NCBI RefSeq assembly: GCF_947494875.1
Contig: NZ_CANLWM010000002.1
Location: 186,001-250,000, forward strand
DNA length: 64,000 nucleotides
DNA from: an uncultured Williamsia sp.
Lineage (GTDB): Bacteria; Actinomycetota; Actinomycetes; Mycobacteriales; Mycobacteriaceae
Reading direction: 5' to 3'
Below, piece after piece: positions 1-64,000 of the stretch. How positions within the stretch are numbered: position 1 is the first letter of the stretch; each line of letters opens with the position of its first letter. The notes below the pieces were generated by a model that did not search any database, was not told the DNA's origin, and saw only the letters and a list, made by a program, of their open reading frames with translations. The position numbers and the translations under genes were made by a program.

Positions 1-207
1 AACCATGCGGTGGAACGCATCTCGGTCACAAATCGCTAATGACACTGATGTGATTAGACACGCTGGTTCGCCGCGCGGTCAAGCGGAACGGCCACATTGC
101 CAATACCACCGGGGGGTCGAGTTCCCCTCGATCCCCGGATGTGGCGTGTCGCACGCCCTCCGACGGCGGTGCCGGCCGGCTCCGGGCCATGACTACAGTG
201 GGTCGTC
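1..207. promoter_or_regulatory. Upstream region of fbiA, possibly a divergent promoter
   Basis: No convincing gene is visible. The first 65 bases are clearly more AT-rich than the rest of the window, which suits a promoter. An imperfect hairpin lies around 111-138 (GGGGTCGAG pairing with CTCGATCCC). In mycobacteria fbiA is divergent from whiB2, so the AT-rich part could belong to a leftward gene outside the window; that is inference from synteny. No -10/-35 pair can be placed with confidence. Confidence 0.35.
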
Positions 208-1215
208 GTGAAGGCAACGGTCCTGGTGGGCGGCGTCGGCGGCGCCCGGTTCCTGCAGGGCGTCCGCCATCTGCTGGGCCATACGGCGTTCCCGGCCGGT
301 GATGTCGATCCCGCTGCGCCGCAGCCGGATCCGAGTATCACGGCCATCGTCAACGTGGGCGACGACGCGTGGATGCACGGCGTGCGGATCTGCCCCGACC
401 TCGACACCTGCATGTACACGCTCGGCGACGGCATCGACACCGACCGTGGTTGGGGGCGCCGCGACGAGAGCTGGAACGCCAAGGCCGAACTCGCCGCGTA
501 CGGCGCCGATCCCGACTGGTTCGGCCTCGGTGATCGCGACCTCGCCACCCACCTCATCCGGACCCAGATGCTCGACGCGGGGTACCGCCTGTCGGACATC
601 ACCGCGGCGCTGTGCAAGCGGTGGCAGCCGGGCGTGCGCCTGCTGCCGGCCAGCGACGACCGCCACGAGACCCATGTCGTCGTCACGCGTGAGGACGACG
701 GCGCGAAGGTCGCCATCCACTTCCAGGAATGGTGGGTCCGCTACCGCGCCAAGATCCCGACCCACGGGTTCGCCCAGGTCGGTTCCGAGGAGGCGACCCC
801 GGCCCCCGGCGTCGTCGAGGCCATCGCCGACGCCGACATCGTCCTGCTGGCACCGAGCAATCCTGTCGTCAGCATCGGCGCGATCATCAGCGTCCCCGGC
901 GTGCGGTCGGCGCTGCGCACGACGACGGCGCCGGTCGTGGGCGTCTCCCCCGTCATCGGCGGCGCCCCGCTACGCGGCATGGCCGACGAGTGCCTCTCGG
1001 TGATCGGTGTGGAGACCACGGCCGAGGCGATCGGGGCGCACTACGGAGCCCGGTCGGGCACGGGCATCCTCGACGGCTGGCTCGTCGCGCCCGACGACAC
1101 CGCCGACATCCCCGGGGTCGCGACGGCGAGCGTCCCGCTCGTCATGACCGACCCCGCCACGACCGCCGAGATGGTGCGCGCCGCCTGCCGTCTCGTCGGT
1201 GTGGACCCGACGTGA
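208..1215 (+). CDS. fbiA: 2-phospho-L-lactate transferase (F420 biosynthesis, CofD/FbiA)
   Basis: The 335-residue product matches the CofD/FbiA family in length and in its glycine-rich N-terminal loop VGGVGGARF (residues 7-15). The enzyme joins the activated three-carbon moiety (phosphoenolpyruvate-derived in mycobacteria) to the deazaflavin FO, giving the F420-0 precursor. It is cytosolic. The start is a GTG giving MKATVLVGG, directly before the loop as in homologues. The stop overlaps the fbiB GTG by 4 bp, so fbiA and fbiB are probably translationally coupled. The FO synthase gene fbiC lies elsewhere in this window on the other strand. Confidence 0.95.
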
Positions 1216-2585
1216 CCGATCCCGACGCGAGCGATCCCCCCGGCGGGCCGGACCACGCCGCGGCCGGAGGGATCCACATGTGGGCCGTCCCGGGCCTCCC
1301 CCGCTTCACGGAGGGTGACGACGTCGCCGCGGCGATCGCCGCAGCAGCACCCGATCTGCAGTCGGGCGACGTGATCGTGGTGACGTCGAAGATCGTCTCG
1401 AAGGCGGAGGGGCGGACGGTCGTCGCGCCGGCCGACCCCGACGAGCGAGATGCGCTGCGCCGCAAGCTTGTCGAACAGGAGTCGGTCCGCGTCCTGGCCC
1501 GCAAGAACCGGACGCTCATCACCGAGAACGCCCTGGGGATCGTGCAGGCCGCCTCCGGCGTCGACGGGTCGAACGTGGGGACCGACGAACTCGTGCTGCT
1601 GCCCGTCGACCCCGACGAGAGCGCCCGCCGACTCCGGGACGGGATCCGGTCCGCACTCGGCGTCGAGGTCGCTGTCGTCGTCACCGACACCATGGGTCGC
1701 GCCTGGCGGACGGGTCAGACCGATGCGGCCATCGGTGCCGCCGGCATCGCCGTGACCCATCCCTACGAGGGTGTCCGGGACCACTGGGGCAACGAACTCG
1801 TCGTGACCGACATCGCCGTCGCCGACGAGATCGCCGCGGCCGCCGACCTCGCCAAGGGAAAGCTCGGCGAGACCCCGGTCGCGGTGATCCGCGGGCTGTC
1901 CCCCCACGACGACGGTTCGACGGCACGCGATCTCGTCCGGCCGGGTGAGGAGGACCTCTTCTGGCTCGGCGCCGACGAGGCCGTCGCCCTGGGGCGTCGT
2001 CAGGCCCTGCTGACCCGCAGTTCGGTCCGAGCGTTCACCGACGAACCGGTCGACGAGGCCGACATGCGTGCCGCCTTCGCCGAGGCCCTCACCGCACCGG
2101 CGCCGCACCACACCCACCCGGTGCGGTTCGTCTGGGTGCGCGACGGGCAGCGTCGCCGTCGCCTTCTCGACGCCATGGCGGATCGCTGGGAACGCGACCT
2201 CACCGCCGACGGGAAGACTGCGGAGTCGATCCAGAAGCGCCTGCGGCGCGGACAGATCCTGTACGACGCACCGGAACTCGTCGTACCGATGCTGGTGATG
2301 GACGGTGCGCACGACTACCCCGACGAGACCCGGACCTCGGCCGAACACACCATGTTCACCGTCGCGGTCGGTGCCGCGGTGCAGGCGTTGCTCGTCGCGC
2401 TCTCGGTCCGCGGGGTGGGCAGTTGCTGGGTCGGGTCGACGATCTTCGCCGCCGAGGTCGTCCCCGAGCTGCTCGACGTCCCGTCCGACTGGGAACCGCT
2501 GGGCGCCATCGCGATCGGCCACCCCGCGACCGAGACCGGGCTACGCCCGCCCGCGTCCACCGACGGTCTGGTGCACGACCGGTGA
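1212..2585 (+). CDS. fbiB: Bifunctional F420:gamma-glutamyl ligase / dehydro-F420 reductase
   Basis: The product of 457 residues is close to mycobacterial FbiB. The N-terminal ~250 residues form the CofE ligase, which adds glutamates to F420-0 (conserved [12 protein letters not shown] region). From about residue 260 ([14 protein letters not shown]) there is an FMN-binding nitroreductase-like domain, known in actinobacteria to reduce dehydro-F420-0. The reading frame stays open further upstream, but GTG at 1212 overlaps the fbiA stop as GTGA and gives the family length. Its own stop overlaps the next gene by 4 bp, extending the operon. Confidence 0.94.
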
Positions 2586-3163
2586 CCGCGGCCTCTCTGC
2601 ACGCCTCCACCGTCGAGGCGCTCACCACCTTCGCCGCACCCGACGCGGGGCAGGACGCCCTGCGGCACACCATGCTGGCGTTCCTCGCCGCGCGGGACGA
2701 CGCGTGCCTGCGCGCCTGCGAGCCCGGACACATCACCGCGTCGACCCTGGTCCTCGACCACACGGGGAGTCACGCGCTGCTGACGCTGCATCCGAGGGTC
2801 GGTGCGTGGATCCAACTCGGAGGACACTGCGAACCCTACGACCCGACCCTGCTCGACGCGGCCGTCCGCGAGGCGGTCGAGGAGTCCGGAGTCGACGGCG
2901 TGCGCCTGCACCCTCATCCCGTTGCGCTGCACACGCATCCGATCACGTGTTCGCTCGGCGTCCCGACCCGTCACCTCGACGTCCGATTCCTCGGGGTCAC
3001 GCCGCCGACCCCCGACGGCACACCACCGCCCGTCGTCCGCAGCGACGAGTCCGTCGATCTGCGCTGGTGGCCCGTCGACGATCTCCCGGAGTCGGCACGG
3101 ACCGCCGAGATGACCCAGCTGATCGACGCAGCCCGCACGGCGCACGCCGCACTCGTCGCCTAG
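2582..3163 (+). CDS. NUDIX hydrolase in the fbiAB operon
   Basis: A 193-residue protein starting at a GTG that overlaps the fbiB stop (GTGA). A NUDIX-type helix is visible (GHCEPYD...REAVEESG), but spacing between the first Gly and the Arg-Glu pair is one residue longer than in the canonical box and the expected Glu is Asp. Metal-dependent pyrophosphohydrolase activity on a nucleoside-diphosphate-linked substrate is therefore likely but not certain. Tight coupling to fbiAB suggests a role near F420 or FO metabolism, or clean-up of a pyrophosphate by-product; that is inference. Confidence 0.8.
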
Positions 3164-3180
3164 ACCCGGGTCGGCCACCG

Positions 3181-3400
3181 CCACTCGTCGACCCCTCGTC
3201 GAGTGGGCGTCCGGAGCCGTCGACTGGGCCGTTGGAGGCGTCGAGTGGGCGGTTGGAGGCGTCGACTGGGCCGTTGGAGGCGTCGACTGGGCGGTCGGAG
3301 GCGTCGAGTGGGCAGGCGGTCGACGACGGTGCCCACTCGACACCTCCGACCGCCCACTCGACGCCTCCAGATGCCCACTCGACGGGTGGGGCGGGCCGTG
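3181..3400. repeat. Inverted array of 21-bp intergenic repeats (locus A)
   Basis: Between the convergent NUDIX gene and glgC lies a phased array. The core GTCGASTGGGC starts at 3219, 3240, 3261, 3282 and 3303, an exact 21-bp period, with one further copy at 3199. After a short linker the same core appears inverted (GCCCACTCGAC) at 3331, 3352 and 3373, again every 21 bp. Direct and inverted halves could fold into a long imperfect stem in RNA from either direction, so the array may act as a bidirectional terminator. Open frames crossing it encode only low-complexity 7-residue repeats and are not credible genes. Confidence 0.85.
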
Positions 3401-3422
3401 TGGATCGCGGGGGGTGGCGAGG

Positions 3423-4643
3423 TCAGGCGCCGATGCGCTGTCCCTTGCCGACGGCGACGACGCCACCGGCGCTGACGGCGTACTTGCCGCGGTCCTTCTC
3501 CTGCTCCACACCGACGATCTCGCCGGGTCCGACGACCACGTTCTTGTCGAGGATGGCCTTGCGCACGACGGCTCCCCGTCCGATGCGGACGCCGGGCATG
3601 AGCACGCTGCCCTCGACGGTGGCCCCGTCGTCGATGATGACGTTCGAGCTGAGCACCGAGTTGCGCACGGTCGCCGCGGAGATGATCGAACCCGCGCCGA
3701 CGACGGACTCCTGCGCCAGTCCGCCGTGGACGAACTTGGCGGGCGCGAGGTTCTCGGCCGCTCCGCGGATGGGCCAGCGCCGGTTGTAGAGGTTGAAGAT
3801 CGGGTGCACCGACACGAGATCCATGTGCGCGTCGTAGAAGGCGTCCAGCGTCCCCACGTCGCGCCAGTAGCCCTTGTCTCGGTCGGTGGCGCCGGGGACC
3901 TCGTTGTCGGCGAAGTCGTAGACGAACGCCTCACCGCGGTTCACGAAGCCCGGGATGATGTCGCCGCCCATGTCGTGGTCGGAGTCGCTGTCCTCGGAGT
4001 CGGCACGGATGGCGTCGACGAGGGCCTGCGTGGTGAATACGTAGTTGCCCATCGACGCGAACGTCGCGTTCGGGTCGTCGGGGGTGCCCGGCGGGTCCTT
4101 CGGCTTCTCCAGGAACTGCGTGATGCGCCCGGACTCGTCGGAGTCGATGCAGCCGAACGCGAACGCCTCCGACCGCGGGACGCGGATCCCGGCCACCGTG
4201 GCGGCCGCACCGGACTCGATGTGGGCGGCGACCATCTGCTCGGGATCCATGCGGTACACGTGGTCCGCACCGAACACGACGATGTAGTCGGGCTCCTCGT
4301 CGTAGACGAGGTTCAGCGACTGGAAGATCGCGTCGGCGCTGCCGGTGTACCAGCGCGGGCCGAGACGCTGCTGCGCCGGGACCGGGGTGATGTACTCCCC
4401 GTTGAAACCCGAGAGCCGCCACGTCTGCGAGATGTGACGGTCGAGTGAGTGCGACTTGTACTGCGTGAGTACGCAGAGTCGTTGGTATCCCGCGTTGACC
4501 AGGTTGCTCAGCACGAAGTCGATCAGTCGGTAGGCGCCGCCGAACGGCACCGCAGGCTTGGCACGGTCCATGGTGAGCGGGTAGAGGCGCTTGCCCTCCC
4601 CGCCCGCCAGCACGATCCCGAGCACATGCGGCTGTGATCTCAC
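3423..4643 (-). CDS. glgC: Glucose-1-phosphate adenylyltransferase
   Basis: The 406-residue product has the nucleotidyltransferase signature [11 protein letters not shown] near the N-terminus and a C-terminal left-handed beta-helix region (repeated V/I hexapeptides such as [16 protein letters not shown]). It makes ADP-glucose from glucose-1-phosphate and ATP for glycogen and capsular alpha-glucan. Start is GTG (MRSQPHVLG). It is divergent from the glycosyltransferase gene that would use ADP-glucose, separated by 87 bp, as in mycobacteria. A 3' neighbour in convergent orientation is separated by the 21-bp repeat array. Confidence 0.96.
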
Positions 4644-4730
4644 ACCGCCAACCTATCGGTGATCGGTGGCCCCGGCCACACCCGACGGTCCGTGGCGGAG
4701 ACCGCCACCCACGCACTAGCGTCACATGTC
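4644..4730. promoter_or_regulatory. Divergent glgC/glgM promoter region
   Basis: This 87-bp spacer separates the start codons of two functionally linked divergent genes and must hold both promoters or lie within them. I see no clear -35/-10 pair or operator. Confidence 0.4.
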
Positions 4731-5900
4731 ATGCGAGTGGCGATGATGACGCGCGAGTATCCGCCCGAGGTCTACGGCGGTGCGGGGGTGCACGTCACCG
4801 AACTCGTCCGACACCTCCGCGCGTTGGCCACGGTCGACGTGCACTGCATGGGCGCCCCGCGCGACACCGCGCACGTCTACACCGCCGACCCCGGGCTCAC
4901 CGGCGCGAACGCGGCGCTGACCACGATGTCGGCGGACCTGCGGATGGTCGCGGGCGCGCAGGGCGCGGACATCATGCACTCGCACACCTGGTACACCGGC
5001 CTCGCCGGCCACCTGGCGGCCCAGCTGTACGGCGTCCCCCATGTCCTCACCGCGCACTCGCTGGAGCCGCGACGGCCCTGGAAGGCCGAACAACTCGGCG
5101 GCGGATACCGCCTCTCGAGCTGGGCGGAACGCAACGCCGTCGAGTACGCCGACGCCGTGATCGCGGTCTCGGCCGGGATGCGGGTCGACGTCTGTGACGC
5201 CTACCCCCGGCTCGACCCGCAACGGGTGCACGTGGTGCGCAACGGGATCGACACCACAAAGTGGGCGCCGGTCGCCGACCCGTGGACCGACGACTCGCCG
5301 CTGCGCGCACTCGGCGTCGACCCCGACCGCCCGATCGCCGTGTTCGTCGGCCGCATCACCCGCCAGAAGGGGGTCGCGCATCTCGTCGCCGCGGCGCACG
5401 AGTTCGACCCCGACATCCAGCTCGTCCTGTGCGCGGGCGCCCCCGACACCCCCGAGATCGGTGCGGAGATTGCCTCCGCCGTCGCGCAGTTGTCGGAGCA
5501 GCGCAGCGGCGTGCACTGGGTCCAGGAGATGCTCCCGACCGACAAGGTCGCCCAGATCCTTTCCGCGGCAACGGTCTTCGTGTGCCCGTCCATCTACGAG
5601 CCGCTGGGCATCGTGAACCTCGAGGCCATGGCGTGCGGGACCGCGGTCGTCGCCTCCGATGTGGGCGGCATCCCGGAGGTGGTCCGGGACCAGGTGACCG
5701 GACTGCTCGTCCCCTACGACGCGACCGACGCCCGTGGGTTCGAGTCGGGCCTCGCCACCGCCGTGAACACCGTCGCCGGGGACGGGGCACGGGCCGCCGA
5801 GATGGGCGCCGCGGGACGCGAACGTGCGATCGCCGAGTTCTCGTGGGACTCCATCGCCGAACAGACCGTCGCCGTCTACCGTCAGGCGCTCGCCTCGTAG
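4731..5900 (+). CDS. glgM: GT4/GT5-like glycosyltransferase, GlgM (alpha-maltose-1-phosphate synthase) type
   Basis: The 389-residue product has a Rossmann start MRVAMMTREYPPEVYGGAG and the donor-site region around CPSIYEPLGIVNLEAMACGT. Length and divergent pairing with glgC match mycobacterial GlgM (formerly called GlgA), which makes maltose-1-phosphate from ADP-glucose and glucose-1-phosphate for alpha-glucan. The frame stays open upstream, but ATG at 4731 gives the family N-terminus. Its 3' end overlaps the convergent methyltransferase gene by 19 bp. A classical glycogen synthase is the alternative; sequence alone does not separate them firmly. Confidence 0.9.
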   Translation: MRVAMMTREYPPEVYGGAGVHVTELVRHLRALATVDVHCMGAPRDTAHVYTADPGLTGANAALTTMSADLRMVAGAQGADIMHSHTWYTGLAGHLAAQLYGVPHVLTAHSLEPRRPWKAEQLGGGYRLSSWAERNAVEYADAVIAVSAGMRVDVCDAYPRLDPQRVHVVRNGIDTTKWAPVADPWTDDSPLRALGVDPDRPIAVFVGRITRQKGVAHLVAAAHEFDPDIQLVLCAGAPDTPEIGAEIASAVAQLSEQRSGVHWVQEMLPTDKVAQILSAATVFVCPSIYEPLGIVNLEAMACGTAVVASDVGGIPEVVRDQVTGLLVPYDATDARGFESGLATAVNTVAGDGARAAEMGAAGRERAIAEFSWDSIAEQTVAVYRQALAS

Positions 5901-6709
5901 ACCGACACGGTCATCGAGAAGGTGACCGCGGTCGACGGCGGCATGGCGGCCGCCCGGTCGGCGAGCTCGGCCGGTGCGACGTGATGCGCTGAAGGGCCCA
6001 TCGCGACGAGGTCGGCGACGAGCCCACGGTCGGCGTCCAGGGCGTACTCGACGAGCCGCCGGTCGCGGCGCGTGAACGCGGCGCTCATGGTGGCGCCCAG
6101 GCGGTCCGACTTCGTCGGGTCGACACCGATCATGCCCATCGGCGCGACGATCTCGTCGAGGTGACGCGGTGTCGGCGCCACGATGACAACCCGACCGCCG
6201 GGCACCAGGACGCGGGCGAATTCGTCGACGTTGCGCGGGGAGAACACCGACAGCACCGTGTCGACGGCATCGGTGCGCACCGGCAGGCCCGCCCAGGCGT
6301 CGGCCACGACCGCACCGACGCGGTCCGAGACCCGGGCGATCGCCCGTGCGGCGGGCTTCGACAGATCGATGCCGACGCCCCGGCGGGCGTCGTCGTCGGC
6401 CACCACACGCGCGAGGTGGTGCCCCGTGCCGGCGCCCACGTCCAGGACGCGGGAACCGATGACGGCGTCGAGCAGGGCGTCGGAGACGGGGTCGAATCGA
6501 CCGGCGGCCTGGACACGGTCGCGAGCCGCGATCATCTCCGAGGTGTCCGAGCGCAGACCGTGGGACGCGCCGGCGAGCAAGGCGACGTAGCCCTGCCGCG
6601 CGATGTCGAAGGTGTGGCCGCGGTCGCAGATGACCGACCGCTCGTCGATGTCGACCTCGCCGCCGCACACGGGGCACGCGAGGAGGTCGACGACGTGGGC
6701 GAGCGTCAC
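5882..6709 (-). CDS. 23S rRNA (guanine-N1) methyltransferase, RlmA/TlrB family
   Basis: The 275-residue product begins with a zinc-binding module (C12, C15, C28, H32) followed by a class I SAM-binding domain with VLDVGAGTGHH. This layout is typical of RlmA(I)/RlmA(II) enzymes that methylate G745 or G748 of 23S rRNA. RlmA(II)-type proteins can give tylosin resistance; which base is used here cannot be read off. The start is GTG. The gene is convergent with glgM, overlapping it by 19 bp. Confidence 0.85.
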   Translation of the reverse strand: MTLAHVVDLLACPVCGGEVDIDERSVICDRGHTFDIARQGYVALLAGASHGLRSDTSEMIAARDRVQAAGRFDPVSDALLDAVIGSRVLDVGAGTGHHLARVVADDDARRGVGIDLSKPAARAIARVSDRVGAVVADAWAGLPVRTDAVDTVLSVFSPRNVDEFARVLVPGGRVVIVAPTPRHLDEIVAPMGMIGVDPTKSDRLGATMSAAFTRRDRRLVEYALDADRGLVADLVAMGPSAHHVAPAELADRAAAMPPSTAVTFSMTVSVYEASA

Positions 6710-6730
6710 CGCCCGGTCAGGTGATCGGCG

Positions 6731-6898
6731 TCAGCCGGCGACGCCACGCAGTTCTTCGCCCAGAGCTGCGGCCTCGTCGGCGGTCAGCTCCACGACCAGA
6801 CGCCCGCCGCCCTCGATCGGGATGCGCACGACGATTCCTCGCCCTTCCTTGGCTGCTTCAAGGGGACCGTCTCCGGTCCGTGGCTTCATCGCCGCCAT
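6731..6898 (-). CDS. DUF3117 small protein
   Basis: A 55-residue product, MAAMKPRTGDGPLEAAKEG and onward, is almost entirely the DUF3117 family, which is highly conserved in actinobacteria. I chose the ATG at 6898 over an upstream in-frame ATG because a strong GGAGGG ribosome site precedes it and it matches the family N-terminus. Function is not established; the M. tuberculosis homologue has been described as calmodulin-like, which I recall but cannot verify here. The position near glgM is the same as in mycobacteria. Confidence 0.92.
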   Translation of the reverse strand: MAAMKPRTGDGPLEAAKEGRGIVVRIPIEGGGRLVVELTADEAAALGEELRGVAG

Positions 6899-6949
6899 GT
6901 CACAAGCTCCCTCCGAGAACACGCCGTCCGTCGGCGTCAGAGTTCGATC

Positions 6950-7300
6950 TTATGCGGCCGGACCGCGGTCGTCCCCCGTCGCGTCGGCTTCGGCCCGCGA
7001 GAAGTCGTTCGCCTCGCGGCCCTGCAGGTCGAGGACGACACCGCGCAGCTCGTCGATCTCCCGCGCGAGCTTCTCCAGCGCCCAGTCCACCTCGGCCTGC
7101 TTGTAGCCGCGGAACACCAACGCGAAGCGCAGGTCCCGGACGTCGGCACCGGTGATCCCGGCCCGGGGGAGGCGCGTGAGGGTGGTGTCGGGGTCGAGGG
7201 CGGGGAGGTCCTCGCCCCGACCGAACACGAACCAGACGACGGCGAACACGACCGCCACCACCAGCACCATGACGAGCAGGTAGAGCAAGAGGGTCTGCAC
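6950..7300 (-). CDS. DivIVA-domain membrane protein
   Basis: The 116-residue protein has one N-terminal transmembrane helix (about residues 3-26) and then a short DivIVA-like element with FRGYKQAEVDWALEKLAREI, a pattern typical of actinobacterial DivIVA/Wag31-related repeats. It ends with a short charged tail. It is likely an inner-membrane protein facing the cytoplasm, perhaps linked to polar growth; that is inference. The start is GTG. It lies in the same position as the corresponding small membrane protein next to gpgS in mycobacteria. Confidence 0.75.
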   Translation of the reverse strand: MQTLLLYLLVMVLVVAVVFAVVWFVFGRGEDLPALDPDTTLTRLPRAGITGADVRDLRFALVFRGYKQAEVDWALEKLAREIDELRGVVLDLQGREANDFSRAEADATGDDRGPAA

Positions 7301-7321
7301 GTCACCGAAGGTAGCGGGTGG

Positions 7322-8164
7322 TCACTCCTGCGGCACCACACCCCGCAGCGCGTCCGCCCCGAAGAGCGGTTCGAACATCGACGAGTAGTCGGGTCCACGT
7401 CGGACGTTCTGGCCTCCGTCGACGTTGATCACCTGACCGCTGATCCACGACGACGCGTCCCCCAAGAGGAAGGCGGCCAGGAGAGCGACGTCCTCGGGTT
7501 CGCCGACTCGCGGCAAGGGGGTGGACTGCGCGTAGTCGCCGGACAGGTCGGGCGAGTCGAGCACCATCGCGACCAGCTCGGTGCGGATCAGGCCGGGCCG
7601 GATCCCGTTGACGCGCACGTTGCTCGCACCCAGTTCGTCGGCGGCCAGGCGGACGAGGTGGTCGACGGCGGACTTGGAGACGCCATACGCCCCGAACCAT
7701 CGGTGGGTGTTGGACGCCGCGATCGACGAGATCGCGACCATGGACCCGCCACCGCCGCGGACGAGTTCGCGCGCGGCGTGCTTGAAGGTGTACATCGTCC
7801 CGTTGACGTTGAGGTCGACGGTGTTGCGCCACGCCGCGCTGTCGATCTGGGTGACCGGCCCGATGGTCTCGCTGCCACCTGCGCAGGCGACCACGCCCTC
7901 GAGACCACCCGCGCGCTCGACGACCTCGGCGACGGCGGCCGCGACCTGCTCCTCGTCGGTGATGTCGGCAGAGACGGCGTGCACCGTGCCGGGACCGCCC
8001 GCTGCAGAGATCTCCGAAGCAGCGGTGTCGAGCCGCTCGCGGTTGCGACCCAGGATCGTCACGGTCGCACCGCCGGCCACCAGCGTCTCCGCGATGCAGC
8101 GACCGATCCCGCTGCCACCGCCGGTGACCAGGATCGACTTGCCCGAGACCGAACCGACCGTCAT
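7322..8164 (-). CDS. Short-chain dehydrogenase/reductase
   Basis: The 280-residue SDR has the cofactor loop TGGGSGIG, an ACAGG motif, a Ser in ISSIAAS and the catalytic YGVSK pair, so it should be an active NAD(P)-dependent oxidoreductase. An in-frame ATG exists 12 bases upstream, but ATG at 8164 has a GGGAG ribosome site and is preferred. Substrate is unknown. It sits between the DivIVA-like gene and gpgS on the same strand, with 73 bp before gpgS; it is not part of the conserved mycobacterial order, so it may be an insertion into the block. Confidence 0.85.
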   Translation of the reverse strand: MTVGSVSGKSILVTGGGSGIGRCIAETLVAGGATVTILGRNRERLDTAASEISAAGGPGTVHAVSADITDEEQVAAAVAEVVERAGGLEGVVACAGGSETIGPVTQIDSAAWRNTVDLNVNGTMYTFKHAARELVRGGGGSMVAISSIAASNTHRWFGAYGVSKSAVDHLVRLAADELGASNVRVNGIRPGLIRTELVAMVLDSPDLSGDYAQSTPLPRVGEPEDVALLAAFLLGDASSWISGQVINVDGGQNVRRGPDYSSMFEPLFGADALRGVVPQE

Positions 8165-8237
8165 GCGCGCTCCCATCGAAGGTGTGGATCACGCCCCGAA
8201 ACTGGAACGTGTTCTACCGATGAGACCACACGGGTCG

Positions 8238-9227
8238 TCAGGAAGCGCGCACTCCTCGGGTGACCGGGGGGCGCAGGGTGGTCATGGGCGGACGATCGGC
8301 CAGGTGCACCTCGGTGGTCAACGGGGTGAAGGTGCCGTCGTCCTGTGCGGTGAACTGGGTGAGACCGACGCCGGAGTCCTCGATACCGCAGCGTCGCATG
8401 AAGGTCCCCACGATCTGCCGGCTCATCACGCCGAGCTCGATCAGGGGGCGGTTCCGATGCGTGCGTACGCCCAGGTTGACCTGGGCGATCCCGGCCATCC
8501 CGTAGCGGTCGTAGGTGTCGATGAGCAGGCCGATCTCCACCCCGTAGCCGGGCGCGAACGGTACCGACGCCAGCAGCTCACGGGTGCCGGCGTACTCGCC
8601 GCCCAGCGGCTGCAGCACCGAGGTCAGATCGGGCTTCAGCGAGGCGAGGAGCGGGCGGGCGACCAGCTCGGTGACGCGACCGCCGCCGTTGGGGTCCTGG
8701 GCACCGCCGGTGCGCAGCGGCCGCCGGTAGTACCCCTTCACCAGATGCACCGACTCGTCGAGCAGAAGCGGTCCGAGCAGCTTGGGCACGAACATCGGGT
8801 CGGGGTCGAGGAGGTCGGAGTCGACGAAGGCGATGAGGTCACCGGTGGTCGCGGCGATCGACCGCCACAGGACCTCGCCCTTGCCCGCCACCGGGGCCAG
8901 CTCGGGGACCGCCGCCTCGCGGCTGACCACCCGAGCGCCGGCCGCGGTCGCCCGCTCGGCGGTGGCGTCCGTGGAGCCGGAGTCGAGGACGATCAGTTCG
9001 TCGACGAGGGTGCCGACCAGCGGGAGGATCGACGCGACGACGTCGCCGACCGTCTCCTCCTCGTCGAGGGCCGGGAGCACCACCGAGACGGTGCGGCCGC
9101 GCTTGGCCGCGACGAGCTCGTCGATGTCGAAGTCGGGTCGTTCGAAGGTGTGGGTCTCCGACCAGGCGAGCGCCTGGGGGTCGACGTCGGCCGGAGCCGG
9201 CCACATACGTGTCCTCTGTGCGGTCAT
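8238..9227 (-). CDS. gpgS: Glucosyl-3-phosphoglycerate synthase
   Basis: The 329-residue GT81-family product has the GT-A fold hallmarks SVVLPALDEEETV and the metal-binding DSDL in LIAFVDSDLLDPDP. It transfers glucose from a nucleotide donor to 3-phosphoglycerate, the first step toward methylglucose lipopolysaccharides that regulate fatty-acid synthesis in mycobacteria. Its ATG overlaps the folP2 stop (ATGA), so it is translated as part of the LOG-fadD6-folP2-gpgS operon. That order is the same as in M. tuberculosis. Confidence 0.93.
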   Translation of the reverse strand: MTAQRTRMWPAPADVDPQALAWSETHTFERPDFDIDELVAAKRGRTVSVVLPALDEEETVGDVVASILPLVGTLVDELIVLDSGSTDATAERATAAGARVVSREAAVPELAPVAGKGEVLWRSIAATTGDLIAFVDSDLLDPDPMFVPKLLGPLLLDESVHLVKGYYRRPLRTGGAQDPNGGGRVTELVARPLLASLKPDLTSVLQPLGGEYAGTRELLASVPFAPGYGVEIGLLIDTYDRYGMAGIAQVNLGVRTHRNRPLIELGVMSRQIVGTFMRRCGIEDSGVGLTQFTAQDDGTFTPLTTEVHLADRPPMTTLRPPVTRGVRAS

Positions 9228-10126
9228 GCGAGTCCCCTGACTGTTCGTTGCGGTGGACGTGTACCCGCTATCGCGGCGACCATGTCGACCACTCTCCGGG
9301 TGGCGGCGACCTCGTGGGCTCGGAAGACCCGCGCTCCCGCCGAGGCGGCGAGTGCGGTGGCTGCGAGGGTTCCCTCCAGCCTGTCCTCCAGGCCCACGCC
9401 CAGAGTCTCCCCTACGAAATCCTTGTTGCTCAGTGCCATCAGCACTGGTCGGCCGGTGTTAACGAGAATGTTCACGTGGCGTAACAGCGCCAGCCCGTGG
9501 TGCGTGTTCTTCCCGAAATCGTGCGTCGGGTCGATCAGGATACCGTCGGCCGCCACCCCCGCGGCCTCCGCCCGATCGGCCGCCGCGGTCACCTCGGCGA
9601 GCACGTCGGCCACGACGTCGGTGTAGCGGACACGGTGCGGGCGGGTCCGGGGCACCGCACCCCCGGTGTGGGAGCAGACGATCCCCGCGCCGCAGCGTGC
9701 GGCGGTGTGCACCAGATCGGGGTCGGCGCCGGCCCAGGTGTCGTTGACGAGGTCGGCGCCGGCGGCGCAGGCCTGCTCGGCCACCTCCGATCGCCACGTG
9801 TCGACGCTGATGACCAGGTGTGGGTGCGTGGTGCGGACCCATTCGACGAACGGCACGACCCGGCGGATCTCCTCGTCGGCGTCGACCACGGCGCCCGGGC
9901 CGGCCTTCACCCCGCCGATGTCGACGATGTCCGCGCCCTCGTCGACGGCCCGGGTGACGCGGTCCATCGCGCCGGTGTCGGAGAACGCGGTGCCGCCGTC
10001 GTAGAACGAGTCGGGTGTCCGGTTGACGATCGCCATCACCAGAGCTCGTCCGGCGTCGACGGGACGACCGCACAGGGTGGGTGACCACCCGGTGGGTGTG
10101 GCGGGGCCGATCGACTCCGTCGACAC
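9224..10126 (-). CDS. folP2: Dihydropteroate synthase homologue FolP2
   Basis: The 300-residue product has DHPS TIM-barrel signatures: MAIVNRTPDSFYDGG at the N-terminus, DIVDIGGVKAGPGA, and a VNDTWAG region. In mycobacteria the copy next to gpgS is FolP2, which was reported not to replace true dihydropteroate synthase, so a moonlighting or altered role is possible. Several positions differ from classical FolP (GGVKAGPG in place of the usual GGESTRPG), consistent with FolP2. Start is GTG with a weak ribosome site, 8 bp after fadD6, suggesting coupling. Confidence 0.88.
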   Translation of the reverse strand: MSTESIGPATPTGWSPTLCGRPVDAGRALVMAIVNRTPDSFYDGGTAFSDTGAMDRVTRAVDEGADIVDIGGVKAGPGAVVDADEEIRRVVPFVEWVRTTHPHLVISVDTWRSEVAEQACAAGADLVNDTWAGADPDLVHTAARCGAGIVCSHTGGAVPRTRPHRVRYTDVVADVLAEVTAAADRAEAAGVAADGILIDPTHDFGKNTHHGLALLRHVNILVNTGRPVLMALSNKDFVGETLGVGLEDRLEGTLAATALAASAGARVFRAHEVAATRRVVDMVAAIAGTRPPQRTVRGLA

Positions 10127-10134
10127 GCCGTCGG

Positions 10135-11916
10135 TTACGAGTTGCGGGGCGCCTTGGCGGCGGCGACGTCGTCGGCGTACCCGTCGTAGTACTCGACGTA
10201 GCCGTCTGATTTGCCGGCGAGGACGTACAGCGGGTCGTCGCCGGTGTCGGAGTAGCCCTGCTCGCGCAGCTCCACCTTCATGGTCTTGAAGGTCGAGGTC
10301 TGCTCGAGTGACTCCACCACCCGGATGAACAACGGCAGCGCATACGACGGCAGCGCGTCGAAGAGGTGCTCGGCCAGCTGCTGACCGTCGAGCTTGTCGC
10401 CGTTCTTCAACGTCACCGCGGCCATGCCGGCCTTGCCGTCGGTGTCGGGGATCTCGACGCCGAACACGACCGACTGGCCGATCTGGGAGTCGCCGTCCAG
10501 GCCACCCTCGACCTCGGTCGTCGCGACGTTCTCGCCCTTCCAGCGGAAGGTGTCGCCGAGGCGGTCGACGAACGCGACGTGCGAGAAGCCCTGGTCGCGC
10601 ATGAGATCACCGGTGTTGAACCACTTGTCGCCGTCCTTGAAGGCGTCGGTGATCATCTTCTTCTCGGTCGCCTTCGGGTCGGTGTACCCGTCGAAGGGGA
10701 TGCGGTCGTTGATCTCCGAGATCAGCAGTCCGGCCTCGCCCTTCTCGACCTCCTTGACCCGACCCTTGTCGTCACGGATCGGGTCACCCGTCTCGCCGTC
10801 GTACTCGACGATCTTGTAGGTCAGCGGGCAGAAGCCTGCGGTGCGGTTGAGGTTGAAGATGTTGATGAAGGCCAGGTTCGACTCGCTCGCCGCGTAGAAC
10901 TCGACGATCCGCTCGATGCCGAAGCGCTCCTTGAACTCGTCCCAGATCTCGGCGCGCATGCCGTTGCCGACGGCGACCCGGACCGAGTGCTTGCGGTCGG
11001 TGTCCTTCTCCGGCTGCGCGAGCAGGTAGCGGCACAACTCGCCGATGTAGCAGAAGGCGGTGGCGCGGTTCTGGATCACGTCGTCCCAGAACTTCGACGC
11101 CGAGAAGCTGCGACCGATCGCCAGGCACGCACCCGCCCCGAGCACCGACGACAGCGACACCGTCAGCGCGTTGTTGTGGTACAGCGGCAGGCAGGCGTAC
11201 ATCGTGTCGTCGTGGCGCAGGCGCACACCCATGCCGCCGATGCCCGACATCCCCGTGAGCCACCGGAAGTGCGACATCACGCTGGCCTTGGGCATGCCCG
11301 TGGTGCCCGAGGTGAAGATGTAGAACGCCTTCGTCGACGCGGGGAGCGTCGCGGTGATCTCCGGTTCGGACTCCGTCTTGCCCTCGGCCTGCTTCTCGAT
11401 GTCGTCGAAGGTGAGGACCTCACGCGGCACCGCCGACTCCGACGCGGAGTCGAGGGCCTCGCGGGCGTCGGGGTCGAGGATGAGGATGTCGGCCTCGAGG
11501 ACACCGAGACTGTGGTCGAGGACGTTCCCGCGCTGGTTGTAGTTCAGCATCCCGGCGATCGCGCCGAGCTTGACCACGGCGATCATCGCGAGCACCGCCT
11601 CGGGACGGTTCTTCGACAGCACGCCGACGACGTCGCCCTCGGAGACACCCTTCTCCGCCAGCAGCGCCGACCACCGGTTGATGCGGCGGTTGCACTCGCC
11701 GTAGGTGTACGAGCGCCCCTCGAACCGCAGGAAGGGCCGGTCGGGGTGATCGGAGGCGCGCTTGGCGAAGAGGCTGCCGATCGTGACGGTGCTGGTCGGC
11801 TTGCGGAGCACGAACCCAGGGGCGTTCCGGAGCATCACCGTGGCATCGGTCGCGAGCCCCAGCACCCCCTTGGCCATGTCCATCATTCCGACATGCGAAC
11901 GGGCTTCGGTCGACAC
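10135..11916 (-). CDS. fadD6: Long-chain fatty acyl-CoA synthetase FadD6 type
   Basis: The ~593-residue adenylate-forming enzyme has the AMP-binding P-loop YIFTSGTTGMPKASV, the FNTGD motif and the hinge DRLGDTFRWKGENVATTEVE. It activates fatty acids to acyl-CoA through an acyl-adenylate. Length and neighbours match FadD6, a FATP-like very-long-chain synthetase. A GTG at 11931 would add five residues, but GTG at 11916 has a GGGGAG ribosome site at good spacing, so I prefer it. It sits 51 bp after the LOG gene and 8 bp before folP2. Confidence 0.92.
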   Translation of the reverse strand: MSTEARSHVGMMDMAKGVLGLATDATVMLRNAPGFVLRKPTSTVTIGSLFAKRASDHPDRPFLRFEGRSYTYGECNRRINRWSALLAEKGVSEGDVVGVLSKNRPEAVLAMIAVVKLGAIAGMLNYNQRGNVLDHSLGVLEADILILDPDAREALDSASESAVPREVLTFDDIEKQAEGKTESEPEITATLPASTKAFYIFTSGTTGMPKASVMSHFRWLTGMSGIGGMGVRLRHDDTMYACLPLYHNNALTVSLSSVLGAGACLAIGRSFSASKFWDDVIQNRATAFCYIGELCRYLLAQPEKDTDRKHSVRVAVGNGMRAEIWDEFKERFGIERIVEFYAASESNLAFINIFNLNRTAGFCPLTYKIVEYDGETGDPIRDDKGRVKEVEKGEAGLLISEINDRIPFDGYTDPKATEKKMITDAFKDGDKWFNTGDLMRDQGFSHVAFVDRLGDTFRWKGENVATTEVEGGLDGDSQIGQSVVFGVEIPDTDGKAGMAAVTLKNGDKLDGQQLAEHLFDALPSYALPLFIRVVESLEQTSTFKTMKVELREQGYSDTGDDPLYVLAGKSDGYVEYYDGYADDVAAAKAPRNS

Positions 11917-11967
11917 TCGGCTGCTCCCCACTGACTACACCGACGATGGCACGTGCTGTGACAGAGG

Positions 11968-12504
11968 TTACCGGCTGGTAGACAACGCGATGGCGCGGGT
12001 CACAGAATCCGTCACACACAAGCGGTCGAGCGCGGTCGCGGAGACGAAACCCTCGCCGCGCAGGCCGTCGAGCCAGCTGAGCAGCGGCCGGTAGAAGTCG
12101 AACGCGTCGAGCAGCACGACGGGCTTGTCGTGCATGCCGAGATACCCACCCGTCCAGGTCTCGAACAGCTCCTCGAGTGTCCCGACGCCGCCGGGCAGCG
12201 TGATGAAGCCGTCGGCGCGGTCGTCCATGAGCTGCTTGCGCTGTCGCATCGTCTCGGTGACGACGAGTTCGTCGGCGTCGACGTCGGCGACCTCACGGTC
12301 GACGAGTGCACGCGGGATGACCCCGACCGTGCGGCCACCGCCCTCGCGGGTGGCGCGGGCGACCGCCCCCATCATCGAGATGTTGCCGCCGCCGGAGACG
12401 AGGGTGTGCCCGCCCGCGGCGATCGCGGAACCGAGCTCGGCGGCGAGGTCGATGTAGGGCTGCGGGACCGGCCCGGAGGCGCAGTACACACAGATCGCGC
12501 TCAT
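11968..12504 (-). CDS. LOG family (cytokinin-activating type) phosphoribohydrolase
   Basis: The 178-residue protein carries the LOG signature PGGVGTLEE and a nucleotide-fold SGGGNISMMG. Family members release free bases from nucleoside 5'-monophosphates (cytokinin riboside monophosphates in plants and in M. tuberculosis, where LOG lies beside fadD6 and makes a cytokinin). Its ATG overlaps the stop of a second, longer LOG gene by 4 bp (ATGA). Physiological substrate here is inferred by homology only. Confidence 0.88.
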   Translation of the reverse strand: MSAICVYCASGPVPQPYIDLAAELGSAIAAGGHTLVSGGGNISMMGAVARATREGGGRTVGVIPRALVDREVADVDADELVVTETMRQRKQLMDDRADGFITLPGGVGTLEELFETWTGGYLGMHDKPVVLLDAFDFYRPLLSWLDGLRGEGFVSATALDRLCVTDSVTRAIALSTSR

Positions 12505-13388
12505 GCGGACCGACCTGTCCCCGCCGACCCGGCTGCGTCCGCCGCGGCGCGGGCCCGCTCGGTGTCGACCCGCGCCTGTTCGGCCCGGTCGGCGATCGCG
12601 CGGGTCACCGTCTCGACGGCCTCGTCGACGCTGTCGGTGGTCGTCAGCAGGGCCACGTCGGACTCGGAGACCGTGCCCGCCTCGAGCAGCGTCGTGCGGA
12701 TCCAGTCAATGAGCCCGCCCCAGTACTTGGTGCCCAGCAGCACGATCGGGAACCGGGTGACCTTGCGCGTCTGCACCAGCGTCAACGCCTCGAAGAGTTC
12801 GTCGAGGGTGCCGAACCCACCGGGGAGGCAGACGAAGGCCTGCGCGTACTTCACGAACATGGTCTTGCGGGCGAAGAAGTAGCGGAAGTTGACTCCGAGA
12901 TCGACCCAGTCGTTCATCGACTGCTCGAACGGCAGCTCGATCCCCAGACCGATCGACACGCCGCCGGCCTCGGCGGCACCGCGGTTGGCGGCCTCCATCG
13001 CGCCGGGGCCGCCGCCGGTGATGACGGCCAGCCCCGCGCGGGCGAGGGCGGCGCCGAGGTCGACACCCATCGCGTACTCGGGTGCTTCCGGCCGGGTGCG
13101 CGCCGATCCGAACACGGTCACCGCCGAGGAGACGCCCGACAACGCGTCGAACCCGGCCACGAACTCCGACTGGATGCGCAGCACGCGCCACGGGTCGCGT
13201 TCGACGCGATCGGCACGCAGTCGACCGTCGAGGTCACTGCGTGCGTCGAGGTCGGTGGTGTCGAGCAATCGGTGGTCCGACGTCGACACCGGCTGCGACC
13301 GGTCGCGGCGCCGACAACTGGCGCCGGCGTAGCTCAGCGGGGCCGGCGCGGGCCGTTCGTGCGCGGGGCGTTCGGGATCGGTGGACAC
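12501..13388 (-). CDS. Second LOG/TIGR00730 family protein with N-terminal extension
   Basis: The 295-residue product carries its own PGGFGTLDE motif and the Rossmann segment ITGGGPGAMEAANRG. About 75 N-terminal residues, rich in Arg and Asp, precede the lysine-decarboxylase-like core; this longer type is the second LOG clade common in actinobacteria. A GTG start is used, though a downstream start after the low-complexity stretch cannot be excluded. It is directly coupled to the smaller LOG gene downstream, so the two may act together or on different nucleotides. Confidence 0.85.
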   Translation of the reverse strand: MSTDPERPAHERPAPAPLSYAGASCRRRDRSQPVSTSDHRLLDTTDLDARSDLDGRLRADRVERDPWRVLRIQSEFVAGFDALSGVSSAVTVFGSARTRPEAPEYAMGVDLGAALARAGLAVITGGGPGAMEAANRGAAEAGGVSIGLGIELPFEQSMNDWVDLGVNFRYFFARKTMFVKYAQAFVCLPGGFGTLDELFEALTLVQTRKVTRFPIVLLGTKYWGGLIDWIRTTLLEAGTVSESDVALLTTTDSVDEAVETVTRAIADRAEQARVDTERARAAADAAGSAGTGRSA

Positions 13389-13424
13389 GGGCCGAACGGT
13401 AGTCGAACCGCCGATCCCCGCCGG

Positions 13425-14540
13425 TCAGCCCGTCGGGGTGGTCAGGTAGCGCCGGAGGGTCTCGGTGACCGTGCGGATCTCGGCGGCCGACACCCGCTCG
13501 TCGCGACGGTGCGCGAGGCTGGGGTCGCCGGGTCCGAGGTTGACCGCCGGCACGCCCCGCGCGGCGAACCGCGACACGTCCGTCCAGCCGAACTTCGCGC
13601 GGAACCGACCCTCCGCGGCGTCGACCAGACCCCGCGCCGCCGGGTGCGACAGCCCCGGCAGGGCCCCGGGCGCGAGATCGGTGACGGTCATCGTGACCTC
13701 ACCCGCGTCGATCGGGCCGGCGAAGGTCTCCCGGACATGCTCGAGTGCCGCATCGGCGTCACGATCGGGGGCGAAGCGGAAGTTGACGTCGATCGAGGCG
13801 GCGTCGGGGACCACGTTGCCGGCCACTCCCCCGCCGATCGCGACCGCGGACAGCCCCTCCCGGTACTCGCAGCCGTCGATGTCGACCCGACGCGGTGCAT
13901 AGTCGGCGAGGATCCCCAGGACGCCGGCGAGGTGGTGGATGGCGTTGTCGCCCATCCACGATCGCGCCGAGTGCGCGCGAACCCCCGTCGCGGACAAGCG
14001 GACACGCAGCGTCCCCTGACATCCCGCCTCGATGAGACCACCCGTCGGCTCGCCGAGGATGGCGACGTCGGCCTCCAGCCACTCGGGCATCTCGCGCTCG
14101 ATGACGCCGAGACCGTTGCGTGCGGCGTCGATCTCCTCGCAGTCGTAGAAGATCAGGGTGAGGTCGTGTGCGGGGTCGGCGACGGACGCCGCGAGATGCA
14201 GGAAGACCGCGTCCCCGGATTTCATGTCCACGGTCCCGCAGCCGTGCAGCACGGTGTCGTCGCCGTCGGGGGTTCGGCGGTGCGGGACGTTCTCGGCGAT
14301 CGGGACGGTGTCGAGGTGTCCGGCCAGGATGACGCGACTCGCCCGCCCACGGTCGGTGCGGGCCAGCACCCGGTTGCCGTCACGGACGATCTCGAAACCC
14401 GTTGTCTGACCGCGTAACGCGGCCTCGACGGCGTCGGCGATGGCGGACTCGTCCTGCGACACGCTCGGGATGTCGACGAGGGCGGCCGTCAGCTCGACGG
14501 GGTCGGCGTGCAGGTCCAGGTCCGCGGTGCTCACGGTCAC
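13425..14540 (-). CDS. dapE: Succinyl-diaminopimelate desuccinylase
   Basis: The 371-residue M20 metallopeptidase has the metal-ligand motifs [20 protein letters not shown] and [18 protein letters not shown]. It hydrolyses N-succinyl-LL-2,6-diaminopimelate to LL-DAP and succinate, a late step in lysine and peptidoglycan precursor synthesis. Two closely spaced GTG codons (14540 and 14534) could start it. dapD and dapC lie within 6 kb, completing the succinylase branch except for DapF and the early enzymes. Confidence 0.93.
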
Positions 14541-14605
14541 CGAGGCTAATCGGGCGACGAGGCGGGCGTGGAATACCGTCGGCGCACGCGTGAGTTGCCT
14601 CAGCC

Positions 14606-15271
14606 ATGACGACTATCGCGATCGTGGGTGCAGGCAGAGGTCTCGGTGCGGCGGTGGCCCGCCGGTTCGGTGCGGAGGGCTTCTCGGTCGGGCTGATCTC
14701 CCGGAACCAGGGACGGCTCGACGCACTGGCCGACGACCTCGGCAAGGAGGGCGTGCACGCCCGAGGCTTCACCGCCGACGTCCGCGACCCCGCGTCGATC
14801 GCCGCCGCGCTCGAGCTCGTCACCGAGACACTCGGGCCGATCGAGGTGCTGCAGTACAGCCCGCTGCCGCAGAAGGACTTCATGCGGCCGGTCCTGGAGA
14901 CGACGCCCGCCGACATGATCGGGCCGGTCGAGTTCTCGATCTACGGGCCCGTCGCCGCCGTCCACCAGGTGGTACCCGGCATGCGGTTCCTGGGCGAGAA
15001 CAAGGGCACCATCCTGTTCGTCAACGGCGGGTCGGCGGTGAAGCCGGGCCGTGCGGTGACGGGGACGTCGGTCGCGTTCGCCGGTCAGGCCGCCTACGCG
15101 CAGCTGCTCAACGAGGTGCTGGGCGAGGAGGGCATCCAGGTGTCGCAGCTGATCATCGGCGGGGCCATCTCCGAGGACCACCCCGAGAAGAACCCCACCG
15201 CACTGGCCGAGAAACTGTGGGACCTGCACACGAGCCGTGACCGCTTCCGCATCCAGGTCGACTCCGACTGA
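14606..15271 (+). CDS. SDR-fold protein lacking the catalytic lysine
   Basis: The 221-residue protein has a good Rossmann start with [14 protein letters not shown] and typical SDR length. The catalytic region is altered: the Tyr is found in [10 protein letters not shown], so the Lys of YxxxK is replaced, and the usual Ser sits in VNGGSAV. It may bind NAD(P) without classical reductase chemistry or use another catalytic scheme. It is divergent from dapE by 65 bp and precedes a VOC-family gene on the same strand by 55 bp. Function unknown. Confidence 0.78.
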
Positions 15272-15326
15272 CGCGACGTCCGAAACGTTCACGACAGCGC
15301 CCGCCGGGGCGCCCTACGGTCCACCC

Positions 15327-15722
15327 ATGACCCGAACTCACGTGGCCGGACTGTCCGTCGTCGTCTCCGACATGCCCCGCGCGCTGGCGTTCTATCGCGC
15401 CTGCGGCCTCGACATCGACCCCGCCCAGGACGGCGAACCGCACGCCGAGACGGTCCTCGACGGCGGGTTCCGGCTGATGTTCGACACCGTCGACGTCATC
15501 CGATCGTTCGATGCATCGTGGACGCCGCCCGCCGGTGGACACCGGATGGCGCTGGCGATCGACTGCGGCGACCCCGCCGAGGTGGACCGGCGGCACGCTG
15601 AGCTCGTCGGCGCGGGTGCGACCGATCATCTCGCACCGTTCGACGCGTTCTGGGGCCAGCGGTACGCGGTGGTCCTCGACCCTGACGGCAATCCCGTCGA
15701 CCTGTTCGCGGCGGTGAGCTGA
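15327..15722 (+). CDS. VOC (glyoxalase/bleomycin-resistance) family protein
   Basis: The 131-residue product shows the VOC beta-alpha-beta pattern beginning VAGLSVVVSDMPRALAFY and ending with the conserved YAVVLDPDGNPVDLF. Members are metal-dependent isomerases, dioxygenases or drug-binding proteins; no specific subfamily is recognisable. The chosen ATG directly precedes the first beta-strand. The stop lies 2 bp from the end of a convergent AraC-type regulator gene. Confidence 0.82.
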   Translation: MTRTHVAGLSVVVSDMPRALAFYRACGLDIDPAQDGEPHAETVLDGGFRLMFDTVDVIRSFDASWTPPAGGHRMALAIDCGDPAEVDRRHAELVGAGATDHLAPFDAFWGQRYAVVLDPDGNPVDLFAAVS

Positions 15723-15724
15723 GA

Positions 15725-16426
15725 TCAGGCGCGGGGCCGCGCGATCTCGCGCGGCGTCGAACCCGTGATCGCGCGGAACTCGCGGACCATGTGCGGGTAG
15801 TCGGCGAACCCGTGGAGGTGGGCGGAATCCGACAACACCGTGTCCTGTCGGAGGGCCGGCAGCGCGTCGCGGACCCGCAGGATCCGTTGCAGCATCTTGG
15901 GTCCGTACCCGAAGTGGTGCAGACACCGCCGGTGCAGCTGGCGAGTGGTGAGACCGAGGTCCGCGGCGACCGCGTCGACCGTCGCCCCGTGACGCAGCTC
16001 CGCGATCGTCGCGCCCGTCCACGACACGGGGCCGCCCGCAGCCCGCAGTTCGCGCGCGGCGAGCGTCTCGAGAGCAAGGACGGGGTCCGGTGCCGCGGCG
16101 GCGTCGTCGATCCACCGCCGGACCCGCGGGTCGACCAGGGCGGCGAGGTCGACCCGGTCGTCCCGGAACTCCGACGCGGGCAACCCCAACACGATCGGTG
16201 CGACGCCGGGGGCGAACCGGATCGCGCCGAGCGTGGTGGGTCGATCCGTCCGGTGGACGTGGGGCCGTGTGTCAGGACCGGCCACCCGGATCGTCGTGCC
16301 GTCGTGGATCAGGTCCATGCAGCCGTCGGGCAGGACGGTGGACTCGCCGGGTTCACAGCGTCGCCGCCACAGGACCGCGGGCAGCAGTGTGGACCGGCGC
16401 TCGCGGTACCCGACGGCCTCGTCCAC
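15725..16426 (-). CDS. AraC-type transcriptional regulator
   Basis: The 233-residue protein has an N-terminal sensor-like half (LPDGCMDLIHDG, similar to the domain found before many AraC HTH regions) and a C-terminal AraC double HTH (ATVDAVAADLGLTTRQLHRRC, then FADYPHMVREFRAITGSTPRE). The open frame extends into the dapD gene; GTG at 16426 leaves 31 bp to the divergent dapD start and fits the domain edge. Its target is unknown; the shared spacer with dapD and the convergent VOC gene are candidates. Confidence 0.82.
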   Translation of the reverse strand: MDEAVGYRERRSTLLPAVLWRRRCEPGESTVLPDGCMDLIHDGTTIRVAGPDTRPHVHRTDRPTTLGAIRFAPGVAPIVLGLPASEFRDDRVDLAALVDPRVRRWIDDAAAAPDPVLALETLAARELRAAGGPVSWTGATIAELRHGATVDAVAADLGLTTRQLHRRCLHHFGYGPKMLQRILRVRDALPALRQDTVLSDSAHLHGFADYPHMVREFRAITGSTPREIARPRA

Positions 16427-16457
16427 CCGTTGAGTATCGCCGGTATCGTCTCTCCCC

Positions 16458-17414
16458 GTGACTGAAGCAACGTCTGCGTCCGGGGTCGGCATCGCCACCA
16501 TCACCGACGACGGCAAGGTCCTCGACACCTGGTTCCCCGCACCCGAACTCGGCACCGGGGGCGAGTCGGGCACGCAGCGGCTGTCCGGGGACGACGTCCC
16601 CGCCGACCTCGCCGCGCTCGTCGCCGTCGACGAGGCGCGCGCCGTCTCACTGGTCGCGGTGCGGACCACCATCGCCGACCTGTCGCAGCCGCCCGTCGAC
16701 GCGCACGACGTCTACCTGCGTCTGCACCTGTTGTCGCACAGGCTGATCCCGCCGCATGGCGCGAACCTCGACGGGCAGTTCGGGCTGCTGAGCAACGTCG
16801 TGTGGACCAACTTCGGGCCGTGCGCGGTCGAGGGTTTCGAGATGACGCGGGCGCGATTGAAGGCTCGCGGGCCGGTCGCCGTCCACTCCGTCGACAAGTT
16901 CCCCCGCATGGTCGACTACGTCGTGCCGTCGGGCGTGCGCATCGGTGACGCCGACCGTGTCCGTCTCGGCGCACACCTCGCGAGCGGCACCACCGTCATG
17001 CACGAGGGCTTCGTCAACTTCAACGCCGGCACGCTCGGCAACTCGATGGTCGAGGGCCGCATCTCGGCCGGGGTCGTCGTCGACGACGGATCCGACGTCG
17101 GCGGTGGCGCCTCGATCATGGGGACGCTGTCCGGCGGCGGCACCACCGTCATCTCACTGGGCAAGCGGTGCCTGCTCGGCGCGAACTCGGGCTGCGGCAT
17201 CTCCCTCGGTGACGACTGCGTCGTCGAGGCCGGTCTCTACGTCACCGCGGGCACGAAGGTCACCGGACCCGACGGCACCACCGTGAAGGCGCGCGACCTG
17301 TCCGGTCGGAGCAACCTGCTGTTCCGTCGCAACAGCGTCAGCGGTGCGGTCGAGGTGGTGCCCTGGAAGGGCGACGGCATCGCCCTCAACGAGGCGCTGC
17401 ACGCCAACGACTGA
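16458..17414 (+). CDS. dapD: Tetrahydrodipicolinate N-succinyltransferase
   Basis: The 318-residue product matches actinobacterial DapD in length and in its left-handed beta-helix hexapeptides ([39 protein letters not shown]). It succinylates tetrahydrodipicolinate with succinyl-CoA in the DAP/lysine pathway. Start is GTG, giving [11 protein letters not shown]. It is followed by a convergent transporter gene after only 3 bp, an arrangement like mycobacterial dapD with its MFS neighbour. Confidence 0.95.
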
Positions 17415-17417
17415 TTC

Positions 17418-18749
17418 CTACCCGGCGGCCACCCGTGCCGTCGCCGAGTCATCGACCTCAGCCCTCCGCGGTGTCGCACGCACCGACGGTGACAGGAGGA
17501 GCGCGACCAGCGCGCCGGCCGCCATCACGGTGACGTAGCCGGAGAACACCATGTCGTTCAGGTGCTCGTGGGTCCAGGCGCGGATGTAGGGCGCGGTCCC
17601 GCCCAGCACTGCGGCGACCGACGAGTAGGTGATGCCGACGCCGGTCGCACGGGCGGCGGGCGACAGCATCAGGGACATGAACACCGGCTCGAGGGCCTGG
17701 ATGGTGTTGATGGGGATGATCATCGCGATCATCGCGAGATAGAGGTTCACCGCCGAGCCGGACAGCGCCATGTTGACGGGGATGCTGCCCACCGTCACCG
17801 CCGCGGCACCGACGATCATCACCTTCCGGAAGTCGGTGCGATCACCGAGCCACCCCCAGATCGGGAAGAACGCCGCCGAGGTGGAGTACGCGGCGACCGC
17901 CGCCCACAGAGCGGTCTTCGGCGTGATGTGCCCGAACGAGATCGCGAACGTCGACGCCGAGTTGCCCCACGCATAGATCGCGACCGTGGAGCCCGCGACG
18001 ATGAAGGTGATGCGGACGAGCGCGGCGCGATCGGCGACGAACGTGCGCAGCAGCGTCGCCGCGTCGACGCGTCGTGGTCCGGATGTCCCGTCGTCGTCGC
18101 GGCCCATCGACAGTCGGATCCCGATCGCGACCAGTCCGAGCGCTCCCCCGACCGCGAACGGTATCCGCCAGCCCCACTCGCGCAGATCGTCGGCGGACAT
18201 CAGCGAGGTGAGGGTGGCGCCCAGGATCATCCCGGCGATGACACCGACGTTGCCCGAGACGTAGATCATGCTGGACCACAACCCGACACGGTGTCGTGGT
18301 GCGTTCTCGGCGACGTAGACCTGCAGGGATGGCAGCTCGCCGCCCTGCCCGAACCCCTGCAGGATGCGGAGCAGCAGGAGCAGCACCGCGGGGAGGATGC
18401 CGAACGCGGCATGACTCGGCAGGAACGCCACCCCGAGACAGCCGACGGCGACGCAGATGATCGTCAGGATCAGCGAGGTCATGCGGCTGTACCGGTCGGC
18501 GATCACGCCGAAGACGAGCCCGCCGAGAGGGCGCGCGACGAAGCCGGCGGCGAAGACCCCCAGGCCCTGCAGCACCGCCGCCGTCGGATCACCGCCGAAG
18601 ATGTACCCGCTGAAGAAGGGCAGCATCGTCGAGTACACGCCCCAGTCGAACCACTCGAGCGTGTTGCCCGCACCCAGCGCGAGCACCTTCCGGACCGAGT
18701 GTCTCGGTGCCGGGGCGGCGTCGAGGTCCGCCGCGATCGTTTCCTGCAC
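17418..18749 (-). CDS. MFS transporter, metabolite:H+ symporter (MHS) type
   Basis: The 443-residue protein has about 12 transmembrane helices and MHS-type features: LEWFDWGVYSTMLPFF in the first helix and GLVFGVIADRYSR in the loop between helices 2 and 3. Such carriers import dicarboxylates, betaines or related acids with protons. Homologues sit beside dapD in mycobacteria, but the substrate is not known. GTG start. A 259-bp spacer holding the second 21-bp repeat cluster lies upstream, so any promoter is within or beside the repeats. Confidence 0.88.
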   Translation of the reverse strand: MQETIAADLDAAPAPRHSVRKVLALGAGNTLEWFDWGVYSTMLPFFSGYIFGGDPTAAVLQGLGVFAAGFVARPLGGLVFGVIADRYSRMTSLILTIICVAVGCLGVAFLPSHAAFGILPAVLLLLLRILQGFGQGGELPSLQVYVAENAPRHRVGLWSSMIYVSGNVGVIAGMILGATLTSLMSADDLREWGWRIPFAVGGALGLVAIGIRLSMGRDDDGTSGPRRVDAATLLRTFVADRAALVRITFIVAGSTVAIYAWGNSASTFAISFGHITPKTALWAAVAAYSTSAAFFPIWGWLGDRTDFRKVMIVGAAAVTVGSIPVNMALSGSAVNLYLAMIAMIIPINTIQALEPVFMSLMLSPAARATGVGITYSSVAAVLGGTAPYIRAWTHEHLNDMVFSGYVTVMAAGALVALLLSPSVRATPRRAEVDDSATARVAAG

Positions 18750-18838
18750 GACGTATCAGGTTATGGACGCGAACCACTTGTCGCCTGCGTTTTCGCCGAA
18801 TTACTGTCGGACCAACAGTTGGCGTTACGAGACGCGCC

Positions 18839-19000
18839 GAGCGTGCACTCGATCCCGTCGACCGTGCGGCAGATCCGGCCGACCGTGCAGTGGAGGCATG
18901 TGCGGTGACACCGACTGCACGCTGGGCGGCATCGAGCGCACGGTGGGCGGTGATCTTCTGCACGCTCGACGGGTGGTTTGGGCCCACTCGGCGGGGTGGA
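18839..19000. repeat. 21/22-bp intergenic repeat cluster (locus B)
   Basis: In the 259-bp gap between dapC and the transporter gene a degenerate array is visible. A GASCGTGC core recurs at 18839, 18860 and 18881 (exactly 21 bp), then TGCACGCTGGGCGG-like units at 18916, 18937, 18959 and 18981 (21, 22, 22 bp), ending with GCCCACTCGGCGGGGTGG. The last four units, including the 21/22/22 spacing, align with locus C near 23.5 kb, so they are copies of one element. The 22-bp steps break any coding frame. Confidence 0.75.
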
Positions 19001-19008
19001 ACCGCAGG

Positions 19009-20145
19009 TCAGGCGGTGGTGGCGGAGACGGACTCGGTGAGGCGGGCGACGGCGGCAGCGATGCGCTCGTCGGTGGCCGTGAGTGCGATGCGGACGTGCT
19101 GCGCACCCGCCGGTCCGTAAAACTCGCCGGGTGCGGCGAGGATGCCCAGGTCGGCCAGCCAGGCGACGCTCTCGCGGCACGGCTCGCCCCGCGTGGCCCA
19201 CAGGTACAGGCCCGCCTCGGAGTGGTCGATGCGAAAACCCGCGTGGCGCACGGCCGTCGAGAGCGCGATGCGACGGGCGCGGTAGCGCTCGCGCTGGTCG
19301 GCGACATGGTCGTCGTCGCCGAGAGCCGCGGTCATCGCGGTCTGCACCGGGAACGGGACGATGAGTCCCGCGTGCTTGCGCACGGCGAGGAGCTCGGCGA
19401 TCAGCTCGTGGTCGCCGGCGAGGAAGCCGGCCCGGTAGCCGGCAAGGTTCGAGATCTTCGACAGTGAGTGCACGGCGATCAACCCGCTCACGTCGTCGTC
19501 GCACACGCGGGGGTCGAGGACGGACACGGCCTCGGCGTCCCAGGCCAGCCCGAGGTAGCACTCGTCGGAGATGACGATGGTCCCGCGTTCGCGCGCCCAG
19601 GCGACCACCTTGCGCAGGTGGTCGACGCCGAGGACCTTCCCGGTCGGGTTCGACGGCGAGTTCAGGAAGATCGCGCCGGGCTGCGACGGGCCGAGGGCCA
19701 CCGTCGAATCCGCCCGTACCGGGGTCGCCCCGGCGAGCAGGACACCGACCTCGTACGTCGGGTAGGCCACCTCGGGGATGACGATCTCGTCGCCCGGGCC
19801 GAAGCCGAGGAGCGAGACGATCGACGCGATCGCCTCCTTGGTCCCGATCACGGGCAGGATCGCCGAGCCGTCGAGCGACGTCGCGCCGTATCGCCTTGTC
19901 AGCGCGTCGGCGGCGGCATCGCGAAGGTCCGCAGTGCCCGCTGTCGCGGGATATCCCGGGAAACCGGCGCCCGCGTCGAGGCCCCGACGCACGACGTCGG
20001 CGATGGGATCGACCGGTGTGCCGACGGAGAGGTCGACGATGCCGTGTGGATGCGCGGCGGCGCGGGTCTTCGCCTCGGTCAACGAGTCCCACGGGAAGTC
20101 GGGCAGGACCGCGCCGTGCTCACGACGCGATCGGGTGCTCGTCAT
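19009..20145 (-). CDS. dapC: Succinyldiaminopimelate transaminase (actinobacterial DapC type)
   Basis: The 378-residue class I/II PLP aminotransferase has the PLP-lysine context HSLSKISNLAGYRAGF and the substrate-arginine region near the C-terminus (HVRIALTATDE). This clade, encoded just after ferredoxin fdxA/fdxC, is assigned to conversion of N-succinyl-2-amino-6-oxopimelate to succinyl-DAP. The ATG lies 10 bp after the ferredoxin stop, so the two are co-transcribed. With dapD and dapE nearby the pathway assignment is strengthened. Confidence 0.9.
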   Translation of the reverse strand: MTSTRSRREHGAVLPDFPWDSLTEAKTRAAAHPHGIVDLSVGTPVDPIADVVRRGLDAGAGFPGYPATAGTADLRDAAADALTRRYGATSLDGSAILPVIGTKEAIASIVSLLGFGPGDEIVIPEVAYPTYEVGVLLAGATPVRADSTVALGPSQPGAIFLNSPSNPTGKVLGVDHLRKVVAWARERGTIVISDECYLGLAWDAEAVSVLDPRVCDDDVSGLIAVHSLSKISNLAGYRAGFLAGDHELIAELLAVRKHAGLIVPFPVQTAMTAALGDDDHVADQRERYRARRIALSTAVRHAGFRIDHSEAGLYLWATRGEPCRESVAWLADLGILAAPGEFYGPAGAQHVRIALTATDERIAAAVARLTESVSATTA

Positions 20146-20155
20146 GGGCAGTGCT

Positions 20156-20485
20156 TCACTCTTCGGTGTTCATGGGCGGCAGGCCCTTGATGAACGCAGG
20201 GTCGTTCGCCGTCACGCCGACCTTGCTGGCGCCGCCGGGAGACCCGAGGTCGTCGAAGAAGTCGACGTTGGCCTTCACGTAGGGCTCCCACTCGTCCGGC
20301 ACGTCGTCCTCGTAGAAGATGGCCTCCACCGGGCAGACCGGCTCGCAGGCACCGCAGTCGACGCACTCGTCGGGCTGGATGTAGAGCATCCGCTCGCCCT
20401 CGTAGATGCAATCCACCGGGCACTCCTCGACGCAGGCCCGATCCAGCAGGTCCACACAGGGCTCGGCGATGATGTACGTCAACAC
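20156..20485 (-). CDS. fdxA: 7Fe ferredoxin
   Basis: The 109-residue protein has a modified N-terminal cluster motif (C10, C18, C22) for [3Fe-4S] and a classical [12 protein letters not shown] motif (C41, C44, C47, C51) for [4Fe-4S], typical of actinobacterial 7Fe ferredoxins. It is a soluble electron carrier. The start is GTG at 20485, supported by AAGGAGAG just upstream; an alternative TTG follows immediately. Called fdxC in mycobacteria, where it also precedes the dapC-type aminotransferase gene. Confidence 0.95.
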
Positions 20486-20704
20486 ACTCTCCTTCGCAGT
20501 ACGCGCGTTCTCCCAAGTATCCGTGTCGGCGACACGCAGGGACAAGCGGGGTCGGACCGACGAGTTTCGGATCACAGCGGCTGCAAACCTCGCCGAACCG
20601 GTGCCGAACAACGACCCTGGGATCCGTGAGTGTTCCCCGACAGCTGCGGCGATGTCTCGACTGATCGAGTCGACCGTCCTGCCCCGCCTCGCCCCGGAGA
20701 TCGC
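20486..20704. promoter_or_regulatory. Divergent spacer between fdxA and cysteine dioxygenase
   Basis: The 219-bp spacer separates divergent operons and must carry both promoters. I see no firm -35/-10 pair or palindrome in it, and no small gene with a ribosome site. Confidence 0.35.
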
Positions 20705-21256
20705 ATGCTCACCCAGACCCGCCCGTCGGCGCTCGCCCCCTCCCGCCTCCCGTCCCCCCAGCGTGTCCTGCCCACCCGTCTGTGCCCCGCGGACCTGCTG
20801 CGTCTGACCGACCTGAACGCTGCCGACGTGCTCGACGGCCGGCACGACGCCGCGCTCCCGGCGCACTGGAGCACCACCGAGCGCTGGTCGACGCGGCTGC
20901 ACTCCGACGACGAGGTCGACGTGTGGCTGATCAGCTGGACGCCCGGGGTGTCGACCGAACTGCACGATCACGCCGGTTCCCTCGGCGCCCTGACCGTCGT
21001 GTCAGGCAGCCTCGCCGAATACCGCTGGACCGGTCGCGACCTGCGCGCGCGGACGCTCGACGCGGGCGACCAGGCGTCGTTCCCCCTCGGGTGGGTCCAC
21101 GACGTGATGCGGAACCCGACGACCCCGGTGACCGTCGAACCGACCCTGAGTGTCCACGCGTACTCGCCACCGCTGACCGCGATGTCGTTCTACGAGGTGA
21201 CCGCGGAGCAGTCGCTGCGGCGGGTGCGCACCGAACTCACCGACGAGCCCGAGTGA
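20705..21256 (+). CDS. Cysteine dioxygenase (type I cupin)
   Basis: The 183-residue cupin has the three-histidine iron site of thiol dioxygenases: H87 and H89 in ELHDHAGS and H132 in GWVHDVMRN. It oxidises L-cysteine (or a related thiol acid) to the sulfinate using O2. The frame is open upstream, but ATG at 20705 gives the family length. A rhodanese gene follows after 22 bp, a pairing common in actinobacteria that points to sulfur disposal from cysteine. 3-mercaptopropionate dioxygenase is the main alternative. Confidence 0.88.
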
Positions 21257-21278
21257 CGATCGGCGACACTCAGCTGTC

Positions 21279-21665
21279 ATGAGCACACCCCGCACCATCG
21301 ACGACCTCCTCACCGACGCCCGATCGCGACTGAGGCGGATCCCCGCCGACGCGGTCGCCGATGAGATCGCGGACGGTGCCGTGCTCGTCGACATCCGACC
21401 GGCCGCGCAACGCGCCGAGGAAGGCGACGTCCCCGGGGCGCTGGTGATCGAACGCAACGTCCTCGAGTGGCGCGCGGACCCGACCAGCGACGCCCGCATC
21501 CCCGAGGCCGTCGACCACGACGTCCGGTGGATCGTCGTCTGCCAGCAGGGCTACACGTCGTCCCTGGCCGCCGCTGCCCTGCAGGACCTCGGACTGCACC
21601 GCGCCACCGACGTCATCGGGGGCCAGGAGGCGCTGCGCGAGATCGGTTACGCGCCAACAGATTGA
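21279..21665 (+). CDS. Rhodanese-like sulfurtransferase
   Basis: The 128-residue single-domain rhodanese has VLVDIRPAAQRAEEGDVPGA and an active-site Cys88 in CQQGYTS, so it should be catalytic. It would move sulfane sulfur between thiol acceptors. It lies 22 bp after the cysteine dioxygenase and is probably in the same transcript, acting on sulfur compounds from cysteine breakdown. Confidence 0.9.
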   Translation: MSTPRTIDDLLTDARSRLRRIPADAVADEIADGAVLVDIRPAAQRAEEGDVPGALVIERNVLEWRADPTSDARIPEAVDHDVRWIVVCQQGYTSSLAAAALQDLGLHRATDVIGGQEALREIGYAPTD

Positions 21666-21712
21666 GGGTCCGGATATTGCGTCCGCCGGCATCACGTGTC
21701 ACCCTTGAGCGC

Positions 21713-21751
21713 ATGACCACAGGAAAGGCGGATCCCGCCACCGTCGCGTGA
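21713..21751 (+). CDS. Possible 12-residue leader peptide overlapping the DUF6745 gene start
   Basis: An ATG at 21713 opens a 12-codon frame (MTTGKADPATVA) whose TGA overlaps the GTG of the next gene as GTGA. The geometry is that of a translational coupler. There is no strong ribosome site before it, so it may be chance; the coding call is tentative. Confidence 0.25.
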   Translation: MTTGKADPATVA

Positions 21752-22974
21752 GCGCCGCAGCCGTCCAGCGACCGCCTGGACGAGATCGAGTTCCGTTTCT
21801 GCCGCGCTTCTCTCCCGAGTCGGATCCGGGCGTGTTCCGTGATATTTGGCTCGCCCGCGCCACATCCACCGACCCGGCCGATCGTGCTGTCGCGGAGTCG
21901 ACTGTCGCGCAACTATATCGATTGTCCGGATGCCCTCTGCCGGAGTTCGCCTGGGTGTCGTCGCCGGTCGAGGCAGCGCGCCTGATGGCCGCGAACGGCC
22001 TCACCGACGGCACGCTCGCGATCGACCGGCACACCATCGACAGCACGCAGGCACGCATCGCGCACCTGCTGTCCACGTCACGCGCTCGGATGAACGCTCG
22101 GATCACCCGAGAAAATCGTCGGACGCTCGGCTGGTGGCAGATAAGTCCCGGTGACGGACCTCCGTCGCCGTTCACGTCGCCGCATTACGGCATCAGTCCG
22201 AGATCGATTGTGCAAGAACATCTCCTGAAGCCGCTGCGGACCAGTGTGCACGACGGAGTAGCCGCCGCCATCCGTGGTCTGCTTCCGCCGTCCGTCGGTG
22301 CGGTGACCTGGTATGGGCAGCAGGAGGCCCCTCGGGTCGCCCACCACGACTTCTGGCGGCAGTCGGGCCTGATCCGTTTCGCCCCCAGGGACGACGAGGT
22401 TCTCGACCTGCTCGTCGCACTCGCCGGCGCCACCGGGTGGTGGTGGGCCTCCGCCGACGTCTGCGTGATGGCGGAGAGGCCGACGGTGGTGCACATGGAA
22501 CCCATCCCGAATCAGGTCCACGATCAGCGGAGACTGCACCGCGAGGACGGTCCCGCAGTAGAGTTCGCCGACGGCGCAGCCGTTTTCGCGCTGCACGGGA
22601 CCGTCGTCCCGTCCTGGGTGATGGACGACCCTGATGTCGAACGCATCGCGTGTGAGCGCAATGTCGAGGTCCGCCGATGTGCGATCGAACGGATCGGGTG
22701 GGACACCTACATCGACGCCGCCGGTCTGACGCTGATCGATCGCGTCGACGATCCGGGTAACGCGGGTGAACCGCTCTCGCTGTACGCCACGCCAGACGGA
22801 TGGGACCGACCCGAGCGAATACTGCTGGTGGTCAACGGATCTGTTGAACGCGACGGACGTCGCCGCTGCTATGGGTTGCCCGTGCCGTCGTGGACCTCAT
22901 CAGCTCTGCAGGCTGCGGGCTGGACCTACGGCATCGCAGCGTCCGATTACGCCCAGCTGCTCCGCAGAACATGA
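21748..22974 (+). CDS. DUF6745 family protein of unknown function
   Basis: The 408-residue protein has a C-terminal half matching what I recall of DUF6745: RLHREDGPAVEFADG, then ALHGTVVPSWVM, a NVEVRRCAIERIG segment and repeated Y/W-containing strands to WTYGIAASDYAQLL. The N-terminal half is Trp-rich and has no familiar domain. No catalytic motif, signal peptide or membrane helix is seen. Parts are less GC-rich than neighbours (around 21840-21930 and 22170-22220), hinting at transfer. It precedes a 149-residue unknown gene by 58 bp on the same strand; together they look like a two-gene unit. Confidence 0.7.
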   Translation: MSAAAVQRPPGRDRVPFLPRFSPESDPGVFRDIWLARATSTDPADRAVAESTVAQLYRLSGCPLPEFAWVSSPVEAARLMAANGLTDGTLAIDRHTIDSTQARIAHLLSTSRARMNARITRENRRTLGWWQISPGDGPPSPFTSPHYGISPRSIVQEHLLKPLRTSVHDGVAAAIRGLLPPSVGAVTWYGQQEAPRVAHHDFWRQSGLIRFAPRDDEVLDLLVALAGATGWWWASADVCVMAERPTVVHMEPIPNQVHDQRRLHREDGPAVEFADGAAVFALHGTVVPSWVMDDPDVERIACERNVEVRRCAIERIGWDTYIDAAGLTLIDRVDDPGNAGEPLSLYATPDGWDRPERILLVVNGSVERDGRRRCYGLPVPSWTSSALQAAGWTYGIAASDYAQLLRRT

Positions 22975-23032
22975 GTTCCCGCCCCACTCCGCTCCCACCC
23001 CATCCCGTCCCCACGACACAAGGTGCCCCCAC

Positions 23033-23482
23033 ATGGATGTCATGACCCTGTCCACACTCTCCGACCTGTCCGGACTCGCCGTCCTCGACCACCTCGATCG
23101 ATCGGTTTCCATCCCGGTGATCGACGGGCTGCAGGCGCAGGGCGATCTCATCGTCGTCCCTCATCGACTCCTCGCCGGCGCGGTCACCACAGGTCCGTGG
23201 ACGCGTTCTCAGCCCGTGTCGATGGACGGTGTCGAGCTGTTGCGGAGCGCGGCGGGCGGGAACCCGCACAGTCTCCTCTCGGAGGAGGGGACCTGCATGT
23301 GGTCGACACCGGTAAGTGACACGCGTGGACTCGCCCTGGGCATCCTCGACACCGACGTCGTCGCGTACCTGATCCACCCCGAGCATGGGGCGACCGGCAT
23401 CGCACCCGGCTGCTACGTCATCGGTCGCCAGCGTGAGCGCGGCCCGGCGACCGGCCTCGGCCCGCAGTTGGTGGCCGACTGA
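23033..23482 (+). CDS. Small unknown protein paired with the DUF6745 gene
   Basis: The 149-residue product (MDVMTLSTLSDLSGLAVLDH) has no family I can name. It is rich in beta-prone segments: GDLIVVPHRLLAG, GGNPHSLLSEEGTCMW, GLALGILDTDVVAYLIHPEHG, GIAPGCYVIGRQRE. The conserved-looking His-Pro-Glu-His-Gly and Gly-Cys-Tyr-Val-Ile turns suggest a compact beta-barrel. No signal or membrane helix. It follows the DUF6745 gene and ends at the repeat cluster locus C, so the pair forms an isolated island between sulfur genes and the fbiC block. Confidence 0.65.
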   Translation: MDVMTLSTLSDLSGLAVLDHLDRSVSIPVIDGLQAQGDLIVVPHRLLAGAVTTGPWTRSQPVSMDGVELLRSAAGGNPHSLLSEEGTCMWSTPVSDTRGLALGILDTDVVAYLIHPEHGATGIAPGCYVIGRQRERGPATGLGPQLVAD

Positions 23483-23495
23483 GGTGTCGCACCAC

Positions 23496-23622
23496 ACCCG
23501 CTCGGCGGGATCTTGTGCACACTCGGTGGGATCTACCGCACGCTCGGCGGGATCTACTGCACGTTCGACGGTGGTTTTGTGCCCGCTCGGCGAGGGGTTT
23601 CGGCCCATTCGGCGGGTGGCGC
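23496..23622. repeat. 21/22-bp intergenic repeat cluster (locus C)
   Basis: Between two convergent genes, CTCGGYGGGATC units begin at 23501, 23522 and 23543 (exact 21 bp), followed by related TTCGACGG, CTCGGCG and TTCGGCGGG units at 23564, 23586 and 23608 (21, 22, 22 bp). It ends with GGCCCATTCGGCGGGTGG, matching the end of locus B and resembling the GCCCACTCGACGGGTGG end of locus A. The interspersed YTGCAC/CCGCAC words also match locus B. Confidence 0.8.
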
Positions 23623-23634
23623 CCGGGGGCGTCG

Positions 23635-24408
23635 TCAGACGTGGACGGGTGCGCGGAGGCTCGCGGTGGCGGCGTCGGCCGCGCGGGACAGCGCGGCCCG
23701 CTCCCCCACGTAGTCGGCGACCGCACCGACGACGGGCAGCTTGCTCAGCAACCGCCACGGCTGCTTGGGCTGCGGACGGTGCGACAGCACGTCGGTGATC
23801 GACCGCAGCAGCCCGACCACCGTCCACACCGAGCGGACCAGGTCGAGCGGTGAGGAGATGCGCACGCCGTGACGGGCCGGCAACCGATCGTCGGCACCGT
23901 CGGCGAGGAGGCGTCGGGAGTCGACGACGCGGTCACACAGCAGCGCGGCGAGCTGATCGGTCTGGTCGTGTCGGTCGCGCACGCCGTGCACACGCTGCAC
24001 CGCGCAGATGATGATCGCCTGGTGGGCGAAGCCGAAGAGGTCCTGGATGGGCAGCCGGTCGGCGAGGATGCCGAACACGCCCGGGTAGGCGACCACCACG
24101 GTCCCCAGGGCTCCGACGCGGTCGACCCACCACGCGGTCCGCTGGTCGACGGTCCACTTCTCCCACCGAGCGGTGCCCGGCGCCCCGGTCTGGTCGGTGG
24201 CCCACACGATCGCGTGCGCGACGGTCGCCAGCAGCGAGTCGTCGTCGCCCGAGGCCGACGTGACCGCGTCGCGGGTCGCACGCTTGAGACCGAGCACGTC
24301 GAGGTTCTCGAGCACGTCGAGCATCGGGTTCACGATCCCGGTGGCGGCGTACAGGACCCGGGCGACGTCACGGTCGGAGATCGTCTGCTGCGGTGAGGCA
24401 GGGGCCAC
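23635..24408 (-). CDS. Conserved hypothetical protein downstream of fbiC
   Basis: The 257-residue protein is not recognised with confidence. It has two hydrophobic stretches (IVWATDQ..., LFGFAHQAIIICAVQ) and a C-terminal SKLPVVGAVADYVGERAALSRAADAA segment that faintly recalls EcsC-like proteins. A GTG start with AAGGAAA upstream lies 15 bp after the fbiC stop, so it is probably the last gene of the lpqW-mshB-fbiC run. A peripheral membrane location is possible. No catalytic motif seen. Confidence 0.6.
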   Translation of the reverse strand: MAPASPQQTISDRDVARVLYAATGIVNPMLDVLENLDVLGLKRATRDAVTSASGDDDSLLATVAHAIVWATDQTGAPGTARWEKWTVDQRTAWWVDRVGALGTVVVAYPGVFGILADRLPIQDLFGFAHQAIIICAVQRVHGVRDRHDQTDQLAALLCDRVVDSRRLLADGADDRLPARHGVRISSPLDLVRSVWTVVGLLRSITDVLSHRPQPKQPWRLLSKLPVVGAVADYVGERAALSRAADAATASLRAPVHV

Positions 24409-24423
24409 AAGGGTTTCCTTCGC

Positions 24424-27024
24424 TCAGGCCGCCGACTCTCGGCGGGCGTGGACGGTGGTGCGTTCGCGGGCGGGGCGACCGATCTCGGCTGCGATCGCCC
24501 GCAGCTCGGCGACGGTCTTCTCCGACCCGTGCTGCGATCCCGCCATCCGGGAGATGGTCTCCTCCATCAGCGTGCCGCCCAGATCGTTCGCGCCCCCGCG
24601 CAACATGACCTGGGTTCCGGCCGTCCCCAGTTTCACCCAGCTCGTCTGGATGTGCGGGATCCGGCCGTGCAACATCACACGCGCCAGGGCGTGCACGGCA
24701 CGGTTGTCGCGGTGCGTCGGGCCCGGTCGGGAGGCGCCGGCGAGGTACAGCGGCGAGCTCTGGTGCACGAACGGCAGGGGCACGAACTCCGTGAACCCCC
24801 CGGTGCGGTCCTGGATGCCGCGCAGGACGTTGATGTGTCCGACCCAGTGGTGCGGGGAGTCGACGTGGCCGTACATCATCGTCGAGCTCGAGCGCAGCCC
24901 CACCTCGTGGGCAGTGGTGACCACGTCGATCCACGTGGCGGTCGGCAGCTTGCCCTTGGTCAGCACCCAGCGGACCTCGTCGTCGAGGATCTCCGCGGCG
25001 GTTCCGGGGATCGTGTCGAGGCCGGCCTCGCGCAGCGCGGTGAGCCACTCACGGACGCCGACACCACCCCGTGACGCGCCGTTGACGATCTCCATCGGCG
25101 AGAAGGCGTGGACGTGCATCGACGGCACGCGCTCCTTCACCGCGCGGACGAGGTCGGCGTAGCCCGTCACCGGCAGTTCGGGGTCGATGCCGCCCTGCAT
25201 GCAGACCTCGGTCGCGCCGGCCACGTGGGCCTCCCACGCGCGGTCGGCCACCTCCGCCGCGGACAGCGTGAACGCGTCCGCATCCCCCTTGCGCTGCGCG
25301 AACGCGCAGAACCGACAGCCGGTGTAGCAGATGTTGGTGAAGTTGATGTTCCGGTTGACGACGTAGGTGACGTCGTCGCCGACGACGTCGCGACGCAGTG
25401 CGTCGGCGAGGGACGCGAGCGCGTCGAGTCCGGGTCCGTCGGCGGTCGCCAACGCCAGGTAGTCGGCGTCGCTGCACCCCGCCGGGTCGCGTTCGGCGTG
25501 CCGCAGTGCGGTGGCGACGTCGGAGTCGAGACGTTCGGGCGCTGCGCTGTCCGCGAGGGCGAGCACCTGTTCGCGCACGGTGTCCCAGTCACCGAAGGCG
25601 CTGTTCAGATCGCTGCGGGTGTCGGTGGCGCGACCGTCGGTGTCGATCTCGGTGTTGAGGTCGACGCGACCCGACGACTGCCAGTCCTCGTCGGGCTCCT
25701 GCCACGGGCGGCCCTGCGGCAGCACATCGGCGGCGAGGCCGGTTGTCGGGTCGGCCAGGGCGCGCACGTGCGCCGTGATCCGGGGATCGATCCACGGCTG
25801 CCCGGCGAGGACGTACCGGGGCTGTGCGGTGATGCGCTCGGTGAGGGTGAACCCGGTGTCGGCGGTGATCTGCGCGAGCGCGTCCAGGTCGGGCCACGGC
25901 CGTTCGGGGTTCACGTGGTCGGGCGTGACGGGCGAGACGCCGCCCCAGTCGTCCACACCGGCGGCGACGAGCGCTGCGCACTCGTCGGCCGAGACGAGAT
26001 TCGGCGGTGCCTGGATCCGCATCGACGGGCCCATCAGGACGCGGGCGACCGCCACCGTCGCGACGAACTCCTCGATCCCGGCGTCGGGGACGGTGCGCAT
26101 CGCGGTGTCGTCCTTGGCCCGGAAGTTCTGGACGATCACCTCCTGCACGTGCCCGAACGCCTTGTGCGCGGAGCGGATCGCGAGGATCGACTCGGCGCGC
26201 TCGCGCAGCGTCTCGCCGATGCCGACGAGGATGCCGGTGGTGAACGGCACCGACAGCCGGCCCGCGTCGACGAGGACCCGCTGACGGATCTCGGGGTCCT
26301 TGTCGGGGCTGCCGAAGTGAGCTTCACCGCGGTCGGTGAACAGCCGCCGCGACGACGTCTCGAGCATCATCCCCATCGACGGCGCGACGGGCTTGAGCCG
26401 TGAGATCTCCTCCCAGCTCATCACCCCGGGGTTGAGGTGCGGCAGCAGTCCGGTCTCCTCCAGCACCCGGATCGACGCGGCGCGGACGTAGTCGAGCGTG
26501 GAGTCGTACCCGCGTTCGTCGAGCCACTGCGCGGCCTCGGGCCACCGGTCCTCGGGCCGGTCGCCGAGGGTGAACAACGCCTCCTTGCAGCCCAGTTCGG
26601 CTCCGCGGCGGGCGATGTCGAGGATCTCGTCCATCTCGAGGTAGGCGCCGTGTCCTTCTCGGGCGAGCTTGCCCGGGACGGTCACGAAGGTGCAGTAGTG
26701 GCAGCGGTCGCGGCAGAGCCGGGTGACGGGGATGAACACCTTGCGCGAGTAGGTGATCTGGCCGGCGCGGTTCTCCGCGGCCAGTCCGGCGTCGCGTACG
26801 CGCGCCGCGGACGCGCACAGGTCGGTCAGGTCGTCGCCGCGGGCTGCCAGCAGCACGGTCGCCTCGTCGAGGTTCACGGTGGCACCGTCGCGCGCGCGTC
26901 GCAGCGCGCGACGCATGGCGGCCGGGGTCGGTGCGGGGGGCTCGGCGGGGGCGCCGGGCGGGAAGGAGGGGATGGGAAGTCCGACCGTCGGGTCGGCGGG
27001 TGTGTCGCCGGGGGTGCTCGTCAC
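24424..27024 (-). CDS. fbiC: FO synthase (bifunctional radical SAM, CofG-CofH)
   Basis: The ~866-residue product has two radical SAM domains: the CofG half with CRDRCHYC and the CofH half with CYTGCRFC, each binding a 4Fe-4S cluster. Together they make the deazaflavin FO from tyrosine and 5-amino-6-ribitylaminouracil, the first committed step to F420. The start is uncertain; GTG at 27024 gives near-family length and avoids overlap, while an ATG at 27042 would overlap the upstream membrane-protein gene. fbiA and fbiB lie at the other end of the window. Confidence 0.96.
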
Positions 27025-27031
27025 CCCCCGA

Positions 27032-27406
27032 TCATGCGCCATCGCCGGGGCGGCGGCGCGCGGGTCCCCGCCAGACCCACGACGTGACCACCGGCGCACC
27101 GACGCCGAGCACCACGAGCAGCAGGGTCCGCCAGTCCGCGTAGAGCGTCACGTCGCCGCCCGGACCGCCGAGCAGACCGGCGAGCACCGGGACCAGCCAG
27201 CCGAGCAACGGGCCGTAACGGACGGCGCTCGCGGTGAGGCTGGTGGCGATGCGGACGAACCACGCCACCAGCAGCGCCCCGACGATCGCGGTGACCGGCA
27301 CGGGTACCGACCCGGCGTAGATGTCGAGGTAGGTCACCGACAGGACGCCGACGATCAGCCCGTCGACGGTGAGCGCGAGGAGGACGAGGCGGTCAGCGAG
27401 ACGCAT
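27032..27406 (-). CDS. Small integral membrane protein between mshB and fbiC
   Basis: The 124-residue protein has about four hydrophobic helices ([64 protein letters not shown]). A small membrane protein occupies the same place in mycobacteria (between mshB and fbiC). It overlaps the mshB end by 14 bp and ends 7 bp before fbiC, so it belongs to this operon. Function unknown. Confidence 0.8.
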
Positions 27407-28307
27407 CGCCGGTCCCGTCCTCCACGACCCCTGCGAACAGGTCGGTCTCCCGACCGCCCGGCGCCGGGTGGGCCTGCCCGCGCACGAGGATGAAGTGCTC
27501 GGCGTCCGGGATCGGCTGCACGATGTCGTTCGACAACGCGTACTCCCGCCGGCTGGGCGCGACGGTGATCTGCGTCGCGTGGGCGGCCATGGCGTCGACC
27601 TTGCGGTCGTACACCCCGCGGATGTCGATCTCGGTGGTGATCTCGTCGTCGGGGTAGCTCGGCAGTTCGCCCTCGGCGGGCATGCGCCAGCCGTCGGGGA
27701 CCCGCATCGCCGCGATCGCGAGCCCGTCGACGACGGCGCTGCGCTCGGACACCGACCAGTAGTGCTTGGCCACCGACCACCCGCGGTCGGCGGCGGCCGC
27801 CACGGCGTCGGTGGTCACCCGGTGGACGCCGACGTGGTCGGGGTGGCCGTAGGTGCCGGCGGGGTCGTACCCGATGACGACCTGGGGGCGACGCTCCAGG
27901 ACGAGGTCGGTGAGGAGATCGACCGCCTCGTCACCCGCCCGGGTGAAGGCCCGGGGGTTGCGGGCCGCCGGGGACCCGGCCATGCCGGAGTCGCGCCAGT
28001 GCCCCGCGCCGCCGAGGAAGTACGGCTCGAGGCGATGTCCCGGCGGACTGAGGATCTCGAGCGCGCGGGTCAGTTCGAGGATGCGGTACCCGCCGAGCTG
28101 ATCGGCGCCGCCGCCGGCGACGAGCTGCGCCCACCGCTGCCCGATCACCTCCCCCTCCTCACCGAGGGTGCAGGTCACGACGGTCACCTCGGCGCCCTCG
28201 TCGAGGTGGTGGGCGATGACACCAGCCGTCTGGATCGACTCGTCGTCGGGGTGCGCGTGCACGATGAGCAGCCGCCGGTCCGCGGTGCCCCAGGTCCGTT
28301 CGGTCAC
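27393..28307 (-). CDS. mshB: N-acetyl-GlcN-inositol deacetylase, mycothiol biosynthesis
   Basis: The ~304-residue LmbE-like zinc deacetylase has AHPDDE at the N-terminus and HPDHVGVH, which together carry the zinc ligands and catalytic Asp. It deacetylates 1-D-myo-inosityl-2-acetamido-2-deoxy-glucopyranoside, the second step of mycothiol synthesis. I chose the GTG at 28307 because it overlaps the lpqW stop as GTGA. It is a strong marker of an actinobacterium. Confidence 0.94.
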   Translation of the reverse strand: MTERTWGTADRRLLIVHAHPDDESIQTAGVIAHHLDEGAEVTVVTCTLGEEGEVIGQRWAQLVAGGGADQLGGYRILELTRALEILSPPGHRLEPYFLGGAGHWRDSGMAGSPAARNPRAFTRAGDEAVDLLTDLVLERRPQVVIGYDPAGTYGHPDHVGVHRVTTDAVAAAADRGWSVAKHYWSVSERSAVVDGLAIAAMRVPDGWRMPAEGELPSYPDDEITTEIDIRGVYDRKVDAMAAHATQITVAPSRREYALSNDIVQPIPDAEHFILVRGQAHPAPGGRETDLFAGVVEDGTGDASR

Positions 28308-30226
28308 CGCTGCGCGACCCCCCACGACCCGACGGCACCGAAGATGCCCGTACCGACCGGCCCCTCGAGCGGCACCTCCCGGACGCCGGGCCCGATCGCG
28401 GTGAGCATGGAGTCCTCGAAGATCGGCAGTCGGACGTCCTGGGCCGAGATGATCGCCTGCGCGGCACGCAGATCCGCGCTCGGGTCGACCGCCGTCAGCG
28501 CACGGTCGGCGATGTCGGCGAGTGTCGGGTCGCAGATGCCGCCGAGGTTGCTGGGGAAGCGCCGGGACTCACCGTCGGGCGTGGACCCGGTGCTCGGCGT
28601 ACTCGTCGTGGTCGGTGTCGTGCTCGGCGTCGACGGCCCCGGTGTCGAGGTGCCCGGGCTCGGGGTGGGTTCGCAGGCGACCGCCGCGGCGAGACGCGTG
28701 GCCGGGGCGACGGTGGCGTCGGACCAACCGACGACGAGATCGACGTCGGGGTCGGTGAGCGCGGGGCCGTAGAGGTCCGACGACGACAGCGCGGACACGT
28801 CGGTCGCGATGCCTGCCGAGCGCAGCTGATCGGCGACGGTGTCGGCGGCGGCGCGGGTGCGGACGTCGCCGGCGACCACGCCGATGCGGACCGTCAGGGT
28901 CTTCCCGTCCCGCTGCAGGGGGACGATGCCGGCCGGCAGCGACGCACCCGCCGCGCTGCCGGCGGCGGCCGCGCTGGTGGGGGTGGTGGTCGTCGGTGCA
29001 CCGTCGGCCGGTCCGCCCGATGCGTCGGCAGCGGTACTGCCCGACGGGCTCGTCGAGGTGGTCGAGACCGCCGACGGGGTCGGACGCCATCCGGCGCCGG
29101 CGAGCAATCCGGCCACGGCCGACGGGTCCGGACGCGTGCGGTCCACCGGGTAGTAGCCGGGATCCGACGGCGCGAAGACAGGATTGGCGACGGGTGTCAC
29201 CACCGAGTCGCCCGCGGCGGCGTCGGTGACGACCTGCGGGTCGACGATCCCGAGCACCGCGCGACGCACCGCCGCGTCGGCCATGACCGACGAGCGCGTG
29301 TTGGCTGTGAGCTCCAGGACACGTCCGACGGCGGTCCGTCCGACGACGACGCCGGGGATCACGTCGAGGGCGCCCGCGGTGGCGGACCCGCCCGCGAGGG
29401 CGACGACCCCGGTGTCACCCGACCGGACCGACTCGGCGAGCTGGGTGGCGGTCCCGACGCGGTGCAGCACGATCTGGTCGACGACGGCGGGGGTGCGCCA
29501 GTAGCGGTCGTTGCGCTGCATCCGGACCTCGTCGCGGCTGGGGTCGATCACCGTGACGGTGTAGCGACCGGCGGACACCGGCAGTCCCGAGTCCATGCCC
29601 GTCTGGAAGCCGTCCGGCACGCCGCGCAGCACGTGCGACGGCAGCATCGCCGAGAAGAGCTCACGCCATGCCGGGTAGGGCGAACGGAAACGGACGACCG
29701 CCTCCTTGCCGCCCGCGCGCGACGCCACGTCGTCGATGAGTCGGTAGCCGGCGGGTGCGACGGTGCCGGGCTGTCGCGACATCTGCTGCCACAGGTAGGC
29801 GAAGTCGTCGGCGGTGACGGGCAGACCGTCGGACCACTGCGCGTCCTGCGAGATGCGGTAGGTGACCGTGAACGGCGCCTGGGACGTCACGGCCGCGCTG
29901 ATCAGCACCGCGGGGTCCATCACCCGCTGCACGCCCGTGGGCGTCGCCGTGGGCACGAACGCACTCGGCAGGGTGGCCGCGGCGACCGCGGTGGTCACCG
30001 GGCTCTGGTCGGCGAGCAGGTGGGGGTTGAGTCCCACGCCGATGCTGTCGGTGGCGACCTGGATGGTCTGCCCCGGCGTCGTGGTGGTCGGGGTGGCGGG
30101 CGCCGCCGACTCCCGCACCGGCGGCGGCGGATCCGCCGTACATCCCGCGACCACGGCCACGACGACGCCGAGCGCCGCCACGGCCAGACCCCCGCGCATC
30201 GTCCCGCTCACGCTCGCCTTCGTCAT
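28304..30226 (-). CDS. lpqW: LpqW-type lipoprotein (family 5 solute-binding fold)
   Basis: The 640-residue protein has a lipoprotein signal peptide ending in VAGC (Cys29), a Pro/Thr-rich linker, and a peptide-binding-protein fold (DAQWSDGLPVTADDFAYLWQ). In mycobacteria LpqW is encoded between typA and mshB and steers the branch point between PIM and lipomannan/lipoarabinomannan synthesis. The same neighbours here support the name. A low-complexity Ser/Thr/Ala stretch lies in the middle (about residues 395-435) and another near residues 525-550. It is anchored outside the membrane. Confidence 0.88.
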   Translation of the reverse strand: MTKASVSGTMRGGLAVAALGVVVAVVAGCTADPPPPVRESAAPATPTTTTPGQTIQVATDSIGVGLNPHLLADQSPVTTAVAAATLPSAFVPTATPTGVQRVMDPAVLISAAVTSQAPFTVTYRISQDAQWSDGLPVTADDFAYLWQQMSRQPGTVAPAGYRLIDDVASRAGGKEAVVRFRSPYPAWRELFSAMLPSHVLRGVPDGFQTGMDSGLPVSAGRYTVTVIDPSRDEVRMQRNDRYWRTPAVVDQIVLHRVGTATQLAESVRSGDTGVVALAGGSATAGALDVIPGVVVGRTAVGRVLELTANTRSSVMADAAVRRAVLGIVDPQVVTDAAAGDSVVTPVANPVFAPSDPGYYPVDRTRPDPSAVAGLLAGAGWRPTPSAVSTTSTSPSGSTAADASGGPADGAPTTTTPTSAAAAGSAAGASLPAGIVPLQRDGKTLTVRIGVVAGDVRTRAAADTVADQLRSAGIATDVSALSSSDLYGPALTDPDVDLVVGWSDATVAPATRLAAAVACEPTPSPGTSTPGPSTPSTTPTTTSTPSTGSTPDGESRRFPSNLGGICDPTLADIADRALTAVDPSADLRAAQAIISAQDVRLPIFEDSMLTAIGPGVREVPLEGPVGTGIFGAVGSWGVAQR

Positions 30227-30239
30227 CGGCTGCGCGCGA

Positions 30240-32153
30240 TCAGCTCACGCTCTGGTTCCGGGCCTTGGCGCGCGAGCGCTCGCGTCCACGTGCCGTCGAG
30301 TCCAGTTCCACCTTGCGTACGCGCACGACCTCGGGCGTCACCTCGACGCACTCGTCGTCGGTGCAGAACTCCATCGCGGCCTCGAGTTCGAGCTTGATGG
30401 GCTTGGCGAGCGTCTCCATCACGTCGGCGGAGGACTGACGCATGTTGGTCAGCTTCTTCTCCTTGGTGACGTTGATGTCGAGGTCCTCCTGGCGCGGGTT
30501 GATGCCCACCACCATGCCCTCGTAGGTGTCGGCACCCGGCTCGACGAAGAACGTCCCGCGGTCGGCGAGCTGGATCATCGCGAACGGGGTGACCGAGCCG
30601 GCGCGGTCGGAGACGAGCGACCCGGTGTGGCGGGCGCGGATCTCGCCGGCCCACGGGGCGTAGCTGTCGAAGACGGCGTTGGCGATGCCGGTGCCGCGCG
30701 TCTCGGTGAGGAAATCGGTCCGGAATCCGATGAGCCCGCGCGACGGCACGGTGAACTCCATGCGGACCCACCCGCTGCCGTGGTTGGTCATGTCGCCCAT
30801 GCGGCCCTTGCGGGCGGCCAGCAGCTGCGTGACGGCGCCCAGGTACTCCTCGGGGACGTCGACGGTCAGGTGCTCGAACGGCTCGTGGAGCTTGCCGTCG
30901 ATCTGCCGTGTGACCACCTGCGGCTTGCCGACGGTGAGCTCGAAGCCCTCCCGTCGCATCTGCTCGACGAGGATCGCCAGGGCGAGCTCACCACGACCCT
31001 GGACCTCCCAGGCGTCGGGACGGCCGATGTCGAGCACGCGCAGCGAGACGTTGCCGACCAGTTCCTGGTCGAGGCGGTCCTTGACCATGCGGGCGGTGAG
31101 CTTGTGGCCCTTGACCCGGCCGACCAGCGGCGAGGTGTTCGTGCCGATCGTGACCGAGATGGCGGGCTCGTCGACCGTGATGCGCGGCAGCGCGACGGGG
31201 TGGTCGACGTCGGCGAGGGTGTCGCCGATCATGATCCCGGGCATGCCCGCGACGGCGACGATGTCGCCGGCCACGGCCGACTCGCCCGGCGTCCGCGCAA
31301 CGCCGACGGTGACGAGCAGCTCGGTGATCTTGGCGCGCTCGGTGACGGGCTCACCGTCGACCTCCCGCAGCCAGGCGACGGTCTGGCCCTTCTTGATGCT
31401 GCCCGCGAAGATCCGGATCAGAGCGAGGCGACCGAGGAACGGCGACGCGTCGAGGTTGGTGACGTGCGCCTGCAGCGGCGCGTCCGGGTCACCCTTGGGC
31501 GGCGGCACGTAGGACATGAGGATGTCGAAGAGCGGGTCGAGGTTCTCGCCCGCGGGCACCTGACCGTTCTCGGGCGCGACGGTGCTGGCGATGCCCGCGC
31601 GACCCGAGGCGTAGAGCACCGGCAGGTCGAGTGCGAGTTCCGCGGCCTCGGCGGCCTCGGAGTCGTCGAGGTCGGAGGCGAGGTCCAGGATCAGGTCGTG
31701 GCTCTCGGAGACCACCTCCTCGATCCGCGCGTCGGGACGGTCGGTCTTGTTGACCAGCAGGATCACCGGCAGCGACGCGGCGAGCGCCTTGCGCAGCACG
31801 AAACGGGTCTGCGGGAGCGGACCCTCGGACGCGTCGACGAGGAGGACGACGCCGTCGACCATCGACAGGCCGCGCTCGACCTCACCACCGAAGTCCGCGT
31901 GGCCGGGGGTGTCGATCACGTTGATGATGACCTCGGTGCCGTCGGGCTGGCGACGGTGCACCGCGGTGTTCTTCGCGAGGATCGTGATGCCCTTCTCGCG
32001 CTCGAGATCACCGGAGTCCATGACGCGGTCGACCATCTCCTCGCGTTCGGCGAACACGCCGGACTGGCGGAGCATCGCGTCGACGAGCGTGGTCTTGCCG
32101 TGGTCGACGTGCGCGACGATCGCGACGTTGCGGAAGTTCTGGACAGCGTTCAC
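30240..32153 (-). CDS. typA: GTP-binding elongation-like factor TypA/BipA
   Basis: The 637-residue translational GTPase has the G motifs AHVDHGKTT, DTPGHADFGGEVE and NKTDRPDAR at the N-terminus and the BipA-specific C-terminal domain. It binds the 70S ribosome and aids ribosome assembly and stress adaptation. GTG start with GGAGAA upstream. It ends 13 bp before lpqW. Confidence 0.96.
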   Translation of the reverse strand: MNAVQNFRNVAIVAHVDHGKTTLVDAMLRQSGVFAEREEMVDRVMDSGDLEREKGITILAKNTAVHRRQPDGTEVIINVIDTPGHADFGGEVERGLSMVDGVVLLVDASEGPLPQTRFVLRKALAASLPVILLVNKTDRPDARIEEVVSESHDLILDLASDLDDSEAAEAAELALDLPVLYASGRAGIASTVAPENGQVPAGENLDPLFDILMSYVPPPKGDPDAPLQAHVTNLDASPFLGRLALIRIFAGSIKKGQTVAWLREVDGEPVTERAKITELLVTVGVARTPGESAVAGDIVAVAGMPGIMIGDTLADVDHPVALPRITVDEPAISVTIGTNTSPLVGRVKGHKLTARMVKDRLDQELVGNVSLRVLDIGRPDAWEVQGRGELALAILVEQMRREGFELTVGKPQVVTRQIDGKLHEPFEHLTVDVPEEYLGAVTQLLAARKGRMGDMTNHGSGWVRMEFTVPSRGLIGFRTDFLTETRGTGIANAVFDSYAPWAGEIRARHTGSLVSDRAGSVTPFAMIQLADRGTFFVEPGADTYEGMVVGINPRQEDLDINVTKEKKLTNMRQSSADVMETLAKPIKLELEAAMEFCTDDECVEVTPEVVRVRKVELDSTARGRERSRAKARNQSVS

Positions 32154-32289
32154 TACGAGGATTCTCCGAAGGTCTGTGACATCGAGATCTGCGAGATCGA
32201 GGTCTGGGGCACCGCGCGGGCACGACGATATCGGCCGACCGCGGTGTGTGGCCGGATCAAGGGTATCGGGTCGGGGCGAGAGACAGCGG

Positions 32290-32403
32290 TCACAGCTGCG
32301 CGTAACGATCCGATGACCGTTCGGCCGCGATGTCGACCGGGGTAGACGGGGGTGCGCCGACCTCGGCGATGATCGTTCCGATCATCAGTCCCACCAGCCA
32401 CAT
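32290..32403 (-). CDS. Possible 37-residue membrane miniprotein upstream of typA
   Basis: An ATG at 32403 is preceded by an AGGAG ribosome site at ideal 6-base spacing, and opens a 37-codon frame beginning MWLVGLMIGTIIAEVG and ending in a charged tail SSDRYAQL. The first ~14 residues are hydrophobic, suggesting a membrane-inserted start. The reading frame lies in the 301-bp divergent spacer between typA and the DUF4185 gene, where otherwise no gene is found. I know of no named family. Confidence 0.5.
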   Translation of the reverse strand: MWLVGLMIGTIIAEVGAPPSTPVDIAAERSSDRYAQL

Positions 32404-32454
32404 GCGTCACTCCTGATGCAGCGTCCGGGACCCCGAGCAGGAGGAACACCGGCG

Positions 32455-33729
32455 ATGCGGCGCATGCACAGCGTCACCCTCACGACCGTGCTGTCCCTGG
32501 CGACCGGCGTCCTCGCCGCCGTCACCGTGGCGGCCCCGGCGAACGCGGCGCCGTGCGGCAACTCCGGCATCCTCGGTTCCAGTCTCGGCGGGCTCTTCGG
32601 CAGCGCCTTCCCCGGCAGCTTCGGCAGCAGCGGCGGGCTGCTCGGCAAGTCCAGCGACCAGCGTGACCTCGCGTCGATCGGCAACGGACCCACGCAGACG
32701 GTCCGGTGGATCACGGGCCCGAAGTCGCCCAACCGCACCGACAGCCGGTTCGGCATCACCGGCACCGATCTGGGCATCGGGTGGGACAACGGTTCCGGGC
32801 AGACGCTGATGGCGTTCGGCGACACCTTCGGCGACTGCAACGCCCCGACCCAGCAGTGGCGGCACAACGTCGTGTTGCGGACGAACGACAAGGACCCGTC
32901 GAACGGCGTCGACATCCCCGACGGGGTCCCCGGCGACGTCCGGTCGGGCGCGTCGGTGTCGGCGGCGACGCCGCGGTTCGCGAACGAGGCCCTGCCGGCG
33001 GTCGGCGTCAGCGGCGCGGAGATCACCACCATCCCGACCGCGGCCATCGCGATCGACGGTGTGCAGTACATGAACATCATGTCGGTGCGGCAGTGGGGCG
33101 CCCCCGGCCGCTGGGTGACGAACTACTCGATCATCGCCACCTCCCGCGACAACGGTCAGACGTGGACCACCGATCCACGCACGATCCGCCTGAACCTGCC
33201 CGCCTCGGTGCCCGGTGTCGAGCAGATCGACGACAGCAACGGCAAGTACCAGGTCAGCGCGTACCTCCGGGGGCGTGACGGCTTCATCTACCAGTACGGC
33301 ACCCCGAACGGGCGCTTCGGCGCCGCGTTCCTCTGCCGGTTCGCGCCCCAGGACATCCTCGACCTGACGAAGTACACCTACTGGGACGGCAAAGGCTGGT
33401 CCCCCGACACGACGAAGTCGGAGAAGGTCGTCACCGAGCCGGTCGGCGAGATGTCGGTGGCGTGGAACGACCGTCTGCAGAAGTACGTGATGCTGCACGG
33501 CCAGGAGACCAGCGGATCGCTGGTGTTGCGCACCGCGACAGCCCCGCAGGGACCCTGGAGCGCGCCGACGACACTGCTGTCGTCCCGGCAGTACTCGGGC
33601 GTCTACGCGCCCTACATCTACCCCACCTCCGGGGGCGACAGCCGTTACCTCTACTTCACCGCGTCACGCTGGCAGGACTACAACGTGATGATGCTGCGGA
33701 CCGACCTGTCGCAGCTCGCGCTCGACTAA
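32455..33729 (+). CDS. Secreted DUF4185 protein, candidate endo-D-arabinanase (GH183)
   Basis: The 424-residue protein has a Sec signal peptide (MRRMHSVTLTTVLSLATG to ANAA), a Gly/Ser-rich linker, and a DUF4185 five-bladed-propeller-like domain: GIGWDNGSGQTLMAFGDTFGD, TSRDNGQTWT, APYIYPTSGGDSRYLYFTAS. DUF4185 members were recently shown to be endo-D-arabinofuranases (GH183) acting on mycobacterial arabinogalactan and lipoarabinomannan. AGGAGG at 32439-32444 supports ATG 32455 over an upstream in-frame ATG. It shares its stop region with a convergent ABC gene by 4 bp. Confidence 0.85.
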   Translation: MRRMHSVTLTTVLSLATGVLAAVTVAAPANAAPCGNSGILGSSLGGLFGSAFPGSFGSSGGLLGKSSDQRDLASIGNGPTQTVRWITGPKSPNRTDSRFGITGTDLGIGWDNGSGQTLMAFGDTFGDCNAPTQQWRHNVVLRTNDKDPSNGVDIPDGVPGDVRSGASVSAATPRFANEALPAVGVSGAEITTIPTAAIAIDGVQYMNIMSVRQWGAPGRWVTNYSIIATSRDNGQTWTTDPRTIRLNLPASVPGVEQIDDSNGKYQVSAYLRGRDGFIYQYGTPNGRFGAAFLCRFAPQDILDLTKYTYWDGKGWSPDTTKSEKVVTEPVGEMSVAWNDRLQKYVMLHGQETSGSLVLRTATAPQGPWSAPTTLLSSRQYSGVYAPYIYPTSGGDSRYLYFTASRWQDYNVMMLRTDLSQLALD

Positions 33730-34739
33730 CCGCCGATCACCGCGACCCGCTCGGGGTCGAGGGCGACGGCGATCTCGTCGCCGACCTCGACCGGCGCGGT
33801 CGCGACGGCGGCGACACGCTCGCCGTCGGGGGTCCGCACCCAGAGGTGACGGTCCTCGGGCAGCGCGGCGACGGCCTCCACCCGCACCGGCACTCCCCCG
33901 TCCGCGGCCACCACCGACCGTGCTCGCAGGCCCAGTCGGCAGCGTTCGCCCGTGTCGGCCCACGCGACGTCGACGGGACCGAGCACCGTGCGGGCGACGC
34001 CGGCCTCCACCGGCGCGTCGACGATCGTCGTGCAGCCGATGAACCGGGCGATCTCGTCGGTCGCGGGGCGTCGCCACATCGCGTCGGGCGTGCCCTCCTG
34101 CGCGACGACGCCGTCGGCCATCACCGCGACGCGGTCGCCGATCGTCGCCGCCTCGGTGTGGTCGTGTGTGACCAGGACGGTCGGTGTGGCTGTGGTGTGC
34201 AGGATCTCCGCGATGTCGACGGCGAGCCGCTCCCGCAGCCGTCGGTCGAGGGCCGACAGGGGCTCGTCGAGCAGCAACAGGCGCGGGCGGGGCGCCAGTG
34301 CGCGGGCGAGCGCCACGCGTTGCGCCTGTCCGCCGGAGAGTTGCGCCACCGGCCGGTCACCGAGGTCCGGCAGGCCGACGAGGTCGAGCATCTCGGCGAC
34401 ACGGTCGGCGACGTCGCGCCGCGACCACCGTCGGGCACGCAGCCCGTATCCGACGTTCGACGCGACCGACCGGCCCGGCAGCAGCGCCCCGTCCTGGAAC
34501 ACCACCCCGAAGTCCCGGCGGTGCGGCGGCACCCCCGACAGGTCGCGACCGTCGATCCGCACCGCACCGCCCGCCGACGGCTCCAACCCGGCGACAGCCC
34601 GCACGAGCGTCGACTTGCCGCACCCCGACGGTCCGATGAGGGCGGTGACCGGCGCCCCCTCGGCGCCGACGACGAGGTCGAGCCCGTCGAGGACGACGGT
34701 GTCGCCGTACTCCACCCGTAGCCCGCTGATCTCGAGCAT
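33726..34739 (-). CDS. Thiamine-type ABC transporter ATPase
   Basis: The 337-residue ATPase has Walker A GPSGCGKST, signature LSGGQAQR, Walker B LLLLDEP and a C-terminal ~110-residue TOBE-like extension. It follows directly on the permease gene (the ATG abuts the TAG), so it is the ATPase of the thiBPQ-like system. Its stop overlaps that of the convergent DUF4185 gene. Ferric-ion type transporters have similar ATPases; the binding protein decides in favour of thiamine. Confidence 0.85.
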   Translation of the reverse strand: MLEISGLRVEYGDTVVLDGLDLVVGAEGAPVTALIGPSGCGKSTLVRAVAGLEPSAGGAVRIDGRDLSGVPPHRRDFGVVFQDGALLPGRSVASNVGYGLRARRWSRRDVADRVAEMLDLVGLPDLGDRPVAQLSGGQAQRVALARALAPRPRLLLLDEPLSALDRRLRERLAVDIAEILHTTATPTVLVTHDHTEAATIGDRVAVMADGVVAQEGTPDAMWRRPATDEIARFIGCTTIVDAPVEAGVARTVLGPVDVAWADTGERCRLGLRARSVVAADGGVPVRVEAVAALPEDRHLWVRTPDGERVAAVATAPVEVGDEIAVALDPERVAVIGG

Positions 34740-36359
34740 CTAGAACTCGCTCCCCTCGACCCCGCGGATCGACTCCATGAGCACGACGACGACGGCCGTG
34801 GTCACGATGAGCAGCATCGACGCCGCCATCGCCGTGGCCAGGTACTGAGCACCGGGCCGGTTCAACGCGGACCCGATGAGCACCGGCAGCGTCGTGGTGC
34901 CCGGACGGGCGACGAAACCGGTCGCACCGAACTCCCCGAGGGCGATCACGAATGCAAAACCGACTGCGACGCCGAGGGATCGCCACACCGCGGGGAGGTC
35001 GACGGTGCGCCACACGCGCCATGGGCCGGCCCCCAGTCCCGCGGCCGCGCCGCGCAGGGTGTCGGGGACGGCCGCGAGCGCCGGGGCGATGATCCGCACG
35101 ACGACCGGCGCGGCGACCACGGCCTGCACGGCGGGCACGACGACGGGTGACGCCGCGACCGCGGGCGGCAAAGCGGCGAGCACGACGAGGTAGCCGAAAC
35201 CGACGGTCACGGCACTCACCCCCAGCGGCAGCAGCGTCAGTCCGGAGGTGACCGAACGCACCGGCCCACGCGAGCGCTGCAGCGCGACCGCCGCGAGGAG
35301 CCCGACCGCGACGGCGAGGACCGTGGCCCACACCGCACTGACGACGCTGCTGCGCAGGGTGTCCAACGGCGCCTCGCCGTTCACCGGCACCGAGAGCGCG
35401 CGATAGCCCTCGAGGGTCCAGGTACCGCCCACGGTCGGCCGCACCGACCGCACGGCGACCACGAGGAGTGGACCGACCAGGATCACCGCGCCCCAGATCG
35501 CCGCGGCCACAGCGGCCGTGCGACGCAGGGGGGTGAACACGACGCGCGGGCGGGTGCGTGCTGCGACGGCCTGCGTCGGCGGGGCGAGCACACGGGTGAG
35601 CACCACCGCGACGACGACCACGACGATCTGCAACAGCGACAGCGCGACCGCGGCCGGGATGTCGAAGTACCCGATGGCCTGCGTGTACACGGCGGTCTCC
35701 AGCGTCTGCAGGCGACCGCCACCGAGGATGACGACCACGCCGAAGCTGGTGGCGCAGAACAGGAACACCAACGATGCCGCGGAGACCGCGGGCAGCAGCA
35801 GGCGGGGTGCGACGACCGTGAGGAACGCGCGCGGACCGCTCGCGCCCAGGGTGCGTGCCGCCTGTTCGGCTCGCGTATCCAGTGCACGCCATGCTGCTCC
35901 GACCACGCGCACCACCACCGCGACGTTGAGGAAGGCGTGCGCGGCGAGGATCGACGCGACCGAGCCGTCGAGTCCGAGACCCCCGAGCGGGCCGCCGGGT
36001 GACAGCAGCGCGCGGAACGCGATGCCCACGACCACCGTGGGCAGCACGAACGGGACGGTCACCATCACCATCAGCGGCGTCGACGCCCACCGCGGGACCA
36101 CCGTGAGCAGCCAGACCAGCGGTGCGGACACAACCAGTGTCAGGACAGTCGACGCCGCGGCCTGCGCGAGGGTGAACCCCAGCAGGCCCCACGCGTCCGT
36201 GCGCGCGAGCAGGGCGGTGAGGCCGGTCCCGTCGGAGGTCGACACCGCGCGGTGGACGAGGGCGACGACCGGCCACACGAAGAAGACGGCGAGGAACGCC
36301 AGGGGCAGCGTCGTCAGGACGCCGGAGACGATCCGTGCGCGTCGGGGCGCGACCAGCAC
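34740..36359 (-). CDS. ABC transporter permease with two fused domains (ThiP-like)
   Basis: The ~539-residue permease has about 12 transmembrane helices in two homologous halves, each with an EAA-type loop (ARTLGASGPRAFLTVVAPRL and AAGLGAGPWRVWRTVDLP). ThiP of E. coli has the same fused layout and length. The frame extends upstream into the oxidoreductase gene, but GTG at 36359 with AAAGGGG upstream is the best start. It would carry thiamine or a phosphate ester into the cell. Confidence 0.85.
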   Translation of the reverse strand: MLVAPRRARIVSGVLTTLPLAFLAVFFVWPVVALVHRAVSTSDGTGLTALLARTDAWGLLGFTLAQAAASTVLTLVVSAPLVWLLTVVPRWASTPLMVMVTVPFVLPTVVVGIAFRALLSPGGPLGGLGLDGSVASILAAHAFLNVAVVVRVVGAAWRALDTRAEQAARTLGASGPRAFLTVVAPRLLLPAVSAASLVFLFCATSFGVVVILGGGRLQTLETAVYTQAIGYFDIPAAVALSLLQIVVVVVAVVLTRVLAPPTQAVAARTRPRVVFTPLRRTAAVAAAIWGAVILVGPLLVVAVRSVRPTVGGTWTLEGYRALSVPVNGEAPLDTLRSSVVSAVWATVLAVAVGLLAAVALQRSRGPVRSVTSGLTLLPLGVSAVTVGFGYLVVLAALPPAVAASPVVVPAVQAVVAAPVVVRIIAPALAAVPDTLRGAAAGLGAGPWRVWRTVDLPAVWRSLGVAVGFAFVIALGEFGATGFVARPGTTTLPVLIGSALNRPGAQYLATAMAASMLLIVTTAVVVVLMESIRGVEGSEF

Positions 36360-36396
36360 GGTGTCACCCCTTTCGACGGATCGAGCCCCCAGTGTC

Positions 36397-36816
36397 TCAA
36401 CCCAGCGCGCTCCACCCCGACACCGACCGGATGCGCAGCGCGAGCACCCGGTGGAACGGCGCATCCGCGTACTGCGGCGCTGCCGCCATGAGCCGCTTGC
36501 TGAGATCGTCGAGGACATCGACGGGCGGGTCCGGCACGAACACGAGGTGGGCCCGTACCCACCACAGCCGGCTCCAGTCGTCGCGATCCCAGTGCTCGAC
36601 GAGCAGCGAGGCGCGCGGGTCCGCCTCGAGGTTGCGTTCCCGACGCAGACGCGTCGACGACTTGGGTTTGACCGCGTCGACCGGGACGCCGACGACGCCG
36701 TCGTCGGTCACGGCGTAGACGACCGGGACCGGATCGGGTCCCCGGTCGGGATGCACGGTGCACAGGACGCCGTGTGCGTGGGCGGTGAGCCGCGCCCGCG
36801 CATCGTCGGGCGTCAC
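36397..36816 (-). CDS. PPOX-class, probable F420-dependent oxidoreductase (Rv0121-like)
   Basis: The 139-residue protein is a split-barrel flavin/deazaflavin-binding protein. The pattern HGVLCTVHPDRGPDPVPVVYA, VDAVKPKSSTRLRRERNLEADPRASLLVEHWDRDDW fits the PPOX family that is F420-dependent in actinobacteria. A GTG start lies 4 bp after the thiB-like stop and the gene ends 37 bp before the permease start, so it is embedded in the transporter operon. Its substrate is unknown; a link with the vitamin being imported is inference. Confidence 0.82.
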   Translation of the reverse strand: MTPDDARARLTAHAHGVLCTVHPDRGPDPVPVVYAVTDDGVVGVPVDAVKPKSSTRLRRERNLEADPRASLLVEHWDRDDWSRLWWVRAHLVFVPDPPVDVLDDLSKRLMAAAPQYADAPFHRVLALRIRSVSGWSALG

Positions 36817-36820
36817 CGCG

Positions 36821-37867
36821 TCAGCGGCCCATGACGGTGCGCCACTCGCGCTGCCAGTTCTCGCGGTTCTTCGCGATCGAGCCGGGCGCGAGGTCGACGG
36901 TGTCCGTCGGGAGGGGCGCGTACTTCGCCCACGACTCGGGCAGCGGCACCCCGTCACGGACGGGATAGACGTACATGGAGTCGGGCAGGGCCTTCTGGAC
37001 CTCGTCGCTGAGCATGAAGTCGACGAGTTTCCGCGCACCCGCCGTGTTCGCCGCGCCCTTGAGCACACCGATGTACTCGACCTGCCGGAAGCACCCGTCG
37101 AGCAACGCCTTCGTGGCCGGGTTGGCCGCCGGCGACGACGCATAGGAGACGACGATCGGCTTGGACCCCTTCCCCTCACCGCCGGAGAAGTCCTGGTTGT
37201 AGCCGACGTCCCAACCGGAGACGATCGAGACGTCGTTCGCGCGCAGAGCTTTCCAGTAGTCCTGCCAGTCGGCCGGACGCGCGGCGATCGTCGCGAGGAG
37301 GAACCCGAGGCCCGGCGAGGACGTGGCGGGGTCCATCGCGACGAAGTCGTCCTTGTACCGGGCGTCGGTGAGCTGGGCGATCGAGGTCGGGGCGGGGATG
37401 TTCCGCTGGGCGAACCAGGCCGTGTCGACGTTGACGCAGACATCGCCCCGGTCGACCGGGGTCAGTTGCTTGCCGGCGTCGCCGCCGAGCACGTAGTCCT
37501 GCGCCGACGTCGGCAGGGTGGGTGAGGTGTAGTCGGCCAGCGCACCGGCGGTCACCGGGCGCGATGCGAAGGTGTTGTCGATGCCGTAGACCGCGTCCGC
37601 CTTCGGCCGCCCCGGGGTGAGGGAGATCGTCGACGCGAGCTGACCCGCGTCGCCCGACTTCGTCACGACGAGCTTCAGCCCGGTCTGCTTCTGGAAGTCG
37701 GCGATCACCGAGTCCGGCAGCGCGAACGAATCGTGCGTCAGCAGGGTCACCTGCTTGCTGTCGTCGGAACTCGAACATCCCGTGGCCGTCGCCACCACCG
37801 CGATCGAGGCGGCGAGGAGCGCCCCCGCGCGGAGCACGAGCCGGGGCCGTCGCGTCAGTCTGCGCAT
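36821..37867 (-). CDS. Thiamine-type ABC transporter substrate-binding lipoprotein
   Basis: The 348-residue protein has a lipoprotein signal peptide with ATGC (Cys31) and a periplasmic-binding fold. Motifs LLTHDSFALPDSV, VVSYASSPAANP and a YGIDNTFASR segment match thiamine-binding proteins of the ThiB/TbpA family. ATG at 37867 places the signal peptide correctly; longer frames run through the divergent gene. The divergent pterin-dehydratase gene starts 39 bp away, leaving no room for a full TPP riboswitch on this side. A role in iron uptake is less likely. Confidence 0.85.
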   Translation of the reverse strand: MRRLTRRPRLVLRAGALLAASIAVVATATGCSSSDDSKQVTLLTHDSFALPDSVIADFQKQTGLKLVVTKSGDAGQLASTISLTPGRPKADAVYGIDNTFASRPVTAGALADYTSPTLPTSAQDYVLGGDAGKQLTPVDRGDVCVNVDTAWFAQRNIPAPTSIAQLTDARYKDDFVAMDPATSSPGLGFLLATIAARPADWQDYWKALRANDVSIVSGWDVGYNQDFSGGEGKGSKPIVVSYASSPAANPATKALLDGCFRQVEYIGVLKGAANTAGARKLVDFMLSDEVQKALPDSMYVYPVRDGVPLPESWAKYAPLPTDTVDLAPGSIAKNRENWQREWRTVMGR

Positions 37868-37906
37868 CACCCCACCGATCCAACCAGAGGCTGACAGCAT
37901 GGGGTG

Positions 37907-38227
37907 ATGGCCGCACGCGACGACACCCTGCTGAGCGACGACGAGCGGGAGCAGGCGCGCCGTCGCTTCCCGGAGTGGACGGTCGAGGACGCGGAGATGC
38001 GCCGCTCGTACGACGCGTCCTCCTTCCTCGCAGGTATCGACCTGGTCCGACGTGTCGCCGAGGCGGCCGAGGAGCGCGACCACCACCCCGACATCGACAT
38101 CCGGTGGCGGACGGTGAGCTTCACCCTCGCCACGCACTCCGCCGGCGGGCTGACCGGCAAGGACACCGACCTCGCCGAGGTGATCGAGAGGGAGATCGCC
38201 GCTGACACTCCGGCAACCGAGACATGA
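37907..38227 (+). CDS. Pterin-4a-carbinolamine dehydratase
   Basis: The 106-residue product carries the PCD signature region AEERDHHPDIDIRWRTVSFTL, with the catalytic histidine pair. Such enzymes dehydrate 4a-hydroxytetrahydropterin; in bacteria without phenylalanine hydroxylase they may act in molybdopterin or folate metabolism. The preferred start is ATG at 37907, directly after an in-frame GTG. Homologues lie near pimE in mycobacteria. Confidence 0.9.
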   Translation: MAARDDTLLSDDEREQARRRFPEWTVEDAEMRRSYDASSFLAGIDLVRRVAEAAEERDHHPDIDIRWRTVSFTLATHSAGGLTGKDTDLAEVIEREIAADTPATET

Positions 38228-38388
38228 CGGGCGCGTAACAATCGCATCACCCGTCTCTTCAGTCACACGCGTACCACGCTATGGTCCCCTGGGCGGCCAG
38301 CGACACGCCGCCTCGACCTAGACTGACCGCTTGGCCGCGGGCATCTGCGCGACGGCCCCGACGACGTGATGGGATGTGAGCGCTGACC

Positions 38389-39228
38389 ATGGGAACCCGC
38401 CGGAAGCTGGGGACGACCGCACTGGGCGTCTTGACCGCGATGACGGTGCCCGCTGTCGCCTTCGCCGCCCCCGCGCCCTCGGCGCCCGCCCCGGCGAGCC
38501 CCTCGTCCCAGGTGGGGTCGCTGCCGCTGTCCGCCCCCGCACCACCGAAGGTCGACAAGTCCACCCTCGACTCCCTGGGCTCGTATGTCCCGGCGATCGT
38601 CGGCTCGGCCATGACGCCGGGTCCCGACGGCAAGATCAACTCCGACCTGATCTCGCAGGCCACCGCGATCGCCGAGTCGCCGGGCATGCCGCCGCAGGTC
38701 AGCACCATCTGGCGCCAGGTCACCGGCTTCCTCGACGGATCGGCGAAGCCCACCCAGGTCGCCAAGGTCGCCGCCGCCGCGAACGACCCGGTCATCCCGA
38801 CCGGCCCGAACGCGCCGCGCATCCAGCAGTTCCTGTACCCGACCATCGGTGTCGGATGCATCCCCGGCGGCAACTCCGTCGGCACCGCGTTGGTCACCGC
38901 GGGCCCGCAGGAGGCCCCCGCACCCGGCCCGAAGGCGGGTCAGGCCGGCTATGTCTACACGAGCCTCGGCACCGGTCCCGCGCTGAACAACACCCGCGCT
39001 CCGTTGGTCGCGATCTGGATCAACATCGACACCGGCAAGACCGGACAGATCAACCTCACGCGCAACGACCGCATCAACGCGGCCAACGGCCCCGGCACCT
39101 TCACCGCCATCGCCCAGACCGGCAAGGGCCGCGTGCTCTCCGCGATCTACGGCACCGTCACCACGAGAACCAAGGGCAAGCCGGTGGCCTGCCAGATCGT
39201 CCCCACGGTGGGACTCGCCTTCATCTGA
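38389..39228 (+). CDS. Secreted Ala/Pro-rich protein (Rv1157c-like)
   Basis: The 279-residue protein starts with a Sec signal peptide (MGTRRKLGTTALGVLTAM to AFAA), a Pro/Ala/Ser-rich linker and a conserved C-terminal domain with two cysteines (GVGCIPG and VACQIVP). The core FLYPTIGVGCIPGG and GKGRVLSAIYGTV recurs in the next gene, showing a paralogous pair. Paired proteins of this kind are encoded near the pterin dehydratase in mycobacteria. Function is unknown; it is exported and probably cell-wall associated. Confidence 0.78.
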   Translation: MGTRRKLGTTALGVLTAMTVPAVAFAAPAPSAPAPASPSSQVGSLPLSAPAPPKVDKSTLDSLGSYVPAIVGSAMTPGPDGKINSDLISQATAIAESPGMPPQVSTIWRQVTGFLDGSAKPTQVAKVAAAANDPVIPTGPNAPRIQQFLYPTIGVGCIPGGNSVGTALVTAGPQEAPAPGPKAGQAGYVYTSLGTGPALNNTRAPLVAIWINIDTGKTGQINLTRNDRINAANGPGTFTAIAQTGKGRVLSAIYGTVTTRTKGKPVACQIVPTVGLAFI

Positions 39229-39295
39229 CCTGACCGACACACCGAGTCGGTCACGACCCCGCACCATCCCCTCGAGACCGATTCGGAGTACCCCC

Positions 39296-40051
39296 ATGCC
39301 TTCTCACGCCCTCATGTCCCTGCGCAGGGCGGTCGTCGCCGGCTCGCTCGCCGTGTCGATGGCTGTCGGCGGCGCCGCACTGGCCGCGCCGGCGTCGGCC
39401 GACCCGGCCACCGCGCCCGAGGCAGCGGCCACGGCCGCACTGGGCTCGCCCACGCTCTCCGCCACCTCGGGCACCGACGTCCTCGCCCTGCTGGACACGG
39501 CGAACAAGACGTTGCGGAGCCTCGGCATCCAGCCGTTCCTGAACCCGACCGTCGCGTTCAACTGCACCACCCCGACCGCGTCGAACCCGTTGGGGCTCCT
39601 GCCCGCCGCGGGCGGTGCCGTCGCCGGGCCCTGGGCCGCGCCGGGGATCTCGCTGCCGACCATCCCGCTGGTGAACATCGACCCGAACGTGGTGAAGGAC
39701 GGGCAGGTGCTCTACGGGTTCGTCCCCGCCGGCGTCACCAGCGACCCGACCTCGACCGGGATGCAGGTCGCCTGGTTCAACACGGCGACAGGCAAGTTCG
39801 GCATCGGGCAGATGGGCAAGGCCGGGGACACCCTGGTCGACGCCTGGCTCGCGAACGTCCCCGCCTCCCCCATCAAGGACATGGCCGCGAAGACCCTCTC
39901 AGGGATCGTCAACACGATCGCACCGGCGGGGAGCCGTCTGGCACCGGTCACCACCGGCAAGGGCACCGTCCTCTCGGCGGTCTTCGGCACCGTGAACAAC
40001 GGCGGCCGCAGCTGCTTCTTCCTCCCGATGGTGGGCGTCACCAACGCCTGA
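39296..40051 (+). CDS. Secreted Ala/Pro-rich protein paralogue (Rv1158c-like)
   Basis: The 251-residue protein has a Sec signal (MSLRRAVVAGSLAVSMAVGG to ASAD) and shares the domain of the preceding gene: FLNPTVAFNC, then GKGTVLSAVFGTV and SCFFLPMVG. Two conserved cysteines likely form a disulfide. The ATG at 39296 is used; an internal ATG at residue 7 would still leave the signal. The genes are 67 bp apart and probably co-transcribed, ending at a strong hairpin. Confidence 0.78.
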   Translation: MPSHALMSLRRAVVAGSLAVSMAVGGAALAAPASADPATAPEAAATAALGSPTLSATSGTDVLALLDTANKTLRSLGIQPFLNPTVAFNCTTPTASNPLGLLPAAGGAVAGPWAAPGISLPTIPLVNIDPNVVKDGQVLYGFVPAGVTSDPTSTGMQVAWFNTATGKFGIGQMGKAGDTLVDAWLANVPASPIKDMAAKTLSGIVNTIAPAGSRLAPVTTGKGTVLSAVFGTVNNGGRSCFFLPMVGVTNA

Positions 40052-40077
40052 CCGTCACCCGAGCACTCATCGAGATC

Positions 40078-40111
40078 GATTCGCCCGCTGCGGGATCGCA
40101 GCGGGCGAATC
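40078..40111 (+). terminator. Strong intrinsic-type hairpin after the secreted pair
   Basis: A perfect 14-bp stem, GATTCGCCCGCTGC pairing with GCAGCGGGCGAATC, with a 6-base loop (GGGATC), lies 27 bp after the stop. There is no T-run, as is usual in actinobacterial terminators. Confidence 0.8.
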
Positions 40112-40148
40112 GGCGTCTGGGGCACGGGATCCGCGTCGAATTGCTGTA

Positions 40149-40374
40149 CCCGCGCCGGGCACGACGCGGGAACGCGAGACGAGCGCGGGTTCGCTCGCCG
40201 AGCCGTGAACCCGCGTCGATCCGCTCATCCCGCGCCGGGCACGGCGCGGGGACGCGGGAACCGCGCGGGAACGCCTGGTGAGCCCGGGACGGCGAGACCG
40301 GCGCGGGTTCGCTGGGATCGCGGCGAACCCGCGGCGGATCCGTGTACCCGCGCCGTGCACGGCGCGGGTACACG
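40149..40374. repeat. Cluster of GC-rich palindromes between convergent genes
   Basis: Three copies of a 22-bp palindromic core starting CCCGCGCCG and ending CGCGGG lie at 40149-40170, 40229-40250 and 40347-40368. The third extends to a perfect 34-bp palindrome (40341-40374; left half CGTGTACCCGCGCCGTG). Between them are second hairpins (GCGGGTTCGC with GCGAACCCGC near 40303-40333, and a degenerate version near 40183-40215). The cluster fills most of the 369-bp gap before the sugar-transporter stop. It resembles REP-type elements. Confidence 0.8.
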
Positions 40375-40420
40375 AGATGGACGCGGGAGCGCGCGCCGAT
40401 AAGCGGGGATGAATCCGTTG

Positions 40421-41863
40421 TCAGACAGGCGCCTTGGCGGTCGCCGCCGACTCGCCACCCATGTCCTCGAGCTCGATGCCGTTGGTCTCGGGGACCTTGA
40501 ACTGGACGTAGAAGTACGAGATGAACGCGCAGAGCGCGAAGAACCCGTACACGTACGCGAGGCCGAGGCTCTGGCTCAGCTGCGGGAACAGCAGGGAGAT
40601 GGTGAAGTTCGCGACCCAGTTCATCGCGGTGCAGACGCCCAGGGCGACGCCGCGGATGCGGTTGGGGAACATCTCGCCGAGCATCACCCACATCACCGGG
40701 CCCCAGGTGGCGGCGAACGCGACCACGAAGAGGTTGGCGCCGATCAGCGCGACGACACCCCAGTTGCCCGGCAGCGTGACGTCGTCACCGCTCCCCTGCT
40801 GCTGGGTGAAGGCGATCGCTGCGAGGATCAGGCCGGCGAACATGCCGACGGAGCCGATCTTCAGCAGCAGGCGACGGCCGATCCGGTCGACGAACAGGAT
40901 GGCGCCGAACGTCATGACCACGTTGATGACACCGGTGATCACCGACGTCTGGAAGGACTGACTCTCGCTGAAGCCCACCGACTTCCACAGGGTCGTCGAG
41001 TAGTAGAAGATCGCGTTGATCCCGACGAACTGCTGCAGGATCGCGATCCAGATGCCCACCCACACCAGCGGGTGGAGGCCGAAGGAGTTGCCACGGATGT
41101 CGCTCAGCGACGCCTTCGACTCACGGCGCAGCGTCATCCGGATCTCCTTGACCCGGTTGAGGGGATCGACCTCACCGGTGACGTCGCGGAGGATGCGCGC
41201 GGCCTCCTCGTCGAGATCGTTGCCGACGAGGTAGCGCGGGGACTCGGGGATCAGCAGCGCGAGGATGCCGTACACGAGCGCGGGGATGACGCCGACGAAG
41301 AACATCCAGCGCCACGCCTCGATGCCGAACCAGAAGTCGTTCGAGGCGCCACCGGCGTTGTCGGCGAGCAGAGCGTCGGACAGCAGCGCGATGAAGATGC
41401 CGATCGTGATGGCCAACTGCTGCATCGAGCCCAGCGCACCACGGAACCGCGCCGGCGAGATCTCCGCGATGTAGGCGGGCGCGATCACCGAGGCGATACC
41501 GATACCGAGACCACCGAGGATGCGCCAGACGATCAGATCCGGGATGCTCCAGGCGAACCCGGTGCCGATCGACGAGATCGTGAACAGGAACGAGCCGAGC
41601 AGCATGACGCGCTTGCGGCCCCACACGTCGGCGAGGCGGCCGGCGAACCATGCACCGAACGCGCACCCCAGCAGCGCGACGGCGACGGCGAAGCCCTTCA
41701 TGAACTCGCCGAGACCGAAGTGCCCCTGGATGGAGTCGACGGCGCCGTTGACGACCGAACTGTCGAACCCGAAGAGGAAGCCGCCGACGGCGGCGGCCAC
41801 GGTGACACCGATGACCTTCGCGACGTGTTGATCGGCCTTCGGAGTGCCTGCCGTGGTGCTCAT
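40421..41863 (-). CDS. MFS sugar:H+ symporter
   Basis: The 480-residue sugar-porter family protein has 12 transmembrane helices and the hallmark motifs GFLFGFDSSVVNGA, DVWGRKRVM, PESPRYLVGND, GINAIFYYST and VPETNGIELED. It likely imports glucose or another hexose/pentose with protons. The ATG is at 41863. It is convergent with the secreted pair and divergent from a DNA-repair gene. Confidence 0.92.
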   Translation of the reverse strand: MSTTAGTPKADQHVAKVIGVTVAAAVGGFLFGFDSSVVNGAVDSIQGHFGLGEFMKGFAVAVALLGCAFGAWFAGRLADVWGRKRVMLLGSFLFTISSIGTGFAWSIPDLIVWRILGGLGIGIASVIAPAYIAEISPARFRGALGSMQQLAITIGIFIALLSDALLADNAGGASNDFWFGIEAWRWMFFVGVIPALVYGILALLIPESPRYLVGNDLDEEAARILRDVTGEVDPLNRVKEIRMTLRRESKASLSDIRGNSFGLHPLVWVGIWIAILQQFVGINAIFYYSTTLWKSVGFSESQSFQTSVITGVINVVMTFGAILFVDRIGRRLLLKIGSVGMFAGLILAAIAFTQQQGSGDDVTLPGNWGVVALIGANLFVVAFAATWGPVMWVMLGEMFPNRIRGVALGVCTAMNWVANFTISLLFPQLSQSLGLAYVYGFFALCAFISYFYVQFKVPETNGIELEDMGGESAATAKAPV

Positions 41864-41961
41864 CGTCCGCCCTGTCCCGTCGACGTCGCGGGTCCGGGTG
41901 CGGACCCTGTGGCGACGCTACTCCGCACGGTTCACAGCCCGACGCGCATTACGATCACGCC

Positions 41962-42537
41962 ATGGTGACGCTCCGTATCGCGCAGGACCCCGCGGCCGAC
42001 GAGCTGCTCTCGACCGACCCCTTCGCGCTCCTCGCAGGCATGCTCCTCGATCAGCAGTTCCCCATGGAGCGTGCCTTCGCCGGACCGGCGAAGGTCCTCG
42101 AGCGATTCGGGACCCTGGATCCCGCCGAGATCGCCGTCGCCGACCCGGAGCGCTTCGCCGACCTGTGCGCCACCCCGCCGGCGATCCACCGCTACGGCCG
42201 GTCGATGGCCCAGCGCCTGCAGGCACTCGCCTCCGCCGTGGTCGCGGAGTACGACGGCGACACCACACGGATCTGGACCGAGGCGACGTCCGGCAAGGAT
42301 CTCGTCGACCGTGTGAAGGCCCTCCCCGGGTTCGGCGAGCAGAAGGCCAAGATCTTCACCGCACTACTGGCGAAGCAACTCGACGTGAAGCCCCGCGGCT
42401 GGACCACCGCGGTCGGCGACTACGGCAAGAAGGGCTACCGATCCGTCGCCGACGTCGTCGACGAGGAGTCGCTGACCAAGGTCCGCGCGTACAAGAAGCA
42501 GAAGAAGGCCGAGGCCAAGGCCGCCTCCGCCGACTGA
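41962..42537 (+). CDS. HhH-GPD base-excision repair family protein
   Basis: The 191-residue protein belongs to a short actinobacterial HhH-GPD family: LLAGMLLDQQFPMERAF at the N-terminus and the helix-hairpin-helix LPGFGEQKAKIFTALL. Such proteins resemble endonuclease III glycosylases but are shorter, lack the Fe-S cysteines and end in a lysine-rich tail (KKQKKAEAKAA). A role in DNA repair is inferred from family. Confidence 0.85.
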   Translation: MVTLRIAQDPAADELLSTDPFALLAGMLLDQQFPMERAFAGPAKVLERFGTLDPAEIAVADPERFADLCATPPAIHRYGRSMAQRLQALASAVVAEYDGDTTRIWTEATSGKDLVDRVKALPGFGEQKAKIFTALLAKQLDVKPRGWTTAVGDYGKKGYRSVADVVDEESLTKVRAYKKQKKAEAKAASAD

Positions 42538-42617
42538 GCTGCATCCCGCGACGGTCGCCCGACGACGACCACGCAGGTGCGTCTTACGTCACATCCCGAT
42601 GGCATACGCTGTCATCC

Positions 42618-43478
42618 ATGGATGTGAAGGTCGCCGTCGAGCTGCCTCTGCGGATCGGGTTCGCCGCGACGGGTGTCGCACTCGCCGCGGTGGAGTCCGG
42701 AGTCACCATCGCCCGTCTGACCATCGAGAACGTCGCGCACGAGATCAACACCGTGCTCGGCGTCGAGGACGACACGTCGTTCTCGGCGCGCACACCGCTG
42801 CAGCTCATCGGCCAGCTCGCCGAACTCCTCGGCCCCGACCGCCCGTTCGGCCGCATCCTCGCCCCCGGCGGTCCGCTGGACCGACTGCTCGCCGACGGCG
42901 GCGTCGTCGACCGCCTCACCGCCCGCGACGGCTCGCTGGAGAAGCTCACCGCCGAGGGCGGACTCCTCGACCAGATGGCGGAGGAGAACGGGATCCTCAT
43001 CCGCCTCACCGCCGCCGGCGGACCGCTCGACCGCCTGTCCCGCAAGGGCGGCGTCATCGACCAGTTCACCGAGAACGAGGGCATCCTCGAGCGCCTCACC
43101 AGCGAGGGCGGCATCGTCGACAAGCTCACCGCGCAGGACGGGCTGCTCAACAAGATGACCGAGGAGGGCGGCATCATCGACCGCCTCGTCGCCGACGGCG
43201 GACTTCTCGACCAGCTCGTCGGCGAGAACGGGGCCGTCGAGCGCGCCATCGCCCCGGGCGGACCCATCGAGCGCATCTCCGAACTCACCGACGTCATCGG
43301 TCAGCTCGCACCGAGCATCGTCGCCATCCAGGAGACCGTCCACGAACTCCGTGACGCCGTCGACGTCCTCAACGACGCCGTCACCCCGCTCGGCGAACTC
43401 GCCGGCCGCCTGCCGAAGCGACTGACCCGTGGAGGCGGTCGCCAGCACGAGATCAACGGCCACTCGCACCACGACTGA
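42618..43478 (+). CDS. Decapeptide-repeat protein of unknown function
   Basis: The 286-residue protein has an ~80-residue alpha-helical N-terminal region (LRIGFAATGVALAAVESG), then residues 81-220 consist of exactly 14 tandem 10-residue units with consensus TAEGGLLDRL, followed by a helical segment with coiled-coil character and a His-rich tail (HEINGHSHHD). Glycine at unit positions 4-5 and Leu/Ile/Val at positions 6, 7 and 10 suggest a regular solenoid or helical-hairpin stack. It is not secreted by any visible signal. An adjacent degenerate unit lies on each side. The gene stands alone. Confidence 0.75.
   Translation: MDVKVAVELPLRIGFAATGVALAAVESGVTIARLTIENVAHEINTVLGVEDDTSFSARTPLQLIGQLAELLGPDRPFGRILAPGGPLDRLLADGGVVDRLTARDGSLEKLTAEGGLLDQMAEENGILIRLTAAGGPLDRLSRKGGVIDQFTENEGILERLTSEGGIVDKLTAQDGLLNKMTEEGGIIDRLVADGGLLDQLVGENGAVERAIAPGGPIERISELTDVIGQLAPSIVAIQETVHELRDAVDVLNDAVTPLGELAGRLPKRLTRGGGRQHEINGHSHHD
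42858..43277 (+). repeat. 14 coding tandem repeats of 30 bp
   Basis: The DNA behind the decapeptide array has an exact 30-bp period over 420 bp, typified by the words GAGGGCGG and CTCGACC. Units have diverged in sequence but no insertion or deletion breaks the period, pointing to selection on protein unit length rather than recent slippage. Confidence 0.85.
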
Positions 43479-43497
43479 CCCGCGCGGCCGTTCGACC

Positions 43498-43528
43498 TTG
43501 ACTTCGAGTGAACTCGAAGTTCGATCCT
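43498..43528 (+). promoter_or_regulatory. MerR-type promoter with perfect dyad ahead of split transketolase
   Basis: A perfect inverted repeat ACTTCGAGT-GA-ACTCGAAGT (43501-43520) lies between a -35 (TTGACT, 43498-43503) and a candidate -10 (GATCCT, 43523-43528), giving the long 19-bp spacer typical of MerR-family activated promoters. The half-sites resemble NmlR/AdhR-type operators (CTTGGAGT..ACTCCAAG). The start codon follows 15 bases after the dyad. No MerR gene is found in the window. Confidence 0.7.
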
Positions 43529-43534
43529 GGTCGC

Positions 43535-44236
43535 ATGACGACGACCACGAGCCCGCCCATCCCGTACACCTACGACGACCTGCCCGCCCTCCTCGCCCGC
43601 ATGACCGGCGACGAGAAGCACGCACCCGCGTCGGCCTCGACGCTCGACGTGCTCTGGGTGCTCCACCACGACGTGCTGCGATCCTCCCCCGATCGCGCCG
43701 ACGACCCCGACCGGGACCGCTTCTTCCTGTCGAAGGGGCAGGGCCCGATGGCCTTCTACGCCGTGCTCGCCGCACACGGCTGGTTTCCCGCGGAGTGGTT
43801 GGACGACTGGATGAGCTGGGACTCACCGCTGGGTGGCCACCCGGATCGCACACTCGTACCCGGCGCCGAGATCAGCGCCGGGTCGCTCGGTCACGGGCTG
43901 CCGATGGCGGTCGGCACCGCGATCGCGCTCCGCGGCCGTGGCAGCGACGCCAATGTCCACGTCCTCGTCGGTGACGCCGAGCTCGACGAGGGGTCGAACG
44001 ACGAGGCCATCGCGTTCGCGGGCGCCCGTCGCCTGGCGAACCTGACGGTCGTCGCGATCGACAACCGGTCCTCCACGTACAACCGGCCGGGGCGTCTGCG
44101 CGAACGCTTCGCCCTCGAGGGCTGGCACGCAGTCGAGATCGACGGTCACGACCACCCCGCGATCCGATCGGCGCTGCTCACCCGGCCGGGGCGCCCCGTG
44201 TTCGTGTCCGCTCGGGTGGAGAGGAAAGACGCATGA
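43535..44236 (+). CDS. Transketolase N-terminal (thiamine diphosphate-binding) subunit
   Basis: The 233-residue product covers the TPP-binding half of transketolase: LSKGQGPMAFYAVLAAHGW, GSLGHGLPMAVGTA, then GDAELDEGSNDEA...DNRSS. The usual GDG of the TPP motif is GDA here. The partner half is a separate gene overlapping by 4 bp (ATGA), so the enzyme is heteromeric. Split transketolases outside the main pentose-phosphate operon often serve special sugar or deoxysugar conversions; the substrate here is unknown. ATG at 43535 is preferred over an in-frame ATG within the palindrome. Confidence 0.88.
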   Translation: MTTTTSPPIPYTYDDLPALLARMTGDEKHAPASASTLDVLWVLHHDVLRSSPDRADDPDRDRFFLSKGQGPMAFYAVLAAHGWFPAEWLDDWMSWDSPLGGHPDRTLVPGAEISAGSLGHGLPMAVGTAIALRGRGSDANVHVLVGDAELDEGSNDEAIAFAGARRLANLTVVAIDNRSSTYNRPGRLRERFALEGWHAVEIDGHDHPAIRSALLTRPGRPVFVSARVERKDA

Positions 44237-45177
44237 GCGACGATCCCCGCACCCGCTTCGCCGAGACCGCACTCGCGCTCGTCGACGACGATCCCGACAC
44301 GACCGTCGTCTACGCCGAGATCGCCGGTCAATGGTTCGGCGACGACGCCGTCACGCGCCCCGACCGCGTCGTGAACGTGGGAATCCGCGAACAACTCCTG
44401 GTCGACGCCGCGGCGGGGATGGCCCTCGCCGGCGCCTTCCCCATCGCCCACACCTTCGCGCCGTTCCTCGTCGAACGCGCCTACGAGCAGGTGAAACTCG
44501 GCTTCGGTCATCAGGACGTCGACGGGCTGCTGGTCTCCACCGGCGGCTCGGTCGACATGGCCTCGATGGGTCGCACCCACCAGACCGACGCCGACGTCGC
44601 CCTCATGTCCGCGGTACCCGGCTTCGCCGTTCACGTGCCCGGTACCGCCGACGAGGTCGAACAGCTCATGCGTCGCGCTCACCGCGTGCGCGGACGCCAC
44701 TACGTCCGCGTCACCGCGCAGCAGAACACCCGCTCGTTCGACGTGGACACGCCAGACCTGCACGTGGCCCGGCCCGGTTCGGGAGCGCTCGTGATGGTCG
44801 CCGTCGGACCGGTTCTCGACGCAACACTCGCGGCGGCCGAGACCATCGCCGACACAACGGATCTCGATCCGACGGTGCTCTACACCGCGACCGTGCGACC
44901 GTTCGACGGCGCCGGCCTCCGCAGGCTGAGCGGACCCGTCCCCGACATCGTGCTCGTCGAGCCCTACCTGGCCGGGACGTCCGGCCACGAGGTGGCCGCT
45001 GCGGTGCGAGATCGCCCGCACCGTCTGCTCGCGCTCGGATTCGGCCGCGAGGAACTGCGGCGCTACGGCACGCCCGAGGACCACATCAGGGCAGCAGGTC
45101 TCGACGCCGACGGCATCACCCGCGCGGTGGCGGACTTCGTGGGTCAGCCCAGTGCGGCGGCCAGCCGGCCGGCGTAG
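44233..45177 (+). CDS. Transketolase C-terminal subunit
   Basis: The 314-residue product has the pyrimidine-binding domain with VVNVGIREQLLVDAAAGMAL (the conserved Glu of TPP activation), GGSVDMASMGRTHQ and the C-terminal transketolase domain. It completes the active site with the preceding subunit. Its ATG overlaps the previous stop. The 3' end runs 34 bp into a convergent acyltransferase gene. Confidence 0.9.
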   Translation: MSDDPRTRFAETALALVDDDPDTTVVYAEIAGQWFGDDAVTRPDRVVNVGIREQLLVDAAAGMALAGAFPIAHTFAPFLVERAYEQVKLGFGHQDVDGLLVSTGGSVDMASMGRTHQTDADVALMSAVPGFAVHVPGTADEVEQLMRRAHRVRGRHYVRVTAQQNTRSFDVDTPDLHVARPGSGALVMVAVGPVLDATLAAAETIADTTDLDPTVLYTATVRPFDGAGLRRLSGPVPDIVLVEPYLAGTSGHEVAAAVRDRPHRLLALGFGREELRRYGTPEDHIRAAGLDADGITRAVADFVGQPSAAASRPA

Positions 45178-46460
45178 CGGTCCGGATCGGGAAGGCCTGT
45201 CGGCGAGGAACACACCGACAGCGCGACGCGCCCACCGATGCCGTGGACCCCGTGCGTCACCGACTGCACGGGCGACAGTGCGGGGAACCCGGCCGTCAGC
45301 ACGACGCGACCACCGCCGAACACGAGGTCGTCGGCGCCGCGGTCGACGCTGGACACCACGGTGTTCCCGACGACCCTCTCGGGCACCGCGTGCGCGTCGA
45401 ACGACCGGACGCCCCACGCGACGAGAACTGCGGGCACCACCGCCGCCGCGGACGCCTCCGCCCGTGCCGCCGGATGGTGACCGCGGCGAGCCATCGCGGC
45501 GAGGTCCTCGGCGATCCGGGCTGCCCGTCGGCGCGGATCGGGCTCGTCGACGGCGAGATCGACGCCGACGGTCCGGAAGTGGTTGCGCGACCGCCGGTCC
45601 CCGACACCGGCGACCAGCACCTCGGCATGCACGAGGGCGGCGTCGACGTGGTCGGCCAGCGCCCTCCCGATGACGGTGAGCGCACCGACTGTGACCGTGC
45701 CGCCCACCGCACGCAGGGTGTCCGTGTCCGTGGTGACCACCCGGAGGTCCCGACGATCGTCCGGGCGCACGTTGACCGGCAGAAGCGGAACCCCGTCCCG
45801 CCCCCGCGGCACCCGGCCCGCCTCCTCGTCACGGACGCGATCGCGATGAGCACGCAGCGCGCGGACGCCCCGCACCGCCAACCCGGTCGCCTGCAGCGGC
45901 ACCCGGGCCACCCCTCCGGCCGCAAGCAGCATCGGAGGTGCCGTGCCGGCGCGCCGGTGCGGCGGGGACGGCAGCGGGGTGTCGTCGAACAGTCGCCGTG
46001 CGAGCTGCGACGCCAGCGTGCCGTCGGCGAGGGCGTGCGCGATCTGCAGCACCGCCACCACCGAGGGGCCACCGGAGCCCGGCGCGTCGTCGACCCCGAC
46101 GAACACGTGCACCCGCCACGGCAGACGTCGGGTGTCCACCGGTACGGACATCAGCTCACCCAGGCGACGCAGGCAGCCCGCCCACCTGTCGACCGCGTGC
46201 AACCGCACGGCGTCGGCGGTGACCGTGGCCGGCGACCACCACGGGCGGTCCAGGCGGCCGGGGACGTCGACGACGCGCACGCTGAGCTCGTCGATCCTGT
46301 TCGCGCGCTGCGGGATCCGCGCGGCCAGGTCGGCAGCGGGAGTCGTGGCACCGTCGAAGACGTAGAGCAGGAACTGGTCGCTGGGGATGACCTCGGACAT
46401 CCACAGCGCCTGGGCGTCGGTCGGCGTGAGCCGCCCCACGATCGAGGGCGTCGGGTGCAC
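45144..46460 (-). CDS. WS/DGAT-like acyltransferase with degenerate active site
   Basis: The 438-residue protein shows the wax-ester synthase/diacylglycerol acyltransferase pattern: N-terminal LTPTDAQALWM, the HHxxxDG region as AHALADG (first His replaced, second kept), and C-terminal VVGNTVVSSVDRGADDLVFGGGRVV plus HGIGGRVALSVCSS typical of the DUF1298 half. Such enzymes esterify acyl-CoA to alcohols or diacylglycerol. Because the second His is the catalytic one, activity is possible. GTG start. Substrate unknown. Confidence 0.72.
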   Translation of the reverse strand: MHPTPSIVGRLTPTDAQALWMSEVIPSDQFLLYVFDGATTPAADLAARIPQRANRIDELSVRVVDVPGRLDRPWWSPATVTADAVRLHAVDRWAGCLRRLGELMSVPVDTRRLPWRVHVFVGVDDAPGSGGPSVVAVLQIAHALADGTLASQLARRLFDDTPLPSPPHRRAGTAPPMLLAAGGVARVPLQATGLAVRGVRALRAHRDRVRDEEAGRVPRGRDGVPLLPVNVRPDDRRDLRVVTTDTDTLRAVGGTVTVGALTVIGRALADHVDAALVHAEVLVAGVGDRRSRNHFRTVGVDLAVDEPDPRRRAARIAEDLAAMARRGHHPAARAEASAAAVVPAVLVAWGVRSFDAHAVPERVVGNTVVSSVDRGADDLVFGGGRVVLTAGFPALSPVQSVTHGVHGIGGRVALSVCSSPTGLPDPDRYAGRLAAALG

Positions 46461-46491
46461 GCCGACCGACGCTACCGGTCGGCCGGGCGGG

Positions 46492-47727
46492 TCAGCGCTT
46501 ACCCGCGCTCCACGCGTACGGCAGATCCGTCCCGTTCAGCACGTGGTCACCGATCGACCGCAGCTTGAAGATCAGCGGGTTGTGCACCGAGATCGTCCTC
46601 GCGTTGCGCCAGTGACGGTCGAACCGGAGACGCTCGCTCGTGATCGACGCGCCGCCGACCTCGAAGAGCTGGCTGGTCGCGTCGAGGACGAGGGGGATCA
46701 CGACGGCCTGCGCATGTCCGGCGGCGAGTTCGGCGGCGTCGAGGAGAGCGGTGTCGAACTCGCCCCGGGCGGCGGCGTCGTCGAGGGCGGCGTCGAGAGT
46801 GTCGGCGACGGCGAGCACCGTCGTCCGCGCGACGTAGGCGGCGCTCGAGAGTCGACCGATCACCTGCTGCACCAGGGGATCCTCGCGCGGCAGGTCGGCC
46901 GCGGCGTGCGTGAAGGTGCGAGTGCGATCGCGCACCCACGCGGCGACGTCGTCGGTGGCGCGCCGCGCGATGCCGGCGAGGACGGCGAGCTGCACCAACT
47001 GCAGGTACGAGGTCGCGTAGGAGGCGCCCGCGGATCCGTAGCCCGGCCCGAGCAGGCGGTCGGCGCCGACGCGGACGCCGGAGAACTCCGTCGTGCCGCT
47101 CGCGGTGAGGCGCTGCCCGAACCCGTCCCAGTCGTCGTGCTGGGTGACCCCGGGCGCGTCGGCGTCGACGAGGATCGACACGCGCTCCCCGTCGAGATCG
47201 GCGGCGACGAGGATGTGGTCGGAGTAGAGACTGCCGGTGCTGTAGTACTTCGTGCCGTCGACGACGTACTCGTCGCCGTCGCGACGCACCGTGGTGCGGT
47301 AGCGGTCGACGGCGCCGACCCCGGGCTCGGTGATCGCGTTGCCCACCAGTGTCCCCTGCGCCACCGCCCGCAGCCAGCGCTCGCGCTCGGCGGCGTCGGT
47401 GGACAACCGTTGGTCCTCCACGAAACTCCAGTGGACCCTCAGCGCCTGCGGCAGATTCGATTCCGCGGCGGCGAGATCGACGAGAAGTCCGAACAACTGG
47501 CGAACACTCGCCCCCAGGCCGCCGAACTCGACGGGAACGCGCAGTGCGCCGAACCCTGCCTCACGCAGCAGACGGGCCTCGTCGTAGGCCAGGCGTCGGT
47601 CCGTCTCGCGCTCGACGGCACCCGCCGCGATCCGCTCGAAGATGGGCGCGAACCGCGCGGTCAGGTCGGCGTCGGAGGGTCCGTCTGCGCTGGTCGGAGT
47701 GGTGGATGCGATGCTCTCGGTGGTCAC
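46492..47727 (-). CDS. Acyl-CoA dehydrogenase-fold flavin monooxygenase (DszC/SfnC-like)
   Basis: The ~411-residue protein has an acyl-CoA dehydrogenase fold: LREAGFGALRVPVEFGGLGAS, AITEPGVG, DEYVVDGTKYYSTGSLYSDHI and a C-terminal HWRNARTISVHNP, which is typical of DszC/SfnC-type FMNH2-dependent monooxygenases rather than true dehydrogenases (no clear catalytic Glu base). They oxidise organosulfur compounds or similar substrates with a partner flavin reductase, not visible nearby. GTG at 47727 gives family length; an in-frame ATG at 47799 is possible. Confidence 0.8.
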   Translation of the reverse strand: MTTESIASTTPTSADGPSDADLTARFAPIFERIAAGAVERETDRRLAYDEARLLREAGFGALRVPVEFGGLGASVRQLFGLLVDLAAAESNLPQALRVHWSFVEDQRLSTDAAERERWLRAVAQGTLVGNAITEPGVGAVDRYRTTVRRDGDEYVVDGTKYYSTGSLYSDHILVAADLDGERVSILVDADAPGVTQHDDWDGFGQRLTASGTTEFSGVRVGADRLLGPGYGSAGASYATSYLQLVQLAVLAGIARRATDDVAAWVRDRTRTFTHAAADLPREDPLVQQVIGRLSSAAYVARTTVLAVADTLDAALDDAAARGEFDTALLDAAELAAGHAQAVVIPLVLDATSQLFEVGGASITSERLRFDRHWRNARTISVHNPLIFKLRSIGDHVLNGTDLPYAWSAGKR

Positions 47728-48017
47728 GACCGCACAGTGTCGGCGCAGTTCTCGCTCCACGACACCTCTGCGATCACGCTGAGCGGAAACGGCGTTCATC
47801 GCGGCACGCGTGATGTCGAGCGCGCCGTCTTGACACGCGTCTGGCGCCCGTGTTGACTCATACGCGGTTGTAGTTTTTGTGTTCGATTGTCGCTCGCAGA
47901 AATACACACGCGTGCGCGTCGGGCTTTCTTCTCGAATTCCCTCGCTCCCGTAGTGGCACCACCCTGGGCCGGGCAAACCGCACGGTCCGTCAGCAACACA
48001 GCAGTAGGAGAAACACC
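47728..48017. promoter_or_regulatory. Divergent spacer and probable long cold-shock leader
   Basis: The 290-bp spacer includes an AT-richer stretch around 47848-47900 with two TTGAC-like -35 words (47828-47833 and 47851-47856) but no fully convincing -10. The cold-shock gene start is ~120 bases further on, so a long 5' leader, common for csp mRNAs, is likely. No small gene is convincing. Confidence 0.4.
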
Positions 48018-48221
48018 ATGAGCCAGGGAACCGTGAAGTGGTTCAACGCCGAAAAGGGCTTCGGCTTCATCACCCCGGATGACGGCGGCAAGGACGTCTT
48101 CGTCCACTTCAGCGAGATCCAGGGTTCGGGCTACCGCAGCCTGAACGAGAACGATCGCGTGACCTTCGAGACCGAGCAGGGCGCCAAGGGCCCCCAGGCG
48201 GTCGGCGTCTCCGCGGTCTGA
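48018..48221 (+). CDS. Cold-shock protein, CspA family
   Basis: The 67-residue OB-fold protein has both RNA-binding motifs KGFGFI and DVFVHF and the typical start [14 protein letters not shown]. It binds single-stranded RNA/DNA and acts as an RNA chaperone. AGGAG lies 8 bases before the ATG. It is followed by a hairpin terminator. Confidence 0.97.
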
Positions 48222-48235
48222 TCTCACCGGATCCA

Positions 48236-48277
48236 CTCGGCCCCGTCCCCGACCTCACGGTCGGCGGCGGGGCCGAG
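48236..48277 (+). terminator. Terminator hairpin after the cold-shock gene
   Basis: CTCGGCCCCG pairs with CGGGGCCGAG, with an inner CGACC/GGTCG stem; a short T-containing tail (TTGTCTCTC) follows. It lies 14 bp after the stop. Confidence 0.85.
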
Positions 48278-48325
48278 TTGTCTCTCCAGCACGATTGAGC
48301 GAGAACCGTTGTGCACGAGGTCGAC

Positions 48326-49306
48326 TCAGCGCGGGAGCAGCTCGGCGCGATGGACGAACGCCGCGGCACCGACGAGAGGTGCGGTGTCACCGAGGGCCGC
48401 CGGCACGATGCGGGTGGTCGCCACGTAGGGCAACGGGTGACGCGCGACCCGCAGCGCGATCCGTTCGACGAGGTCGTCGGTGACGTGCGCGAAACCACCG
48501 CCGATGGCGACCAGCTCGACGTCGAGGAGCGCACAGGCGCTGCAGATGCCCTGTGCGACAACGTCGACGAGCCTGTCGACCGCCCGCAGCGCGACGGCGT
48601 CGCCGCCGGCGACCGCTGCCGCGAGGTCCTCCCCCGTCGCACCGGGCCAGCCCTGCGACCGCGCCCAGGCGACCGTGTGCGGCCCGGAGGCGACCGATTC
48701 CAGCGTGGTCCGGCTGCCGAGACTGGGCTCGCCCGTGTACCCGGACACGTCGATCTGTCCGATGTGGCCGGCGTTGCCGGCGACCACCCGCCCACCCAGC
48801 ACGATCCCGCCGCCGATGCCGGTCGAGATGACCATCGCGACCATGTCGTCGACGCCCACACCGGCGCCGAGCCAGTGTTCGGCCATCGCGATCGCGACAC
48901 CGTCGCGCCGCAGTGTCACCGCCAGTCCCGAGTCCACGACGGCAGGTGCCGTGCTGATCACCGTGCGCAGCGGGTGATCCCGCCATGCAGGCAGGTTGAT
49001 CGGGCTCACGGTGCCCGCGTCGTCGTCGACGGGACCCGCGCACGCGACGCCGATCCCGCTGATCCCCGTCGAAGCCGCCACGTCGCGTGCGACGTCACCG
49101 TCGAGGACGTCGGCGACGACGCCCAGCACCGCGGCGTCGAGCTCGTCGGCGGACGCCGCACCTCCCGTCGGAGCGCGGCGACGGGTGCCGGGCAGGATCC
49201 GGCCGTCCGGATCGACCAGCGCCGCTTCGACTTTGGTCCCGCCGATGTCGACGGCGAGCGCCGGGGCCCGTCCACCGGCAACGGTCGGGGCACCCACTCC
49301 GGTCAT
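48326..49306 (-). CDS. ROK family sugar kinase-like protein
   Basis: The 326-residue protein has the ROK/ASKHA start ALAVDIGGTKVEAALVD and phosphate-binding ISTGIGGGIVLGG. The usual ROK zinc motif (CxCGxxGCxE) after GHIGQ is absent; the segment reads GYTGEPSLGSRTTLES. It is probably a sugar kinase (glucokinase-like) with altered structural zinc site. ATG at 49306 chosen; an upstream GTG/ATG extension looks unstructured. No adjacent DNA-binding domain. Confidence 0.82.
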   Translation of the reverse strand: MTGVGAPTVAGGRAPALAVDIGGTKVEAALVDPDGRILPGTRRRAPTGGAASADELDAAVLGVVADVLDGDVARDVAASTGISGIGVACAGPVDDDAGTVSPINLPAWRDHPLRTVISTAPAVVDSGLAVTLRRDGVAIAMAEHWLGAGVGVDDMVAMVISTGIGGGIVLGGRVVAGNAGHIGQIDVSGYTGEPSLGSRTTLESVASGPHTVAWARSQGWPGATGEDLAAAVAGGDAVALRAVDRLVDVVAQGICSACALLDVELVAIGGGFAHVTDDLVERIALRVARHPLPYVATTRIVPAALGDTAPLVGAAAFVHRAELLPR

Positions 49307-49351
49307 GCCCGCGGAGCCTAGTCGGTCCCGAGGGACCACCGGCGGCGGCGG

Positions 49352-50221
49352 TTAGGAGGTGACGAGCTTGCCCATGGAATGCACCTCGACGACCTCGGAG
49401 CCGGTGACGAACGACCACGGCGCGGTGAAGAAGCCGTTGTTGCCCCAGGACGAGCCCCAGGAGTTCTCGAGCGTCACACCGGACGACGTGTATCCGACGA
49501 TCGTGACCTCGTGACCACCGAGGGACGCCTGACGCGTGTCGGGCACGTAGTTGTAGGACGAGGTGGACAGGGTCTCGAAGTTCGGTCGCACCTGGAAGCC
49601 GATGGTCACGGGGAGGCCGCTGGCGATCGCGGTCTCGACATTGGTCTTCAGGTCGCCGCGCGCGGTGAGGTCGCTCGAGCCGGAGAGCCGGTAGCGGGCC
49701 GCGTTCGTCCGCTCGGCGGCGGTGGGCTGGGTGGTGAAGTCGTAGTCGCCCTGGGTGTAGTCGGCGCGGGTGTCGATGCCCTGGGACACCTCCATCGGTA
49801 GGGCCACCGCGGCGGTGGTGCCCTCGTCGTCACCCTGGGCGATCTGGGAGTAGATGTACATCGGCGCCATCGGCGCACCTCCGATGCCCTGTTCGCGCAT
49901 GAGGATCCCGTAGCCCGTGTACCCGGTCGCCCAGGTCACACACGCGCCCACCTGGCCCTGATCGCCGGGCGCGAGGGCGTATTGCTGCAGCGACGCCGAC
50001 GCCGGCAGCGCGGTGGTCCCCCGCAGCTTCGCGGGCAACGCGTCGCCCGACGAGGTGTCGGTGCCTTTCGTGGACCGCGCCTGCGCCACGTCGAGACCGA
50101 GTCCGTGTCCGGCGGCCCGCGCCGACGGCGCGGCGTCGGCCACGGCTCCCGCCACCATCGACGACGTCGCCACGACGACCACCGCTGCCGCCACGGCACG
50201 TCCCATGACCCCACACTTCAT
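49352..50221 (-). CDS. Secreted papain-like (C1A) cysteine protease
   Basis: The 289-residue protein has a Sec signal peptide (about residues 1-30), and the complete papain catalytic set in order: Q88 and C94 in DQGQVGACVTWATGY, H237 in LGGHEVTIVGY and N253 in LENSWGSSWGNNGFF. The ATG at 50221 has a GAGGAG ribosome site. Family C1A is uncommon in bacteria of this group; no obvious inhibitor gene is adjacent. The mature enzyme is extracellular. The neighbouring RecQ-like gene is divergent, 94 bp away. Confidence 0.9.
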   Translation of the reverse strand: MKCGVMGRAVAAAVVVVATSSMVAGAVADAAPSARAAGHGLGLDVAQARSTKGTDTSSGDALPAKLRGTTALPASASLQQYALAPGDQGQVGACVTWATGYTGYGILMREQGIGGAPMAPMYIYSQIAQGDDEGTTAAVALPMEVSQGIDTRADYTQGDYDFTTQPTAAERTNAARYRLSGSSDLTARGDLKTNVETAIASGLPVTIGFQVRPNFETLSTSSYNYVPDTRQASLGGHEVTIVGYTSSGVTLENSWGSSWGNNGFFTAPWSFVTGSEVVEVHSMGKLVTS

Positions 50222-50315
50222 GCTGTCTCCTCGACGACACATCACGCTGCTGATGATTACTTACGCGAAATAGAAGCACAGTGTGGTCGGTGCCGCGCGG
50301 TAGCGTCGGATCCCG

Positions 50316-52421
50316 ATGCAGACAGAACAGACAGCCGACCTCACGCCCGAGCGGGCCGCCGTCGCGACACGGGTCATCGAGGCGCTGGCCGGGCCCGGCG
50401 CCACCCTCCGCGACGACCAGCGCACCGCGGTCGCCGCGCTCCTCGCGCCCGGCGCTCGGGTCCTCGTGGTGCAGGCGACCGGCTGGGGCAAGTCGGCGGT
50501 GTACTGGGCGGCCACCGCGATCCTCCGGGCGGAGGGCGCCGGCCCGACACTCATCGTGTCGCCGTTGCTGTCCCTCATGCGGGACCAGGTGGCGGCCGCC
50601 GAGCGGGCCGGACTGCGGGCGGCGACGGTCAACTCCAGCAACGTCGACGACTGGTCTGCGATCGAGACCGACCTCCGCGACGGCACCCTCGACGTGCTGC
50701 TCGTGTCACCGGAGCGCCTGGCGAACCCCGGGTTCGGACGTCGTGTGCTCGACGCGGTCGCGACCCGTCTCGGCATGCTCGTCATCGACGAGGCCCATTC
50801 CATCTCCGACTGGGGACACGATTTCCGGCCCGACTACCGCCGGGTCGCGGACATCCTGTCCTCCACCGACCCCGCCATGCCCGTGCTGGCCACCACCGCG
50901 ACCGCCAACGAGCGGGTCACCGAGGACGTCGCCCGCCAGCTCGGCGCCGCGACCCTCGTCCTGCGCGGCCCGCTCGCGCGACGCTCGTTGACGCTCAACG
51001 TGTGTCCGTCGATGAGCCCGCTCGACCGCTACGCGTGGGTGGCGCAGAACCTGAACCGCCTGCCGGGCTCGGGCATCGTCTACGTCCTCACCGTCGCCGA
51101 CGCCGACCGTCTCGTCGCGGCGATCCGGACCGTCCACGGCGACGACGTCGCGGTGGCCGCCTACACGGGCCAACTCGACACCGACCGGCGACATGAGCTC
51201 GAGGACGCGCTGCGGGACAACCGCCTCAAGGCGCTCGTCGCGACCTCGGCGCTCGGGATGGGCTACGACAAGCCCGATCTCGGGTTCGTCGTCCACGTCG
51301 GGTCACCGCCGTCACCGGTGTCGTACTACCAGCAGGTCGGCCGCGCCGGGCGCGCTATCGACGAGGCCGTGGTGGTGCTCCTGCCCTCGTCGGCGGACGC
51401 CGGCATCTGGGACCACTTCGCCACCGCGACGATCCCCGACCCCCGGCAGATGGACGCCGTCCTGACCGAGTTGCGATCCGCCGACCCCGACGACCCGCCG
51501 TCGGCCATCGCGCTCGAGGCGTCCACCGGCATCCGCCGCACGCGCGTCGAACTGATGCTCAAACAGCTCGCCGTCGACGGCGCCGTGGAGCGCATCGAAC
51601 GCGGCTGGCGCGCCACCGATCGTGAATGGCACTATGACGCTGCACATTACGATGGCATCGTCGCCACGCGACGCCGTGAGGCCGACATCATGCGGGCCTA
51701 CACCCGCGGCGACCGGTGCCTCATGGCCCTCCTGGTCGAGTCACTCGACGACCCCGACGTCGGCGACTGCGGCCGCTGCTCCGTGTGCCGCGGCGCGCTG
51801 TCCCCGGGGCTGTCCGAGGCGGCGGACGCCGAGACCGCACGGTCCATCGCAGGAGCACTGCGGTCCGATGCGCAGGAACTGACGCCGCGGAAGATGTGGC
51901 CGGGCGGGGTGTTCGGCGCGAAGGGTCGCATCCCGACCCATCTCGCCGCCGAGCCCGGGCGCGTCCTCGTCCACGCCGACGCGCCGGAATGGGCGGACAC
52001 CCTGGCCGCGGCGCGACGGGGCGACGACGACGCGGTGGAGCAGGTGTGCGCCGCAGCGGTGCGGTCGTTGTCCCGCTGGCGATCGGAGTGGGTGGCGCGC
52101 CCCGAGGTCGCGGTCACCCTGACGCTCACCGGCAGCGACCTGGCCGCCCGCGTCGCCGACCACCTCGCCTCCGTCGGGTCGCTCGAGCGCGCCGACCAGC
52201 CGGTCGACGGCGTCGAGATCGACCGCGAGGCGTCCGGGGCCGAGGAAGCCGCGCAGTGGCGCGCGTCCATGGGTCCCGCACCGTCGGAGATCGCAGGCCG
52301 CGTCGTGCTGCTCGTCGTCGACGCGAGTCGCTCGGGGTGGCCGGTCACGGTGGCCGCGGCGCATCTCCGTGACGCCGGCGCCGATCGCGTGCTCCCCCTG
52401 CTGATCCACCGACCCGCCTGA
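50316..52421 (+). CDS. RecQ-type DNA helicase with C-terminal phosphoribosyltransferase-like domain
   Basis: The 701-residue protein has the superfamily 2 motifs ATGWGKS (residues 54-60), DEAH (158-161), SALGMGYDKPDLGFVVH and QQVGRAGR, a zinc-binding cysteine set (RCLM..., DCGRCSVC) and beyond residue ~520 an extra ~180 residues ending in RVVLLVVDASRSGWPVTVAAAHLRDAG, which resembles a type I PRTase PRPP loop. It unwinds DNA 3'-5'. The C-terminal domain is a known add-on in actinobacterial RecQ-like proteins; its role is not clear. Confidence 0.88.
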   Translation: MQTEQTADLTPERAAVATRVIEALAGPGATLRDDQRTAVAALLAPGARVLVVQATGWGKSAVYWAATAILRAEGAGPTLIVSPLLSLMRDQVAAAERAGLRAATVNSSNVDDWSAIETDLRDGTLDVLLVSPERLANPGFGRRVLDAVATRLGMLVIDEAHSISDWGHDFRPDYRRVADILSSTDPAMPVLATTATANERVTEDVARQLGAATLVLRGPLARRSLTLNVCPSMSPLDRYAWVAQNLNRLPGSGIVYVLTVADADRLVAAIRTVHGDDVAVAAYTGQLDTDRRHELEDALRDNRLKALVATSALGMGYDKPDLGFVVHVGSPPSPVSYYQQVGRAGRAIDEAVVVLLPSSADAGIWDHFATATIPDPRQMDAVLTELRSADPDDPPSAIALEASTGIRRTRVELMLKQLAVDGAVERIERGWRATDREWHYDAAHYDGIVATRRREADIMRAYTRGDRCLMALLVESLDDPDVGDCGRCSVCRGALSPGLSEAADAETARSIAGALRSDAQELTPRKMWPGGVFGAKGRIPTHLAAEPGRVLVHADAPEWADTLAAARRGDDDAVEQVCAAAVRSLSRWRSEWVARPEVAVTLTLTGSDLAARVADHLASVGSLERADQPVDGVEIDREASGAEEAAQWRASMGPAPSEIAGRVVLLVVDASRSGWPVTVAAAHLRDAGADRVLPLLIHRPA

Positions 52422-52435
52422 GGCGGGCGCGCCGG

Positions 52436-53524
52436 TCAGTCGCGCCAGGCGCCGCGTACGTACTGCGGGCGGTACGGCGCCTCGTGGTGGTCGAGGCCGA
52501 GGGTGTGCGCGGCACGCAGCGGCCACGCCGGATCGCGCAGTGCCGCGCGGGCGAGGAACACCGCGTCGGCCTGCCCGGTGGACAGCACCGTCTCGGCCTG
52601 GTCGGCGTCGGTGATCAGACCGACCGCCGCCGTGGCGACGGACGCCTTCTCGCGGATCTGCGCGGCGAACGACACCTGGTAGCCCGGCCCGACGGGGATG
52701 TCGGCGAGGACGTTGCCCCCGGTTGACGCGTCGACGAGGTCGACGCCCAGATCGGCCAGGCGCTGCGCGAGCACGACGGAATCGTCACCAGACCAGCCGC
52801 CCTCGGTCCAGTCGGTGGCGGAGATGCGGACGAAGAGGGGCTTGGCGGCCGGCCACGCGGCACGCACCGCCTCGGCGACCTTGAGCATGAGTCGCATGCG
52901 GCCGTCCAGGTCACCGCCGTACACGTCGTCGCGGTGGTTCGACAGCGGCGACAGGAACTCGTGCAGCAGGTAGCCGTGCGCGGCGTGGATCTCGACGACG
53001 TCGAACCCGGCGTCGTCGGCGCGGCGCGCGGAGTCGGCGAAAGCCCGTACGACGTCACCGATCTCGTCGACGGTCAGCGCGCGTGGTGTCGCGTAACCCT
53101 CGAACGCCTCGGCGGACGGCGCCACCGCCTCCCACCCGCCGTCCGACTCCGGCACCGATCCCTCGTCGTCCGCGAACGGCGACCACGTCGACGCCTTGCG
53201 TCCGGCATGGGCCAGTTGCACGCCGGCCCGGGAGTCCTGCGCGTGCACGAAGTCGACGACGCGCGCCCACGCGCGGGCCTGCTCGTCGTTCCAGATCCCC
53301 GCGTCCTCCGGGCTGATCCGTCCCCCCGGTGTCACCGCGGCTGCCTCGGTCATGACGAGCCCGAAGCCGCCGATCGCGTGCGATCCCAGGTGGGCGAGGT
53401 GCCAGTCACCGGGCATCCCGTCGCGCTCGAAGCAGCTGTACTGGCACATCGGCGACAGCCACGCACGGTTTCCGAAGGTGACCTCGCGCAGTGACAGCGG
53501 GGTGAAGAGGGTGGGTGCATTCAC
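52436..53524 (-). CDS. NADH:flavin oxidoreductase, old yellow enzyme (YqjM-like)
   Basis: The ~362-residue FMN TIM-barrel protein has LSPMCQYS (thiophenol-type Cys of YqjM enzymes), GVQLAHAGRKAS, VEIHAAHGYLLHEFLSPLSNHRDDVYGG and DAVFLARAALRDP. It reduces activated C=C bonds in enones, using NAD(P)H. GTG at 53524 is chosen; a TTG lies four codons upstream. It is convergent with the helicase gene and lies 56 bp downstream of the FAD monooxygenase gene. Confidence 0.92.
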   Translation of the reverse strand: MNAPTLFTPLSLREVTFGNRAWLSPMCQYSCFERDGMPGDWHLAHLGSHAIGGFGLVMTEAAAVTPGGRISPEDAGIWNDEQARAWARVVDFVHAQDSRAGVQLAHAGRKASTWSPFADDEGSVPESDGGWEAVAPSAEAFEGYATPRALTVDEIGDVVRAFADSARRADDAGFDVVEIHAAHGYLLHEFLSPLSNHRDDVYGGDLDGRMRLMLKVAEAVRAAWPAAKPLFVRISATDWTEGGWSGDDSVVLAQRLADLGVDLVDASTGGNVLADIPVGPGYQVSFAAQIREKASVATAAVGLITDADQAETVLSTGQADAVFLARAALRDPAWPLRAAHTLGLDHHEAPYRPQYVRGAWRD

Positions 53525-53580
53525 GCTCTGGTGCAACCGATCGCCACCCCGGCGTCATCCCCGGCCGCGCCCGAGGGCCG

Positions 53581-54711
53581 TCAGCGGTGGGTGAGCTCCG
53601 CGAGTTCCATCGCCGCACGCCGGCGGATCGGCGGCAGGGACAGCGCGAGGCGCACCGCGCCGTTCCGGGCATGCCGGACGGTGGCCCCCCGGGTGGTCGC
53701 GGCGCGGGTCATCCGGTCGGTGAGTGCGAGCACCCGTCGCGCGACAGGGCGTCGCCGGCTCTCATAGCCGTCGAGTTCGTCTCCTGCACCGAGGATCTCC
53801 GCGAGTACGACAGCGTCCTGGACACCGATGTTCATGCCCTGACCGCCTGCCGGTGAATGGACGTGCGCGGCGTCGCCGACGAGGGCGACGGCGCCGCGGT
53901 GATACGTCTCCGCCAGACGGTGGTGGACGTGGAAGCGCCCGCTCCAGGCGACGTCGTGGACGGCGGCGGATCCACCGCGACGGGCCAGCAACGCCTCGAT
54001 CTCGTCCCCGCCCGGCTGCCGCGGCGCGTCGTCGAGTGTAGCGACGACGCGGAACCGGTCGTCGGGCAGCGGCGCGACCACGGCGAGGCCGTCCGGCGCG
54101 AAGGTCAGCGACACGGTGTCGCGGGGAACGGGCCAGTCCATGGAGACGTCGGCGAGGACGAACGACTGCTCGTATCCGCTGCCGGGGAACCCGATGCCCG
54201 CCGCCTCGCGCACGGTGCTGTGCATGCCGTCGGCACCGACCACCACGTCGGGTCGGACCGCCTCCCCCGACCCGAGGTGCACGGTGGCCCGCCCGGTGTC
54301 GTCGAGATCGAGCCCTGTCACCGGCGTGGTCCACTCCACCGGGACGTCGAGAGCGGCGAGCCGGTCGCGCAGGATCGCCTCGGTGTCGGCCTGGGAGATC
54401 ATCGAGGTCCACGGATAGCGCGTCGGCAGGCCATCGAAGCTCAGCTGCGCCACCGATCGGGCGCCGTCGCGGATGTCGAAACGGGGGACGCGCAGGGCGC
54501 GATCGAGGATCGCGTCCACCACCCCCAGGGGCTCGAGGACCTCCAGTGTCCGCGGGTGGATCACCGCGGCACGGGAGGTGTTCGCCCCTTCCGACGCCGC
54601 GTCGACCACCCGGACGGAAAGTCCCGCGCGTCGCAGACCGATCGCCGCGGTCAGCCCCGTCGGCCCGGCTCCCACCACCAGCGCGGTCTGCGGTCCCGTC
54701 GATGTCATCAT
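53581..54711 (-). CDS. FAD-dependent aromatic-type monooxygenase
   Basis: The 376-residue group A flavoprotein monooxygenase has VVGAGPTGLTAAIGLRRAG (FAD dinucleotide loop), VVVGADGMHSTVREAAG and the second FAD motif ALVGDAAHVHSPAGGQGMN. It hydroxylates a hydrophobic or aromatic substrate with NAD(P)H and O2. Two ATGs in tandem can start it. A promoter TTGACC-N18-TAAAGT (54742-54747, 54718-54723) ends 6 bases before the first ATG, so the mRNA may be leaderless. The palindrome upstream and the divergent TetR gene imply repression. Confidence 0.9.
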   Translation of the reverse strand: MMTSTGPQTALVVGAGPTGLTAAIGLRRAGLSVRVVDAASEGANTSRAAVIHPRTLEVLEPLGVVDAILDRALRVPRFDIRDGARSVAQLSFDGLPTRYPWTSMISQADTEAILRDRLAALDVPVEWTTPVTGLDLDDTGRATVHLGSGEAVRPDVVVGADGMHSTVREAAGIGFPGSGYEQSFVLADVSMDWPVPRDTVSLTFAPDGLAVVAPLPDDRFRVVATLDDAPRQPGGDEIEALLARRGGSAAVHDVAWSGRFHVHHRLAETYHRGAVALVGDAAHVHSPAGGQGMNIGVQDAVVLAEILGAGDELDGYESRRRPVARRVLALTDRMTRAATTRGATVRHARNGAVRLALSLPPIRRRAAMELAELTHR

Positions 54712-54742
54712 GCGTTGACTTTAGGCATGGACCCCCCGCCAG

Positions 54743-54758
54743 GTCAACGTTCGTTGAC
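54743..54758. promoter_or_regulatory. TetR-type operator between monooxygenase and its regulator
   Basis: GTCAACGTTCGTTGAC is a perfect 7-bp inverted repeat with a 2-base centre. It overlaps the -35 (TTGACC) of the monooxygenase promoter and lies just before a -10-like TAGACT (54760-54765) of the regulator gene, so one dimer could repress both. A further half-site-like GTTGAC is at 54714-54719. Confidence 0.75.
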
Positions 54759-54771
54759 ATAGACTCCCCGT

Positions 54772-55338
54772 GTGCCCACCCCCCGCCGCGACGCCGACGC
54801 GACCCGCCGTGCCCTGGTCGCCGCGGCCCGCGACCGATTCGGGCGCGGCGGATACGCCGCGACGACGGTCCGCGAGATCGCCGCCGACGCGGGCGTCGAC
54901 CCGGCGCTGATCATGCGGTACTTCGGCGGCAAACGAGGGCTCTACGACGTGGCTGTGCAGGTCGACCTCGGCCTGCCCGACTTCACCGACGTCGACCCCG
55001 CACACCTCGGCCGTGCGGTCGTGGAGGCGTTTCTCGACCGGTGGGACGGCGACGCCGGCGAATCTCTGCGGGTGCTGCTCGCCGCCGCGGGAACCGACCC
55101 CGAGGCCGGCGATCGGATGCGCGCGACGTTCGAGCATCAGGTGCGACCTGCGATCGAGGCCGCACGGGGGACGCGCGAGGAGACCCCGCCGGTCGAGGTG
55201 ATCGTGTCCACACTGATCGGCCTGGCCACGCTCCGCCACGTCGTCCGGGTTCCCGAGGTCGTCGCGTCGACACGGGAGGAGATCGTCGAGCGGTTCGCCC
55301 CGACTCTGCAGTGGCTGCTCACCGGCGGGAGCGCCTGA
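54772..55338 (+). CDS. TetR family transcriptional repressor
   Basis: The 188-residue protein has the TetR HTH in residues ~10-55 (ALVAAARDRFGRGGYAAT, VREIAADAGVDPALIMRYFGGKRGLYDVA). The C-terminal ligand domain is typical but short. The GTG start lies 6 bases after TAGACT, so the message may be leaderless. It is divergent from the FAD monooxygenase and probably represses it and itself via the palindrome at 54743-54758. Confidence 0.9.
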   Translation: MPTPRRDADATRRALVAAARDRFGRGGYAATTVREIAADAGVDPALIMRYFGGKRGLYDVAVQVDLGLPDFTDVDPAHLGRAVVEAFLDRWDGDAGESLRVLLAAAGTDPEAGDRMRATFEHQVRPAIEAARGTREETPPVEVIVSTLIGLATLRHVVRVPEVVASTREEIVERFAPTLQWLLTGGSA

Positions 55339-55364
55339 GGTCACCCCCGCCTACAGTTCGGGAC

Positions 55365-55850
55365 GTGCCCACTCCCGACTTCATCCTCGCGTTGCGCGAG
55401 AAGATCGGCCATGCGCCGCTGTGGCTGTCCGGGGTGACGGCCGTGGTGCTCCGCGACCCCGACGCCGCACCGCACACCGACGTGCTCCTCGTGCGTCGCG
55501 CCGACACCGGTGCGTGGACGCCCGTCACCGGCATCATCGACCCCGGCGAGGAACCGGCGATCGCTGCCGCGCGCGAGGTGACGGAGGAGGCCGGGTGCAC
55601 GGCCGTGCCCGAACGCCTCAGCGCTGTCGGCGTCACCGACCCGATCACCTACCCGAACGGCGACGTCTCGCAGTACCTCGACCTCACGTTCCGGATGCGG
55701 TGGACCGCAGGCGAACCGGCCATCGGTGACGACGAGAACACCGAGTGCGGGTGGTTCCCGCTCGATGCCCTGCCGCCGATGTCCGACGAGATGCGGCGCC
55801 GGATCGCCGCAGCCGTCGACGACCGCCCCGACGCGGTCTTCCGGACGTGA
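55365..55850 (+). CDS. NUDIX hydrolase
   Basis: The 161-residue protein has a perfect NUDIX box (GIIDPGEEPAIAAAREVTEEAG) with all metal-binding glutamates and the fold context WLSGVTAVVLRD at the N-terminus and ECGWFPLDALP near the C-terminus. It hydrolyses nucleoside-diphosphate derivatives; substrate unknown. GTG start 26 bp after the TetR stop, so it may be co-transcribed with the regulator. Confidence 0.88.
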   Translation: MPTPDFILALREKIGHAPLWLSGVTAVVLRDPDAAPHTDVLLVRRADTGAWTPVTGIIDPGEEPAIAAAREVTEEAGCTAVPERLSAVGVTDPITYPNGDVSQYLDLTFRMRWTAGEPAIGDDENTECGWFPLDALPPMSDEMRRRIAAAVDDRPDAVFRT

Positions 55851-55854
55851 CCCG

Positions 55855-56511
55855 CTAGGTCGCCCGACCGCCGCCGAGCAGTCCGATCGCCGCGTCCACG
55901 TCGACGACGTCGGCGTACTTCGCCTGCAGGTCGAGCAGGTTCGCGTCGTGGATCGGCCGGGTGCGGTCACCGCACGCGTCGGCCACCACGATGGGCGCGA
56001 ACCCGTGGGCGATGGCGTCGGTGGCCGTCGCGCGCACGCAACCGCTCGTCGACAGACCGCAGATCACGAGGGTGTCGATCCGACGAGCGGTCAGCGTCGC
56101 GGCCAGCGACGTGCCGCTGAAGGCGCTCGCGTACTGCTTGGTCACCACCGTCTCCCCGGCAGCGGGCCGCGGATGGTCGACGAAGTCGCCGAGCGGCGAC
56201 CCCGCCGCGAACACCCGCAGCGACGGGATCTTCCGGACGAAGAGGCCACCGTCGACGACCTCGCCGGTCTGCGGGTCCATCTGGTACTCGACGCGGGTGA
56301 AGATCACCGGCACGGCGAGGCCCCGAGCCGCGTCGACGAGTCGTCCGCACGCCGCCACGGCGCCCTCGACCGGCGCACGCAGAGGCGAGTCGTCCTCGGT
56401 GTAGGCGCGCGCGAGATCGATCACGAGGACCGCTGGGTGCTCCCCTACACCGACCGAGCCCGCGAACCCCGACGCGCGGTACTCGTCCAGCGGCTCCGAC
56501 GCCGGGGTCAC
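55855..56511 (-). CDS. Isochorismatase-like cysteine hydrolase (N-carbamoylsarcosine amidase type)
   Basis: The 218-residue protein has the catalytic triad of the cysteine hydrolase family: D32 in LVIDLARAYTED, K125 in VTKQYASAF and C158 in GLSTSGCVRAT. Members cleave N-carbamoylsarcosine, maleamate, nicotinamide or similar amides. It is the last gene of the hydantoinase-type operon; its GTG overlaps the hyuB stop (GTGA). The layout hyuA-hyuB-amidase fits conversion of an N-carbamoyl product of a cyclic amide to an amino acid, NH3 and CO2, but this is inference. Confidence 0.85.
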   Translation of the reverse strand: MTPASEPLDEYRASGFAGSVGVGEHPAVLVIDLARAYTEDDSPLRAPVEGAVAACGRLVDAARGLAVPVIFTRVEYQMDPQTGEVVDGGLFVRKIPSLRVFAAGSPLGDFVDHPRPAAGETVVTKQYASAFSGTSLAATLTARRIDTLVICGLSTSGCVRATATDAIAHGFAPIVVADACGDRTRPIHDANLLDLQAKYADVVDVDAAIGLLGGGRAT

Positions 56512-58391
56512 CGCCCCGACCGGGCCGCCACCGGCGGACGCGGCGCCGGCAGGCCGGTCTCGGCCTCGCACCGCTCGAGGATCTCCGGCATCTCCGGGCC
56601 CATGTCGAAGGTGGTCAGTTCACCCCGCGTGGAACGGATCTCGGACCGTCGTGCGTCGGTGGCCGCGGCGTCGACGACACCGTCCGCATCACAGACGACG
56701 CCGTAACCGCCGGCGGCGCCGTCGACGGACACGAGACCCCGACGGACCTCGAGGGCGACGAGTTCGGGATCACGATCGAGCGGATCGCCCCAGCCGCCAC
56801 CACCCCAGGTCACGAAGTGCAGGACGTCACCGGGGTACACGGGCGCGTCGTGGATCTTGCTGGGCAGGATCTCGACCTCACCGCTCGCACGCTGGATCCA
56901 CTTGCGGCCGCGCGCACCGGGTTTGCCGCCGTTGACACCCCACGGGTAGGTGAGCCAGCGGTCGTCGTGGATGGCGATGGTCCCCGGCTGCTCGAAGTGA
57001 TAGGACACGTCGACGCCGTTGCCGCCCCGGTGGACACCCGCACCGCCCGTGTCCGGCACCGTCTCCCAGCGCTCCACCCGCAGCGGGTAATACGACTCGA
57101 GGTACTCGCACGGGATGTTGACGAACGACGGCCACAGCGAGTGACCGTCGGGGCCGTCGCCGATCGGCCGGCCGGGGATGCCTCCGAACCCGATGGAGTA
57201 CAGCTGGAACCACTCGCCGTCCCGCGGCCCACCCTCGTAATGGCCCGAGTACATGAAGTGCGGCGACGACGAGAACCCGGCGGCGTTGAGGATCTCCGGG
57301 TTGTTCTGCCCGAGGAGTCCGCCGAAGAGGTCGAAGACGCGGCCGATCCCGTGGTTGCGACCGTTGAGGGCAGCGGGATACGCGGGTTTCCAGAACGAGT
57401 TGTCGGGGATCGTCACGTCGATGAGCGGATAGAACCCGTCGTTCCAGAGGATCTGGGGATCGGCGATGGTGATGACGTAGATGCCGAAGAACATCCGGAC
57501 GAGGTTCTCGTTGATGAAGTAGTTGATCGGACCGACCGCCTGCGGGGCGTGTTCGGAGAAGTCGAGGTGGATCTTCTCGCCGTGGCGCGTCAGCTTGATG
57601 GTGAGCTGATACGGGCCGTAACCGCACCCGTCATCGCAGATCCAGTCGCTGAACTCGATCGTCTCGCCGTCGACGAACAGGGTGGCGAGCAGGACCTTCA
57701 TCGCCTGGTAGTTCCGGTCGAGCAGGGCGTCGAGGGCCGAGAGATACGTCTCGACCCCGAACCGGTCGCAGAGCTCGACGATCCGACGAGATGCGGTGGT
57801 GCACGCCGCGACCAGCCCGTTGAGGTCGGCGCGGTTCCAGTCCGGCATGCGGACCTGGTTGAGGATGATGTCCAGCGCGGTGTCGTTCAGCTCGCCGTGG
57901 TCGTACAGCTTGAACGGCGGGATCACCACGCCCTCTTCGTAGATGGTGCGCGCGTCGGCCGGCATGGACGACGGTGTCTTGCCACCGACGTCGGACATGT
58001 GGCCGAACATCGACGACCAACCGACGACCCGGCCGCTGTGGAAGATCGGCAGCACGACCAGCCAGTCGTTGGCGTGGCTGATCGCAGCGCCACAGGCGTA
58101 GGGGTCGGAGGTGAGGAGGATGTCGCCCTCGCCCACGGTGCCGTGGAAGTTGTCGAGGAAGTCGGGCACCGACAGTCCGAACTGGCCGACCACCATCTTG
58201 CCGCTGGGGTCGGCGATGAGCGGGAACTCGTCGTGCTGCTCGCGGATGCCTGGCGACAGCGCGGTGCGGAACAGCACCTCGTCCATCTCGTAGCGCGCGT
58301 TGCGCAGGGCGTTCTCGATGATGTCGAGGGTGACCGGGTCGACGGTGGTCTTCTCGACGGGCTCGGTGGTGGTCTCGATGATGGTGGCCAT
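56508..58391 (-). CDS. hyuB: Hydantoinase B / oxoprolinase family subunit
   Basis: The 627-residue protein belongs to the HyuB family: DPVTLDIIENALRNARYEMDEVLFRTALSPGIREQHDEFPLIAD at the start and HRGGNGVDVSYHFEQ and TWGGGGWGDPLDR at the C-terminus. HyuB pairs with HyuA in ATP-dependent hydrolysis or carboxylation of cyclic amides, 5-oxoproline or ketones. ATG at 58391 has AGGAG upstream; longer frames run through hyuA. It lies 26 bp after hyuA. Confidence 0.93.
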   Translation of the reverse strand: MATIIETTTEPVEKTTVDPVTLDIIENALRNARYEMDEVLFRTALSPGIREQHDEFPLIADPSGKMVVGQFGLSVPDFLDNFHGTVGEGDILLTSDPYACGAAISHANDWLVVLPIFHSGRVVGWSSMFGHMSDVGGKTPSSMPADARTIYEEGVVIPPFKLYDHGELNDTALDIILNQVRMPDWNRADLNGLVAACTTASRRIVELCDRFGVETYLSALDALLDRNYQAMKVLLATLFVDGETIEFSDWICDDGCGYGPYQLTIKLTRHGEKIHLDFSEHAPQAVGPINYFINENLVRMFFGIYVITIADPQILWNDGFYPLIDVTIPDNSFWKPAYPAALNGRNHGIGRVFDLFGGLLGQNNPEILNAAGFSSSPHFMYSGHYEGGPRDGEWFQLYSIGFGGIPGRPIGDGPDGHSLWPSFVNIPCEYLESYYPLRVERWETVPDTGGAGVHRGGNGVDVSYHFEQPGTIAIHDDRWLTYPWGVNGGKPGARGRKWIQRASGEVEILPSKIHDAPVYPGDVLHFVTWGGGGWGDPLDRDPELVALEVRRGLVSVDGAAGGYGVVCDADGVVDAAATDARRSEIRSTRGELTTFDMGPEMPEILERCEAETGLPAPRPPVAARSGR

Positions 58392-58417
58392 GAGGTTCTC
58401 CTGTGTCGCCGAGGGGG

Positions 58418-60475
58418 TCAGAGGGGTCGGATGACGAGGCAGCCGCTGGGGTCGACGGTGGCCGCGTGCCCGGAGAGCACCAGCGTCGTCGAGTCCATCT
58501 CGGTGACGATCGCCGGACCGCGGACGACGTTGCCCGCCAGGAGCTTCGACCGGTCGTAGATGCCGGCGTCGGTGTGGCCGCCGTCCATCCACACCTTCGA
58601 CTCGCGCAGCAGTGCGGCCGAAGGGTCCTCGGATCCCTGCTCCACCTCGGTGAAGGCCACCTGCGGCCGCGGGCCGCTGACCGTGACGCGCAGGTTGATC
58701 ACCTCGCGCTCGTTGGGCAGCAGGAACGAGAAGAGTCGCTTGTGCTCGCCGTCGAAAGCGGCACCCAGGTCCGCGAGCAGGTCCCCGGTACCCGTGAGCA
58801 CGTCCGCGTCGAGGTCGACGGGGATCTCGAATCCCTGGCCGTGGTAGCGCAGGTCGACCTGATAGGTCGCGGTCTGGTCCGCGCGGTCGACCCCCTCCTC
58901 GGCGAGACGGTCGGCCGCGGAGTCGGCGAGATCGCCGATGACCGACCGCAGTTCGTCGCTGCTGAGGTCACTGAACGCACGCACCATCGTGCGGGCGCTC
59001 TCCGCACGGAGGCAGGTCGTCGCGTCACCGTAGGCACACAGGACGCCCGGTGACGGCGGGATGATGACCGGCCACGAACCGGTGAGCCGCCCGAGTGCGT
59101 TGGCGTGCAACGGCCCGGCGCCGCCGAACGACACCAGGGCGAAGTCGCGGGGGTCGAACCCCTGCTGCACGCTGACGAGCCGCAGGGCGCCGAACATGTT
59201 CTCGTTGACGATGTCGATGATCCCGGACGCCGCGGCCTCCGGGGAGTCCAGACCCATCGCGTCGGCGACGGTGGCCACCGCCGTCCGCGCGGCGTCGACG
59301 TCGAGTGCCACCTCGCCGCCCGCGAGCTCGCTCGGCAGGTATCCGAGGACGACGTTGGCGTCGGTGACCGTCGGTTCGGTTCCCCCGTTGCCGTAGGCGG
59401 CGGGTCCGGGATCGGCACCGGCCGACTGCGGTCCGACGCGCAGCGCCTTCGTCAGCTCGGGGACGTGGGCGATGGAGCCGCCGCCGGCACCGACGGTGCG
59501 GACGTCGACGCTGGTGGCCCGCACGGACAGGTCACCGACCTTCGTCTCTCGGCCGATGCGCGGCTTGCCGTCCAGCACGAGGGCGACGTCGGTCGAGGTG
59601 CCGCCCATGTCGAAGGTGAGGAAGTCGGAGTACCCCGCCTGCTGGGCGAACCAGACGGCACCCGTGACACCGCCGGCCGGACCGGAGAGCAGCAGCGACA
59701 CCGGGTCCTCGGCGGCCTTGTCCGCCTGTACCAGGCCGCCGTCGCTGCGCAGGATCGACAGTGGTGCGGAGATCCCCTTGTCGTGCAGCGAGGTGTCGAG
59801 GTTGCGCACGTAACGGGAGACCTCGGGCTGCACGTAGCTGTTGGCGACCGTGGTCAGGGTGCGCTCGTACTCGCGCATCTCGGGCAGCACGTGTGATGAG
59901 AGCGAGACCGGGATGTCAGGCAGTTCCTCGGCGATCCAGCGGCCGACCTGCTCCTCGTGGTCGGCGTTGGCGTAGGAGTTGATGAGCGACACCGTGATGG
60001 CCTCCACGCCGGCGCCCTTCAGCGATCGCAGCGCGGCGCGGCACTGCTCCTCGTCGAGGGGCCGCACCTCGCTGCCGTCGGCGGCGATGCGACCGACCAC
60101 CTCGACGGTGTTCTCCAGCGCGGCCAGCGGTTCGGGCTTGGGCCAGATGATCCAGCCCGCCAGGCCTCCCGGCACGAACGACCGCGCGATCTGGAGCACC
60201 TGCCGGAACCCGTCGGTGGTCACCAGTCCGACCTTCGCACCCCGACCCTGCAGGATCGCGTTGGTGGCGACGGTCGTCCCGTGCAGCACCTGTTCGATCT
60301 GACCAGGGTCGATCCCGGCGTCGGCACACACCTTGCCGACACCGTTGAGCACGCCGACGGACTGGTCGGCAGGCGTCGACGGGGTCTTCGCGCGGTAGGT
60401 GCTGCCGGAGGTCTCCTCCAGCAGGAGCACGTCGGTGAACGTGCCGCCGACGTCCACTCCGAGTCGATAGCGCAT
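58418..60475 (-). CDS. hyuA: Hydantoinase A / oxoprolinase family subunit
   Basis: The 685-residue protein has the ATP-binding GVDVGGTFTDVLLLEE, HGTTVATNAILQGRG, FDMGGTSTDVALV and GGAGPLHANALG motifs of HyuA. It activates the ring carbonyl with ATP. N-methylhydantoinase, 5-oxoprolinase, acetone- and acetophenone-carboxylase alpha subunits share this family, so the substrate is open. ATG at 60475. It lies 40 bp after the CoA-transferase gene. Confidence 0.93.
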   Translation of the reverse strand: MRYRLGVDVGGTFTDVLLLEETSGSTYRAKTPSTPADQSVGVLNGVGKVCADAGIDPGQIEQVLHGTTVATNAILQGRGAKVGLVTTDGFRQVLQIARSFVPGGLAGWIIWPKPEPLAALENTVEVVGRIAADGSEVRPLDEEQCRAALRSLKGAGVEAITVSLINSYANADHEEQVGRWIAEELPDIPVSLSSHVLPEMREYERTLTTVANSYVQPEVSRYVRNLDTSLHDKGISAPLSILRSDGGLVQADKAAEDPVSLLLSGPAGGVTGAVWFAQQAGYSDFLTFDMGGTSTDVALVLDGKPRIGRETKVGDLSVRATSVDVRTVGAGGGSIAHVPELTKALRVGPQSAGADPGPAAYGNGGTEPTVTDANVVLGYLPSELAGGEVALDVDAARTAVATVADAMGLDSPEAAASGIIDIVNENMFGALRLVSVQQGFDPRDFALVSFGGAGPLHANALGRLTGSWPVIIPPSPGVLCAYGDATTCLRAESARTMVRAFSDLSSDELRSVIGDLADSAADRLAEEGVDRADQTATYQVDLRYHGQGFEIPVDLDADVLTGTGDLLADLGAAFDGEHKRLFSFLLPNEREVINLRVTVSGPRPQVAFTEVEQGSEDPSAALLRESKVWMDGGHTDAGIYDRSKLLAGNVVRGPAIVTEMDSTTLVLSGHAATVDPSGCLVIRPL

Positions 60476-60515
60476 GGGTCCTCCTGGGTGTCGCAGGGTC
60501 GTCCGGGGTCGGGGG

Positions 60516-61724
60516 TCAGATGATGTCGCGGTCGTGCAGGTCGACGCGGTCGGCCTCGGTCAGGCCGAGCAGCCCGCCGTAGACCTCGTCGTTGTGCTCA
60601 CCGAGTTCGGGGCCGAGATGTCGCACGGCACCGGGGGTCTCGCTCAGCTTGGGAAAGACGTTGTGCACGGGGAACTCGCCGAGATCGGGGTGGGCGAGCC
60701 GCACGATCGCGTCGCGCGCGGCGAAGTGCGGGTCGTCGAACATGTCGCGGGCGGTGTAGATCCGCCCGGCGGGGACACCGCCGTCGTGCAGTCGCTCGAG
60801 GAGCTTGTCGGTCTCCTGGTCTGCGGTCCAGGCCGCGATCATCCCGTCGAGCTCGTCCATGTTCTCGCCGCGGGCGGCGTGCCCGGCGAACCGGGGCTCG
60901 CCGACGAGGTCGTCGCGGCCCATGACAGCCGCGAGTCGCTTGAACACGGTGTCCTGGTTGGCGGCGATGAGGATCATCTCGCCGCCGACGGTCGGGTAGA
61001 CGTTGCTCGGCGAGACGTTCGGCAGGACCGATCCGGTCCGCTCGCGCTGGTATCCGGCGATCCCCCACTCGGGGATCATCGACTCCATCATCGCCAGCAC
61101 GGCCTCGTAGATGGCGGAGTCCACGATCTGCCCGCGTCCGGTGACGGAACGTCCGTGCAGCGCGGACAGGACGCCGATGGTCGCGAACACCGCGGCGAGC
61201 GAGTCGCCGAGAGAGATCCCCGCGCGGGACGGGGCGTTGCCGGGATCCCCTGTCACGTAGCGGATCCCGCCCATGGCCTCGCCGATCGAGCCGTATCCGG
61301 CGCGCGTCGAGTACGGACCCGTCTGTCCGTACCCGCTGACCCTCGCCATGATGAGCCCGGGATTGTCGGCGCTCAGGACGTCGTAGCCCAGCCCCCACCG
61401 CTCAAGGGTGCCGGGACGGAAGTTCTCCACGACGATGTCGGCCTGCGCGATGATGTCGCGGGCCAGACGCTGGCCGTCGGGCGTGCGCATGTTGCACGTC
61501 ACCGACTTCTTGTTCCGGGCGACCACGGGCCACCACAGGGACTTGCCGTAGGGCTTCTCACGCCCCCACTGCCGCATGGGGTCCCCGCTGCCCGGCGCCT
61601 CGAGCTTGATCACCTCGGCACCGAAGTCGGCGAGGAGCTGTCCGCAGAACGGGCCGGCGAGGAGCTGCCCCATCTCGACCACCCGAAGGTCGGCGAGAGG
61701 ACCCGTGCGTGCGGTGTCGGTCAT
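60516..61724 (-). CDS. Class III (CaiB/BaiF) CoA transferase
   Basis: The 402-residue protein has the family III pattern: LADLRVVEMGQLLAGPFCGQLLADFGAEVIKLE, the catalytic-Asp region ENFRPGTLERWGLGYDVL, and GVPAGRIYTARDMFDDPHF. It moves CoA between carboxylic acids. The ATG overlaps the gntR stop by 4 bp (ATGA). Presence in a hydantoinase-type operon suggests an organic acid is activated as CoA ester; the divergent lyase gene would split such an ester. Confidence 0.93.
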   Translation of the reverse strand: MTDTARTGPLADLRVVEMGQLLAGPFCGQLLADFGAEVIKLEAPGSGDPMRQWGREKPYGKSLWWPVVARNKKSVTCNMRTPDGQRLARDIIAQADIVVENFRPGTLERWGLGYDVLSADNPGLIMARVSGYGQTGPYSTRAGYGSIGEAMGGIRYVTGDPGNAPSRAGISLGDSLAAVFATIGVLSALHGRSVTGRGQIVDSAIYEAVLAMMESMIPEWGIAGYQRERTGSVLPNVSPSNVYPTVGGEMILIAANQDTVFKRLAAVMGRDDLVGEPRFAGHAARGENMDELDGMIAAWTADQETDKLLERLHDGGVPAGRIYTARDMFDDPHFAARDAIVRLAHPDLGEFPVHNVFPKLSETPGAVRHLGPELGEHNDEVYGGLLGLTEADRVDLHDRDII

Positions 61725-62407
61725 GCGGTCACTCCGATCTCGTCGTCGAGAGCCGTTGCGGCGGCGGATTCGTCGGCACGCAGGGATGCGAGCAGGACGG
61801 ACTTGGCTGCGCGCACATGTGACCGCATCACCGCGTCGGCCCACACCTCGTCGCGTGCTCGCAGGGCGGAGACCAGCTCACGGTGATGACCGGCGCTGCG
61901 ACGCAGGTCGTCGGGCGCATACCGGTGGAAGGTGCGCATCATCAGCGGCAGTTGTGTGACGGCGGCCAACATCGAGGTCAGTCGCGTGCTCGCCGACGCC
62001 TCGCGGACGATGCCGTGGAAGGCGACGTTGGCCGCGGCGACGGCGTCGAGCTGACCGGCCGCGGCGGCGGCCTCCATCTCGTCGCACAACTGCGCCATCC
62101 GGTCGATGCGATCAGGAGTGATGCGGGTCGCCGCCCGGCCCGCAGCGAGCGCCTCCAGAGTCATGCGCAGGTCGTAGATCTCGTCGAGGTCGTCGGCGGT
62201 GAACGCCGACACCCGTGCACCGCGGTGAGGCAGGACCTCCACCAGGCCCTCGACCTCGAGCTGGCGCAGGGCCTCCCGCACCGGCGTGCGACTGGCCTCG
62301 GTGAGCTGCGCGAGTTCGGCCTCGCCGAGCCGCGCGCCGGGACCGTAGCTGCCGTCGAGGATCGCGGCACGGATCGACGAGTACGCCCGGTCGACAGCTC
62401 GCTCCAC
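61721..62407 (-). CDS. GntR family regulator (FadR/FCD subfamily)
   Basis: The 228-residue protein has an N-terminal winged HTH (LGEAELAQLTEASRTPVREALRQLEVEGLVEVLPHRGARV) and a C-terminal FCD domain with metal-ligand-like His and Asp. GTG at 62407 has AGGAG at good spacing; an overlapping GTG two codons upstream is possible. It heads the operon and is probably its regulator, acting via TTGTATGCAA sites in the divergent spacer. FCD domains usually bind carboxylic acids. Confidence 0.92.
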   Translation of the reverse strand: MERAVDRAYSSIRAAILDGSYGPGARLGEAELAQLTEASRTPVREALRQLEVEGLVEVLPHRGARVSAFTADDLDEIYDLRMTLEALAAGRAATRITPDRIDRMAQLCDEMEAAAAAGQLDAVAAANVAFHGIVREASASTRLTSMLAAVTQLPLMMRTFHRYAPDDLRRSAGHHRELVSALRARDEVWADAVMRSHVRAAKSVLLASLRADESAAATALDDEIGVTA

Positions 62408-62426
62408 ATCCACTCCTGTCGTCGTG

Positions 62427-62436
62427 TTGTATGCAA
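62427..62436. promoter_or_regulatory. Candidate GntR/FCD operator 1
   Basis: TTGTATGCAA differs by one base from the classical FCD operator TTGTATACAA. It lies 19 bases before the regulator start, where it would cover the promoter of the regulator operon. Confidence 0.65.
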
Positions 62437-62499
62437 CTTAGGTCGACCACCGGAGCAATGCGCGTGTTTTACCGAGATTTCACATGCCGATCGTTGTCT

Positions 62500-62509
62500 C
62501 TGTATGCAA
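62500..62509. promoter_or_regulatory. Candidate GntR/FCD operator 2
   Basis: CTGTATGCAA, followed by CT as in site 1 (TGTATGCAACT is shared exactly), lies 26 bases before the HMG-CoA-lyase-like start, so both divergent operons could be controlled by one regulator. Confidence 0.65.
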
Positions 62510-62535
62510 CTCACGACCTGGTGCGCGATGGTTGA

Positions 62536-63444
62536 ATGGCGACCATGACGGTCTCGGGCACACACGTGGTGGAGGTCGGTCCGCGCGACGGGCTGCAGAA
62601 CGAGAAGAAGGTCCTCGACGTGGACACCCGCGTCGAGCTGATCAATCGTGCGGTGGACGCTGGCCTGAAGCGCATCGAGACGGTGAGCTTCGTGAACCCG
62701 AAGCGGGTGCCGCAGATGGCGGGCGCCGAAGAGGTGATGGCGGGTCTCCCCCGCCGCGACGACGTCAGCTACATCGGACTGGTCCTCAACGAGCGCGGCC
62801 TGGACCGCGCGCTCGAGGCCGGGGTCGACGAGGTGAACGTCGTGGTGGTCTGCACCGACGAGTTCAGCGTGCGCAACCAGGGGTGCGACGTGGCCGAGGG
62901 CATCGCCCGGTGGGAGCGCATCGCCGAGCGGTCGAAGGCCGCAGGCGTGTTCACCTCCGCGACCCTCGCGGTGTCGTTCGGCTGCCCGTTCAGCGGAGAG
63001 GTGCCCAGCGAGAAGGTGATCGAGATCATCGACCGCGTCGCGCAGTCCGGGCCCGACGAGATCGCGATCGCCGACACCATCGGTGTGGGCGTACCCGCCC
63101 AGGTCCGTGCGCTTCACGACGGGCTGGTCCGTGTCGCCCCCGACGTCCGTCGCCGGTGGCATTTCCACAACACACGCAACAGCGGATACGCGAACGCGCT
63201 CACCGCATTCGACCTCGGCGAATGCGCACTCGACGCGAGCATCGGCGGATTCGGCGGCTGCCCGTTCGCACCCGCCGCGACCGGCAACATCGCCACCGAG
63301 GACCTGCGCTACCAGCTCGAGCGGTCCGGTGTGTCTACCGGCATCGCGCACGACGTCGTCGTCGACGCGGCGACGTGGCTCAGCGCCGAACTCGCGTCGC
63401 CGGTGCAGGCACTGCTGGGCAAGGCCGGAACCTTCCCGGGATGA
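62536..63444 (+). CDS. HMG-CoA lyase-like protein
   Basis: The 302-residue DRE-TIM metallolyase has VVEVGPRDGLQNE (metal ligand and Arg-Asp) and the signature DASIGGFGGCPFAPAATGN with the active-site Cys. The mid-barrel metal motif reads HFHNTRNSGYAN, unlike the HCHDTYG of true HMG-CoA lyases, so a related hydroxyacyl-CoA may be the substrate. ATG at 62536 or 62545. Divergent from gntR and sharing operator-like sites. Confidence 0.85.
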   Translation: MATMTVSGTHVVEVGPRDGLQNEKKVLDVDTRVELINRAVDAGLKRIETVSFVNPKRVPQMAGAEEVMAGLPRRDDVSYIGLVLNERGLDRALEAGVDEVNVVVVCTDEFSVRNQGCDVAEGIARWERIAERSKAAGVFTSATLAVSFGCPFSGEVPSEKVIEIIDRVAQSGPDEIAIADTIGVGVPAQVRALHDGLVRVAPDVRRRWHFHNTRNSGYANALTAFDLGECALDASIGGFGGCPFAPAATGNIATEDLRYQLERSGVSTGIAHDVVVDAATWLSAELASPVQALLGKAGTFPG

Positions 63445-63953
63445 CGCCGCTGCGGCTGCTCGTCCTCGCCGACACGCACATCCCGAAGCGCGCGAAGCGA
63501 CTCCCCGCGGAGGTGCTCGCCGCGATCGACGAGGCCGACGTCGTGATCCACGCCGGTGACTGGGTGGACCTCGCCACCGTCGATCTGCTGCAGGAACGCT
63601 CGCGGCGACTCGTCGCGTGCTGGGGCAACAACGACGGCCCCGACATCCGCGACCGACTGCCCGAACGCGCGGATGTGACGCTCGGCGGCCTGCGGTTCAC
63701 CGTCGTCCACGAGACCGGCGCGACGCCGGGACGCGAGAAGCGCATGGCGACAGCGTTTCCCGACACCGACATCCTCGTGTTCGGCCACAGCCACATCCCG
63801 TGGGACACGGTGGGCCCCACCGGGATGCGACTGCTCAACCCCGGGTCGCCGACCGACCGCCGCCGGCAACCCCACTGCACGTACATGACCGCCACCGTCG
63901 GCGACGGCGAGCTGACGCAGGTGAGCCTGCACCAGCTCGCCGCTCGGGCCTAA
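63441..63953 (+). CDS. YfcE/MJ0936-type metallophosphoesterase
   Basis: The 170-residue protein has the calcineurin-like motifs LVLADTHIP, HAGDW, WGNND and GHSHIP. It cleaves phosphodiesters with two metal ions; substrate unknown. The ATG overlaps the lyase stop (ATGA), so the two are coupled. It ends against a convergent, truncated gene with a 4-bp overlap. Confidence 0.9.
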   Translation: MTPLRLLVLADTHIPKRAKRLPAEVLAAIDEADVVIHAGDWVDLATVDLLQERSRRLVACWGNNDGPDIRDRLPERADVTLGGLRFTVVHETGATPGREKRMATAFPDTDILVFGHSHIPWDTVGPTGMRLLNPGSPTDRRRQPHCTYMTATVGDGELTQVSLHQLAARA

Positions 63954-64000
63954 CGCGCGGCGATCGCCCTCAGCGCCGACGCGCGGGACGTGGCACCGAA
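63950..64000 (-). CDS. Partial C-terminus, probably a LuxR-type response regulator
   Basis: Only the last 16 codons are in the window: FGATSRASALRAIAAR then TAG. The sequence resembles the end of LuxR HTH domains (L-G-V-x-S-R-x-E-A). Too short for a firm call. Confidence 0.35.
   Translation of the reverse strand, partial: FGATSRASALRAIAAR

Follow-up and report, generated by a model that had tools for sequence, protein, structure and literature searches.

A decapeptide-repeat protein family of Williamsia, Gordonia, and mycobacteria-like relatives with one predicted helix per ten-residue unit

Introduction

Tandem helical repeats are already known in proteins. In the alpha-solenoids, i.e., HEAT, ARM, and TPR repeats, a unit takes up about 34-47 residues and holds at least two helices, and the helices of consecutive units stack in register as one superhelix. 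Shorter periods belong to other folds. The RTX repeat has a nine-residue period and forms a calcium-binding beta-roll, and the pentapeptide repeat has a five-residue period and forms a beta-helix. The perilipin, apolipoprotein, and LEA-type repeats have an eleven-residue period, which lies in one long amphipathic helix.

A second point of comparison is Rv0756c, the gene beside phoP in Mycobacterium tuberculosis. In the ChIP-seq data of PMC4038636, the Rv0756c-phoP region was enriched 21.78-fold for PhoP, and Table 1 of that paper names Rv0756c on one side and phoP on the other side of a single PhoP peak. The RNA ratio given there for Rv0756c between the wild type and the phoP mutant was -1.24, i.e., hardly changed. 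In the passages found through one open library, no function was stated for Rv0756c.

The gene described here lies in a 64,000-nucleotide stretch of DNA from an uncultured Williamsia sp., called the window below, and coordinates without a locus name refer to it. Like the alpha-solenoids, its product carries tandem repeats predicted to be helical and variable in number. Unlike HEAT, ARM, and TPR repeats, the unit would comprise one helix per ten residues. No library used gave a convincing match to such a unit with the consensus of this family.

Gene structure and coding evidence

The repeat gene was located at 42618-43478 on the forward strand. It encodes 286 amino acids plus a stop, and its translation has no internal stops. 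Against seven orthologues of the same genus, pN/pS was 0.08-0.35, and third codon positions were the most changed in each comparison. Because of these values, the ORF is a real and constrained gene. Antisense and overlapping ORFs were ruled out as the true gene, since the forward frame is conserved in relatives and is under purifying selection. In a search of its own genome with E up to 1, the window protein (P0001) matched only itself.

Six parts were recognized along the chain, all on the forward strand. The N-terminal part is a predicted, weakly hydrophobic helix with a near-invariant proline, Pro10 (residues 3-46, 42624-42755, pLDDT 50-68). A pre-repeat helix was predicted by AlphaFold2 at residues 60-70 (42795-42827), and the family-trained matrix described below assigned a degenerate unit, LGPDRPFGRI, to residues 71-80 (42828-42857). 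The 14 exact decapeptide units occupy residues 81-220 (42858-43277), as seen in the translation, the matrix, and the AlphaFold2 model. The last unit is predicted to run into a long, coiled-coil-like C-terminal helix at residues 216-264 (43263-43409), with pLDDT of about 88-93, lower at its end, and with profile matches in the PDB. The tail, basic and then His-rich, covers residues 265-286 (43410-43475) and was modelled with low confidence. The earlier note had pointed out a His-rich tail. It is present in the window protein, but it is a lineage-specific feature, absent from most of the 40 aligned rows.

A -10-like hexamer, TACGCT, was found at 42605-42610 (forward strand), ending 7 nt before the ATG, i.e., at the position of a putative leaderless promoter. 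The same search was extended to those family genes (144 of 158) that start with ATG and have 60 bases upstream of it, with a distinct sequence there. A TANNNT hexamer ending 6-8 nt before the ATG was present in 125 of the 144, and in shuffled sequences the mean was 7 and the maximum 16. These counts suggest a putative leaderless promoter conserved across the family. In some of the 19 misses (e.g., L195, L018, and L151), the hexamer stands further upstream, in front of an earlier ATG, and the start chosen for those genes may be the wrong one. A scan for the sigma-70 consensus with a -35 box also required gave no site in the window.

The ten-residue repeat

The translation and a unit matrix agreed with the earlier note in placing 14 units, each of exactly ten residues, at residues 81-220. 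With the degenerate unit, the matrix counted 15 units in the window protein. The family proteins that were scored had also served to train the matrix, and shuffling was the control; shuffled family proteins held 0.16 units on average and two at most. The consensus given in that note, TAEGGLLDRL, is close to the family consensus [LT]-A-[PE]-[GD]-G-[PLV]-L-[DE]-[RQ]-L. Positions 7, 10, and 1 of the unit are mostly hydrophobic, with threonine also at position 1, and positions 8 and 9 are charged or glutamine.

The period is also visible in the hydropathy of residues 71-220. The autocorrelation was 0.72 at lag 10, 0.73 at lag 20, and 0.71 at lag 30, and it was 0.29, -0.54, and 0.05 at lags 5, 8, and 11. 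The repeat is old, and in the nucleotide sequence it is weak. The 14 units share 60% identity on average and adjacent units 57%, and Tandem Repeats Finder reported only 4.6 copies of a 30-base period with 63% matches.

Unit number varies among homologues, as the earlier note had proposed to survey. From 205 hits, 158 distinct proteins were obtained, and these hold 2082 units, 5-24 per protein. The spacing between units was exactly ten residues in 1878 of 1924 cases, and 24 of the 46 other spacings were of 45 residues. In the alignments, gaps fall mostly on whole units, and the C-terminal helix is conserved, as is Pro10 (in at least 90% of rows). Long arrays, e.g., the 24 units of L012, show repeated blocks of units. 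There is also a hint of a superperiod, small and inconsistent across groups and the window protein. In three groups (149 of the 158 proteins), similarity at a lag of three units slightly exceeded the expected value (+1.5, +1.4, and +1.8), and in the window protein alone similarity peaked at a lag of five units.

Comparison with known repeats

None of the libraries searched, i.e., Pfam, NCBIfam, and PHROGs, names the repeat. Placement in a known repeat family by a profile search, one of the outcomes that the earlier note had named as fatal to its claim, was looked for and not found. At E 0.1, the window protein and all 40 members of the profile A1 matched 18 Pfam families, none of them a repeat family. 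The commonest matches were weak and unrelated, i.e., BAT in 8 of 40 members (best E 0.00067) and Zn_ribbon_Com in 6 of 40 (best E 0.00073). HEAT, ARM, TPR, pentapeptide, and RTX models of Pfam were not matched among the 40 members. NCBIfam, searched with the window protein and five other members, left the repeat unnamed. In PHROGs, searched with the window protein only, the best match (E 0.0036, residues 97-253) was to a family of unknown function. A literature search in one open library gave no report of decapeptide or ten-residue helical solenoids among the papers listed.

Three short-period classes were ruled out by period and predicted structure. The RTX nonapeptide was rejected by the period of ten and by the prediction of helix and turn with no strand, and the pentapeptide repeat by the autocorrelation of 0.29 at lag 5 vs. 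0.72 at lag 10 and by the predicted helix. The perilipin, apolipoprotein, or LEA-type repeat was rejected by the value of 0.05 at lag 11 and by the break of the predicted helix at each turn from residue 76 to 211.

Two groups of proteins outside the family resemble the repeat in part. The first is CDHS1_22, a tail fibre of a Clostridioides difficile phage (PDB 7QLR), with weak profile matches (E 0.054 and E 0.24). A protein of the C. difficile phage AR1075-1 (L226, 982-2832) is identical to the 7QLR protein over the 117 residues queried. Two of its segments show a hydropathy period of ten residues (autocorrelation of 0.33 and 0.42 at lag 10), but it contains no family units by the matrix and no Gly pair. 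The tail fibre is at most an analogue. No paper on the 7QLR structure was among those listed in the literature search, and no phage matched the window protein at E 0.01.

The second group comprises plasmid proteins of Roseobacteraceae, with units of GG or DG plus hydrophobic residues (tblastn E 3e-7 for Sulfitobacter and 3e-4 for Alloyangia). For the Sulfitobacter protein the autocorrelation was 0.35 and 0.37 at lags 10 and 20, and for the Alloyangia protein it was only 0.07 at lag 10. However, these proteins are long (1046 and 749 residues), and glycine replaces the charged pair in many of their units. Their units by the matrix are mostly 20, 38, or 40 residues apart, and the N- and C-terminal regions of the family are unmatched in them. 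The likeness is probably convergent. Two Roseobacteraceae plasmid genes for Gly/Asp-rich repeats (L225, 3134-6274, and L228, 1888-4137) are located two genes from a TolC-family gene.

Predicted structure

In structure prediction the repeats are ordered and helical, neither disordered nor beta. Disorder was the other outcome that the earlier note had named against itself, and it was looked for and not found, with the repeats at a pLDDT of about 90. AlphaFold2 with a 106-sequence alignment gave a mean pLDDT of 80.9, with 134 residues at 90 or above. The repeat blocks scored 88-94, and 82 at residues 151-160. Fourteen six-residue helices were predicted at a strict pitch of ten residues from 76 to 211, with turns of four residues between them. 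The flanks are predicted to be helical, as had been claimed, i.e., with the long C-terminal helix at 216-264, the helix at 60-70, and an N-terminal helix to residue 46 at low confidence. A model made with 40 sequences had a mean pLDDT of 60.6 and nearly identical secondary structure at lower confidence. A fold with one helix per ten-residue unit is thus quite probable. With 106 sequences the pTM was 0.36, so that the relative placement of the helices is uncertain, despite the regular helices at pLDDT of about 90.

Foldseek found no match to either model in the PDB with E up to 10, and a repetitive query may be masked in such a search. Against viral models, searched with the first model only, nothing was significant (best E 2.2). 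Profile searches of the PDB returned mostly coiled coils over the C-terminal helix, the best being a designed coiled coil (E 1.8e-06). The N-terminal segment has no clear transmembrane segment. Its 19-residue Kyte-Doolittle maximum is 1.59, and 45 of 158 members reach 1.6. The helical moment of residues 1-36 is very low (0.08-0.11). The one pointer to a membrane, where the earlier note had suggested a scaffold, is the weak hydrophobicity of this segment.

Distribution of the family

The family is shared by Williamsia, Gordonia, and many mycobacteria-like relatives, and it has no name in the libraries searched. "Mycobacteria-like" is used here as a label for one genus (g29) and rests on its PhoP. 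Of 401 genomes sampled from the taxonomic family of the window, 265 were matched by the profile A1, and these cover 26 of 31 genera. No A1 match was obtained in the other 136, and the gene is therefore dispensable in some lineages. At E 0.001, the window protein alone matched 30 of 61 genomes, among them its own. The named relatives are Williamsia and Gordonia species, with 16 loci. In the mycobacteria-like genus, A1 matched 57 of 60 genomes, and the family was present in all 53 genomes with at least 90% completeness and at most 5% contamination. In an order-wide sample, 49 of 298 genomes matched at E 1e-5, all from the same taxonomic family as the window save three of another family (f2) and two marginal matches (G606 and G638).

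Six plasmid records matched, two of Tsukamurella and four of Roseobacteraceae. One Tsukamurella tyrosinosolvens record labelled as a plasmid carries a 19-unit member (L227, 4001-5059), and a second Tsukamurella plasmid record matches too.

Some genomes carry paralogues in other contexts. A paralogue was found between rplA and rplJ in L084 (6809-7525, by scanning of the proteins) and in L093 (6434-6976, by gene clustering), followed by an mlaF-like gene, two yrbE-like genes, and one mce gene. A shorter paralogue is located between glnA and glnE in L102 (6469-7299, by scanning) and in L088 (6850-7773, by clustering).

Genomic neighbourhood

In the window, a gene for an HhH-GPD base-excision repair protein (TIGR03252 of NCBIfam; 41962-42537, forward strand) ends 80 bp upstream of the repeat gene. 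A split transketolase follows on the forward strand (43508-45177), i.e., an N-terminal PF00456 gene and a C-terminal PF02779/PF02780 gene with an overlap of 4 bp. A convergent gene at 45144-46460 (reverse strand) was assigned to the WS/DGAT (wax ester/TAG synthase) family by Pfam and NCBIfam. Genes of the context loci were picked by codon bias. Both halves of the transketolase were found in the window and in five of 51 other context loci. An Rv1157c-like protein (39296-40051, forward strand) recurs upstream in 21 of the 52 context loci when the window is counted; its C-terminal match in NCBIfam is weak and below the cut-off.

Neighbours were surveyed for 72 family genes, in chosen loci longer than 6 kb with the window excluded, and many of the flanks were only about 3 kb. 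In 21 of the 72, an HhH-GPD gene precedes the family gene on the same strand, and in L099 it is downstream on the opposite strand. A WS/DGAT gene was present in the flanks of 19, always on the opposite strand, and an SMR transporter just upstream in 11. In 35, PhoP and PhoR genes precede the family gene on the opposite strand, at distances of up to about 5 kb. Of these 35 loci, 22 had the gene midpoints within 1 kb, and one holds a tandem copy 5 kb away.

The PhoP arrangement is usual in the mycobacteria-like genus. In 18 of its 20 chosen loci (19 genomes), the gene is divergent from phoP within 1 kb, with PhoP assigned by PDB match, and thus shares the position of Rv0756c. In M. tuberculosis, phoR and a HIT gene lie beyond phoP; divergence from phoP with this order beyond it was used as the mark of the Rv0756c group, and 18 of the 20 loci agreed with it. 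The two exceptions are L213, with only the HIT gene in its stretch, and L223, a second copy without the six neighbours. The neighbouring regulator matched M. tuberculosis PhoP in the PDB with 474 bits (L097), and with 393 bits in a locus of another genus (L105). From gene position, the family gene is the putative orthologue of Rv0756c. The PhoP-divergent arrangement is absent from the window and the other Williamsia and Gordonia loci, and the gene is placed beside HhH-GPD there.

Function from an operon was considered and dropped, as the HhH-GPD, WS/DGAT, phoPR, SMR transporter, ribosomal/mce, and glnA/glnE contexts are each not family-wide. No context is common to the whole family, and therefore no function was assigned from neighbours.

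Possible roles of the protein

The favoured but tentative reading of the whole chain is a cytoplasmic rod of helical repeats, which would dock on a membrane, pair by its coiled coil, and act as a spacer or scaffold. Each ten-residue unit would form a single amphipathic helix of six residues that ends in a Gly-rich turn; to our knowledge, this would be the smallest exact helical repeat. Contacts between the helices may be made by positions 7, 10, and 1 and yield a continuous rod, with a ladder of Asp/Glu-8 and Arg/Gln/Lys-9 on its outside. The weakly hydrophobic N-terminal helix could dock on the cytoplasmic side of the plasma membrane and hold the rod there, and the 49-residue C-terminal helix could pair as a coiled coil. 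The length of such a spacer or scaffold would evolve by gain and loss of whole units. A wider claim, somewhat more doubtful than the rod itself, is that the repeats constitute a new class of helical solenoid and that the protein belongs to the core components of the cells of Williamsia, Gordonia, and mycobacteria-like relatives, serving as a length-tunable intracellular membrane ruler or scaffold.

The main alternative, which we regard as unlikely, is a coat on a lipid surface. The amphipathic helices would lie side by side and unstacked on a membrane or a neutral-lipid inclusion, in the manner of perilipin, apolipoprotein, or phasin proteins. The short amphipathic helix predicted for every unit would suit such a coat, as would the weakly hydrophobic N-terminal segment and the WS/DGAT gene near the repeat gene in the window and in the flanks of 19 of 72 family genes. 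However, that gene always stands on the opposite strand and only in loci of the HhH-GPD type, and it was found in none of the 35 PhoP loci within the flanks covered. Perilipin-type repeats have a period of eleven vs. ten here, and the predicted helix is interrupted by a Gly turn in almost every unit. Phasin was also not among the 18 Pfam families matched by the 40 members.

The rod would be placed inside the cell. An exported cell-envelope protein, whose repeats would form a stalk or an adhesive rod on the outer side of the membrane, is improbable. The long Roseobacteraceae plasmid proteins near a TolC-family gene, with similar repeats of Gly or Asp-Gly plus hydrophobic residues, are consistent with export, and so is the weakly hydrophobic N-terminus. 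However, no cleavable signal was seen by eye, proline, arginine, and glutamate are majority residues in the middle of the N-terminal segment, and no surface-protein domain was present among the Pfam matches. Least probable of all is an accessory of the PhoPR two-component system that binds or modulates the neighbouring PhoP or PhoR. It would be favoured by the PhoP gene, identified by PDB match, which stands upstream and on the opposite strand for 35 of the 72 surveyed genes and within 1 kb in 18 of the 20 mycobacteria-like loci, and by the enrichment given for the Rv0756c-phoP region (PMC4038636). Against it, the Rv0756c RNA given there is hardly altered in the phoP mutant, and Williamsia and Gordonia keep the sequence and repeat number with the gene beside HhH-GPD.

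Implications

The family is conserved and has no convincing counterpart in Pfam, NCBIfam, or the PDB. It is present in every good-quality genome examined of the mycobacteria-like genus (53/53), and in that genus the gene usually adjoins a well-studied regulator. If the decapeptides pack as predicted, they would form an unusually small and regular helical repeat, which would be useful for protein design. The family would then also be a system for asking how repeat number sets length.
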